Positions 1 through 38,808 of a stretch of DNA of 38,808 bases are shown one piece after another. The notes below the pieces were generated by a model that saw only the letters and a program-made list of their open reading frames with translations, had not been told where the DNA came from and made no database searches. This DNA is from a virus. How positions within the stretch are numbered: the first letter of the stretch is position 1; each line of letters begins with the position of its first letter. Position numbers and translations under genes: made by a program. The DNA is taken from the IMG/VR virus record IMGVR_UViG_3300046501_000669, positions 1 through 38,808 of that record. One strand, 5' to 3'.

Positions 1-1032
1 TTATTTTGTCGAGGTAACTTTCTTGCCTCTGCGGTTCCTAATGTAATGCTCGGTCATGGTTACGGTGGTGTGCCCCAACTGGTCTCTGGCCTTCAAGATG
101 TCGCCGCTGTCCTCGGCCTTGTCAGTGCCGGCCTTGGCACGCAGATCACGCATCTGGAATTCTTTCTTCGGGATGCCTGCCTTCTCCCTCGCATCGTCAA
201 ACCCATACCGGAGCATCCCGTAGGAAAATGCCTGTCCTCCAAGTGACACGATAAGCTTGGTTGAGCGGACAACCAGCCCGGCCTTGCGTGCCGCTATTCG
301 ATCCAGCACACGTACTAACTCTGGCCCCATCTCGATCCGACGTTTGGCGTCCGTTTTGTTCTGCCTGATGTGAATCACCCCGTCACGAATATCCCTCTCG
401 TCAATTTTTAGGGTGTCAGCGACGCGCTGGCCAGTGAGGTAGGCAACATCCATAGCATCTCGAACGGGTGCGGAAGCTTGCTCATATACCCTGGCAAACA
501 CGTCGTCCTCGATATACACCTCACGGCCGGTTTCCTTGTTGCCCCTAATGCCTGCGCATGGGTTGGCAAGGCTGGTGTATCCGTTTTCGCGGGCGAAGTT
601 CCAAATGTGGCTGAGCAAGGCTTTCTCCCGGTTAGCCCGGACCTTGGCCTTCTTACTGCGGATTCGCAGGTACTGCCGGACATGTATGGGTTGGATCTCA
701 TCCAGCGGGGCGGGCGGGTCGTTAAAAAACGACATCAGTTGTTTCAGCTCGCGGATATTGCCCGTTTGAGTAGCAGCGGCCTTTGTAGGGACGACTTCGA
801 CCAGGTAACGCTGGGCGACGTAGGCGAAGGTGATGACCGATTGAACCCGCTCGGTCGCGGTTCTGTCTTTCTCCAGCTTTGCATACTCGAGAATCGCCAG
901 CGCGTAGTCCTTGCCGAGGTAGATCTCCTTTCTGGGCTTACCTCCCAGGTCGTATGAGTAATAAATCAGATGTCCTCTTTTACGCTTGCGAAGCCGAGTA
1001 ATCGCACCCGGCTCCGATGGTCGCCTTCCCAT
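1..1032 (-). CDS. int: Tyrosine recombinase integrase
   Basis: Site-specific recombinase that would insert and excise the prophage at att sites outside this window. With the chosen start it is 343 residues, a normal length. The C-terminal catalytic domain shows R203 (TGQRVAD), K230 (TDAKRR), R298 in RDLRAKAGT, H321 (LGHTT) and the nucleophile Y330 (EHYIR). The box II histidine of the usual HxxR motif is Arg295 here (RDLR), a variant I believe is common in phage integrases. The N-terminal part (MGRRPS, basic) fits an arm-binding domain, followed by a SAM-like core-binding region. The start at 1032 was preferred over 1092 because it lies just after the stop of the upstream excisionase candidate and has an AAGGTGG ribosome site. 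Transcribed leftward with its upstream neighbour. Confidence 0.95.
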   Translation of the reverse strand: MGRRPSEPGAITRLRKRKRGHLIYYSYDLGGKPRKEIYLGKDYALAILEYAKLEKDRTATERVQSVITFAYVAQRYLVEVVPTKAAATQTGNIRELKQLMSFFNDPPAPLDEIQPIHVRQYLRIRSKKAKVRANREKALLSHIWNFARENGYTSLANPCAGIRGNKETGREVYIEDDVFARVYEQASAPVRDAMDVAYLTGQRVADTLKIDERDIRDGVIHIRQNKTDAKRRIEMGPELVRVLDRIAARKAGLVVRSTKLIVSLGGQAFSYGMLRYGFDDAREKAGIPKKEFQMRDLRAKAGTDKAEDSGDILKARDQLGHTTVTMTEHYIRNRRGKKVTSTK

Positions 1033-1033
1033 G

Positions 1034-1243
1034 TCATCCCACCTTACGCGGCTGCCAGCCGCTGCTTTCCTTAACGACTTCCTTCCCACCAATCAATGAC
1101 GCCGTGATCACACAAGGCCAGCCCGTGCGCTTGATGGTGTGACGGATTCCATTGCGTGCGAGCACAGCGATCTGTCCCGCCCGCGTGCGTGCGCCGGTAA
1201 GCTCGCACACTTCTTCGTGAGTTAGAAATTGAATATTATCCAT
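1034..1243 (-). CDS. Excisionase-like DUF4224 protein
   Basis: A 69-residue protein directly upstream of the integrase, with only one base between its stop and the integrase start. The N-terminal segment FLTHEEVCELTGARTRAGQ and the following LARNGIRHT match the small DUF4224 family, which is usually found next to phage integrases and resembles a truncated winged-helix excisionase or DNA-binding protein. The second ATG (1243) was chosen because GGAG lies six bases before it; the first ATG at 1255 lacks such a site. Role as directionality factor is inferred from position and family, not shown by the sequence. Confidence 0.75.
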   Translation of the reverse strand: MDNIQFLTHEEVCELTGARTRAGQIAVLARNGIRHTIKRTGWPCVITASLIGGKEVVKESSGWQPRKVG

Positions 1244-1515
1244 GTCGTGCTCCATGTTGCGGTCGTGCGATAGAAAGAGTTAGACATCCGCTCGCAGGCA
1301 TCACTCGGCGGCCTTCGCCCCTGCACATCAGCGAAAAGGCCGTGAAGAAACTCCAATATGAAAGTTGCTTTGATGGCGAGCGTTTACGATATTGCGCGTT
1401 CTGCGGAATGTACTAGCTAGCAGCGCCAACTGCGTACACAGCAATTTCCCGAGCCTCTTTTCATTTTTAGGGCGATGTGCCATTATTCTTGTGTTTGGTC
1501 GGGATTTGGTGATCT

Positions 1516-2424
1516 ATGTTGGATTTTGATAAGTGGTTGAATCGCACTGCTCTATTGAGCCAGGTGCTATTGGTAGCGATAGCCCTAATAACGGTAAAAC
1601 TGACCGTCATCCCGCTATATCAAAAGGAGTTGAGCTCTGAAGAATTGGCGAAGGCCCAGATTCAACTAGGTACTGTTAACTCTAAAATCGCAGAGCTAGA
1701 TTTAAACATCCAATCCAAAGAAAAAGAGCTAGCTGTAACAGCTTCGCGGCTTGTCGATACCGAGAGAGCAGAAATCACGAGCCGCGAAAACTTGGTTTCT
1801 CTCAATTTAGAGATGGCCAACCAAGCTAAAAACCTCGAAAAAATCAAACAGCAAAACACAAAGAACCTCAACGAATCCATCCGGCTGAAAAGTGTTTTAG
1901 AGTCTGAAAATCAACTGAAATTTCGGCAGGCGCTCGAATGGTTTTCAATGGTGAGCGGTCTCGGGAGGAATTGCTATCGTCCAGATCTTGCGGAATTTGT
2001 CTTAAAAAATAAAAGCCAAGGTGGCAAATATAAAGCAGAAGTCGAAATCGACAATGACATGCAAGGGAGTTGCAGTCCTTACTCTTCTATCAAAACTGGG
2101 ATAAAAACTCTTCAAGCACGCAAATCTGATTCTTCAGGTGATCCATTGAATCTGCCAGATGGCAAATTAGAAAAATGGCTCGGCTTAGCTGAAGTAGAGA
2201 TTGAACGGCGGAAGTTCGACATGCAGAGCGTATACGAAATTTCAGTTTTCAAAAGCCTAAACCCAAATAACTTAGTAGAAAAACATGGTGAGTCTCCGGC
2301 TGATTTTCGTGCACGTTTTGTCGCGATGGAGAATGCAAGAAGTCAGTATGCAAGTAAAGTGAGAGATCGTGATAGCGAGATTAGAAATCGTTTTGTCCGC
2401 AGTATAAAACTGAGTGACCAGTGA
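1516..2424 (+). CDS. Membrane-anchored coiled-coil protein, unknown
   Basis: I do not recognise this 302-residue protein. Residues about 14-35 (SQVLLVAIALITVKLTVIPL) form one hydrophobic segment, so it is probably a single-pass inner-membrane protein. Residues about 40-135 are rich in K, E, Q and L in heptad-like order and should form a long coiled coil. The C-terminal half is globular and has two cysteines (GRNCYRP, GSCSPYS) that could pair if periplasmic. The codons are visibly more AT-rich than in the phage core, and the gene sits between integrase and recombination genes, a usual site for accessory (moron) cargo. Start ATG has a GGTGAT element before it. A role in superinfection exclusion or defence is possible but is only inferred from position and topology. 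Confidence 0.7.
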   Translation: MLDFDKWLNRTALLSQVLLVAIALITVKLTVIPLYQKELSSEELAKAQIQLGTVNSKIAELDLNIQSKEKELAVTASRLVDTERAEITSRENLVSLNLEMANQAKNLEKIKQQNTKNLNESIRLKSVLESENQLKFRQALEWFSMVSGLGRNCYRPDLAEFVLKNKSQGGKYKAEVEIDNDMQGSCSPYSSIKTGIKTLQARKSDSSGDPLNLPDGKLEKWLGLAEVEIERRKFDMQSVYEISVFKSLNPNNLVEKHGESPADFRARFVAMENARSQYASKVRDRDSEIRNRFVRSIKLSDQ

Positions 2425-2429
2425 CGCGC

Positions 2430-2454
2430 AGGATGATGGCTTTTTCTGCCATCC
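2430..2454. other. Hairpin after accessory gene
   Basis: Just after the stop of the preceding coiled-coil gene there is an inverted repeat, GATGGC ... GCCATC, with a T-rich loop. No T-run follows the 3' arm, so it is a possible but weak transcription end or mRNA-stabilising hairpin. The rest of the 198-base gap up to the next gene shows nothing else I can name. Confidence 0.3.
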
Positions 2455-2631
2455 TACAGTTGTCCCTCGAAGAGGTATTTCGGGTTGTGAGCATCACTCC
2501 TTGGTGCCTGAAAGTCCGTGGGTATTGGCCTGGCCATAAACATTATAGGGGTAAGCTTATTATGAGATGTATTTGATGGTGATTTTCCTATTTGTGAATA
2601 AATTATAGATACTGATATAACATTGGAGATT

Positions 2632-3351
2632 ATGCAAGTGCGCTACGAAACTTCCGTCGTTTACCTAGAGCAAGTGCCGAAGCTATCTTTAGATACAGGT
2701 TTTGATTTGGCAACATTTTTAAGCTTTCTTGTTACGGTGATAATATTTGTTTTGGGTACATGGCTGGCAATAAGAAATTCTAATAAAAATACTGCTGAAC
2801 AGCGAAGGATGTTTGACGATTCTATGATTCGTCAAGACGCTAGTGCGAATGAGCAGCGAGACGCATTTGAGAAAACAATTCGCTCACAAGAGAGAACGCT
2901 GGAAGTCACGATCAAAAGTCAAGAAAGTATCGCTAGGTCAAATGCAGTAAAGGTTAGTCGTCAAGATTGGATCAATGAGTTGCGCAATTCATGTGCCAAA
3001 TATATATCTACGGTGCTAGTAATCAGTCTCCATGCAGAACAAAAAAAGTCCAACGACGATTTTGCAGAAATATTAGCAAAAACTGATCCTGCAAGGGCCA
3101 GCGAACTGCTTTCAAATTGGCATAACGAGCTATCTAGGCTTCGAACCATCGCATATGAGCAAAAATACAAAATCGAATTACTTTCAAATCCTTCAGAGGT
3201 ACTTTTTCAAAATCTTTGCGCTGAAGTACTGCACGCAATTAGAATTTCACAAGAGTCACCACAGGACGTTATTATTTCTTGCGACAAAATCACGAGTTTA
3301 GCGAGTGAAATTTTGAAGATCGAATGGGATAAAACAAAAAACATGCAGTGA
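2632..3351 (+). CDS. Membrane protein with coiled coil, unknown
   Basis: Not recognised. About 239 residues. A strong hydrophobic stretch near residues 24-47 (TFLSFLVTVIIFVLGTWLAI) predicts one membrane segment, followed by a polar helical region with repeated S-Q-E/R patterns (residues about 50-105) and a C-terminal helical domain ending DKTKNMQ. Topology resembles the upstream protein, so the two may work together. The start is uncertain: TTG at 2623 has no ribosome site, ATG at 2632 follows GGAG by only three bases, and GTG at 2638 follows it by nine. Like its neighbour it is AT-rich and looks acquired. Superinfection exclusion or an anti-phage effector is conceivable, but nothing in the sequence proves it. 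Confidence 0.65.
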   Translation: MQVRYETSVVYLEQVPKLSLDTGFDLATFLSFLVTVIIFVLGTWLAIRNSNKNTAEQRRMFDDSMIRQDASANEQRDAFEKTIRSQERTLEVTIKSQESIARSNAVKVSRQDWINELRNSCAKYISTVLVISLHAEQKKSNDDFAEILAKTDPARASELLSNWHNELSRLRTIAYEQKYKIELLSNPSEVLFQNLCAEVLHAIRISQESPQDVIISCDKITSLASEILKIEWDKTKNMQ

Positions 3352-3761
3352 TCACTTTGGCTACGCGATGGTTTACACGCTCGTCGTTTAATAACTCGTA
3401 TCTTGAAGCGATTAAAAATATTCATGCGTAGCCGAACATTAGTGCGATAACCGTTCATAAAACTGCTCCAGACGCTTCTTGCCGACCTTGGCTTTCACGC
3501 TATTGCGGATTCGCAAAGCCGAAACAGACACACGCATCACTGTTGGCGGATCTCAAGCCTGAGATTTCGATATCCGCCGCTATGTGGAGTAGCAGGTGCG
3601 CAGACGATAAACATCCGTCAACATTGAGTACCTGATGCCCTATGAGGCGGTGCGAGCTTCAATATTCAGCAGTTGAACCAACGCGGCAGGCGGGCTGGCG
3701 GATGATGGCAATTTGCTGTATAGATCATAGATCGACATGGAATTAAAAAAAGGAGACGGAT
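3352..3761. other. 410-base non-genic stretch with relic
   Basis: No convincing full gene. On the minus strand 3439-3537 is an open frame of 32 codons beginning MRVSVSALRIRNS. It lacks a ribosome site, and its DNA (GCGAATCCGCA, then GCCAAGGTC) echoes a segment of the integrase gene at about 645-670, so it may be an integrase relic. Just beyond its 5' end, 3545-3578 is an inverted repeat GGCGGAT ... ATCCGCC with a second small repeat (CTCA/TGAG) inside it. The last 15 bases hold the ribosome site of the downstream repeat protein. Confidence 0.4.
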
Positions 3762-3986
3762 ATGGCACTGAGCAAGAAAGCGACTACTGATTTGATTCGT
3801 GTAGCCGCCGCAGGAGGTTCTCTCCAGATTGTCTGCGGCAAGGCAACATCCGATTTGATCCGTATTGCTGCGGCAGTATCTAGCGGCGGTGGACACCTTA
3901 CCGTTACCGGCGCAGGTGGGCGCGCTGTAACTGATTTGATTCGGATTGCGGCAGCAGCGCCTGGGCAGGTTACTTTCACGGATTAG
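3762..3986 (+). CDS. Three-repeat alpha/beta small protein
   Basis: A 74-residue protein with an excellent ribosome site (AAAAAAGGAGA, seven bases before ATG). Almost the whole chain is three copies of one unit: a short helix-like block [KR]A[TV][TS]DLIR[IV]AAA followed by Gly-rich turn and a beta-like block. The blocks start at residues 6, 27 and 54 and are followed by SLQIVC, HLTVTG and QVTFTD. The repeat is also visible in DNA at about 3786, 3849 and 3930. No signal peptide or membrane segment. It is a lone gene downstream of two accessory membrane genes and converges on the recombination operon. I do not know the function; an alpha/beta-solenoid protein-binding module or a self-assembling peptide are both possible. 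Confidence 0.75.
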   Translation: MALSKKATTDLIRVAAAGGSLQIVCGKATSDLIRIAAAVSSGGGHLTVTGAGGRAVTDLIRIAAAAPGQVTFTD

Positions 3987-4008
3987 CCATCATTTAGCCA
4001 AATGCGGG

Positions 4009-4036
4009 GTGGCTTTGAAGATTAGGCCACCTCTCA
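4009..4036. terminator. Hairpin between convergent genes
   Basis: An inverted repeat GGGGTGGC / GCCACCTC (one wobble or mismatch) with a 12-base loop lies between the converging repeat-protein gene and the ATPase gene. There is no T-run on either side, so intrinsic termination is only possible. The position between two gene ends is what favours it. Confidence 0.35.
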
Positions 4037-4103
4037 AGCGGTTTGCATTTCAGATCATACCTGGGCTGAGCATGCGCGGGTGGAGCACAAACAAAAAACG
4101 AGC

Positions 4104-5849
4104 CTATACAGAACCTTGCAACTCGGGGTCAACGGCGATCCCATCGGAAATCCAAATGGCCTGGATCTCCTGCGGAAGTCTCGTCGGCCTCTCTTTCAAC
4201 GTACCGCAAATCACAGCTGTTTCGATTTCCCCCGATTTGGCCAAGGGTCGCAGCAGGCCAATCATGCAGTCAGTGCGACTCGGCATGTCCAGCACATCGA
4301 AGCGATCCAGAACGACCATGCGTAGCTCTGACTGCAGGGCGATGACGACCGCCACCAGCGTATCGACGCGCCACTTCTCTGACTCGGAAAGTATCGGGTA
4401 CGCCCGGCCTGCTGCTGTAATGTTCATCTCGCTATCGATCCGCACTTTGTTCCACCCAGGCAAGGCAGACACGCGAGCTAGCGCTGTGTTGAGGGGCTTG
4501 AGCATCCCGGCCAAAATTTCGCCCTGAATCCCATCCGGAGCCAGCGCTTTCTCGATCAGCGTCCAATCCTTCACATCCTGGTGATACGCCGCCGCTTTGG
4601 TGTTCACTTTACCCGCATCGGCAAACAGGTTTCTCCGCTCCCGCAGTGCATTGAACTTCGCCCGCAACTGATCGGCTTTCAGCCGCATGGCATTGATTCC
4701 CGATTCAGTGCGTTCGATCAGTACCGCATCTACCGGCTCGACTTCTTCCTCTTGAATCGCCTGCAGATCCCGCGCCGCCGCCTCTGATTCGGCCACGGCG
4801 GTCATGTCGTTTTGCTGAGTGCGTTTCAACAGCTCTACAGCCTTGCGGGCGTTTGTCAGTTCCAGTGCCAGGTCGCTACGCGCCTTTACGTCGGCCTTCA
4901 AGCCTTGCGCCAGCTCCAGCTGGTTGCCTACGATTTTCAGCGCGGTACCGCAGCTTGGACAGTTGCAGCTTTCAGCCGCGAGATCAATGGCGTGAAGGTT
5001 CTGCTGCAGGTCGACCAGTTTCGGCTCCCAAGCGGCTAGTTCCTTTTCGGTGGCGTCCAGCTTGGTGAGGCGTCGATCCAAGAGGTTGGCTTTCTGCTCT
5101 GCGGCGTGTTGGCGAGTCTGATGGGTACCGTAGGCCAAACGCTTGGCCTCCAGCCCGCCAAGAAAGCTCAGGCCTTTTTCGACCTCGGCGGTGGCGCTGG
5201 CGTGTTCGGCCATCACCGCGTCCAGTTCGGCGCTGGTCGGTGCCTTACCTTCCGGAAGCTGAACGCTCCAGCCTTCGGCTTTCTCGTTGCCGTAGTTCTC
5301 TCCGGTGAGGGTTTTCCAAGCGCCTCGGGCTTCGGCGGCGTTGGTCTTGGCCTGCTCCTGGGCAGAGGTGAAGCCGCTCAACAGCAGCGGCTTGATGGAT
5401 TCGACCTTTTTTGTATCAGCACCACGTTCAATCAACCGGTTGGCTATGTCGGCGGGTCGAGCGCTGGAGCGGGTGAGGGCGAACAGCACTTTACGCCGCC
5501 CCTTGTCGTCCAGCGCTGCGAACGCGCCGGGGTTGAGAACATAGGGCAGAAACTCGCTACCGGAAATTTGGCTGCGTTCCGCCTTCCCGCCCGGGAGGGT
5601 GAAGCTGCTGGCCACGCCGTCGTGCTGCAGAACGATCTGTGCTTTTTTCTGGCCTTCAGTGATGAGCTGGCCGTAATCCTTCTTTAACGCAACTCGTGCT
5701 GACTCACCCAGGGCAAGCCCAATCGCCTCTTTGAGGCTGGATTTGCCCGCGCCGTTCGGACCTGCAATCAGTGTGATGGGGGCTGACAGATCAAGGTCGG
5801 CATGTGCCACGCCCTGAAAGTTCTCAACGTACAAGTGTTCAAGTCGCAT
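4104..5849 (-). CDS. SbcC/RecF-like ATPase with zinc hook
   Basis: A 581-residue SMC-like ATPase. The N-terminus has the Walker A loop GPNGAGKSS (residues 30-38) in a RecF/SbcC context (LYVENFQGV). Two coiled-coil arms flank a zinc-hook CPSC (Cys297 and Cys300, inside ESCNCPSCGT). The C-terminus has a degenerate signature SESEKW (488-493) and Walker B MVVLDRFDVLD (from 511). At 581 residues it is much shorter than bacterial SbcC, and no SbcD-type nuclease is adjacent; the Cas4-like nuclease two genes upstream could be its partner. It is the last gene of the leftward early operon, three bases after the preceding stop. Likely role is DNA-end processing or recombination with RecT, inferred from context. 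Confidence 0.88.
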   Translation of the reverse strand: MRLEHLYVENFQGVAHADLDLSAPITLIAGPNGAGKSSLKEAIGLALGESARVALKKDYGQLITEGQKKAQIVLQHDGVASSFTLPGGKAERSQISGSEFLPYVLNPGAFAALDDKGRRKVLFALTRSSARPADIANRLIERGADTKKVESIKPLLLSGFTSAQEQAKTNAAEARGAWKTLTGENYGNEKAEGWSVQLPEGKAPTSAELDAVMAEHASATAEVEKGLSFLGGLEAKRLAYGTHQTRQHAAEQKANLLDRRLTKLDATEKELAAWEPKLVDLQQNLHAIDLAAESCNCPSCGTALKIVGNQLELAQGLKADVKARSDLALELTNARKAVELLKRTQQNDMTAVAESEAAARDLQAIQEEEVEPVDAVLIERTESGINAMRLKADQLRAKFNALRERRNLFADAGKVNTKAAAYHQDVKDWTLIEKALAPDGIQGEILAGMLKPLNTALARVSALPGWNKVRIDSEMNITAAGRAYPILSESEKWRVDTLVAVVIALQSELRMVVLDRFDVLDMPSRTDCMIGLLRPLAKSGEIETAVICGTLKERPTRLPQEIQAIWISDGIAVDPELQGSV

Positions 5850-5852
5850 GGC

Positions 5853-6593
5853 TCACTCCATGTCCGGGTCAAGATCAGTAAGCGTCTTGATGACTGTGTA
5901 GATGTTGTCGATCGGCTCGATGGCTTCTGCCTCCAGCGCGATCACCGCCTCGTCGAGCAACATCAGGATCAGGCGGGTAGCGGTGTCGCTGTCTACTGCA
6001 AAGCGCGACTGCAACTTGGCAACGTCCAACTTCGTGAAGTGCAGGACAACAGATCGGCAGATATCGCCAAACGTCAGGCCGCTGAATCTCTCCACGCCAA
6101 GGTTGAGAAAGTCGCCCTCGATATCGCCGGGCGACGAGCCACCCCAATCAGCGTCTTCCATACTGTGGTCGCCACCATTGAGGTCCAAAGGGTTCTGGTC
6201 GGGATCGCCTCTAACCGCTTCCATATCGCCCATGTGTTCGCCCGAGCCACCAATGACGAGCAGACAATCTTTGTCTACGGCATCCTGCAGTTCATGGCGA
6301 CCGGCGCAGGTTGGGTTGATAACAAACACCGCTTTGATTTTGCTCTTGGTGGTCATCTGTTCGAGCTTACCGACGACTGTGGTGCGTTCCGCGCTGGCGA
6401 TCATGTGGGTGGCCAGCGTCACGGCAGATTGAACCTGCAAGCTGAGACGCTCTATGACGTCTTCTTGTTTTTGATGATTCAGCTTCTGCCAGCAGTCCGG
6501 CAGGATGCGGATCTCCTGAATGAGTCCGGCCAGAATCTTCTCGCCGATGGTGTCGGCGGTCATGCGCAGGAATTCGGGGTTGGCTTGGTTCAT
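5853..6593 (-). CDS. Conserved helical phage protein
   Basis: 246 residues between the ATPase and a small protein in the early recombination operon. The N-terminal part is helical, the middle has a hydrophobic strand (KAVFVINPTCAGRHELQDAV) followed by an acidic, glycine-rich linker (about 115-160), and the C-terminus (KLDVAKLQSRFAVDSDTATRL) resembles the winged-helix gamma domain that ends FtsK translocases. Some databases name such phage proteins FtsK-like for that reason, but there is no ATPase motif here, so it is not a translocase. A DNA-binding accessory role in recombination is a reasonable guess. Start ATG preceded by GGAATCCACC-like purines; confidence is in the gene, not the function. 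Confidence 0.8.
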   Translation of the reverse strand: MNQANPEFLRMTADTIGEKILAGLIQEIRILPDCWQKLNHQKQEDVIERLSLQVQSAVTLATHMIASAERTTVVGKLEQMTTKSKIKAVFVINPTCAGRHELQDAVDKDCLLVIGGSGEHMGDMEAVRGDPDQNPLDLNGGDHSMEDADWGGSSPGDIEGDFLNLGVERFSGLTFGDICRSVVLHFTKLDVAKLQSRFAVDSDTATRLILMLLDEAVIALEAEAIEPIDNIYTVIKTLTDLDPDME

Positions 6594-6602
6594 GGTGGAT
6601 TC

Positions 6603-6803
6603 CTAAAATTGGGCGATACGCTCCAGCGTTGCCTGCTGGTTTTCACTGAGGTGGGTATGAGCGCCATAGCGCTGGAAGTTGGCCCGCATGTTGGCGGTGA
6701 AGTTCTCTTCCCAGTCGTTGTTGGCGTGCAACTCGGCAGCGGCCAGGAGCGCAGAGAATTCTTCGACGCGATCAAAGATCTCTTCGATGGTTTGGGTGGG
6801 CAT
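6603..6803 (-). CDS. Small conserved phage protein
   Basis: 66 residues, mostly helical and acidic (IEEIFDRVEEF, HANNDWEENF). It begins seven bases after the RecT stop codon, whose GAG-TAA provides a weak ribosome site, and ends nine bases before the next gene, so it is translated within the leftward operon. No motif recognised and no cysteine or membrane segment. Function unknown; possibly an accessory of the recombination proteins. Confidence 0.7.
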   Translation of the reverse strand: MPTQTIEEIFDRVEEFSALLAAAELHANNDWEENFTANMRANFQRYGAHTHLSENQQATLERIAQF

Positions 6804-6810
6804 GACGGCG

Positions 6811-7614
6811 TTACTCGAAACTCAGCTCTGAGCTGTCATTCGGCGCTGTTTCAGATTCGGTGGCATCTGTTCCGGAGTTTGGCGTTTTCGTTTCGCTCGC
6901 TGTTTCTGGATCAACGTCCAGAATCTCACCGGTGGAGACGTCTACGCTGGGGCTGCTCTGTGCTTCCTTCAGGCTCTCGACACTCACTGTGTAGTTGCCC
7001 GAGTCATCTTGCTGGGCGTTATAAACGTCACCCACCTCATCGGTGGTTTGCAGCCCCATGGACAGTTCGGGGGCAAACGCTCTGGTCCACCATGATCCGG
7101 CGCGATACATCAGCATCTGCTGGGGCATCGTTTTCCATTTGCTGCCGTTTTTGCCGTACCAGCCTTCGGCCTTGGCAATGGCGATAGTGATGTCAGCTCC
7201 GACCAGTTTTTCGTTGGTGGCTTTTTCGATGGCCCATGCCCGGCAGCCCCAAGTGTCCTGACCTTGTTCACCGAAGAAGTCGAAGCGCAATGCTGAGAAG
7301 CGCCCGCTGGTATTGACGGTGGCGATCAGGAACTGGCTAGACCATGTTGGTCTGCCATGGACAATGACGAGGTTTTGCATCACCTGCAGCGGGTCAGCGC
7401 CTATCCGCTGGGCCATATTCAAGGCGATAACGCAGTTCGAAATGTTGCCTTGATACTCCTTAGGCACCAAGGTCGACGTGGCCAGGAGTTTGGCGCACCG
7501 CTGAGCCAATTCAAAACCGTCCAGGTTGGTCATGGATACAGTGAAATTCGGACGCTGCAGGGATTTCGCTACCGCGCTGGTCTGCATGGAAGCAAGTGTG
7601 GTGGGTTGATTCAT
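6811..7614 (-). CDS. recT: RecT-family single-strand annealing protein
   Basis: 267 residues. The core (NCVIALNMAQRIGADPLQVMQN, RPTWSSQFLIATVN, the aromatic-rich WGCRAWAIEKAT and MLMYRAGSWWTRAFAPEL) is typical of RecT/phage annealases. The C-terminal tail from about residue 205 is acidic and low in complexity (ending ESETAPNDSSELSFE), as often seen in annealases that contact SSB or the partner exonuclease. The start at 7614 was chosen because GAGG lies six bases upstream; the frame extends to 7677 but that would overlap the nuclease gene by 52 bases without a ribosome site. It would anneal single strands produced by the adjacent nuclease, supporting phage recombination and concatemer formation. 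Confidence 0.9.
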   Translation of the reverse strand: MNQPTTLASMQTSAVAKSLQRPNFTVSMTNLDGFELAQRCAKLLATSTLVPKEYQGNISNCVIALNMAQRIGADPLQVMQNLVIVHGRPTWSSQFLIATVNTSGRFSALRFDFFGEQGQDTWGCRAWAIEKATNEKLVGADITIAIAKAEGWYGKNGSKWKTMPQQMLMYRAGSWWTRAFAPELSMGLQTTDEVGDVYNAQQDDSGNYTVSVESLKEAQSSPSVDVSTGEILDVDPETASETKTPNSGTDATESETAPNDSSELSFE

Positions 7615-7625
7615 GGAGGACCTCG

Positions 7626-8432
7626 TTACTCGTGATAGGGGCAAGTCGACCAGCGCGGACAGTATTTGGCGCTGCACAGAAAGCTTTGCGGGTTGGGTGG
7701 GAACAAGCCGGTACGGAACATCTCGGCGCCGATCTGGATCAGGCCGGGGAAATCTTCGGTACCGACCATCATCTGTTTGGCATTGCGGATTTCTCCGACG
7801 CCGATTTCGGGCGTGCCTCGGGTCTTGAGCCCGATAATGTGCGCGGGCGCGGTGATCGGTTCTCCGGTGGTGTGTTCGTCGAGGATTTCGTAAGTGCCGA
7901 TCTGCGCCGCGTGGCCTTTGGTTTTCGCCACACCTTTGGAAACAGCAGCGCCTCCGGTCTTTACATCTGCGATGCCTTTGCCGTCACCGGCCTTGCAAAT
8001 CCGCGCTCGGTCGAGCTGGCCGGTGAGCCGCACAATCACGCCGCCCCCGCAGTCAATGTCCAGCGGGGTGGCGGTGCGTTCTACCGCGATGAATTCATAG
8101 CGGGGGCTGACGCTGGTGCAATACTGGGTATGCAGTTTCAGGCCGATGCTTTCGGCCTGCGCCTGGGTCAACTCATCGGTTCGCCAGTCAACTTCATATT
8201 CCGGGTTGCGGAGCGTATGCACGAACAGCTCGGCGGTGTCGTAAGGGGATAGTCCTGAGCCGGTGATGCGTGACGAGTCGAACGCTGCAGTGCTGGCGTG
8301 GATGGAAGTGCCTAAATGTGCGCGTGGCCCACTGGGTGAATGGTGCCCGAGGATGTGGATCCACTCCCATTTATAGGCGCAGTCGAACAGCGAGCCCCAC
8401 GAAGAGGCCCGAACAGTTGTGATGGATGACAT
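7626..8432 (-). CDS. Cas4-like PD-(D/E)XK exonuclease, Fe-S type
   Basis: 268 residues. Nuclease motifs are H45 (GTSIHAST), D141 (TGQLDR), D156 and K158 (IADVKTGG) and the Q177-Y181 (QIGTYE) box. Cys18 near the N-terminus and three C-terminal cysteines (253, 258, 264 in CSAKYCPRWSTC) form the four-cysteine set that holds a 4Fe-4S cluster in Cas4 and AddB-type nucleases. It is the first gene of the recombination group, with RecT directly downstream (12-base gap), so it probably supplies the exonuclease of an exo/annealase pair. Start ATG is preceded by AGAGGA at six bases. Confidence 0.9.
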   Translation of the reverse strand: MSSITTVRASSWGSLFDCAYKWEWIHILGHHSPSGPRAHLGTSIHASTAAFDSSRITGSGLSPYDTAELFVHTLRNPEYEVDWRTDELTQAQAESIGLKLHTQYCTSVSPRYEFIAVERTATPLDIDCGGGVIVRLTGQLDRARICKAGDGKGIADVKTGGAAVSKGVAKTKGHAAQIGTYEILDEHTTGEPITAPAHIIGLKTRGTPEIGVGEIRNAKQMMVGTEDFPGLIQIGAEMFRTGLFPPNPQSFLCSAKYCPRWSTCPYHE

Positions 8433-8554
8433 GGAGTTTCCTCTCCTGAGCGGGTGTCCGAGGAACAGGTTGAATGCAAGTTAGTAGTGGCTTCTTGAAA
8501 TCACGGCTGTGAGCCCAAATGTAAGGGACTCAGTCATGACAAAGGAGTAGTTCA

Positions 8555-8815
8555 ATGGCTAGCCGCAAAAATGGTCACTTCGTTGGCGCTATCGAAGATT
8601 TCAAAACAAAGACCTTCACGGGCGGCGGGGAGCGTGTCCTAGTTGAGCCCACGGGGCTTTACGCGACCTGGGACTGGAAAAAGGTGTTTTTGCACTACAC
8701 TGGCGATAAGGCGCAGGCGGCTGGTGTACTTCTTGAGTTGCCTAATGATCCCGATACGCTACGGGCGATTGGAATGGGTTTTCTCTCTTTGGCAACGAAA
8801 CTAGAAGCTGAGTAG
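8555..8815 (+). CDS. Small conserved protein, opposite strand
   Basis: 86 residues with a strong AAAGGAG ribosome site. The sequence has aromatic and glycine residues of a small beta-rich fold (LYATWDWKKVFLHYTGDK) and a helical C-terminus. It is transcribed rightward inside an otherwise leftward operon, so it must have its own promoter; TTGAAA at 8495-8500 followed 17 bases later by AATGTA is a weak candidate. Leftward readthrough would make RNA antisense to it. Function not recognised. Confidence 0.75.
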   Translation: MASRKNGHFVGAIEDFKTKTFTGGGERVLVEPTGLYATWDWKKVFLHYTGDKAQAAGVLLELPNDPDTLRAIGMGFLSLATKLEAE

Positions 8816-8838
8816 CTCATCCCCAATTTGCGGATCAG

Positions 8839-8958
8839 CTAAGACGTGATCAAGCCGCCGATAATTGGGCCGACCAGGAGGATGATAAAGAGCAGTGCGC
8901 CGGTAAGCGCTGAGGTCCGCCAGATCGTGCGCCTTGTTATTCGTTGGTGACTCTTCAT
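8839..8958 (-). CDS. 39-residue single-pass membrane peptide
   Basis: A basic N-terminus (MKSHQRITRRTIWR) followed by a strongly hydrophobic segment (ALTGALLFIILLVGPIIGGL) ending in ITS. The start codon overlaps the stop of the upstream 45-codon gene as ATGA, with AAGGTGG four bases before the ATG. That coupling is the main evidence that it is real. Positive-inside rule places the N-terminus in the cytoplasm. Function unknown. Confidence 0.6.
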   Translation of the reverse strand: MKSHQRITRRTIWRTSALTGALLFIILLVGPIIGGLITS

Positions 8959-9092
8959 GGGGCCACCTTGCAAATCCAACCGCGTTTGCCGCGGTAGGGC
9001 ATGCGGATAAACTTCACATCCCGCACCAATGAAAAGCCCTGCATTTGCAGGGCTTGGGTGATGCCTTTCAAAGAGCCGGCGACAATGGTCAT
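8955..9092 (-). CDS. 45-residue basic protein
   Basis: Small gene, product MTIVAGSLKGITQAL... ending KRGWICKVAP. It starts in an ATGA overlap with the gene before it and ends in an ATGA overlap with the gene after it, and has AGGAG nine bases before its start. The product is helical then basic and could bind nucleic acid, but no family is recognised. The chain of three start/stop overlaps strongly suggests a translationally coupled cassette. Confidence 0.6.
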   Translation of the reverse strand: MTIVAGSLKGITQALQMQGFSLVRDVKFIRMPYRGKRGWICKVAP

Positions 9093-9319
9093 GAGGCTTT
9101 GCTCCTCTCTGATCCATTGAATTCTGCGTACATCTGCGAAATTCGGTTTTCAAACTCACGGTATTCTTCGCGGCTGATTGCGCCGAGTAGCACCGATAAA
9201 TGTACAACCGATCGAACGGCCCAGCCCGCATTGCGTTGGCCTATGCTCAGTTGAAACTGGACGAATTCATCCTCAATCCAATTCACTGCGGTCTGATGAT
9301 TGAGATCATTTCTGTTCAT
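9089..9319 (-). CDS. Small conserved phage protein
   Basis: 76 residues when started at the ATG that overlaps the preceding stop as ATGA; AGGTGG lies five bases upstream. A frame extension to 9364 exists but would intrude on the previous gene. The product has an alternating helical pattern (WIEDEFVQFQLSIGQ, SREEYREFENRISQM) and no membrane segment. No function recognised; part of the coupled block at 8839-9603. Confidence 0.65.
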   Translation of the reverse strand: MNRNDLNHQTAVNWIEDEFVQFQLSIGQRNAGWAVRSVVHLSVLLGAISREEYREFENRISQMYAEFNGSERSKAS

Positions 9320-9603
9320 GCGGCCCACCTGCTGCGGCGAGGTTGGCTGTCGATCTGTCTCCATAATTCCCTTTCAATCTCATTCGCGTAGCCGTATCCC
9401 GCCTCGAGGCATTCCGCCATCGGGACATCTACACGCTTGCCGTGGTCGTCGTAGGTATTGCCAGCTACCACTTTGAACTCAAGCTCTCGACTGCCGTAGT
9501 AATCCCAATCGCTGGACCATGTGTTGGGGTTTGGTGGGGTATCTTCGATGTGAATGACTTCCACCTGGAGCACGAACTCCTCGATGATTACTTCGTAAGT
9601 CAT
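9316..9603 (-). CDS. Small conserved phage protein
   Basis: 95 residues with a good GGAGG ribosome site five bases before ATG. It begins with an apparent beta strand (YEVIIEEFVLQVEVIHIED), has an aromatic middle (WSSDWDYYGSRELEF) and a basic C-terminus. First gene of a four-gene coupled block. I do not recognise the family. Confidence 0.7.
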   Translation of the reverse strand: MTYEVIIEEFVLQVEVIHIEDTPPNPNTWSSDWDYYGSRELEFKVVAGNTYDDHGKRVDVPMAECLEAGYGYANEIERELWRQIDSQPRRSRWAA

Positions 9604-9639
9604 GGTTGCCTCCAGTGTGGCGCAGATTTGTGAGATAGC

Positions 9640-9660
9640 GGCTGGCTCATGGGGCCAGCC
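9640..9660 (-). terminator. Hairpin after csrA
   Basis: A perfect 7-bp inverted repeat GGCTGGC / GCCAGCC with a 7-base loop lies 14 bases after the csrA stop. No U-run follows in the leftward direction (GCTATCTC), so it may be an mRNA-end stabiliser or partial terminator rather than a full intrinsic terminator. Confidence 0.4.
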
Positions 9661-9673
9661 AGCCAGCGTTGCG

Positions 9674-9868
9674 TCAGGACACGCTATCCGAGACGTGCTT
9701 CTGTTTTTGGTGCTGGATACGCTGATAAACCTCGTCCCGATGTACCGCTACCTCCTGCGGCGCGGCTATCCCGATGCGGACCTGCCTGCCATTGACGCCC
9801 AATATCGTTATCACTATGTCGTCATTGATGCGGATGGTTTCGCCTGCGCTACGGGTCAGAATTAACAT
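9674..9868 (-). CDS. csrA: CsrA/RsmA-family translational regulator
   Basis: 64 residues, the usual length. It starts [12 protein letters not shown] and has the conserved core [21 protein letters not shown]. The conserved L4, R6, V42-H43-R44 type residues that contact GGA motifs are all present. Such proteins dimerise and bind GGA in RNA hairpin loops, usually blocking translation. Start at 9868 follows AAGGAG by six bases. It sits in the leftward early operon downstream of a structured leader that contains GGA-loop hairpins (10293-10628), so self-control or competition with the host RsmA is plausible. It differs from host RsmA in the 7-18 region and in the C-terminal tail, which suggests a phage-adapted version. 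Confidence 0.95.
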
Positions 9869-9930
9869 GGCCTTCTCCTTGGTTGATTTCCCAATACAGC
9901 CTGTTGCCAGGCTGCATTGGTGAACGACTG

Positions 9931-10077
9931 TCACTGCGGGCTGAGTGTGTAATTCTCGATGCCGTATTTAATCGATAACGCCTCGTTAACCTCTTCGAGT
10001 GAGTAGGCGATTCCGCCATGGCCGTTAGGCCCTCTGTAGATGTACATTCCATTCTTCAATTCGTAGGTAAAAAACAC
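9931..10077 (-). CDS. 48-residue GTG-start protein
   Basis: Short gene not visible with length filters. Frame opens with GTG at 10077 preceded by GGAG at seven bases, product beginning [16 protein letters not shown] and containing [13 protein letters not shown]. It has the composition of a real small alpha/beta protein. Its ribosome site is one arm of the palindrome GGAGTGCTCC whose other arm serves the divergent gene at 10089. Function unknown. It is the first strongly supported gene downstream of PL. Confidence 0.55.
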
Positions 10078-10088
10078 CGGAGCACTCC
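10078..10088. promoter_or_regulatory. Shared palindromic ribosome-binding element
   Basis: The 11 bases between two diverging start codons form CGGAGCACTCC. Read rightward, GGAG precedes ATG 10089 by six bases; read leftward, GGAG precedes GTG 10077 by seven bases. Both ribosome sites are therefore arms of one palindrome, and neither gene can have its promoter in the gap. Confidence 0.6.
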
Positions 10089-10292
10089 ATGGTTGGAAAG
10101 ATTGAGCCGCGTTACGGGGCTGAGGTGTATGTCGGGGATCTCTATGACGTGTGTATCAAGCAGGCTCAGCCGGGTAACGATCATGTAGTTGTCATCCTGG
10201 GTCGCGACGAGGTGAAAAGCTTGATTCCGTTGTTGCAAGCAGCCATCAAGCGCTCCGAGGAGCTTGAGCAGGAGGAGGCTGAAAACGAATAG
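10089..10292 (+). CDS. Small conserved protein, opposite strand
   Basis: 67 residues, ribosome site GGAG six bases before ATG. The N-terminal part is beta-like (YGAEVYVGDLYDVCIKQA, VVVILGRDE) and the C-terminal part is an acidic helix (LQAAIKRSEELEQEEAENE). It is rightward within the leftward PL transcription unit, so PL transcription is antisense to it. Its promoter would have to lie inside the 48-codon gene to its left. A hairpin follows at 10301. Function unknown; a small antirepressor or modulator is one possibility but is inference only. Confidence 0.7.
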   Translation: MVGKIEPRYGAEVYVGDLYDVCIKQAQPGNDHVVVILGRDEVKSLIPLLQAAIKRSEELEQEEAENE

Positions 10293-10300
10293 TTCGAATG

Positions 10301-10332
10301 CTTCGCCGAGCTCAATTTAGAGTTTGGCGAAG
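10301..10332. terminator. Long hairpin after small gene
   Basis: CTTCGCC at 10301-10307 pairs with GGCGAAG at 10326-10332. With G-U pairs in the rightward RNA (gag with ttt) and CTC/GAG, the stem can reach 13 bp around an AATTTA loop. It starts nine bases after the stop of the 10089 gene. No T-run follows, so termination is uncertain. Confidence 0.45.
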
Positions 10333-10444
10333 CAGTGCCTCCTGCTTAAAGACAGATATATCTTTCTTGCACAGGCCAACGGTCGCGTTCCCGTTGGTGA
10401 ATTTCCAGGCGCCCGCTAGGGCCATGCCGCTGTACTCGTCACCA

Positions 10445-10462
10445 CGTAGCCTTCCGGCTACG
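10445..10462 (-). other. GGAA-tetraloop hairpin in PL leader
   Basis: Leftward RNA reads CGUAGCC-GGAA-GGCUACG: a perfect 7-bp stem closed by a GNRA-type tetraloop that is also a GGA motif. It resembles both boxB-like protein-binding hairpins and CsrA sites. It lies 112 bases downstream of boxA, farther than in lambda nut sites. Confidence 0.45.
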
Positions 10463-10573
10463 CCCTCCGAATGAGGTTTCCTATGCCCAGCGCCGACATG
10501 AGGTCGAATCACTGCATACCGTTGCGCGGTACGTCCGCTGGCTATGCATCGGCCAGCTCGGCGTCCATCAGGT

Positions 10574-10585
10574 TGTTAAAGAGCG
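10574..10585 (-). promoter_or_regulatory. boxA antitermination element
   Basis: The leftward strand reads CGCTCTTTAACA, a 12-base match to the boxA consensus recognised by NusB/S10 in lambdoid nut sites and rRNA leaders. It lies about 45 bases downstream of the expected PL start point, where a nutL would be. This supports both the PL call and processive antitermination of the leftward operon. Confidence 0.7.
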
Positions 10586-10634
10586 GCGGGCGCTCGGGGT
10601 GCCCTTCGCTGCGTTGCGCTGCGGCGATGGGTTA

Positions 10635-10663
10635 AATGTAAGCGTGCTTCCACCTAAATGCAA
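10635..10663 (-). promoter_or_regulatory. PL: leftward early promoter
   Basis: On the minus strand TTGCAT (10663-10658) and TACATT (10640-10635) are separated by 17 bases. One operator ends in the -35 element and the other ends in the -10 element, exactly as at PR. The element matches are partial, but the shared layout with PR, the boxA downstream and the leftward operon make this a good assignment. A rightward reading (TTCCAC and TATGTT, 17-base spacer) is also possible and would serve the 10844 gene. Confidence 0.6.
10639..10650. promoter_or_regulatory. Repressor operator OL-a
   Basis: TAAGCGTGCTTC, a near-perfect palindrome AAGCNNGCTT. It overlaps the -10 element of PL. Same consensus as the sites at PR, so it should bind the same CI/Cro pair. 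Confidence 0.7.
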
Positions 10664-10672
10664 GCGCGCTTA
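10661..10672. promoter_or_regulatory. Repressor operator OL-b
   Basis: CAAGCGCGCTTA, 22 bases from OL-a (two helical turns), overlapping the PL -35 element. Both OL sites are preceded by AAATG on the plus strand, suggesting a small extended consensus. Confidence 0.7.
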
Positions 10673-10843
10673 TGTTTAAGCCGCGAGAAAAAGTAAGTCA
10701 TGCTTCTTTTTCGTCGACTCATAGGGAGGGGAACAAGCTAATGGGAGCGGGAAGGAGGGGCGAGATTTCCATTTCCTTTGCGAAGCAAATGTTGCGCTTT
10801 ATCTGCAAAATACGCGCTACGAATATCTGAGTAAGGTGACTTC

Positions 10844-11485
10844 ATGATTTCAGCCCGGCTACGAGCGAAAATGGAGGAGGTTGGAATAGGCGAAAACGAG
10901 TTGGGCAGGCGCTCTTGCGTGCCTCAGCCAACTATCAATCGCATCCTATCGGGCGAAAGTGAGAGTCCGCGAAAGCTGACAATAGAGCGATTGGCTCAAG
11001 CTTTGGAAATCGCTCCAGATTGGTTGTTATTTGGTACAGGGCTTCCCCCTGATCAGCAGAAAAACCCAAGGCTGGACGATACCTGCGCGGTGCCTTTAAT
11101 TGATTTCTACTCAGCTACCTACTGGCTCTCTCCCGGGCATGGCAGTGACCGACTTGCGATTCTCGGCCATCTTCGTTGCCCTGTCAGGGTCGGCCCACGT
11201 GCGTTTGCATTTCATATGCCCAACGATTCAATGTTTACGATGCAGGCAGGTAAGCTGATAGGTGAAGATTGGTTGGTATTCGTGGACCCAGAGGTCCTCG
11301 CCACTCCCGGTGACGTGGTCCTTGCATCAATCTGTGGTCCTGATCCCGTCGTCGGAGTTTTGGTTAAACACGGAAGCCGAACTTATGTGAAGCCCGCCAA
11401 CGATCGATACCCGCTGGAGGAGGTCGGCAGTTGTAGGGCTGATTGGTACTTGGGGAAGGCTGTCTTCACGGGGTGTGCGATCTAG
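10844..11485 (+). CDS. Second LexA/CI-fold repressor-like regulator
   Basis: 213 residues. The N-terminus is an XRE helix-turn-helix (LGRRSCVPQPTINRILSGES, with IAPDWLLFGTG after it). The C-terminus has the S24/LexA fold: FHMPNDSM (Ser129 in the usual GDSM position), FVDPE, GDVVLAS and YVKPANDRYP. The segment VPLIDFYSATYW (83-94) matches the usual cleavage region, but the Ala-Gly scissile pair is Ala-Thr, and no lysine falls at the dyad position when YVKP is aligned to lambda CI FLQP; Lys175 is about four residues off. It is therefore probably not self-cleaving. It converges on the cI gene across a strong terminator. Ribosome site AAGGTGA before ATG. It may be a second repressor or an antirepressor. 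Confidence 0.8.
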   Translation: MISARLRAKMEEVGIGENELGRRSCVPQPTINRILSGESESPRKLTIERLAQALEIAPDWLLFGTGLPPDQQKNPRLDDTCAVPLIDFYSATYWLSPGHGSDRLAILGHLRCPVRVGPRAFAFHMPNDSMFTMQAGKLIGEDWLVFVDPEVLATPGDVVLASICGPDPVVGVLVKHGSRTYVKPANDRYPLEEVGSCRADWYLGKAVFTGCAI

Positions 11486-11507
11486 CTAGGAGGCCCGGAG
11501 TAGAGCT

Positions 11508-11537
11508 GATAAATCCCGGAATGACACGGGATTTATC
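11508..11537. terminator. Bidirectional terminator between repressor genes
   Basis: Perfect 11-bp inverted repeat GATAAATCCCG / CGGGATTTATC with an 8-base loop, 23 bases after the stop of the 10844 gene. The A/T-rich outer arms give a T-rich end in both directions. It separates two convergent regulator genes. Confidence 0.75.
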
Positions 11538-11621
11538 GTCGTAGCCGCCTTGTTAGCTGGCTCGCGTAGCCTCTGTGGAGGAGGCTGGTGGTCGGGTGCG
11601 CCAGGCGGAGAACCTGGCTGA

Positions 11622-12323
11622 TTACGCGATCACTGGGCGGCGATAATACCCGTAGATAACGCCGAAAATCTCATCGCCTTCCTCAAGGTTGATCAGGTCA
11701 AATTGACTGTTCAACGGCTTGAGCATGTCCTGGCCACCATCGCGCGTCAGGATTCTGAAAATCGGATTTTTCTTCCCCCGCTGCAGCACCAAGACTGGCG
11801 CACCAATAGTCGGCGCACGGTCTGGATCAACGAAGATGATGGTGTTGTGTGGGTAGCTATCTTCGTTCGGGTTCGTGTTACGCATTGCCTCTCCCTCTAC
11901 CACCAGAGCGAAGCCGCGAGGTCCTACGTTATCTGGGCTTGGCATCATATTCTCCATGCTTTCAGATACAACTGTATCCGATTTGGAGCGTAGCCACGCC
12001 GCATCCCACGAAATCAGGGGAACGGATATAAGAGGGATCGGTGTATGTCGGACATCGTTTTGATCCGTATCCAGAGCCCCATCCTGAGCATCTGAACCGG
12101 CTGTCATTTCACCTTCACCACTGATCAACCAGTCGACAGTTGTTCCGTACGCCCTGGCAATCGACAGAAGATTTTCGTGGCGGATGCTTCCCGTCCTGCC
12201 GCTGAACCATTGGCTCACTGCTGCATAGCTAATGCCACATACACGAGCGAGCGTAGGCCGAATGCTTCGGGCCGGCACATGGTTTGCGATGAGTAACTGC
12301 TGGATTCGATCGATAACGTTCAT
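11622..12323 (-). CDS. cI: CI-like phage repressor, non-cleavable type
   Basis: 233 residues. N-terminal helix-turn-helix (LARVCGISYAAVSQWFSGR, then TVDWLISGEGE) and C-terminal S24 fold with FVDPDRAP and LKPLNSQF, which aligns without gaps to lambda CI FLQPLNPQY. The catalytic serine (usual GDSM) is Ala146 in VEGEAM, the catalytic lysine (lambda K192) is Arg190 in IFRILTRD, and the cleavage region VPLISWDAAW lacks the Ala-Gly pair. RecA-stimulated self-cleavage is therefore not expected. The gene diverges from cro with operators between. The start has no ribosome site: TAGTAT lies seven bases before ATG on the minus strand, so the mRNA may be leaderless as at lambda PRM. It should hold PL and PR off in the lysogen. 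Confidence 0.9.
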   Translation of the reverse strand: MNVIDRIQQLLIANHVPARSIRPTLARVCGISYAAVSQWFSGRTGSIRHENLLSIARAYGTTVDWLISGEGEMTAGSDAQDGALDTDQNDVRHTPIPLISVPLISWDAAWLRSKSDTVVSESMENMMPSPDNVGPRGFALVVEGEAMRNTNPNEDSYPHNTIIFVDPDRAPTIGAPVLVLQRGKKNPIFRILTRDGGQDMLKPLNSQFDLINLEEGDEIFGVIYGYYRRPVIA

Positions 12324-12336
12324 AGCGTCGATACTA

Positions 12337-12348
12337 CAAGCACGCTAC
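12337..12348. promoter_or_regulatory. Repressor operator OR-c, near cI start
   Basis: CAAGCACGCTAC, one half perfect (AAGC) and the other nearly so. It overlaps the cI promoter region, so binding here could repress or adjust cI, like OR3 in lambda. Confidence 0.5.
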
Positions 12349-12349
12349 A

Positions 12350-12361
12350 GAAGCATGATTG
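12350..12361. promoter_or_regulatory. Repressor operator OR-b
   Basis: GAAGCATGATTG, one mismatch in the AAGCNNGCTT core. It abuts OR-c and overlaps the -35 element of PR (TTGCTT). Confidence 0.55.
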
Positions 12362-12388
12362 CTTTGTATATGTAAGCATGCTTATACT
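12359..12388 (+). promoter_or_regulatory. PR: rightward early promoter
   Basis: TTGCTT (12359-12364), 18-base spacer, TATACT (12383-12388). It precedes cro and the rightward early operon. The perfect palindrome at 12373-12384 sits in the spacer up to the -10, so repressor binding would block polymerase. Confidence 0.75.
12373..12384. promoter_or_regulatory. Repressor operator OR-a
   Basis: TAAGCATGCTTA, a perfect 12-base palindrome and the best match to the operator consensus in the window. It overlaps the PR -10 element. Confidence 0.8.
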
Positions 12389-12413
12389 CTTGTGAGTCCA
12401 CAGGAGGTCTTTC

Positions 12414-12614
12414 ATGACTCGTTCTCAAGCTATTAAGTTTTTTGGCGGCAAGGCGGAAATCGCACGGGCATTGGATATTTCCTACGCCGCAGTCCAGCAG
12501 TGGGGAGAAGAAATCCCACTGCTACGTCAGCACCAGCTAGAAAAAATCAGCAACGGCGCGCTAAAAGTTAGCGAAACGCGCTCGGTCAATGCTCCAGATC
12601 GCTCGGTTGCCTGA
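12414..12614 (+). CDS. cro: Cro-like repressor
   Basis: 66 residues, AGGAGG ribosome site six bases before ATG. The body (AIKFFGGKAEIARALDISYAAVQQWGEEIPLLRQHQLEKIS) is the Cro-type helix-turn-helix fold of lambdoid phages. It diverges from cI with the OR operators between and is the first gene of the PR operon. It should compete with CI for the same sites and favour lytic growth. Confidence 0.9.
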   Translation: MTRSQAIKFFGGKAEIARALDISYAAVQQWGEEIPLLRQHQLEKISNGALKVSETRSVNAPDRSVA

Positions 12615-12616
12615 CC

Positions 12617-12925
12617 ATGGCAGTCCCCCAATTAAGCCCGGAGCAGGTGACAAGGGCTCGCAAGAATTTGCACTTTGTCTTGCAGCGTGTGACATCGATG
12701 GGCAACGCGCCCATCGCGCTTGCAATGGGTTGCGACGAAGCAACGATCAGCCGAATGCGCCCTGAAAAATTCGAACAGTTTTCGCAGATCCTGGCAGTGC
12801 TGGGATTGAAGGTCGTTCCGTGCGAGATGAGGTGCTTCAACGAACGTGATATCGAGATGTTCATTCATGGCTCGAAACGCTGGATGGAGCATATCCAAGG
12901 CGTTGAGCAGCTTGAGGAGAACTGA
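12617..12925 (+). CDS. cII: CII-like transcription activator
   Basis: 102 residues, beginning two bases after the cro stop. The central part (IALAMGCDEATISRMRPEKFEQFSQILAVLGLKVV) matches the CII family helix-turn-helix, and the gene order cro-cII-O is lambdoid. CII activates the lysogeny promoters for cI and int in lambda. Here I could not find a convincing CII-dependent promoter: a near-match GCAA-N6-GCAC lies at 12660-12673 but lacks a good -10. Confidence 0.85.
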   Translation: MAVPQLSPEQVTRARKNLHFVLQRVTSMGNAPIALAMGCDEATISRMRPEKFEQFSQILAVLGLKVVPCEMRCFNERDIEMFIHGSKRWMEHIQGVEQLEEN

Positions 12926-12927
12926 TC

Positions 12928-13797
12928 GTGGAATGGTTCCGGCTGTACGGCGAGTTTGCCACCGACCCAAAAGTGCAGATGCTCAGTGAAGCGCTACAGC
13001 GTCGTTTGGTGATGCTGTTCTGTCTTGAGTGCAGTAACGGCATTGAAACGTTTCATGTAACGGAACGCGAAGCAGCCATAGCGTTTGCGTTGCGTGTTTC
13101 AGAAGCGGATATCGCAGACACGAAAGCCGTGTTTTTGGCTAAAGGTTTTATCAATGAAGACTGGACGATTCGCAACTGGAGCACCCGGCAATATGAGTCG
13201 GACTCAAGCACAACAAGGGTTAGAGCCTGGAGAGAGAAGAAAAAACTAGAGGCCCAACAGGCCAAACAGGCGCAACAAAGTGAAACGTCACCGAAACGTT
13301 CCAGTAACGCCCCAGAACAGAACAGAACAGATACAGAACAGATACCACCACCTAGCGCGCACGAAGCTTTCGATTCGCGAACGAAATTCGCCATGACCCA
13401 GGAGTGGGAGCCCAACGAACAATCGTTCGCGGCCGTGCTCACCATGAACGGGTTGGATGGCCACGTCTTCGAGCAAGCCGAGCTTCTCGAATTCAAGTCT
13501 TTCTGGATCGCGACCCCCGATGAATACCGCACCCAGGCGAAGTGGGAGCATGCGCTCGCCCAGCACCTGAAACGCGGTTTGCGTCACGACCAAGCTGCCG
13601 GGAGAACCAAACATGCAGCGTCCCAATCTGGATCACCGCAAAATACCCAAGACCATCAAGGCCGTGGTTCCCAAGATCGCAACCCAAGACCTAATCGACC
13701 GAGCGCCCTCGCTGCTCCAGACCGTGTCCGAGCCGCAATCGCAGAGCGAGACACTGCGCAGAACCTTGCTGGACAAGCTCTGGATCAAGATGGCTGA
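12928..13797 (+). CDS. DnaT-like replication initiator / helicase loader
   Basis: 289 residues in the lambda O position, GTG start with GAGGAG eight bases before. The N-terminal 95 residues form a winged-helix-like domain (MEWFRLYGEFATDPKVQML, ATDPKV motif seen in phage replication proteins). A Q/S/N-rich linker (about 95-145) follows, then a DnaT-like C-terminal domain (EWEPNEQSFAAVLTMNG, ELLEFKSFWI, KWEHALAQHLKR). The last 62 codons overlap the next gene in another frame. Direct repeats in the linker-coding DNA (13313-13345) may be the replication origin, as in lambda O. Confidence 0.85.
   Translation: MEWFRLYGEFATDPKVQMLSEALQRRLVMLFCLECSNGIETFHVTEREAAIAFALRVSEADIADTKAVFLAKGFINEDWTIRNWSTRQYESDSSTTRVRAWREKKKLEAQQAKQAQQSETSPKRSSNAPEQNRTDTEQIPPPSAHEAFDSRTKFAMTQEWEPNEQSFAAVLTMNGLDGHVFEQAELLEFKSFWIATPDEYRTQAKWEHALAQHLKRGLRHDQAAGRTKHAASQSGSPQNTQDHQGRGSQDRNPRPNRPSALAAPDRVRAAIAERDTAQNLAGQALDQDG
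13313..13345. repeat. Direct repeats, possible origin
   Basis: CAGAACAGA-type units repeat four times in about 33 bases, at a non-multiple-of-codon pattern, within the linker-coding part of the replication gene. Lambda's origin iterons lie in the matching place of gene O. The units here are short and may just reflect a low-complexity linker. Confidence 0.3.
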
Positions 13798-14365
13798 GAT
13801 GTACGGACATCGCTGGACGTCGAGTTTCGGCTTAGTGGCTGATTCGGACCACACTTGGGCCAAAGTTCTGAAGGACGTGACCGGCGCTCAGATTGCCAAC
13901 GGCCTGAACGCGCTGACGGATCGCGCCAGTGAATTTGACTGGCCGCCACCAGCAAACGTTTTTCGCGCGCTGTGCCTGCAGGTCAAAGGCCTGCCGAGCG
14001 AGACCGATGCATGGTTTGAGGCGGTACAGGGCAGGTACAGTCACGTCGCTGTGCGCGTCGCTGCCGAGGCTACCAGCACGTTTGACCTCAAAACGGCACA
14101 GCCAGACGACAAGACCCTACGTCAACGCTTCGAGCGTAATTACGCCATCGTCATGCGCCGCGCTCAGAACGGCCAGCCGCTGAATGGGCGAATTGCCGAT
14201 GGCATTTGCCATGACAGCTCGCGTTCACCACAGCAGAAACAACTTGAGTATTCACACCAGGAGGCAATGCGCGTGGTTGCAACCCTTGGCATCCCGATTG
14301 ACCCAAAGTCAGCCCGTGCGCAGTTGCTTGCAAGTCTCGGTATCCGGAGGGACAAACATGTCTGA
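13613..14365 (+). CDS. Lambda P-like helicase-recruiting protein
   Basis: 250 residues. The middle (LLDKLWIKMAEMYGHRWTSSFG, ITGAQ-type GAQIANGLNAL and FDWPPPANVFRALC) matches the phage replication P family, which recruits host DnaB to the origin. GGGAG lies eight bases before ATG. The first 185 bases overlap the upstream gene in a different frame; third-position GC is high in this frame in the overlap, suggesting this frame is the main constrained one. The start could be later (a Met at about residue 60), but that would remove a well-formed ribosome site. Confidence 0.8.
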   Translation: MQRPNLDHRKIPKTIKAVVPKIATQDLIDRAPSLLQTVSEPQSQSETLRRTLLDKLWIKMAEMYGHRWTSSFGLVADSDHTWAKVLKDVTGAQIANGLNALTDRASEFDWPPPANVFRALCLQVKGLPSETDAWFEAVQGRYSHVAVRVAAEATSTFDLKTAQPDDKTLRQRFERNYAIVMRRAQNGQPLNGRIADGICHDSSRSPQQKQLEYSHQEAMRVVATLGIPIDPKSARAQLLASLGIRRDKHV

Positions 14366-14801
14366 GTTTCGACCGATTTCGTTTGTGGTGCCGGGAGAGC
14401 CCCAAGGCAAGGGGAGGGCGCGAATCGCCAAGGCTGGCAAGGCCGCAAGACTATATACGCCAGCTAAAACCGTGGCCTATGAAGGCCTAGTTGCATTGGC
14501 AGCTCAAGGTGCAATGCGTGGCCGTGGATTGATTCATGGGCCGGTCTTGATCGAGCTGCGCATGCTTCACGCAGTGCCCCAGTCGATGTCAAAAAAACGG
14601 AAGGCGTTGGCGCTGTCCGGCGCGATTCCATGCATGAAGAAACCGGATACGGATAACGTCTTGAAAGCAATTTGTGACGCCTGCAACGGCGTGGTGTGGC
14701 GTGACGACGTTCAGGCCACTGACGGTATGTTTCGCCGTCGCTGGTCAGAAACACCCGGCGTGCATGTTCGTATCATTCCGCTGATGGGGGAAACAGTATG
14801 A
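14358..14801 (+). CDS. rusA: RusA-family Holliday junction resolvase
   Basis: 147 residues, CGGAGG seven bases before ATG. RusA signatures: VVPGEPQGKGRAR at the N-terminus, KKPDTDNVLKAICDACNGVVWRDD with the catalytic aspartates, then the C-terminal strand. It overlaps the preceding gene by eight bases and the next by four, so it is translationally coupled. It resolves branched DNA during phage recombination and packaging. Confidence 0.95.
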   Translation: MSEFRPISFVVPGEPQGKGRARIAKAGKAARLYTPAKTVAYEGLVALAAQGAMRGRGLIHGPVLIELRMLHAVPQSMSKKRKALALSGAIPCMKKPDTDNVLKAICDACNGVVWRDDVQATDGMFRRRWSETPGVHVRIIPLMGETV

Positions 14802-15388
14802 ATCTCAACTCAGCACGTCAGGCCTGGCATGACAGCTCGTACAACCGATCACGCAGCGGGCTACTCGGGCTTGAGGAGCGTTGCCAGCTTGGTACCGCAA
14901 TACAGGTCACTGACTGGGGCGTCACAGCGCGGCATGCCGAGCACAGCACCCTTGCCGGCTGGATTCAGTCTGCAATCGCCAAGCTGCATCCGCAGGTGCG
15001 TGTCTTTGGCGAGTTCATGTATGCGGCCGAGCGCGACGATGACATTCGGGAAACGGCCGAGGAAGTGATTTGTGGGCTGACCCTGTCCAAAACGCCCCGC
15101 ATGACCGCAGCGAAGAAGGGGAAGGCGCTCTATGTGGTCAAGGGCGTCATGCACCGCTACCAATACATGCACCAGGGCGGCCAATCGGCCAACCCTGACC
15201 CGCTCAGCAAGCCGGAGGTATTCCGGGCTTGGCTGTTTGATCATTACGGGGTGAGGCTCAATTCGGTGCAATGGACGCGGGAGTGGGAAGGGCTGATACA
15301 GCTCTGCTTCGAGTGCTGTGAAGACGTGGATCGGATGGCGCTGAGCCCGGTAGCGGCTGTGATTTACCAGATGCGTTCGGCAGCTTAA
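14798..15388 (+). CDS. Probable late antiterminator (Q position)
   Basis: 196 residues, start in an ATGA overlap with rusA. It is the last gene of the rightward early operon, the usual place of Q-type antiterminators. The sequence is helical with a C-terminal pair of cysteines (CFECCEDVD) and a conserved-looking WTREWEGLI segment. I cannot align it with confidence to lambda Q, so the function rests mainly on position and on intrinsic terminators found downstream in the late operon. It could also be a transcription activator of late genes. Confidence 0.6.
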   Translation: MNLNSARQAWHDSSYNRSRSGLLGLEERCQLGTAIQVTDWGVTARHAEHSTLAGWIQSAIAKLHPQVRVFGEFMYAAERDDDIRETAEEVICGLTLSKTPRMTAAKKGKALYVVKGVMHRYQYMHQGGQSANPDPLSKPEVFRAWLFDHYGVRLNSVQWTREWEGLIQLCFECCEDVDRMALSPVAAVIYQMRSAA

Positions 15389-15690
15389 TCGACCGTTTCA
15401 CGGCCGGATGTTATATGCAGAGGACCAAACTCAACGACGGCACCCTGGGCACGCATGGTGTCAGCAATGCGGTCTAACTCATCGTCGTTCAACGTCAGCA
15501 GCGCAGCCATGTAGAAATGCATGTGCTGGCCAAGCGTACGGGGATCGCTACCGCCCGTGTACTTGCGCCATTGGCCGCCCTGCGCAAGACCTGAGAGATC
15601 TGCCATTTGCTGGCTGGTGTAATCAAGGTCTTTTTTCAGCTGCGCCAAGCTCTCCGCACTGGGCGGCGAGTAATTTTCAATACGTTTCAT
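15385..15690 (-). CDS. HTH-like small phage regulator
   Basis: 101 residues, leftward, its stop overlapping the Q-position stop within TTAA. The segment LKKDLDYTSQQMADLSGLAQGGQWRKYTGG looks like a Cro/XRE-type helix-turn-helix with a degenerate recognition helix. Such proteins are common in Pseudomonas prophages at the end of the early operon. The target is unknown. The convergent arrangement implies antisense overlap with late readthrough. Confidence 0.65.
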   Translation of the reverse strand: MKRIENYSPPSAESLAQLKKDLDYTSQQMADLSGLAQGGQWRKYTGGSDPRTLGQHMHFYMAALLTLNDDELDRIADTMRAQGAVVEFGPLHITSGRETVD

Positions 15691-15729
15691 TGGATGCTCT
15701 GCCCCGGATGACCGGGGCTTGAAAGAAGG

Positions 15730-15915
15730 TCAGGCCAAGTGCTGGACGATTGAGACCAGAACAAATACACCGAGCGCCATCCCTGCGCCAAGCGCAAACG
15801 GCAATAGGGCTTTCTTGGAGGTATCTGGACGCAGTGAGCGTTCGTGCATCTGTGTGTTGAACGCAGCGACTTCGGATCGCAGCTGGTTCAGATCTTCTGA
15901 CTGGTTGGTACTCAT
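15730..15915 (-). CDS. Small C-tail membrane protein A
   Basis: 61 residues. Soluble helical N-terminus (LNQLRSEVAAFNTQMHERS) and one C-terminal membrane segment (LLPFALGAGMALGVFVLVSIV). AGG lies about eight bases before ATG. It shares the PFALGA core and topology with the next gene, so the two look like paralogues. Function unknown; regulation of the membrane during lysogeny or lysis is possible. Confidence 0.6.
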   Translation of the reverse strand: MSTNQSEDLNQLRSEVAAFNTQMHERSLRPDTSKKALLPFALGAGMALGVFVLVSIVQHLA

Positions 15916-16038
15916 AGCTCATCCTCATGAAGAAGGTAGCGGGACGCCTTGCTAAGCGGCCCTTCGTCTAACTGTGAACTCGATAGGGCGAAAACTCAAG
16001 TTCAACATGGAAGTGCCCCGGTTGGCCGGGGCTTGGAA

Positions 16039-16230
16039 TTACTTGGTCAAAAAGCTGAACAGGGCCACCAATGCCGCCACCAGACTTGCTCCAACCGCGA
16101 ACGGATAAAACATCGCCTCCCTTTTCATTTTTTCTTCTTCAGCGTTGAGCTTGCGGGTTTCGGCCATAAACTTGCGGATCTCAACGCTGAGCTTTTCAAG
16201 TTCCAATTCTTCGCGTGTCTCACGATTCAT
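16039..16230 (-). CDS. Small C-tail membrane protein B
   Basis: 63 residues from the ATG at 16230 (AGGA six bases upstream). The N-terminal 38 residues are a highly charged coiled coil (EELELEKLSVEIRKFMAE) and the C-terminus is one membrane segment (FYPFAVGASLVAALVALFSF) ending LTK. Same layout and PFA(V/L)GA core as its leftward neighbour. An upstream frame extension to 16284 has no ribosome site. Confidence 0.65.
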   Translation of the reverse strand: MNRETREELELEKLSVEIRKFMAETRKLNAEEEKMKREAMFYPFAVGASLVAALVALFSFLTK

Positions 16231-16378
16231 GCTTCGTCCTATCGGGTTTTGGGTCGCGCTTGTTGCGTTTCCCTTGGTGTGCATTATGTACCTTTAGGGT
16301 ACGCATCTCAACGGTTCGATAGAATTCAGCGCTGTTTTTCGGCTCTTTGATGTGACTAAAAATTACAAAATGCTCCGC

Positions 16379-16410
16379 TTGACGTTCCCGCTCGGCTGGG
16401 GCAGCATATT
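16379..16410 (+). promoter_or_regulatory. Candidate late promoter
   Basis: TTGACG at 16379-16384 followed by CATATT at 16405-16410 (spacer 20) or CAGCAT at 16402 (spacer 17). It lies about 45 bases before an intrinsic terminator, the arrangement of lambda PR' and its early terminator that Q overrides. A boxA-like GCTCTTTGA is at 16342-16350. The -10 is poor, so this is tentative. Confidence 0.25.
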
Positions 16411-16443
16411 TCCCACATTACGAAGCTACGCAAGCATTTTGAA

Positions 16444-16467
16444 AACCCGCCGGTGAGCGGGTTTTTT
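16444..16467 (+). terminator. Intrinsic terminator before late operon
   Basis: AACCCGC / GCGGGTT with a 6-base loop, followed by a run of six T. A clear rightward Rho-independent terminator that any transcript from PR or a late promoter must pass to reach the late genes, so it implies antitermination. It also lies just past the 3' end of the leftward lipoprotein gene. Confidence 0.8.
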
Positions 16468-16475
16468 GTTGATTG

Positions 16476-17060
16476 TTACTGCCCTTTTCGAGGTGGTTTA
16501 CGCGAAAGCTCTGCATCATTGATCCAGTCCTGCAGTTGCTTTAGCCCCGGTCCGTCTAGTTGTCTCACTTGTTCACTACTGAAAGGTTCCGCATGCGGAC
16601 GGCCCGGAGTGCCTGGACGCCCGGGAGTTGGCGCGGTGGCATAGCCAAAAAAACTACCGGCTTCTTGAAGCGTTCCCTTGCCACCTAAAGTGTCTTTGGG
16701 CAGGGCAACAATGTTGACGAACTTGAGAGTGATGGTGTTACCGCTTTGAGAAGTCGCTGTAGATGAGACTCCGCCACCGATGGTGGTGCTGGTTGTTACA
16801 CCTTCCGCGACCGGCCTAGCGAAATCAATTTTCAGGTTTCCATCTTGCTTTGAACTGGCAGTGATATTGAATGTGACTGATCCGTCGGAGGCAATCAGCC
16901 CCGTCGTCATATCCCCTTCCGCAGTTTTCAAAGCCTTGAGTCCTTCGCCTAGCTGTGTCATCGCGGTTACAAATGACAACTCCCCGACCTCTGGCTGCTT
17001 TTGAAATAACGCACAGCCTGACAGCAGAAGAGCTGCCGCAACAGTCAATAAGCGGTACAT
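16476..17060 (-). CDS. Lipoprotein, probable lysogenic-conversion gene
   Basis: 194 residues from the ATG at 17060, which has AAGGAG six bases upstream. A short signal peptide (MYRLLTVAAALLLSGC) with lipobox LSGC puts the lipid on Cys16. Ala at +2 favours the outer membrane. The middle has beta-like repeats rich in T, S and G (SDGSVTFNITASSKQDGNLKI) and then VNIVALPKD; the C-terminus has a PGRPGTPGRP linker and a basic tail. The K/T/G beta pattern faintly resembles the trypco2 domain seen in bacterial conflict genes, at low confidence. It is leftward, opposite to the late genes, so it is probably expressed in the lysogen. Confidence 0.7.
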   Translation of the reverse strand: MYRLLTVAAALLLSGCALFQKQPEVGELSFVTAMTQLGEGLKALKTAEGDMTTGLIASDGSVTFNITASSKQDGNLKIDFARPVAEGVTTSTTIGGGVSSTATSQSGNTITLKFVNIVALPKDTLGGKGTLQEAGSFFGYATAPTPGRPGTPGRPHAEPFSSEQVRQLDGPGLKQLQDWINDAELSRKPPRKGQ

Positions 17061-17253
17061 ATTGTTCTCCTTATTGTTTAGCGCGAAATGCGCTGAGTTA
17101 GTTGTAGGAGAAGGCGAGGTCACTAAACTTCTAGGTTAAAATCTTTTTAAGAACGAGTTGCTATTGTTTTCGTGGTTCTAAGTCGCTACATCACTAGCCT
17201 CTACAACCATCCTTTTCTCAGCTCCCATTGGGAGGTCGTCGAGATGTCTCCCC

Positions 17254-17580
17254 ATGCCCGAAAAACCAGACACCTGGTCAGCCCTCATTGCATGGGCTGA
17301 CCAGCACTCCCACGCGCTCTACGCCATCGCACTGTCAGGCGCAGTCGGCGCGTTACGTATCATCTACGGAGGCGGGGCACTGCGGCAGGCGGTGCTTGAG
17401 GCATGTCTCTGCGCGCTCATCACAGCCGGGGCGTTCCCGTTGCTGGAGTACTTCGAGTTGCCACAGAACATGGCGGCAGCCGTTGGCGCGTTCGTTGGTG
17501 CGTTGGGAATGAAGAAGATCGCCGCCCTGGCTGATCGTTTTTCTGACCTGAAACTGCCGAACCGTAATTCCAATCAATAA
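17254..17580 (+). CDS. Holin
   Basis: 108 residues with three hydrophobic segments (about 22-38, 47-62, 70-88) and a charged C-terminus, typical of phage holins (SALIAWADQHSHALYAIALSG, LITAGAFPLLEYF). It opens the late region, about 20 kb from the endolysin. Its ribosome site GGAGG is 18 bases from the ATG, longer than usual; a small 18-codon frame starting at 17244 sits better on it (see findings). It should form the membrane lesion that times lysis. Confidence 0.85.
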   Translation: MPEKPDTWSALIAWADQHSHALYAIALSGAVGALRIIYGGGALRQAVLEACLCALITAGAFPLLEYFELPQNMAAAVGAFVGALGMKKIAALADRFSDLKLPNRNSNQ

Positions 17581-17605
17581 CCTGCCGACTTCATGAGGCC
17601 CGGAA

Positions 17606-18088
17606 ATGGCGTACACAGAATATTCAACGATTACCGCTGATAGCCCCGAAGAGCTGGCAAGCGCCTTGATAGATAGTTTCGGAGACGGCTGGCAGCCCTA
17701 CGGCGACCCGGTGTGCATCACGCTACAGCAGGTCGGGAAAAGCTTTCGCTTGATGCAGGCTGTCGTCAAAGGAACGCCGGATGGTGGCGGAGAGGGCGGT
17801 GGCCCAACCCCGGTCACCTCTGAAGACATAACCGACGCTACTGCGACCGGTAAGGCTGTATTGATCAGTGCCGATGCGGCGGCTGCACGTACTGCGATAG
17901 GAGCGGGCACCTCCGACTTTGGTGGTAGTTACACTCAACTCATCGATACACCAAACATTCCAGCGGCTCCCCCGGTCGGTGACGCAGCCAAGCTTCAGGC
18001 CGGTACCGATACTGTGGCCAGCTTGTGGTCGGCCAAGATGATCAGCGATGAAATCAAACGCCAGATAGCAGCAATTCCACCACCTTGA
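17606..18088 (+). CDS. DUF1737 / head-fibre-like protein
   Basis: 160 residues. N-terminal DUF1737-like block (ITADSPEELASALIDSFGDGWQPYG), then a Gly/Pro linker, then the pattern GKAVLISADAAAARTAIGAGTSDF, which is seen in phage tail and head fibres. Ribosome site GAGG seven bases before ATG. Placed between holin and terminase. Perhaps a decoration or fibre protein, but the role is unclear. Confidence 0.7.
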   Translation: MAYTEYSTITADSPEELASALIDSFGDGWQPYGDPVCITLQQVGKSFRLMQAVVKGTPDGGGEGGGPTPVTSEDITDATATGKAVLISADAAAARTAIGAGTSDFGGSYTQLIDTPNIPAAPPVGDAAKLQAGTDTVASLWSAKMISDEIKRQIAAIPPP

Positions 18089-18115
18089 TGGATTGGTGCC
18101 CCGGTTTATTGATGC

Positions 18116-18136
18116 AAAGCCGCCGCGTGCGGTTTT
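18116..18136 (+). terminator. Possible terminator before terminase
   Basis: AAAGCCGC / GCGGTTTT with a 5-base loop and a T-rich end (TTTTCTTGTTT). An eight-pair stem with one G-U. It lies between the fibre-like gene and terminase, another spot where antitermination would be needed. Confidence 0.5.
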
Positions 18137-18157
18137 CTTGTTTGTGGGGTTTATGAA

Positions 18158-18610
18158 ATGGCAGCCGGTAGGCCAAGCAAGTACAAGGCGGAGTACGCCA
18201 CTCAGGCGCACAAGCTGTGTTTGCTCGGTGCAACTGACGATGAGTTGGCAGACTTTTTCGAGGTGTCGGCGTCCACGCTCAACCTCTGGAAGCTCAGCCA
18301 CAAGCCTTTTTCGGAGTCCATAAAAAAGGGCAAGGCTGCGGCTGACAGCGAGGTGGCGAGCAAGTTGTTTCACCGGGCGACCGGTTATGAGCATCCCGAC
18401 CTGGATATTCGTGTGGTCAGCGGCCGTATCGTGCAAACCGAACTGACCAAGCATTACCCGCCTGACACCACCGCTGCGATTTTCTGGCTGAAGAATCGCC
18501 AGCCCAAGCAGTGGCGAGACAAGCAGGAGGTTGATCACACCAGCTCGGATGGCAGCATGACCCCGACACGTATTGAATTGGTGGCTTACCATGGTGACGG
18601 CGACGATTAA
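18158..18610 (+). CDS. terS: Terminase small subunit
   Basis: 150 residues. N-terminal helix-turn-helix (MAAGRPSKYKAEYATQAHKLCLLGATDDELADFFEVS) recognises the packaging site; then ESIKKGKAAADSEVASKLFHRATGYEHP and KQWRDKQEV, typical of small terminase subunits. The large subunit starts 20 bases before its end. Forms the DNA-recognition ring of the packaging motor. Confidence 0.9.
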   Translation: MAAGRPSKYKAEYATQAHKLCLLGATDDELADFFEVSASTLNLWKLSHKPFSESIKKGKAAADSEVASKLFHRATGYEHPDLDIRVVSGRIVQTELTKHYPPDTTAAIFWLKNRQPKQWRDKQEVDHTSSDGSMTPTRIELVAYHGDGDD

Positions 18611-19820
18611 GCTGCCGCCCAAGCTGGTCAAAGTGTTTGCCAGGCCCCGAGGGGCGTTGCGTTATCGCGGTGCCCACGGCGGGCGAGGTTCGGGCAAGTC
18701 GTTCAATTTCGCCAAGATGGCGGCGATCTGGGGTGTGGTTGAGCCGTTGCGGATTCTCTGTACGCGAGAGCTGCAAGACTCGATCAAAGAGTCATTCCAC
18801 GCCGAGCTGAAGAATGCTATCGCTTCTGAGCCATGGCTGGCGGCGGCCTATGACGTAGGCGTCGATTACCTGCGCGGGCGCAACGGTACGGAGTTCATCT
18901 TCAAGGGTCTGCGCCACAACATCGGGTCGGTTAAGTCCACGGCCCAGATCGATCTGTGCATTGTTGAGGAAGCCGAAGACGTACCTGAAGCGTCGTGGCA
19001 GGCATTAGAGCCGACCATCCGGGCCGACAAGTCTGAGATCTGGGTGATCTGGAATCCCCGGCTGGACGGCAGCCCGGTCGATCAGCGTTTTATAAAGAAC
19101 CTACCGCCACGCTCGGCCGTCGTCGAGATGAACTACACGGATAACCCGTGGTTCACCCATGTCCTGGAAGAGCAGCGGCAGCACCAGCAGCGCACGCTTG
19201 ATCCCGAAACCTATAATCACATCTGGAAGGGTTCCTATCTCAAGCAGAGCAAGGCATCGATCTTCACCGGTAGATGGCGGGTCGACAGCTTTACGCCGGG
19301 GCCAGACTGGGACGGGCCTTATCACGGGCTGGATTTTGGCTTTGCCAATGATCCAACCGCTGGGGTCAAGTGCTGGGTTCACGACAACACGCTGTACATC
19401 GAGCGTGAGGCGGGCAAGGTCGGCTTGGAACTGGACGAAACCGCTGATTACTTGGCTCAACGAATTCCGGGGATCGACCTGCACACCATCCGCGCTGATA
19501 ACGCCCGGCCGGAGTCCATCAGCTACCTGAAGCGCGCCGACCCGGAGGGCAAGCGCAAGCATCTGCCCAAGATAGTCGCGTGTGAGAAGGGCAAGGGCAG
19601 CGTGGAAGATGGCATCGCTCACATCAAGAGTTACACCGAAGTGGTCATCCACACCCGCTGCGTTGAAGTGCAGAACGAGTTCCTGAATTACACCTACAAG
19701 GTCGACCGTCTGACGGGCGATGTGCTGCCGATCATCGTCGATGCGTTCAACCACTACATCGACGCCATCCGCTACGCGCTGGAACCACTCATGAAGCGCA
19801 AACGCAGTATTTTTAGTTAA
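18591..19820 (+). CDS. terL: Terminase large subunit (PBSX type)
   Basis: 409 residues. Walker A GGRGSGKS (30-37), Walker [12 protein letters not shown] (about 120-130) and the nuclease acidic residues D248 (GLDFGF), ADNARPES and [13 protein letters not shown]. The ATG at 18591 (GGTGG upstream) was chosen over a TTG at 18573. It packages DNA into the prohead by ATP hydrolysis and cuts concatemers. Overlaps the small subunit by 20 bases. Confidence 0.95.
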
Positions 19821-19830
19821 AGGTATCGGC

Positions 19831-21339
19831 ATGTGGCCATTCGATCTGTTCAGCCGTAAGGAGAACGCCCAGACATCGCCTGCGAACGCAGCGAGCGTTT
19901 TCTCTACCGATTTAGGGCCGCTTGTGACCCGCAAACCCGGCGCTCAGATCCTTCAAGCCGCCTTGCCGACAGCACCCAGCGTTACCATGGACAGCGTCTC
20001 ACCGATGAAACTCGAATTGGCGGGCACCTTGATTCCCGACGCGCAGTTGGGCTGGTATGCCTCTCAGGGTTTCATCGGTTATGCAACGTGCGCTTTGATT
20101 GCTCAGCATTGGCTGGTGGACAAGGCCTGTTCAATGACCGGGCGTGATGCTATCCGCCAAGGCTACGAAATCAATGGCGATAACCCTGAAGCGATTGAGC
20201 TGATCAAGAAGGCGGACAAACGCCGGGGCATCAATGCCTTGATGCGTGAGTTCGTGCATATGGGGCGAGTGTTTGGCGTTCGCATTGCGGTGTTCAAGGT
20301 TGAAAGCACGGACCCCGAGTTCTATGAAAAGCCGTTCAACCTCGATGGCGTAACGCCGGGCAGCTACAAGGGCATTGCGCAAATTGATCCGTATTGGATT
20401 ACCCCTGAATTGGATGCCGGCGCGCTGCAGGATCCGGCAAACCTCAAGTTCTATGAGCCCACTTTTTACCGAATCGGCCCCCAGCGTTACCATCGCTCTC
20501 ATCTGGCGATCTACATCCCGCATCCGGTGGCTGACGTGCTCAAGCCAGGTTATCAGTACGGCGGCGTAAGCGTGCCCCAGCGCATTTACGAGCGAGTTTA
20601 TGCAGCAGAAAGAACAGCCAACGAAGCGCCGCAGCTGGCGATGACCAAACGGCTGACCACTTTTAAAGTTCCGGATGCCGCATTGGGCAACCCGCAGAAA
20701 GTAGCCGAGGTGCTGCAGGGCGTTATCGAAAACCGGGACAACTTTGGCGTCTGGACCATTGGGCCTGATGACACTGTGTCCCAGATTGATACCAGCCTTG
20801 CCGATCTGGATGCGGTGATCATGAGCCAGTATCAGTTGGTGGCTGCGATTGCCAACGTTCCAGCGACCAAGCTGCTCGGAACCACGCCTAAGGGTTTCAA
20901 TGCCACGGGCGATTACGAGGAGGCCAGCTACCGCGAGGAGCTGGAAAGCATACAGGCCAACGACCTGACGCCCTTACTGGAGCGCCACCACGCGCTGGTC
21001 ATGCGCTCGGACGTTGCGCCGAAACTCAACATAGAGCCAATTCAGACCACCGTGGACTGGCGCGCCTTGGACAGCCCAACCGCCCAGGAGTGGACCACGT
21101 TGAACAAGACCAAAGCCGAAACCGACAAGATCCTGTTTGATACCGGAGCCATTGACGGCGTGGACATACGCCGCCGTGTCGCGGCAGACAAAGATTCGGA
21201 CCATTACGGGCTTGAAGGGGAATTGACTGATGCCGGTGAAACTGACGAAGACGCGTCAGCGCTGGGTCGCAAACCGCCAGACGGCGACGATCAAGGGAAC
21301 GAGGCTGGCTTACCCGGCAGCGCCAGCGGCGCGGTTTGA
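19831..21339 (+). CDS. Portal protein (DUF1073/Phage_portal_3)
   Basis: 502 residues, ten bases after terminase. Characteristic segments: [32 protein letters not shown]-like [11 protein letters not shown], the [18 protein letters not shown] block conserved in DUF1073 portals, and an acidic C-terminal tail. Twelve-subunit portal through which DNA enters. The same family name has been tied to anti-CBASS Acb1 in some databases; the paired HxT motifs needed for that activity are not visible. Confidence 0.9.
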
Positions 21340-22075
21340 CGCAGCGTTACAAAGGCTCGTTTCGCAGATGCTCAAGGCCTACCACGCCGATCTGAAAGCT
21401 GCACTGAACGAAGGCCCGATCACGCTTGATGCGACGACCGCCACGCTTGCCCGACGTGCGCTAACTGGCCTGCGCGACCGATTCAACCGCATGTTCGCCG
21501 CACGCTCCAAGACCATGGTGGATAACCTGTTCGGCCAGATCGACAAAGCCAGTCGGGAAGGACTGAAAAGCTCCCTGCGTGAGTTGTCTGGCGGCGTCAC
21601 ATTGAAAACCCCGGTCATGCCATCCGCCTTACGCGGCTTGATCCAGGCCGCAACCGCCAGCAACGTATCGCTGATCAAGTCCATTCCTGCTGAATTCCAC
21701 GCAAAGATTGAAGCCGTGGTGCTGCGTTCGATTCAGCCCGGAGGCAACGGCCTGCAGGACGTGTTCGCCGCTTTGAGCAAACAGGAGGGCATCACTCAGC
21801 GCCGCGCTCGGTTCATTGCCGAAGATCAGACCCGGAAGGTCACCAGTGCGATGAATTCCGCCCGCATGCAATCGTCTGGCATTCAGGAATTCGAATGGCT
21901 GCACTCCAGCGGCGGGGCCGAACCACGGGAGCTTCATTTGCGCCTACACGGCCAGACCTTCCGCTTCGATGATTTGCCGGTGATCGATGAACGAACCGGT
22001 GAGCGTGGCTTGCCGGGCCAACTACCTAACTGCAAATGCCAGATGCGCCCCGTATTGACCTTCGGCGGCACATAA
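21230..22075 (+). CDS. F-like minor head protein
   Basis: 281 residues. SPP1 gp7/Mu F-like C-terminal block: [47 protein letters not shown]. Overlaps the portal gene by 110 bases in another frame; GAAGGGGA lies about eight bases before ATG. Minor head/morphogenesis role, likely binding the portal during head assembly. Confidence 0.88.
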
Positions 22076-22095
22076 CTGACGAATCCGTTTCACCC

Positions 22096-22116
22096 ACCCG
22101 CTCAGGCGGGTTTTTT
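22096..22116 (+). terminator. Intrinsic terminator inside late operon
   Basis: ACCCGC / GCGGGT with a 4-base loop and six T, 20 bases after the head gene. A clear intrinsic terminator between two head genes, which would reduce downstream expression without antitermination. Confidence 0.75.
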
Positions 22117-22129
22117 ATTAAGCGCAGAT

Positions 22130-23293
22130 ATGCAGCAGATGCTAACCAGACGCATCACCGACCGTAACGGCTGGCTGGAGGTGCGTGACAACCCGTTAAG
22201 CAAGGTCGGGGTATTTCCGTATCTGGGCAGCGAAATCGGTGGCCCGCTCCCACAGCAGATTTATCAGGTTTATCGACCTGCAGAAGAGCTGGCCAGCCCT
22301 GAATGCATCGAATCGTTCCGCCTTCTCCCGTTCGTGGACGAGCACGCTTTTCTCGGTAGCGAGGAGGGTGGAGCACTGCCCGCCGAGCGCAAAGGCATTC
22401 AGGGAATGATCGGCGAACAGATCCATTTCGATGCGCCTTACCTACGCGGCAATCTGAAGATCGTATCGGAAGCCGCCAAGAACCTTATCGACAACGGAAA
22501 GATAGAGCTGTCGGCCGGTTACTTCTGCAAATACGACTTCACCCCCGGTGTTTTCGAGGGCGTCCCTTATGACGCGGTGCAACGCAACATCCGGGGCAAT
22601 CACCTTGCACTGGTGACAGAGGGCCGCTCCGGTCCCGATGTCGCCGTACAGGACCACATGACATTTACCCTAGATTCAGCGGAGTTATTACCCATGGCTG
22701 ACGAAACCAATGCGCCTGAGGGCGGGGATAACCTCGCTCAGATCAAGGCACTTCTTGAACAATTGAAACCGCTGCTGGCCAGCCAGGCAGAAGCGAATGC
22801 GCTACTGGCCGAAATGGGACTGGCTCCTCCGATTGAGCCGGTTATCGATGCAGAGCCAGACGAGCGGGCACCCGCAAGCGATGAACAGTCCGCTCCTACA
22901 GACCCAGAAGCCGCGCCGGTCGCCACCGATGAAGATCACGAATTGAAGACGGCTGACAAAGCGATCCTTAAAGCACTGGACGGCATCGGCAAGCGCCTCT
23001 CCAGTCTGGAAAAACGCCAAATGGGCATGGACTCGGCACTGGTCACTAGTATCGCGGACCGTGACGTCCTGGCGGGCAAGCTTTCCGGCTTTGTTGGCAC
23101 CTTCGACCATGCCCGTATGAGCGTGCAGGGCGTTGCGGAATACGGCGTGACAAAACTTGGCGTCCCGGCTCAGAAAGGTCAGGAGTTGGCCGCGCTGAAT
23201 GCCTACCTGCACGGGCGCACACCGCCGCATAAAAGTCCCACCGTTGCATTCGATAGCGCAGGCGTAAACCTGCTCGATACCTGGGAGAAGTAA
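22130..23293 (+). CDS. DUF2213 head protease/scaffold candidate
   Basis: 387 residues. N-terminal 185 residues match DUF2213 (LLPFVDEHAFLG, GKIELSAGYFCKYDF, IRGNHLALVTEGRSGPDVAV), which is thought to act as a prohead protease. The C-terminal 200 residues are acidic, helical and low in complexity, like scaffolding proteins. An internal ATG at 22694 with its own ribosome site would make the scaffold domain alone. Start at 22130 has a poor ribosome site; ATG 22139 is an alternative. Confidence 0.8.
   Translation: MQQMLTRRITDRNGWLEVRDNPLSKVGVFPYLGSEIGGPLPQQIYQVYRPAEELASPECIESFRLLPFVDEHAFLGSEEGGALPAERKGIQGMIGEQIHFDAPYLRGNLKIVSEAAKNLIDNGKIELSAGYFCKYDFTPGVFEGVPYDAVQRNIRGNHLALVTEGRSGPDVAVQDHMTFTLDSAELLPMADETNAPEGGDNLAQIKALLEQLKPLLASQAEANALLAEMGLAPPIEPVIDAEPDERAPASDEQSAPTDPEAAPVATDEDHELKTADKAILKALDGIGKRLSSLEKRQMGMDSALVTSIADRDVLAGKLSGFVGTFDHARMSVQGVAEYGVTKLGVPAQKGQELAALNAYLHGRTPPHKSPTVAFDSAGVNLLDTWEK
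22694..23293 (+). CDS. Internal in-frame scaffold protein (candidate)
   Basis: In-frame ATG with GGAG nine bases upstream (GGAGTTATTACCC-ATG). Product of 199 residues begins MADETNAPEGGDNL and has a helix, acidic linker (residues about 50-75) and a C-terminal capsid-binding-like end. This is the lambda C/Nu3 arrangement. Evidence is the ribosome site and domain border only. Confidence 0.5.
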   Translation: MADETNAPEGGDNLAQIKALLEQLKPLLASQAEANALLAEMGLAPPIEPVIDAEPDERAPASDEQSAPTDPEAAPVATDEDHELKTADKAILKALDGIGKRLSSLEKRQMGMDSALVTSIADRDVLAGKLSGFVGTFDHARMSVQGVAEYGVTKLGVPAQKGQELAALNAYLHGRTPPHKSPTVAFDSAGVNLLDTWEK

Positions 23294-23296
23294 GCC

Positions 23297-23803
23297 ATGC
23301 CATTTCCAGCAAGTGTCAAATCCGAACTGATCTCGGGTGTGGTTGGCGAGATTTCCCATGACGGGCCTATGCGTGCGCGCCCGGGCCTGCTCGACAGCGC
23401 CGCGCCTGAAAACAACGTTATCGGACGCGCGTTCACTTATGCCGATACGGCTGCAGAAACCATGCGCGCGGGCGGTACCGGCGTCTTCGCGGGCCTGCTG
23501 ATTCTGCCGAAAACCCACGTGCTGTATGGGCTGGCGGGAGACTCGTTGGCCGATACGCTGACACTGCCAAACGGTACTCAATGCGAGTTCATGGACATGG
23601 GCTTTGTCACCGTTTCGCTCGCCACACCCAGCGCGCCCATCGGTGCAGCCGTTGTCTACAACACCGATACCGGCGTGCTGGATTGGGTTGCCGACCCGGA
23701 AGTGCCAGGCGATGACAATGCGCTGGTGCCCAATTGCGTGGTGGACCGCCACAACGCTTCCGCCGATACGCCATCGCTGGCGTTCGTCAAACTGACCAAC
23801 TGA
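23297..23803 (+). CDS. Structural cement/decoration protein
   Basis: 168 residues, three bases after the scaffold gene. It has beta-rich pattern and phrases such as GEISHDGPMRARPGLLDS, GVFAGLLILPK and PIGAAVVYNTDTGVLDW, seen in Gp24-like cement proteins. It sits directly before the capsid gene, the expected place for a decoration protein that stabilises the head. Confidence 0.85.
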   Translation: MPFPASVKSELISGVVGEISHDGPMRARPGLLDSAAPENNVIGRAFTYADTAAETMRAGGTGVFAGLLILPKTHVLYGLAGDSLADTLTLPNGTQCEFMDMGFVTVSLATPSAPIGAAVVYNTDTGVLDWVADPEVPGDDNALVPNCVVDRHNASADTPSLAFVKLTN

Positions 23804-23816
23804 GGAGCCGCCACCG

Positions 23817-24902
23817 ATGCGAACCCCTGAAAGCAATTACATCAGCGGCCGCGATCTGTCCCGGCGCGGCCCGTTAGTGATCAAACCCGAGCACGCCCAG
23901 CACTATGCGCAGCTCGCCAAGGTCGGTATCGGCCTGGACGGCATCGCAATGGATTCGGCACTGACCGGCCCCGTTATTGGCGCAGCCGGTACACCGGCGC
24001 AATTCCTGCAAAACTGGCTGCCTGGATTGGTACGCCAGATCACCAAAGTGCGGCTAATCGACGAACTTTGTGGCGTGCAAACCTCGGGCAGCTGGGAAGA
24101 CGAAGAAGTCATTCAAGGCACCATGGAGGCGACCGCTAAAGCCGAGCTTTACGGCGACACCACCAACATCCCGTTCGCCAACTACAAAAGCGGCTACGAG
24201 CGCAGGACCATCGTGCGCTTTGAACAGGGCTTCTTTGTATCCAGGTTGGACGAACTGCGCGCAGCAAAGGCCGGTATCAATGAGGCTGCCGAGAAACGTG
24301 GGGCTGCCACTGAGTCGCTGGATATCTCACGTAACCGGGTGGGGTTCTACGGTTTCAATGCGCCGGACACGCGGAACTATGGGTTCCTCAATGATCCGTC
24401 GTTGCCGGGCTACATCACGCTCCCCACTAATGGCTCTTCGCCCGCATCAGCGGTATGGGCCAGTAAAAACTACCTGCAGATAACCGCTGACATTCGCCGC
24501 ATGGTGGCCGATCTGATTGTTTCCGGTGGTGGTCACATCGCCAACAAAACCCCCATGACCTTTGCAATACCGCTGGGCCACGGTGAGTTTCTTGGCGTGA
24601 CGTCGGAGTTTGGCAACTCGGTGCAAGACTGGATCAGCAAAACCTACCCAGCCATGCGCATCATCGAAGTCCCAGAACTGGTCGGCGTCAATGGCGGTGC
24701 AAATGGCGCGTACCTGTATGCCGACTCGGTAGATGACGCCAGCAGCGACGATGGTCGTGTGCTTGTTCAGATCGTTCCTGCGCGTTTCCAAGTGGTCGGT
24801 ACCGAGCAGCGCGCCAAGGGCTATCTGGAAGACTTCACCAACGCCACGGCAGGCGTGATGTTCAAACGGCCGTGGGCGGTGCGCCGGTACACCGGGCTTT
24901 AA
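23817..24902 (+). CDS. Major capsid protein (DUF2184)
   Basis: 361 residues, strong GGAG ribosome site. The C-terminal half matches DUF2184 capsids: DISRNRVGFYGFNAPDTRNYGFLNDP, MTFAIPLGHGEFLGVTSEF and the end GVMFKRPWAVRRYTGL. Expected to form the HK97-fold shell of the head. Confidence 0.93.
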   Translation: MRTPESNYISGRDLSRRGPLVIKPEHAQHYAQLAKVGIGLDGIAMDSALTGPVIGAAGTPAQFLQNWLPGLVRQITKVRLIDELCGVQTSGSWEDEEVIQGTMEATAKAELYGDTTNIPFANYKSGYERRTIVRFEQGFFVSRLDELRAAKAGINEAAEKRGAATESLDISRNRVGFYGFNAPDTRNYGFLNDPSLPGYITLPTNGSSPASAVWASKNYLQITADIRRMVADLIVSGGGHIANKTPMTFAIPLGHGEFLGVTSEFGNSVQDWISKTYPAMRIIEVPELVGVNGGANGAYLYADSVDDASSDDGRVLVQIVPARFQVVGTEQRAKGYLEDFTNATAGVMFKRPWAVRRYTGL

Positions 24903-24966
24903 GCCACAAACAACCAGACACCCGGCCAATGTGCCGAGTTTTCTATTTCAGAAGAGGAAACAGGCT

Positions 24967-25341
24967 ATGGCTATCTACGTCTATTCCACGTTGAGCAATG
25001 ACCAAAGCTACACCACTTACGTCGATGTCCCAGGCGGTGCGCCACAGAGAGACGCATCGATATTCATCGCGGGCAAAGCCAATGTAGCCAATAAGCATTT
25101 GATTACACCCTTGGGTGTGGCAACCGAAGTCACTGCCGAGCAGTTGGCCGAGCTACGCCGCAATGAGGTGTTCCAGCTGCATGAGCGCAACGGCTATCTC
25201 AGTGTGTCTGAGGCCAAAGCCGAGCCAGATAAGGTCGCGGCCGGCATGGCCGGGCGTGATGCCTCCGCGCCGCTGGTGGAGCAGGACTTCGAAGAGGGAG
25301 AGGCCCCGGTCACTGGCAAGCCTGCAAAAAAGCGCAGGTAG
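24967..25341 (+). CDS. Small head protein
   Basis: 124 residues from ATG 24967 (GAGGAAA upstream). Beta-rich N-terminus (YSTLSNDQSYTTYVDVPGG) and a charged C-terminus ending KPAKKRR. It lies between capsid and head-tail adaptor. Family not identified; perhaps a head-completion or edge protein. Confidence 0.75.
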   Translation: MAIYVYSTLSNDQSYTTYVDVPGGAPQRDASIFIAGKANVANKHLITPLGVATEVTAEQLAELRRNEVFQLHERNGYLSVSEAKAEPDKVAAGMAGRDASAPLVEQDFEEGEAPVTGKPAKKRR

Positions 25342-25346
25342 TGCCG

Positions 25347-25775
25347 ATGTTTGATCTGGACACTTTCCGCTCGTTGTACCCGCAGTTCGCCACATCGACT
25401 GACGATCAAGTGTTGGACACGTCCGCCCAGGCACAGTGCTTCCTGACTGATCAGGGCTGCGACTGCTCGGCGCACATGTGGTTGCTGATGGTCGCCCACC
25501 TGCTGACCCTCGGCAGACAAGCCAGTACTGGCGGGGTTAGCGGGCAAATTACCAGCGCCAGCATCGACAAAGTGAGCGTTTCCTTCGCTGCGCCGCCGAG
25601 CGGCAACGATGCCTGGGCATATTGGCTGAGCTTGACACCGTTCGGCGCGCAGCTACGGGCACTGCTGAAACGCTGCACGGCCGGTGGCTTCTATGTCGGT
25701 GGTCTGCCGGAGCGGGCTGCTTTCCGTTCGGTGGGCGGCGTGTTTCCAAGAGGAGGCCGGGTATGGCGAAGGTGA
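25347..25775 (+). CDS. DUF4054 head-tail adaptor
   Basis: 142 residues. FRSLYPQFAT, CSAHMWLLMVAHLLTL and AYWLSLTPFGAQLRALLKR are typical of DUF4054 head-tail adaptors, which attach under the portal. ATG at 25347 preferred over GTG 25341. Overlaps the next gene by 13 bases. Confidence 0.85.
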   Translation: MFDLDTFRSLYPQFATSTDDQVLDTSAQAQCFLTDQGCDCSAHMWLLMVAHLLTLGRQASTGGVSGQITSASIDKVSVSFAAPPSGNDAWAYWLSLTPFGAQLRALLKRCTAGGFYVGGLPERAAFRSVGGVFPRGGRVWRR

Positions 25776-26230
25776 CCCAGAATCGATCTGGCAGCGAAGC
25801 ACTGCGCCAGGCTATGCAGGCCATCGCTCACAAACAGGCACGGGCCGGTTTTTTTGAATACGCGAAATACCCCGACGGCACGCCTGTGGCCTACGTCGCT
25901 GCAATTCAGGAATTCCACCCCGAGCACGCCCGGCCGTTCATGCGTCCGACCATTGAGGCCCAGCGCAACGCATGGCGCGAGTCGCTGCGCAAAGGCTGCA
26001 ACGCGGTACTCAACGGCCAGCTAGACGCCAGGGCAATGCTCGAACAGTTCGGGGCCCGGGCGGCATCTGACATCAAGAAAACCATCAGCCAGATAACGGC
26101 TCCGCCGCTGGCCAAATCCACCTTGGCAGCTCGCCAATCCCGGAAAAAAACTCCTGGTGTTTCCGCCAAACCGCTAGTGGACACCGGTTTGCTGATCGCC
26201 TCGGTCAACAACGATGTGGTGGATACATGA
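25763..26230 (+). CDS. gp10-like tail-connection protein
   Basis: 155 residues from ATG 25763 (GAGGAGG ribosome site). Phrases VAAIQEFHPEHARPFMRPTIE and KSTLAARQSRKK, DTGLLIASV are typical of HK97 gp10/tail-completion family proteins (RPFMRP signature). Confidence 0.85.
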   Translation: MAKVTQNRSGSEALRQAMQAIAHKQARAGFFEYAKYPDGTPVAYVAAIQEFHPEHARPFMRPTIEAQRNAWRESLRKGCNAVLNGQLDARAMLEQFGARAASDIKKTISQITAPPLAKSTLAARQSRKKTPGVSAKPLVDTGLLIASVNNDVVDT

Positions 26231-26601
26231 ACATACCCGGCGCAAATCTGCTGAGCTTTGCCCTGAGCGTCATCGGCAGTCAGACCGTTACCTGGCATCG
26301 GGCAAACGGTCGGATCGAGAATGAACTCGGCCAGTGGATGACGCAGTACGCTCCCGCAGTGGAGGTTGCCGGTAGCTGGCAATCCGTGGACCGGACCAAA
26401 TACACAGCATTGGGGCTGGATCTGGCCAAAACCTATTACAACTTCTATGCCTCGGTACCGATCGAGGGGATTCAGCGTGAAGTATCGCCGGACCTGCTCG
26501 ACTTCAAAGGCCGCCGCCATGAAGTGGTCAACGTGCTGGATTGGTCCGCGCAGGATGGCTGGCGCGGGGTCATGGTCGTGGATGTAGGGCCGGTACCATG
26601 A
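26227..26601 (+). CDS. Head-tail connector protein
   Basis: 124 residues, ATGA overlap with the previous gene. Beta-rich: WHRANGRIENELGQWMTQ, AGSWQSVDRTKYTALGLDL, YYNFYASVPIEGIQRE. Position fits a stopper or collar protein joining head and tail. Confidence 0.75.
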   Translation: MNIPGANLLSFALSVIGSQTVTWHRANGRIENELGQWMTQYAPAVEVAGSWQSVDRTKYTALGLDLAKTYYNFYASVPIEGIQREVSPDLLDFKGRRHEVVNVLDWSAQDGWRGVMVVDVGPVP

Positions 26602-27134
26602 CTGACAACCAGCTCAAGGTGCTGATTCGGTCGACGCTGCTGGCGATGCTTGAGCGGCAGGGCGTTACGGATCTGCCGGTGCTCGCCGGTTTCCAGCCGA
26701 CAGGTCAAGGCCGGGCGCGCAAGGGGATCTACTTCTTTCCGGTCGACAACAACCGCTACGGGTGGCAACACCGAAAAGACCGCTACGACGTACCCACTGG
26801 AGACCAAATCCACACCGAAACGCAGCACACGCTCTCGCGCTTCCAGGTAGGCGCGTTCGCGCCTGGAGATCCATACGACATCGAAGCGCCCACAGCCGAA
26901 GATCTCACTTCTCTGGCCGCCATGCTGATCAGTTCACAGCCATTCATTGAGGCCCTGACCCGCAACAGCGCTGGCCTGCACCGGATCACCAGTATTCGCT
27001 GTCCGTTCTTCGAGAACGATCAGGGCCAGCACGAAGCTGCGCCGTCGTTCGACTTCACCGTTTCACACAAACGCATCATCACGCTCACGACGCCGTCAGT
27101 CGATGCCGTCGAGCACGCAATAATCCGAGTATGA
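26598..27134 (+). CDS. Tail terminator (neck) protein
   Basis: 178 residues, ATGA overlap with the connector gene. The C-terminal block (SIRCPFFENDQGQHEAAPSFDFTV) matches phage neck terminator proteins of the LIC_12616 type. It should cap the tail tube and join it to the head. Confidence 0.82.
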   Translation: MTDNQLKVLIRSTLLAMLERQGVTDLPVLAGFQPTGQGRARKGIYFFPVDNNRYGWQHRKDRYDVPTGDQIHTETQHTLSRFQVGAFAPGDPYDIEAPTAEDLTSLAAMLISSQPFIEALTRNSAGLHRITSIRCPFFENDQGQHEAAPSFDFTVSHKRIITLTTPSVDAVEHAIIRV

Positions 27135-27144
27135 GGCCCGACCC

Positions 27145-28641
27145 ATGTCGATCTCGATTGACCGCTATGTACAAATCACCTCCGGGGTCGCGGGCGCACA
27201 AGCCGTCGCGGAGCGTGAGCTGGTAGGCCTGCGCTTCACCAGTGATCCCCGTGTGCCGGTAGACGCCATGGTTACCATGGAAAAGGGGGATGCTGACCAG
27301 TATTTCGGCGCTGCCAGCCCGGAAGCTGCGTATGCAAACCAGTATTTCGGCTACGTCAGCCCCGCACCGGCCAGTCAGGCACAGAAAATCCGCTTTGTCG
27401 CCCACGTCACTCAACCCCGCAAGCCGCAGGTTTTCGGGGTCAAAACAGGTAACACTCTCAACGCATTGAAGGCCGTGACGGCGGGATCTTTGATCCTGAC
27501 ACTCGGTGATGCAGAGCGAACGCTGGAGGACATCGATCTATCAGCCGCAGCCACATTTGCAGACGTGGCCACGACCATCGAAGAGACCATTCAAGCCAAC
27601 ACGACAGGCGGCGCGCAGTGGACCGGGGCCGTGGTTGCATATGATCCCGTTGGGGCAATCTTCACCCTCACAGGGGGCACCGCCGTCAATGCACCTGTCA
27701 CAATTGGATCTACGCCGCTGGCTGATTTGCTCGGCTGGACCCAGGCATCCGCGATTATGTCGCCGGGCAGCGTCGTCCAAACCCACCTTGAGGCCCTGCA
27801 GGCCGCCGAGGACATCACTGACAGTTTCGGGTCATTCACCTATCCGAGCATCACCGTTGAGGATGCGATTCCGGTTGCGCAGTACAACGCCGGGCTGAAC
27901 GTCAAATACATGTTCCTCGTTGGCGTCACCGCCGCCGATGCTCAGAGCTACTACGCAGCATTAAAGAGCTTTGCCTCTGTGGGGCTGGTTTTGAACGGTG
28001 TGGTGGGGCAGTACAAAGAGTCGATTCCCTGCGCGATCATGGCCGCGACCAACTACCAGCGCCGCAATGCGACGGTTAACTACATGTACCGGCAGGTATC
28101 CGGTATGAGCGCCGATGTCAGCTCGAACGCCGACGCCAATACCTACGACGCCATGCGCATCAGCTACTACGGCGAAACCGCCAGTGCCGGCCAGAAGATC
28201 GCATTTTTCCAGCGCGGTTACCTGCAGGGCGGCGCAACCGCTCCGCTGGACATGAACGTCCACGCCAACGAGCAGTGGCTCAAGGCATTCCTGATCGCAC
28301 GTTTGCTCAGCCTGCAGCTGTCGCTCGGGAAGATCCCGGCCAACAACGACGGACGCGGCGTCGTATTGGGCCAGGTCGTGGAAGGGGCCAACCTCGGTAA
28401 ATTCAACGGCACCATCAGCATTGGCAAGGAGCTGACCACCGCCCAACAGATCGCGGTCACCCAACTCTCCGGCGACCCGGATGCATGGCGTGACGTCCAG
28501 ACCAATGGATTCTGGGCTGATGTGAATATCGTGCCGCGCACAGGCGAAAGCGGCGCAACTGAATACGTTGCGCAGTACACCCTGGCTTACAGCAAGAACG
28601 ACGTTGTGCGCAAAATCGAAGGTTCTCACAACCTCATCTAA
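27145..28641 (+). CDS. Contractile tail sheath (DUF3383)
   Basis: 498 residues, GAGG ribosome site. DUF3383 features: SISIDRYVQITSGVAGAQAV, LVGLRFTSDPRVPVDAMV, and YFGYVSPAPASQAQKI near the N-terminus, TQPRKPQVFGVKTG, YQRRNATVNYMY and TLAYSKNDVVRKIEGSHNLI. The sheath contracts to drive the tube into the cell. This gene identifies the phage as a contractile-tailed myovirus. Confidence 0.93.
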   Translation: MSISIDRYVQITSGVAGAQAVAERELVGLRFTSDPRVPVDAMVTMEKGDADQYFGAASPEAAYANQYFGYVSPAPASQAQKIRFVAHVTQPRKPQVFGVKTGNTLNALKAVTAGSLILTLGDAERTLEDIDLSAAATFADVATTIEETIQANTTGGAQWTGAVVAYDPVGAIFTLTGGTAVNAPVTIGSTPLADLLGWTQASAIMSPGSVVQTHLEALQAAEDITDSFGSFTYPSITVEDAIPVAQYNAGLNVKYMFLVGVTAADAQSYYAALKSFASVGLVLNGVVGQYKESIPCAIMAATNYQRRNATVNYMYRQVSGMSADVSSNADANTYDAMRISYYGETASAGQKIAFFQRGYLQGGATAPLDMNVHANEQWLKAFLIARLLSLQLSLGKIPANNDGRGVVLGQVVEGANLGKFNGTISIGKELTTAQQIAVTQLSGDPDAWRDVQTNGFWADVNIVPRTGESGATEYVAQYTLAYSKNDVVRKIEGSHNLI

Positions 28642-28686
28642 CAGCATGACCCGGCCGGACCTTCCGGCAATTTTTGAGGCCACACC

Positions 28687-29142
28687 ATGTACGACATCTC
28701 CGCCACGGGCCTGGCGCTCAACATCATCGCCAGCAAAACCTTCCCCAACGGCTTTAGTTTCACTGAATTCGCCGACGATGCTGACCCGTTCGATCTGCCT
28801 GCCGTGACTACAGCGACCGCAGCCATGAACGTAAACGGCGATCTGGTGGTGTTCAGCTCACCGCAACCCATCATCCCGACTATCAATGCCATACCGGGCA
28901 GCGAGGGGGATAACAACCTGCAGATCCTTTTCGAAGCCAACCGCGCTGCCAAGGGTAAGCGGGTCGCGGGGGATGTGGTGACCATCGTTGCGACCTACCC
29001 GGACGGGTCCACCCTGACGGTTTCAAACGGCAAGATGACCAGCGGCTTTCCAGGCAAGTCGGTTGCCAGTGCCGGTCGGCAAAAGTCCAAGGCGTATGTG
29101 TTTGCCTTCCAAGACATCAGCACCACCCGCGCCACTCAATAA
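28687..29142 (+). CDS. Tail tube protein
   Basis: 151 residues, GAGG ribosome site. Beta-rich DUF3277-like protein (DADPFDLPAV, FSSPQPIIPTINAIPGSEGDNNLQ). Directly after sheath and before chaperones, as expected for the tube. Confidence 0.85.
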   Translation: MYDISATGLALNIIASKTFPNGFSFTEFADDADPFDLPAVTTATAAMNVNGDLVVFSSPQPIIPTINAIPGSEGDNNLQILFEANRAAKGKRVAGDVVTIVATYPDGSTLTVSNGKMTSGFPGKSVASAGRQKSKAYVFAFQDISTTRATQ

Positions 29143-29151
29143 GGAATCACC

Positions 29152-29607
29152 ATGGCTGACCTGATTAAGCCCAAGACTATCCAGGTCAAAGACGTGGATG
29201 GTGTTGAACGCAGTTTCATCATTTCAAGGCTTCCCGCTGTGGCCGGGCGCGAAATCCTCGCCAAATACCCGGTCAGCAACATCCCAAAGCTGGGCGAATA
29301 TCAGGCCAGCGTCGAGGCTATGCGGCTGCTGATGTCACACGTCGCGGTTGAGCTGGATACGGGTGTCTTGCGCCTGAGCACCCAAGCACTGATTGATAAC
29401 CACGTTCCGGACGGCGAAGCGCTGCTTAGGCTGGAATTCGCGATGCTGGAGTACAACACCAGTTTTTTCGGCAAAGGCGGTCCGTCGGGTTTCTTCGACG
29501 GGCTCATCAGGAAGCACCTTCCGTTGATTATCCAAACGCTGATGGATTCTTTGCCGCCATCCTTAGTGCGGGATTTGCGACCCGGACCGAACTCAAAACA
29601 ACCCTAG
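29152..29607 (+). CDS. Tail assembly chaperone, upstream frame
   Basis: 151 residues, AAGGA ribosome site. Chaperone phrases: KTIQVKDVDGVERSFIISRLPAVAGREIL and FFGKGGPSGFFDGLIRK. It precedes the tape measure gene, as in all tailed phages. A -1 frame overlapping its end continues past its stop (next entry), so a frameshifted longer product is expected. T-TTT-TTC at 29463-29469 is a perfect slippery heptamer in phase. Confidence 0.88.
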   Translation: MADLIKPKTIQVKDVDGVERSFIISRLPAVAGREILAKYPVSNIPKLGEYQASVEAMRLLMSHVAVELDTGVLRLSTQALIDNHVPDGEALLRLEFAMLEYNTSFFGKGGPSGFFDGLIRKHLPLIIQTLMDSLPPSLVRDLRPGPNSKQP

Positions 29608-29702
29608 ATCTTGAAGAGGCCTTCGACCTCTGGGAGATCGTGCAAATCAATCGCTACAACGAATGGCTGGCTATCGAGCACAGCAAAAAACAGAGGCGCT
29701 AA
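29463..29702 (+). CDS. Tail chaperone -1 frameshift extension
   Basis: The -1 frame is open from 29430 to the TAA at 29702 and has no good start codon. From about 29547 it reads FFAAILSAGFATRTELK then DLEEAFDLWEIVQINRYNEWLA, the typical second chaperone (ATxxEL, LExAxDL, NEW). It must therefore be reached by frameshifting. The start given is the slippery site 29463; between it and 29547 the -1 frame is arginine-rich and less protein-like, so the true slip may be nearer 29540. The gene ends one base before the tape measure gene. Confidence 0.6.
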   Translation, partial: FFRQRRSVGFLRRAHQEAPSVDYPNADGFFAAILSAGFATRTELKTTLDLEEAFDLWEIVQINRYNEWLAIEHSKKQRR

Positions 29703-31253
29703 ATGTCCCTACTCGACACGTTCACCGTGCTGTTCGAAGGCGACACCCGCAGCGTCGAGGTAGGCGCGAAGCAATCTGAAGACGCCGCTGACAAGCTCCT
29801 GAAAAAGCTCAAAGACACCGACAAGGTCGCCGGACAAACCGGCCAGTCGTTCGTGGGGTTCGCCACCAAGGCGCTTGGCGCGCTCACGGCCGCGCTGAGC
29901 GTTGGCCAGGTGATCAGCAGCACCATCGGCCGTGCCTCCGATATCCACCTGATGAACCAGACTGCAGAATCGATTGGCGTAGCCGTGGACGAAATGGACG
30001 CTTTCCGGCGCTCAGTCGAGGACACGGGCGGTTCGGCACAAGGCGCACAGAGCACGCTGGAGAAGATGGCGCAGGCGATGGGTTCGGCCATGACCGACGT
30101 CAATTCAAGTCAGGCCAAGACCTTCGCCAATATGGGGATCAGCCTCAAGGACGCGGATGGAAAGGCCAAAGATGCCGTCGCCGGGTTATTAGAGGTGGCG
30201 GGAGCCATCGAGGGAATGGACAAAAGTGAGGCGCGTTTCAAGATCCGCAGCCTGGGTATTGAGGACAGTAAGAGCATCGAACTGATCCTCAAGGGCCGTA
30301 AGGAAATCGAACAGATGACCAAAGCTCACAAAGAGCAGGGTGTGGTCACCAAGGAGGTGGCGCTGCAGGCGGCACGTCTGGACGACGGAATGAACAAGCT
30401 GCGCGGCGGCCTTGATCGAGCCGGTCTGGGGATTACCGATGCGTTGTTACCGGCAATCATCAAGGGCATTGAATGGCTCACGAAGATCGTTGACTGGGCG
30501 AACGAGCATCAAAACGTGGTGGTGGGCTTCTTCACCTTCATCGCTGCTGCCGTTGCCGCGTTCTATCTGCCCACCATGGTCTCGGCCGCTGCTGCGACAC
30601 TGGCGGCAACCTGGCCGATCATCGCGATAGGCGCGGCTGTCGCCGCTGTGGCTGCGCTGTTTGCGCTGGCTTACGACGACATCATGAATTTCATCGATGG
30701 CAATGATTCGCTGATCGGCCAGGTATTCGAGAAGTATCCGGCGGTCAAAGAGGTGGTATTCACCATCATTGATGCCTTCAAACAGCTGGGAAGCATCGTT
30801 ACTGGAATTTGGGACATGATCATCCTCGGCTTTCGTCAGGTGGTCGACTTCGTGAGTACTGGCGTTCGGCAGATCGCAGACGGCATCAGCACGGTTGCCA
30901 GTTTCTTCGGGATCGGCAGTGCGCAGGACGAGGAGGCCCCGAAGAACAGACCAGCGTTGCCCAGTGGCAGTGGCCAATCCGCTGAAGACGTTCCGATGGT
31001 TCCGGCGCTTGAAGGTCTGCAGCAGGGCCGGCAAGCACTCGCCAGCGCCAATGCCTCTCCGCTGAACTCCACCACCAGCACAGCCATCAGCAATTCAGTG
31101 GCGGCCAGCAAGGAAACCAACGTTCAGGTGGGTGAGGTTGTGGTCAATACCCAGGCAACAGACGCGAAGAGTATTGCTGGCGACATCCATGGCGAATTGA
31201 GTTCACAGCTCAAGCAGCTTGATTCTGAATTTTCCACCGGGGTAGACCGCTAA
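29703..31253 (+). CDS. Tail tape measure protein
   Basis: 516 residues. Long helical N-terminal half, TAESIGVAVDEMDAFRRSVEDTGGSAQGAQ (typical of tape measures), then two hydrophobic segments (residues about 277-335, FFTFIAAAVAAFYLPTM and IIAIGAAVAAVAALFALAY) and a low-complexity tail. It sets tail length and may insert in the host membrane during ejection. Its length would give a rather short tail. Confidence 0.92.
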   Translation: MSLLDTFTVLFEGDTRSVEVGAKQSEDAADKLLKKLKDTDKVAGQTGQSFVGFATKALGALTAALSVGQVISSTIGRASDIHLMNQTAESIGVAVDEMDAFRRSVEDTGGSAQGAQSTLEKMAQAMGSAMTDVNSSQAKTFANMGISLKDADGKAKDAVAGLLEVAGAIEGMDKSEARFKIRSLGIEDSKSIELILKGRKEIEQMTKAHKEQGVVTKEVALQAARLDDGMNKLRGGLDRAGLGITDALLPAIIKGIEWLTKIVDWANEHQNVVVGFFTFIAAAVAAFYLPTMVSAAAATLAATWPIIAIGAAVAAVAALFALAYDDIMNFIDGNDSLIGQVFEKYPAVKEVVFTIIDAFKQLGSIVTGIWDMIILGFRQVVDFVSTGVRQIADGISTVASFFGIGSAQDEEAPKNRPALPSGSGQSAEDVPMVPALEGLQQGRQALASANASPLNSTTSTAISNSVAASKETNVQVGEVVVNTQATDAKSIAGDIHGELSSQLKQLDSEFSTGVDR

Positions 31254-31801
31254 TGGCTCAGACGGATCTATCGGTGCGCGAGTCGGCGCAAGACCTGGTA
31301 GCGATTCTGGATGCGCAGAACTTCCAGCCCTTGTTCCAAACTGCCAACCCAATGCAGGTCAACGTTCGGGAAACGGCAAAGCTGACCACCTTTGCGGTGG
31401 AGGACGGTACCCGGCGCACGGATCACCGCGTGATAGACCCCGTAGAAATAAGCCTGCCTCTGTTGCTGGTCCAAGACTCCCGGAATGTCTTCGAAGCATT
31501 GCGCCAAGCCTGGCTGGATGGCACAGAATTAGTCGTTCAGACCAAGGTGCGCAGCTATCCGCGCATGATGATTTCCGAAATTCCCCACGACGAAACTCCA
31601 GATCAGGGCGAATCGATACCTGTAGCGGTTAGGCTGCTGGAAGTCACCGTGATAACACCGGAATACGGAGAGCTGCCTCCCCGGAAAGTCGCCAATAAAG
31701 CCCAGGCAAGCACCACAAAAAAGGGCAACCAGCAGACCACCCAGACGTCCGAGGCAAACCAGAAGAAAGCCAGCTTCCTGCATGGAGTATTCAACCAGTG
31801 A
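31253..31801 (+). CDS. Dit-like baseplate protein
   Basis: 182 residues, TAATG overlap with the tape measure. The core (RTDHRVIDPVEISLPLLL, DSRNVFEALRQAW, VRLLEVTVITPEYGELPPRK) matches the Dit-like N-terminal domain of myovirus baseplates; C-terminus low-complexity (K, Q, T). It connects tube and hub. Confidence 0.82.
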   Translation: MAQTDLSVRESAQDLVAILDAQNFQPLFQTANPMQVNVRETAKLTTFAVEDGTRRTDHRVIDPVEISLPLLLVQDSRNVFEALRQAWLDGTELVVQTKVRSYPRMMISEIPHDETPDQGESIPVAVRLLEVTVITPEYGELPPRKVANKAQASTTKKGNQQTTQTSEANQKKASFLHGVFNQ

Positions 31802-32100
31802 GGGATATCCCACTCAGCACCGTTCCCAACCAACAACTGAACGTTACCCTAGATGGCATTCGTTGGACGTTGACCCTCAAGGTCGCGGCTAACGTCATGT
31901 TTGCCGACATCGATCGTAATGACGACTCGGTCCTGCTGGGGCAGCGGCTGGTCGCCGGTGCGCCGTTGCTCCCCTATGGATATCTGTCTGGTGATGGCAA
32001 TTTCTGGTTCTTGACCGAAAACGAGGAAATGCCGTGGTGGGAGCGCTTCGGCATCGACCAGTTGCTGGTCTACGCCTCACCAGGAGAACTCGATGCTTGA
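31798..32100 (+). CDS. Baseplate plug protein
   Basis: 100 residues, GTG start overlapping the previous stop. IPLSTVPNQQLNVTLDGIRW and LLGQRLVAGAPLLPYGY match the small plug proteins seen between Dit-like and hub genes in contractile-tail baseplates. Confidence 0.8.
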   Translation: MRDIPLSTVPNQQLNVTLDGIRWTLTLKVAANVMFADIDRNDDSVLLGQRLVAGAPLLPYGYLSGDGNFWFLTENEEMPWWERFGIDQLLVYASPGELDA

Positions 32101-32908
32101 TTTAAGACGCATCCGGATTGGTATAGAAGTGAACGGCAGGATCAATTACTACGAAGGGCTCAGGGTCAAAGCCAGCGGCACCAAGTATGCCAATCCGCTG
32201 CAGAACGATTGCACCGTATCGATCACCGGCCTCAAGCAAGAAACCCGCGACTACCTGCTGACCGAAACCAGTCCGTTCAACGCCAATCGAACACCCAAGC
32301 GCCTGATCGTCGAGGTTGGCCGCAGGTCCACCGGCCTGTTCAGGTTGTTCCTGGGCGACATCGAAAGCGCCGAGCCCAGCAGCCCACCCGACATTGAATT
32401 GACCATCAAAGCTAAAACCCAGTTAGCGGCAGCCGGCAAGTTGGTAGCCAATGCCGGTGGCTCGTCGACCTCGCTCTCAACCTTGGCGCAAACCGTCGCC
32501 AAAGACATGGGGTTATCGTTGGATTTCCAGGCGAAGGATCGCAACATTGCCAGCTACAGCCATACCGGCGCGGCGCTAAAACAGGTCGAAAAACTGCAGG
32601 CCGCTGGCGGAGTTTCGGCTTACATCGATGACGACAAACTGGTGGTGAAGGACGTGCTCGCGCCACTGAACGGTCGGATGCGTGTTTTGGGCATGAACTC
32701 CGGCATGGTCGGCATACCCAAGGCGACCGAGAAGGGTGCCAAGGTCACCTATCTGATCGATCCCGAAACCGCAATCGGTGGCGGGTTGCGGCTTGATTCC
32801 AAACTGAACACCGCCATGAATGGCGATTACGTCATCAATCAGCTGTCATTTGACGCCCAAAGCCACGACGACCCTTTCTTCTACACCGCGCTGATAACCC
32901 GACTATGA
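32093..32908 (+). CDS. Baseplate hub protein
   Basis: 271 residues, overlapping the plug gene by eight bases. GLRVKASGTKYANPLQNDCTV and the LTETSPFN ... RLIVEVGR-type blocks fit the gpD/gp27-like hub proteins; ends YTALITRL. It holds the spike at the tube end. Confidence 0.82.
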   Translation: MLDLRRIRIGIEVNGRINYYEGLRVKASGTKYANPLQNDCTVSITGLKQETRDYLLTETSPFNANRTPKRLIVEVGRRSTGLFRLFLGDIESAEPSSPPDIELTIKAKTQLAAAGKLVANAGGSSTSLSTLAQTVAKDMGLSLDFQAKDRNIASYSHTGAALKQVEKLQAAGGVSAYIDDDKLVVKDVLAPLNGRMRVLGMNSGMVGIPKATEKGAKVTYLIDPETAIGGGLRLDSKLNTAMNGDYVINQLSFDAQSHDDPFFYTALITRL

Positions 32909-33627
32909 CGCTGCAGAAACCCAATTCCGATCAGGCGAGCGAAGGCAGCCTGGCTGGAGGGCTCAAGGACGCCTTGAATAAGTGGTTAATGGGCGTCGAT
33001 GACATGTTGCCTGCCCGAGTGATCAGCTACGACGACACAACGAATCGCGCCGTGATTCAGCCCATTGTGATGATCGGGGCAACCGACGGGAGCAAACTAT
33101 CCCGAGCGCAGGTCGCCAATGTGCCGGTATATCGCTTCGGCGGTGGCGGCTTTTTCATCCGATTTCCGATCAAGAAAGGTGATCTCGGCTGGCTCAAGGC
33201 CAATGACCGGGATATCAGTCTGATCATGCAGTCTGGCGGCGGCGAGGAGTGGCCCAACACTCGACGTCTGCATTCGTTTAGCGATGCCATGTTCTTCCCG
33301 GACACCTTCAAACAATGGGTAATAGGCGGGGCCAATGCCGATGCGCTGGTGATCCAGACTCTCGATGGTTCGGTGTGCCTTTCACTGCATGCAGGAAAAT
33401 TTCGTATCGAATCGCCCATGGGCGAGATCATCACCAGCGGTGCCCTGAGCATTGAGGCGGGCGACGTGTCTATCCAGGCCGGAGCCGTCGCGATTGATGC
33501 CGGTGCCGTGGCGATCACCAGCGGCACGCTGACCCATAACGGGATCAACGTCGGCGATACCCATATGCACGTCGGCCCACTAAGCGCGCCGCCTGGGCCT
33601 GTGACCCCAACCGGACCTCCATTGTGA
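32905..33627 (+). CDS. Gp138-type membrane-piercing spike
   Basis: 240 residues, ATGA overlap with the hub. N-terminal OB-fold-like part (MLPARVISYDDTTNRAVIQ, FIRFPIKKGDLGWL), then beta-helix-like repeats of DVSIQAGAVAIDAGAVAITS and the C-terminal THMHVGPLSAPPGPVTPTG. The HxH near the tip could bind a metal ion, as in other spike tips. Confidence 0.9.
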   Translation: MTLQKPNSDQASEGSLAGGLKDALNKWLMGVDDMLPARVISYDDTTNRAVIQPIVMIGATDGSKLSRAQVANVPVYRFGGGGFFIRFPIKKGDLGWLKANDRDISLIMQSGGGEEWPNTRRLHSFSDAMFFPDTFKQWVIGGANADALVIQTLDGSVCLSLHAGKFRIESPMGEIITSGALSIEAGDVSIQAGAVAIDAGAVAITSGTLTHNGINVGDTHMHVGPLSAPPGPVTPTGPPL

Positions 33628-33968
33628 AAACCTTCAAAACCGACCACACCTACGATCTGGTTTTGGGCAGCAACCATTCGCTGGTGGTGCACAACGACCT
33701 GGCTGCCGTCACCCAGTCTGCAGAGGAAAGCATGCGTACCCGTCTGGGTGAAATGATCCATAACGTGGATCAAGGCATACCGTTTGATTCAGTGCTCTGG
33801 GGCGGCACTCCCAACGTGGCGCAATTCGAAGCCTCCGGCCGCGCGCGGTTGATGCAGGTTCCTAACGTACTGCAAGTGGCCTCATTCACTGCCCGCATGA
33901 GCGGCGAGGTGCTGGGCTACGTCGCAACCATCAAAACCCCTTGGGGCGAGGTAACCCTCAGTGGCTAG
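33624..33968 (+). CDS. gp25-like baseplate wedge protein
   Basis: 114 residues, overlapping the spike by four bases. Features VTQSAEESMRTRLGEMIHNVDQGIPFD and the short C-terminal strands fit the gp25/lysozyme-like W family, the sheath-initiation wedge of contractile tails. Confidence 0.87.
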   Translation: MKTFKTDHTYDLVLGSNHSLVVHNDLAAVTQSAEESMRTRLGEMIHNVDQGIPFDSVLWGGTPNVAQFEASGRARLMQVPNVLQVASFTARMSGEVLGYVATIKTPWGEVTLSG

Positions 33969-35151
33969 TTTCCAATACATCACATCGCAAGGCGTCATCG
34001 TTCCAGATACCGCCGACATTCGTGAACAGGTAATTTCCGAATGGAAGGCCGCCTTCGGCCAGGATCTGGACACCAACCCTGAAACCCCGCAAGGGGTCAT
34101 GATCACCGCAGAAATCGAAACCCGTGATAGCGTGGCCCGCAACAATGCCGATCTCGCCAACCAGATAAACCCGGATCTGGCCGGTGGCGTCTTTCTCGAT
34201 GCCATCTGGTCACTGACTCGGGGTGGGCGACTGGCAGCAACCCGGTCTGTTGTCACCGGCGTCATTCTGACCGGCCAATCCGGCACGAATATCGAGCAGG
34301 GCGCGCAGGCCTCAGTAGACGGTTCCGGCGACATATTTGAACTGGTGGCCACTGTAACCATCGGCGATGATCATCAAGCGTTGGGCACCTTTCGTGCCTT
34401 GGACTTCGGACCTATCAAGGCTCCTGCAGGGCAGCTGAAAAATATCGTTTCCGGGGTATTGGGCTGGGAAACCATCACCAATCCTGCTAATGCGGTGGAG
34501 GGAAGGCTCAAAGAGTCCGATATCGCAGCAAGGCGTCGGCGTCGCAACACCCTGGCATTGCAGTCCGTAGCATTGTCCGAGGCGATCATTTCCCGGCTGT
34601 ATGACACCGAGGGCGTGGCGTCTCTGTCGTACAGGGAGAACATCAGCAACGTCCCGGCCGTCATCGATGGCGTCGAGCTGAAGCCTCATAGCATCTATGT
34701 TTGCGTCGACGGTGGCAGCGATCTCGACGTGGCTCAAGCATTGCTTGATACCAAAAGCCTCGGTGCTGGCTGGAATGGCAGTGTCAGCATCTCTGTGACC
34801 GACGACGCAAGCGGACAGCCTTATCGGGTCGAGTTCGACCGGCCGGAAGTCGTCCCGATATTCATCCGCGTGGCTGCAAGATTCAACAACCTCGACGGTC
34901 AGCGGGTCATCCCTGACGCAATCATGACCTACGTTACCGGTGGGCTCGAAGGGGACGCTGGCTTTGTCGTGGGCAACGACGTTTCACCGTTTGAACTGGC
35001 AAGTGCAGTGAATCAGGTAGAGCCGCGCATATTCGTCAAGAAGGTCGAGATATCGACTGATGGAGAGGTGTGGGTAAGCGACGTTCTACCGATCAGCATT
35101 CAGCAAAAAGCCCAGACTTACCCGAGCTCCATTCAGGTATTTCCCGTATGA
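33961..35151 (+). CDS. Baseplate J/gp47-like protein
   Basis: 396 residues. N-terminal QVISEWKAAFGQDLDTNPETPQG, central RLKESDIAARRRRRNTLALQS and the C-terminal baseplate J fold (VPIFIRVAARFNNLDGQ) identify it. Main wedge component linking hub to fibres. Confidence 0.9.
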   Translation: MASFQYITSQGVIVPDTADIREQVISEWKAAFGQDLDTNPETPQGVMITAEIETRDSVARNNADLANQINPDLAGGVFLDAIWSLTRGGRLAATRSVVTGVILTGQSGTNIEQGAQASVDGSGDIFELVATVTIGDDHQALGTFRALDFGPIKAPAGQLKNIVSGVLGWETITNPANAVEGRLKESDIAARRRRRNTLALQSVALSEAIISRLYDTEGVASLSYRENISNVPAVIDGVELKPHSIYVCVDGGSDLDVAQALLDTKSLGAGWNGSVSISVTDDASGQPYRVEFDRPEVVPIFIRVAARFNNLDGQRVIPDAIMTYVTGGLEGDAGFVVGNDVSPFELASAVNQVEPRIFVKKVEISTDGEVWVSDVLPISIQQKAQTYPSSIQVFPV

Positions 35152-35810
35152 GCAGTCGTCGTATTCAGGCCATCCAATGCAGTGTAGATGCGATGAAGGC
35201 CCTGCTTTGGCAGTACGACAACGCCCAGAGGCTGAAGACGCTCATTGCCCTGAAACAGCATTGGTATACGGAAAACCTGTGCGAGTTTTGGGCGAACTGG
35301 ATCCGTGACGTTTTCGACCCGCGCACGGCCAATGACTTCGGCCTGGGCATCTGGGCAAGAATCCTAGATATCTCGCTCGGCGTGGATGTTCCGAGTAGCA
35401 GGGAAAAAGAGGCGTTTGGATTTGGTGATGCCCACAGCAACTTCGGCAACGGCAACTTCGCTAGGGCCGAAGCTGGTCAATTGTCACTGACCACAGAGCA
35501 AAAAAGGATGGTGATCAGGCTTCGTTATTTCCAGCTGACGAGCCGGGGCACAGTTCCTGAGATAAACGCATTCCTCAAAGAGCTTTTCGGCACGTCCGGG
35601 CGGGTGTTTGTCGCCGACCCTTTGGACATGACCATCGCTATTTACTTCTTTTCGTTCGAGCCCGGAAGTGAGTTGGCTTTAATTCTGGAGAAGTATGACT
35701 TGCTCCCGCGTCCGGCCACGGTTGGCGCTGAATATGTGGTGCAAGTCAAACCAAGCTGGGGATTCGGCATTCATCATTTAAATTTTATGCATGGCAATTT
35801 TGGAGTTTAG
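35148..35810 (+). CDS. DUF2612 baseplate/tail protein (gpI-like)
   Basis: 220 residues from the ATG in the ATGA overlap at 35148. DUF2612 features: WYTENLCEFWANWIRDVFDPRTAND, GLGIWARILDI, MVIRLRYFQLTSRGTVPEIN and the end WGFGIHHLNFMHGNFGV. It would sit between baseplate J and fibre. Confidence 0.88.
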   Translation: MSSRRIQAIQCSVDAMKALLWQYDNAQRLKTLIALKQHWYTENLCEFWANWIRDVFDPRTANDFGLGIWARILDISLGVDVPSSREKEAFGFGDAHSNFGNGNFARAEAGQLSLTTEQKRMVIRLRYFQLTSRGTVPEINAFLKELFGTSGRVFVADPLDMTIAIYFFSFEPGSELALILEKYDLLPRPATVGAEYVVQVKPSWGFGIHHLNFMHGNFGV

Positions 35811-35812
35811 TA

Positions 35813-36826
35813 ATGGCGAAGTTTTTCAAATTCCCTTGGGCGACGCAGGGCGACAAAGCTTCGCCACCTGACGCGCTGCAATCTGATGGAAGCTTCAGTT
35901 ACTTCCAAGGGTATGGTTTTGATTATGAACGCCCAAATACCGATGCCAACTACAAGCCCATCGACCGGGAAGGCATGAATGGGTTATTTCACGATATCAC
36001 CGAAGCGGTGGGAGAATTGCAACGCCAAGGCGCACCGTCCTTCACACCAGACGCAGCGCCTTACCTAGATGGCTCTATCGTCCGGCATGCAGGAGCAAAT
36101 TGGCTCAGCAGTGCAGATGACAACAACACTGAGCCTGGGTTGCCCGGATCAAAATGGGCAAATTTCGGCGTCGGTGCGGACGTTGGTGATGTGAAAACAG
36201 TCGCGACCGAATCACCGCCCTACGGCTGGTTGAAGTGCAATGGCGAAGAGGTCTCCCGCACTGAATATGCTGCTTTGTATGCTGCTATCGGAACTCGTTT
36301 TGGTACTGGGGATGGCACTGATACATTCAATCTGCCGGATCTGCGTGGGGAGTTTGTAAGAGGTTGGGATGATGAGCGGGGGATTGACGCCGACCGCGTG
36401 CTCGGGACCGCGCAAGCGGGGCAGAACGCGTCGCACACTCACAACGCTACCGCAGCCACTGCGGGGGGGCACTCACATACAGGTTCGACGGCTGATGCAG
36501 GTTCACACCTCCATAGCTTTAGTGCAGATACCGATACCCAAGGTGCTCATACCCATGCAATGCCTCGCGCGATAAACGCCGAAGTCGGCATCGGAGGGCC
36601 AAATATCACAACAGCCAACGGCGCAGATGGAGCCACCGCTCAAAGCTTTGGCGCCGGTGATCACCATCATAGCGTCGTCGGTGCAACCGCCCCGGATGGT
36701 TTGCATGCACACGCAATGGACCTGGACCCCGCGCCGGATCATACCCATGTGATTACAGTTCAATCGTCAGGTGCGACCGAGGGTAGGCCACGAAACATCG
36801 CACTGCTTTATGTGATCAAGTACTGA
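35813..36826 (+). CDS. Tail fibre with tail-collar domain
   Basis: 337 residues, right after the DUF2612 gene. N-terminal baseplate-attachment part (FKFPWATQGDKASPP, FQGYGFDYERP), then the tail-collar motif (GWLKCNGEEVSRTEYAALYA, FNLPDLRGEFVRGWDD) and a His-rich C-terminus with seven HxH motifs (HTH, HSH, HLH, HTH, HHH, HAH, HTH) ending ALLYVIKY. HxH motifs bind iron in some fibre trimers. No fibre chaperone gene follows. It should be the host-binding protein. Confidence 0.9.
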   Translation: MAKFFKFPWATQGDKASPPDALQSDGSFSYFQGYGFDYERPNTDANYKPIDREGMNGLFHDITEAVGELQRQGAPSFTPDAAPYLDGSIVRHAGANWLSSADDNNTEPGLPGSKWANFGVGADVGDVKTVATESPPYGWLKCNGEEVSRTEYAALYAAIGTRFGTGDGTDTFNLPDLRGEFVRGWDDERGIDADRVLGTAQAGQNASHTHNATAATAGGHSHTGSTADAGSHLHSFSADTDTQGAHTHAMPRAINAEVGIGGPNITTANGADGATAQSFGAGDHHHSVVGATAPDGLHAHAMDLDPAPDHTHVITVQSSGATEGRPRNIALLYVIKY

Positions 36827-36830
36827 AACT

Positions 36831-37652
36831 TCAAGGCGTGAGCATAAGCCTGACCTGATCGAGCTTGACCTTCGGGATAACGCGCTCCGGAGCTTTTGAG
36901 TTGAGCGATAAATTGAATACTTGAAAATCAACATCCACAACGCGCTCAGACATTAATTCTAAAGAAGGCAAGATTCGCGATTGGAAGTGCTGATCCAGAC
37001 CGCACGGTGAACACTTGTCTGTAGGCTTCTCATAGAATCGACCGGCAGACTGGTCGAGGTCAAAACCCACCAGAAACACCTGATTGAAGCCTACGTGATA
37101 AGCCAGCTGCAGCGCCAGGTACATGACTGTTCTGGCGTCGAAGAAGCCATGGTCCATATCCTTGCTGAATCCGATATCCCTGCATCGTTTGCTCAGCAGC
37201 GAACGCTTCCTCACCAGTGCCGGATTCTTTTTGAAAAGCGCAGCCACTGAGCGCCTCGGAGCTTTCTTCAGTGTATACACGCAACCGCTTGGCTTGGCTC
37301 GCAACGCAGAAAGCTGATCGGCCCACAGGGCTACGTTCTCGCTAATCTGCATTGCTGTTGCGAATAGGTCCGGCTGCTGGTTAGCAAAATCCCTATCGGT
37401 ACACACGTAGAAAAACGGACTGATCCCGGTATTGGCAAACTTTGAGACTGCACCATTCATGGTGATCATTGGGATATCTGCAAAATCACCAAGCGGAATA
37501 CCTTTTGCAGACGCGCCTGAGGCAATGATGAACACCGGGCCATTCTTCACGCCACGGCAACGGCTGAAGTCATGAGCGATTTGGATGGTTTTTAAGTCGC
37601 GATTGCTCGCCACCTGAAGATCTTCAGAGACGTCGATGGGATTGCTGGACAT
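36831..37652 (-). CDS. LPS core/modification enzyme candidate
   Basis: 273 residues, leftward, its stop four bases from the fibre stop. The N-terminal block GPVFIIASGASAKGIPLGDF and later MYLALQLAYHVGFNQVFLVGFDL have the pattern of DUF115/lipopolysaccharide-core biosynthesis proteins, a nucleotide-sugar-type fold. It may alter the LPS of the lysogen and block superinfection (seroconversion). Activity and substrate are inferred, not visible. Confidence 0.7.
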   Translation of the reverse strand: MSSNPIDVSEDLQVASNRDLKTIQIAHDFSRCRGVKNGPVFIIASGASAKGIPLGDFADIPMITMNGAVSKFANTGISPFFYVCTDRDFANQQPDLFATAMQISENVALWADQLSALRAKPSGCVYTLKKAPRRSVAALFKKNPALVRKRSLLSKRCRDIGFSKDMDHGFFDARTVMYLALQLAYHVGFNQVFLVGFDLDQSAGRFYEKPTDKCSPCGLDQHFQSRILPSLELMSERVVDVDFQVFNLSLNSKAPERVIPKVKLDQVRLMLTP

Positions 37653-37841
37653 AACATTTCCGCAATTAAAACGATGTGGTGGTAATTAATTAACGCTGGT
37701 CTTACATGATCGATGGGGTACCGATACTCGGTATGTAGGACGATTCCGTGTGTCGTGTGGGATGCGTCTGTGCAACCGCTATAAGCAGTCGCCGCTAACG
37801 CGCCTGCGAGAATCCCACCGCCTGAAACTAACTAACCTCTG

Positions 37842-37857
37842 ACCCACTGTTGTGGGT
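37842..37857 (+). terminator. Hairpin before endolysin
   Basis: ACCCAC / GTGGGT with a TGTT loop, followed by an AT-rich stretch. It lies 23 bases before the endolysin start, inside its leader, and could be a weak terminator or translational control hairpin. The rest of 37653-37879 shows no gene. Confidence 0.35.
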
Positions 37858-37879
37858 AGCTTTATTGGAGAACGAGCCA

Positions 37880-38326
37880 ATGACGCCACCTCGTGGCCTG
37901 CGCAATAACAATCCCGGCAACATTGACTACAACCCCCGCAATGCCTGGCAAGGCCAGATCGGGATGGAGGAGGGTACGCCTAGACCACGGTTTGCCCGCT
38001 TTGACAGTCCGGAAAATGGCATACGGGCACTGGGCAAACTGCTGCTCAACTATCGCGGCAAGGACGGTATGCCCGATGTCGGCTCCCATGGCATTGATAC
38101 CGTGCTGGAAACAGTCAACCGTTGGGCACCAGTAAATGAAAATGACACCGTCGCCTACGCCAAAGCGGTGGCCGCTCGCCTGGGCGTAAAGCCAACCGAT
38201 CGCATCGACATTCAAAACCCGAACGTACTCCGTGAAGTCGTCTTGGGAATCATCGTCCACGAGAACGGCGGCAACCCTTACTCGGCTGCCATCATCGATG
38301 AGGGTGTCAGGCGGGCTTTGATATGA
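37880..38326 (+). CDS. Endolysin / peptidoglycan hydrolase
   Basis: 148 residues from ATG 37880 (GGAG nine bases upstream). LRNNNPGNIDYNPRNAWQG and FARFDSPENGIRALGKLLLNYRGK, with NRWAPVNENDTVAYAKAV, are typical of a phage cell-wall hydrolase family common in Pseudomonas prophages. It precedes Rz. No signal peptide, so it depends on the holin. Confidence 0.8.
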   Translation: MTPPRGLRNNNPGNIDYNPRNAWQGQIGMEEGTPRPRFARFDSPENGIRALGKLLLNYRGKDGMPDVGSHGIDTVLETVNRWAPVNENDTVAYAKAVAARLGVKPTDRIDIQNPNVLREVVLGIIVHENGGNPYSAAIIDEGVRRALI

Positions 38327-38808
38327 GCATTTTGTCCAACGCCTTCGGGCTGCTGGCTGCTGCGCTAGCGCTATACGGTGCATACAACCACGGCGTAACG
38401 GTCACAGATGGGAGGTGGAGAGCGAAGTGGGCCGAACATGTTGCCGAAAAGGCCGAGGGCCGGGCACAAGCTGAGATCACCGCCCGCGCAGAAGAACAAC
38501 GCCGCCAGCTGGTAGCGAACGAGATAGGAAGGTATGCAAGAGAAAAAATCGAAAGCGCGGCGGTGGATGCTGCTGACGCTGATCGCGCTGGCCAGCGGTT
38601 GCGCAACGAAGCCAAACAACTGGCAGCCATGTCCAACCAGTGCCCCGGCGATTCCGGAGCTGCCGAGCGAAGCCAGGCAGCCACCCGCGCCGCCATGGTG
38701 CTCTCCGACCTGCTCGCAAGGGCTGATCAGAGAGCGGGAGAGTTGGCGGAGGCTTATGACAGGGCGAGGTTAGGAGGATTAATTTGCGAAAGCATGTATG
38801 ATCAGTAG
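38323..38808 (+). CDS. Rz-like inner-membrane spanin (DUF2514)
   Basis: 161 residues, ATGA overlap with the endolysin. N-terminal membrane segment (LSNAFGLLAAALALYGAYN), then a long coiled coil (AEHVAEKAEGRAQAEITARAEEQRRQ) and helical C-terminus. Contains the embedded Rz1 frame. It spans the periplasm with Rz1 to disrupt the outer membrane. The window ends at its stop. Confidence 0.87.
   Translation: MSILSNAFGLLAAALALYGAYNHGVTVTDGRWRAKWAEHVAEKAEGRAQAEITARAEEQRRQLVANEIGRYAREKIESAAVDAADADRAGQRLRNEAKQLAAMSNQCPGDSGAAERSQAATRAAMVLSDLLARADQRAGELAEAYDRARLGGLICESMYDQ
38534..38773 (+). CDS. Rz1-like outer-membrane spanin, embedded
   Basis: 79 residues entirely inside Rz in the +1 frame. Ribosome site AGGAAGGT before ATG. 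Signal peptide (MQEKKSKARRWMLLTLIALASGC) with lipobox LASGC, lipidated Cys23, then a Pro-rich mature part (IPELPSEARQPPAPPW). This is the classical embedded Rz1 arrangement and completes the lysis cassette. Confidence 0.85.
   Translation: MQEKKSKARRWMLLTLIALASGCATKPNNWQPCPTSAPAIPELPSEARQPPAPPWCSPTCSQGLIRERESWRRLMTGRG

Follow-up and report, generated by a model that had tools for sequence, protein, structure and literature searches.

The minus strand of positions 10628-10365, in the 38,808-nt stretch of viral DNA analysed here (the window; the record, at 38.8 kb, may be incomplete), is, judged from its conservation in related phages, the leader RNA of the leftward early promoter, PL. The conserved structured part of this leader is about 220 nt long, carries a boxA at its head and ends in ...UGCAAG, and it probably serves as a cis-acting antitermination RNA at PL that works through boxA and the Nus factors. 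The maintenance of early transcription in lambdoid Pseudomonas phages is poorly described, and the leader offers a shared element with a defined structure and testable helices. Its parts and neighbours in the window are as follows.

12374-12383: third operator palindrome, AAGCATGCTT, between cI and cro, at PR
10640-10671: operator palindromes on PL, AAGCGTGCTT (10640-10649) and AAGCGCGCTT (10662-10671), of the form AAGCRYGCTT
10635-10663, minus strand: PL promoter as read from the sequence, with -35 TTGCAT (10663-10658), -10 TACATT (10640-10635) and a 17-nt spacer
10365-10628, minus strand: class I leader RNA proper, reaching from the predicted start at PL as far as the conserved ...GGCCUGUGCAAG, kept in 63 class I loci and supported by covariation
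10590-10628, minus strand: 5' segment ahead of boxA, its hairpins variable, from a single-sequence fold and, by inspection, from complementary stems of changing sequence in homologues
10574-10585, minus strand: boxA CGCTCTTTAACA (= CGCUCUUUAACA), a NusB/NusE-type site of the rRNA kind
10537-10557, minus strand: hairpin H1, GCUGGC-CGAUGCAUA-GCCAGC
10515-10533, minus strand: hairpin H2, CGUACCG-CGCAA-CGGUAUG
10488-10514, minus strand: hairpin H3, with an inner stem
10480-10486, minus strand: 5' strand of long-range helix P4, GCAUAGG, pairing with 10375-10369
10445-10462, minus strand: hairpin H6, a perfect 7 bp, CGUAGCC-GGAA-GGCUACG
10376-10397, minus strand: hairpin H7, CCAACGG-GAACGCGA-CCGUUGG
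10369-10375, minus strand: 3' strand of P4, CCUGUGC
10089-10333, plus strand: open reading frame with a 3' hairpin, outside the leader, between it and csrA
9674-9868, minus strand: csrA (PF02599; Pfam 1.2e-24), in the same leftward operon

Homologues were gathered by blastn, by scanning viral contigs and genomes for patterns, and with a 108-nt covariance model (R1). This gave 87 non-redundant phage or prophage loci, of which 63 belong to class I and 24 to class II, which is divergent. Among named phages, blastn matched 18 Pseudomonas phage records, including vB_PaS_IME307 (5' segment and boxA only); a class II query had no match there, and the class I leader had none in plasmids or E. coli. 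All accepted matches in the named genome collection are to Pseudomonas. Among 399 genomes sampled from one Pseudomonas genus, 13 had strong class I matches and four more (L071, L072, L073 and L079) class II leaders; wider samples, with 295 genomes from the order and 369 from the class, added no strong match. Core-model matches of 23-27 bits in other genomes include two true class II leaders (L073 and L079) and several that have no boxA and look like chance (L074-L076, L080 and L083); four pattern matches (L048, L050, L051 and L056) were also dropped as chance. The phages that carry the leader are diverse in kind, an F116-like Hollowayvirus among them, and a single copy of it was found in each of ten leader-bearing virus records searched whole and in each of five bacterial genomes.

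The case for a conserved structure rests on these homologues, because the minimum free energy of the window leader alone is unremarkable (z = -1.17) and single-sequence folding is insufficient. The interval 10293-10628, in which the earlier note had counted at least five inverted repeats, does hold several: four perfect repeats of at least 6 bp (loop 3-12), against 0.79 in shuffles, with 1 of 300 shuffles reaching four. Covariation among homologues, which the same note had proposed as a check, bears the structure out. In an alignment (A2) of 39 distinct class I sequences, 96.4% of the cells of a 40-pair structure hold standard pairs, and 97 cells show double-sided changes compared with 23.8 in shuffled and 1-12 in slid controls; part of these changes mirrors the split into sub-types A and B, so that the number of events is below that of cells. 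When the partners are slid by 1-3 columns, pairing falls to 22-40%. This excess of compensatory changes over both kinds of control marks the leader, as far as aligned sequences can tell, as a structured RNA family. Seventeen pairs have a G-U state and none an A-C state, which identifies the RNA as the minus strand, running leftward from PL. The transcribed strand was decided on these states, with no reliance on single-sequence folding, in which the plus strand of the interval folds better than the minus, partly through a hairpin at 10300-10333.

Long-range helix P4 is, on the alignment, the most telling of the leader. Its consensus GCAYAGG pairs with CCURUGC about 120 nt further on in 39/39 sequences, and every cell of its seven pairs is paired. 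Two of these pairs have changed on both sides, one in 16 sequences and one in 3, and the states seen are C-G, U-A and U-G at one position and A-U and G-C at another. In H2, a G-C to C-G swap is kept in 15 of the 39 sequences; in H3, three pairs are changed on both sides, all of them from the same 10 type B sequences. The stem of H6 covaries in type A, and that of H7 covaries beneath a loop that reads RNRNNCGA in both classes. The loops GAUGCAUA and CGCAA are nearly invariant, and the GCAUA within the loop of H1 is also found in class II. A pairing of boxA with the following GGACGC appears in folds and is broken by changes in some homologues. Class II has its own compensatory changes, recovered independently by RNAalifold, and despite great divergence its layout is common to class I: boxA, GCCGAG, a hairpin with GCAUA in its loop, a second hairpin, the long-range helix and a last hairpin with RNRNNCGA.

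The leader is not protein-coding, to judge from the fate of its reading frames in homologues, which upholds the earlier view that no good protein frame explains the structure. The 66-codon GTG frame starts with GTG in one of 39 homologues, that of this window, reads GCG or GCA at that place elsewhere, and is broken in most of them; stop codons interrupt all three minus-strand frames in nearly every type A core. On the plus strand, the frame 10471-10635 is open in 24/24 type A cores with a synonymous share of 0.26 against a neutral 0.24, and on these figures it is a by-product of the conserved RNA. The PP9W2 and D14H records annotate hypothetical proteins across parts of the leader.

The leader is shorter than the interval 10293-10628 first put forward: the structured RNA at 10365-10628 stands, and 10293-10364 is to be trimmed. 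The hairpin at 10300-10333 is the strongest in the interval and lies 8 nt beyond the stop codon of an ORF on the plus strand (10089-10292; 67 codons), which is transcribed against the left operon. Since it pairs over its full length only as plus-strand RNA and follows that ORF, it is probably outside the leader and probably belongs to the opposite-strand gene. For the ORF, phages gave no homologue and Pfam and PHROG no family; 10089-10333 looks like an inserted foreign gene. A 48-codon GTG frame further along (9931-10076, minus strand) reads like a real small protein and has no phage match.

A boxA had been read in the leader from the start, and it is confirmed. The exact CGCTCTTTA occurs once in the window, at 10585-10574 on the minus strand; with one mismatch allowed there are five matches, no more than chance. 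As a control for circularity, viral contigs were searched for H1 with no boxA requirement, and a boxA-like sequence stood at near-fixed spacing in 74/74 viral loci so retrieved, the exact GCTCTTTAA in 70 of them and a form with a single change (ACTCTTTAA, GCTCTTTCA or GCTCTTTAC) in the others. On this linkage boxA and H1 are inherited as one unit. In class I, boxA precedes the GCCGAG of H1 by 13 nt; in class II it precedes GAGCC by 14-15 nt. The motif CGCUCUUUAACAA matches the rRNA consensus. BoxA recruits NusB/NusE, shields rRNA from Rho and has been reused by phages (PMC4807359; its function and rRNA role are also described in PMC5725501).

Placement at PL is read from several features. The hexamers of PL in the window are weak (7/12 consensus matches) and absent from the promoter scan list; among homologues, a promoter with at least 9/12 matches lies upstream of boxA in 49/85, compared with 5/85 shuffles, and in most of them the -10 ends 40-80 nt before boxA. 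The palindrome AAGCRYGCTT occurs three times in the whole window, at the operators only, where 0.42 would be expected. The early region is lambdoid, with CI (11622-12323), a P22-type Cro (12414-12614) and a CII-like gene (12617-12925), and a repressor gene upstream, reading towards the leader, was found with a small profile in 42/55 loci with enough flank (single-sequence searches for CI found only 21/55). From the leader the early left operon runs leftward for about 10 kb here. A second repressor-like gene, with HTH and S24-peptidase domains (10844-11485, plus strand), lies beside PL and reads towards cI.

What follows the leader varies. In 8 of the 10 leader phages compared, it is succeeded by one of two exchangeable structured elements (AGAGAU...GCUCUCC...GGAAAGC, or a hairpin GAUUUC...GAUGC...GCAU...GAAAUC) and then by differing first genes. 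The downstream element switches abruptly at the leader end, no intrinsic terminator is seen there, and several loci have the first start codon only tens of nucleotides beyond the leader end. By inspection, the window retains the second element only in degraded form before csrA, with the plus-strand ORF separating it from the leader. In L003, L004, L008, L041 and others, AGAGAUUACC[stem]GGAUGCUCUCC[stem]CGGAAAGC lies between leader and first gene, and the element in L003, L004 and L008 has no Rfam match at the gathering threshold; in L002, L006, L016, L018, L087 and others, a hairpin GAUUUC-ACU-GAUGC...GCAU-UGG-GAAAUC precedes the first gene. The first left-operon genes, which differ between phages, include none of an antiterminator family. 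With query ORFs from the window and D14S only, no protein was common to all ten leader phages; the widest noticed, a NinB homologue, is present in 8/10 and absent from the window. The leader RNA is therefore more widely shared than any protein found, which favours an RNA that acts with host factors. Although csrA, as first reported, is encoded on the same leftward transcript unit, it lies within 3.5 kb of the leader in 14/76 loci and never with class II, and by this distribution it is an optional passenger.

The sequence comparisons show that the leader is conserved, which strand forms the RNA, how it folds, that it is linked to boxA, where it lies, that each phage record has one copy, that it is non-coding and that the phages compared have no protein in common. 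It is from boxA, the fold, the PL position, the single copy and the independence from particular genes that we infer antitermination in cis, the steps of Nus recruitment, polymerase contact and read-through being those of a model. Polymerase leaving PL would transcribe boxA first, and boxA would recruit host NusB/NusE together with NusA, NusG and perhaps SuhB. The RNA would then fold into hairpins H1-H3 and the domain closed by P4, with H6 and H7, and would stay with or stabilise the modified polymerase, which could then pass the terminators of the early left operon, those that depend on Rho and possibly intrinsic ones too. The leader would act in cis with host factors only or mainly, as an autonomous module ahead of differing first genes. 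The earlier suggestion that the leader supports antitermination is thus retained, most likely by way of boxA. It is tempting, and somewhat short of an even bet, to go further and suggest that this large RNA of about 220 nt, in its two divergent classes, with boxA alone makes Pseudomonas RNA polymerase termination-resistant through host factors only, in an N-free scheme that would join boxA antitermination of the rRNA type to docking on the polymerase like that of put.

Known systems supply the elements of this model. In phage HK022, the PL leader RNA itself can modify RNA polymerase; its put RNA, like the leader, is a cis-acting structured RNA just downstream of PL, proposed to work without a dedicated phage protein (PMC9378689). 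Put is about 70 nt long, has two stem-loops, binds the beta' zinc-binding domain and is found at both PL and PR (PMC9378689), whereas the leader, of about 220 nt, contains at least five hairpins besides its boxA and long-range helix and occurs once per phage. The R1 core model found nothing in 20.8 kb of HK022 spanning the early region (L155), and by length, layout and copy number the leader is not a member of the put family. Leader antitermination in rRNA operons (boxB-boxA-boxC, with NusA/B/E/G and SuhB) likewise has an rRNA-type boxA after a hairpin, and a shield from Rho, which we infer for the leader too; unlike it, the leader has a phage promoter, a large conserved fold after boxA and an mRNA operon. 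The EAR RNA of the Bacillus eps operon is also a large structured leader RNA with a proposed role in processive antitermination, although it works with LoaP, a NusG paralogue, and none is seen here.

The single copy counts against antitermination, since put and lambda nut stand at both PL and PR. The strongest rival, still an unlikely one, is a lambda-type nut site, in which boxA and a hairpin would serve an unrecognised phage N-like protein and the rest of the RNA would be scaffold. In its favour, the leader lies at PL in a lambdoid early region (CI, Cro and CII) and, as in lambda, has hairpins after its boxA; the loop of H2 measures 5 nt, that of H6 is GNRA-like, and N proteins diverge fast. 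Yet no protein is common to the leader phages, the first left-operon genes vary with none of an antiterminator family, and a search with N36 gave no match over the cut-off (its control gave no true positive, N diverging fast). There is no nutR-like second copy at PR, no short boxA-boxB layout and no boxB-like hairpin with a purine-rich pentaloop next to boxA, the first loop having 9 nt in class I and 7 nt in class II; the loop of H6 does not adjoin boxA but follows it at a distance of about 110 nt, and the boxA is of the rRNA type, unlike that of lambda nut. On the features compared, the leader shares the boxA of lambda nut, lacks its boxB and second site, and is not a member of that family. 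A fast-evolving N-like protein below BLAST sensitivity is conceivable, though the RNA that it would target is very similar across class I.

Somewhat less probable again is that boxA and the Nus factors act on the leader mainly to repress translation of the first left gene or to tune its Rho termination, in the manner of suhB or of lambda N feedback. At suhB, boxA and the Nus factors can act to repress translation and to promote termination by Rho, a point that weighs against the antitermination model, and control of this kind has been described both there and for lambda N downstream of nutL (PMC5725501); the short distance to the first start codon in several loci would suit it. The first genes, however, are so diverse that a dedicated translational switch would have to suit them all, and a conserved fold of about 220 nt seems to exceed what suhB-like control needs. 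More doubtful still is a phage small RNA processed from the PL leader and acting in trans on host RNA or protein: the autonomy of the module, the near-invariant loops and the abrupt switch at the leader end are consistent with it, but the near-fixed boxA spacing is left unexplained, the leader is at PL wherever context was examined, and the leader end shows no intrinsic terminator.

The CsrA part of the earlier note is not supported. The leader does have the several GGA motifs noted (seven), but shuffled sequences have 5.2 +/- 1.7, and A(N)GGA occurs 2 times versus 2.3, so neither is enriched. The perfect 7-bp hairpin with GGA in its tetraloop is present at 10462-10445 (minus strand; H6, loop GGAA), and its loop reads GGAGA, GGUGA, GGCGA, GGGGA or GGUAA in homologues. 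As GGA gives way to GGU, GGC or GGG while type A homologues keep GGNRA with one exception (GGAUA), the conserved thing is a GNRA-like loop and not GGA; GAUGGACG, too, reads GAUGAACG in many homologues. CsrA/RsmA binding, whether as autoregulation of the phage csrA or as a sponge for host RsmA, is thus highly improbable, for although csrA shares the operon here and in 13 other loci and phage csrA genes are already known in Pseudomonas (PMC7366521), csrA is missing near 62/76 leaders, every class II locus included, and the leader matches no Csr/Rsm small RNA in Rfam. The overall reading offered earlier therefore keeps its structured, non-coding PL leader and loses its CsrA/RsmA partner, which corrects a tempting interpretation.

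Across the window and seven relatives, no family of Rfam 15, CsrB/RsmZ/RsmY, C4 and isrK included, gave a match at the gathering score; weak matches to mir-302 (10625-10685), P2 and gyrA (minus strand) are chance, with high E-values and scores far below gathering. In the open-access literature, to which the search was confined (subscription literature lay outside its scope), we found no description of the leader RNA and no nut, put or N equivalent for lambdoid Pseudomonas phages. The principle proposed is already known; the leader RNA itself, which lacks defining features of put and of nut, is not. If the mechanism holds, the leader would add a new member to the RNAs that reprogram RNA polymerase, and it would offer a compact tool for long read-through in Pseudomonas.

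Finally, phage vB_PaS_IME307 (L006, about 3800-4110, minus strand), which is D3-like, shares the 5' segment and boxA and then continues into a different RNA. The whole-record search found no leader copy in it, and R1 gave 13 bits (E 0.09) on this stretch; from its shared head, the RNA is possibly a third class of leader. The GAUUUC...GAAAUC hairpin occurs twice in the same phage, at 3675 and 3900.
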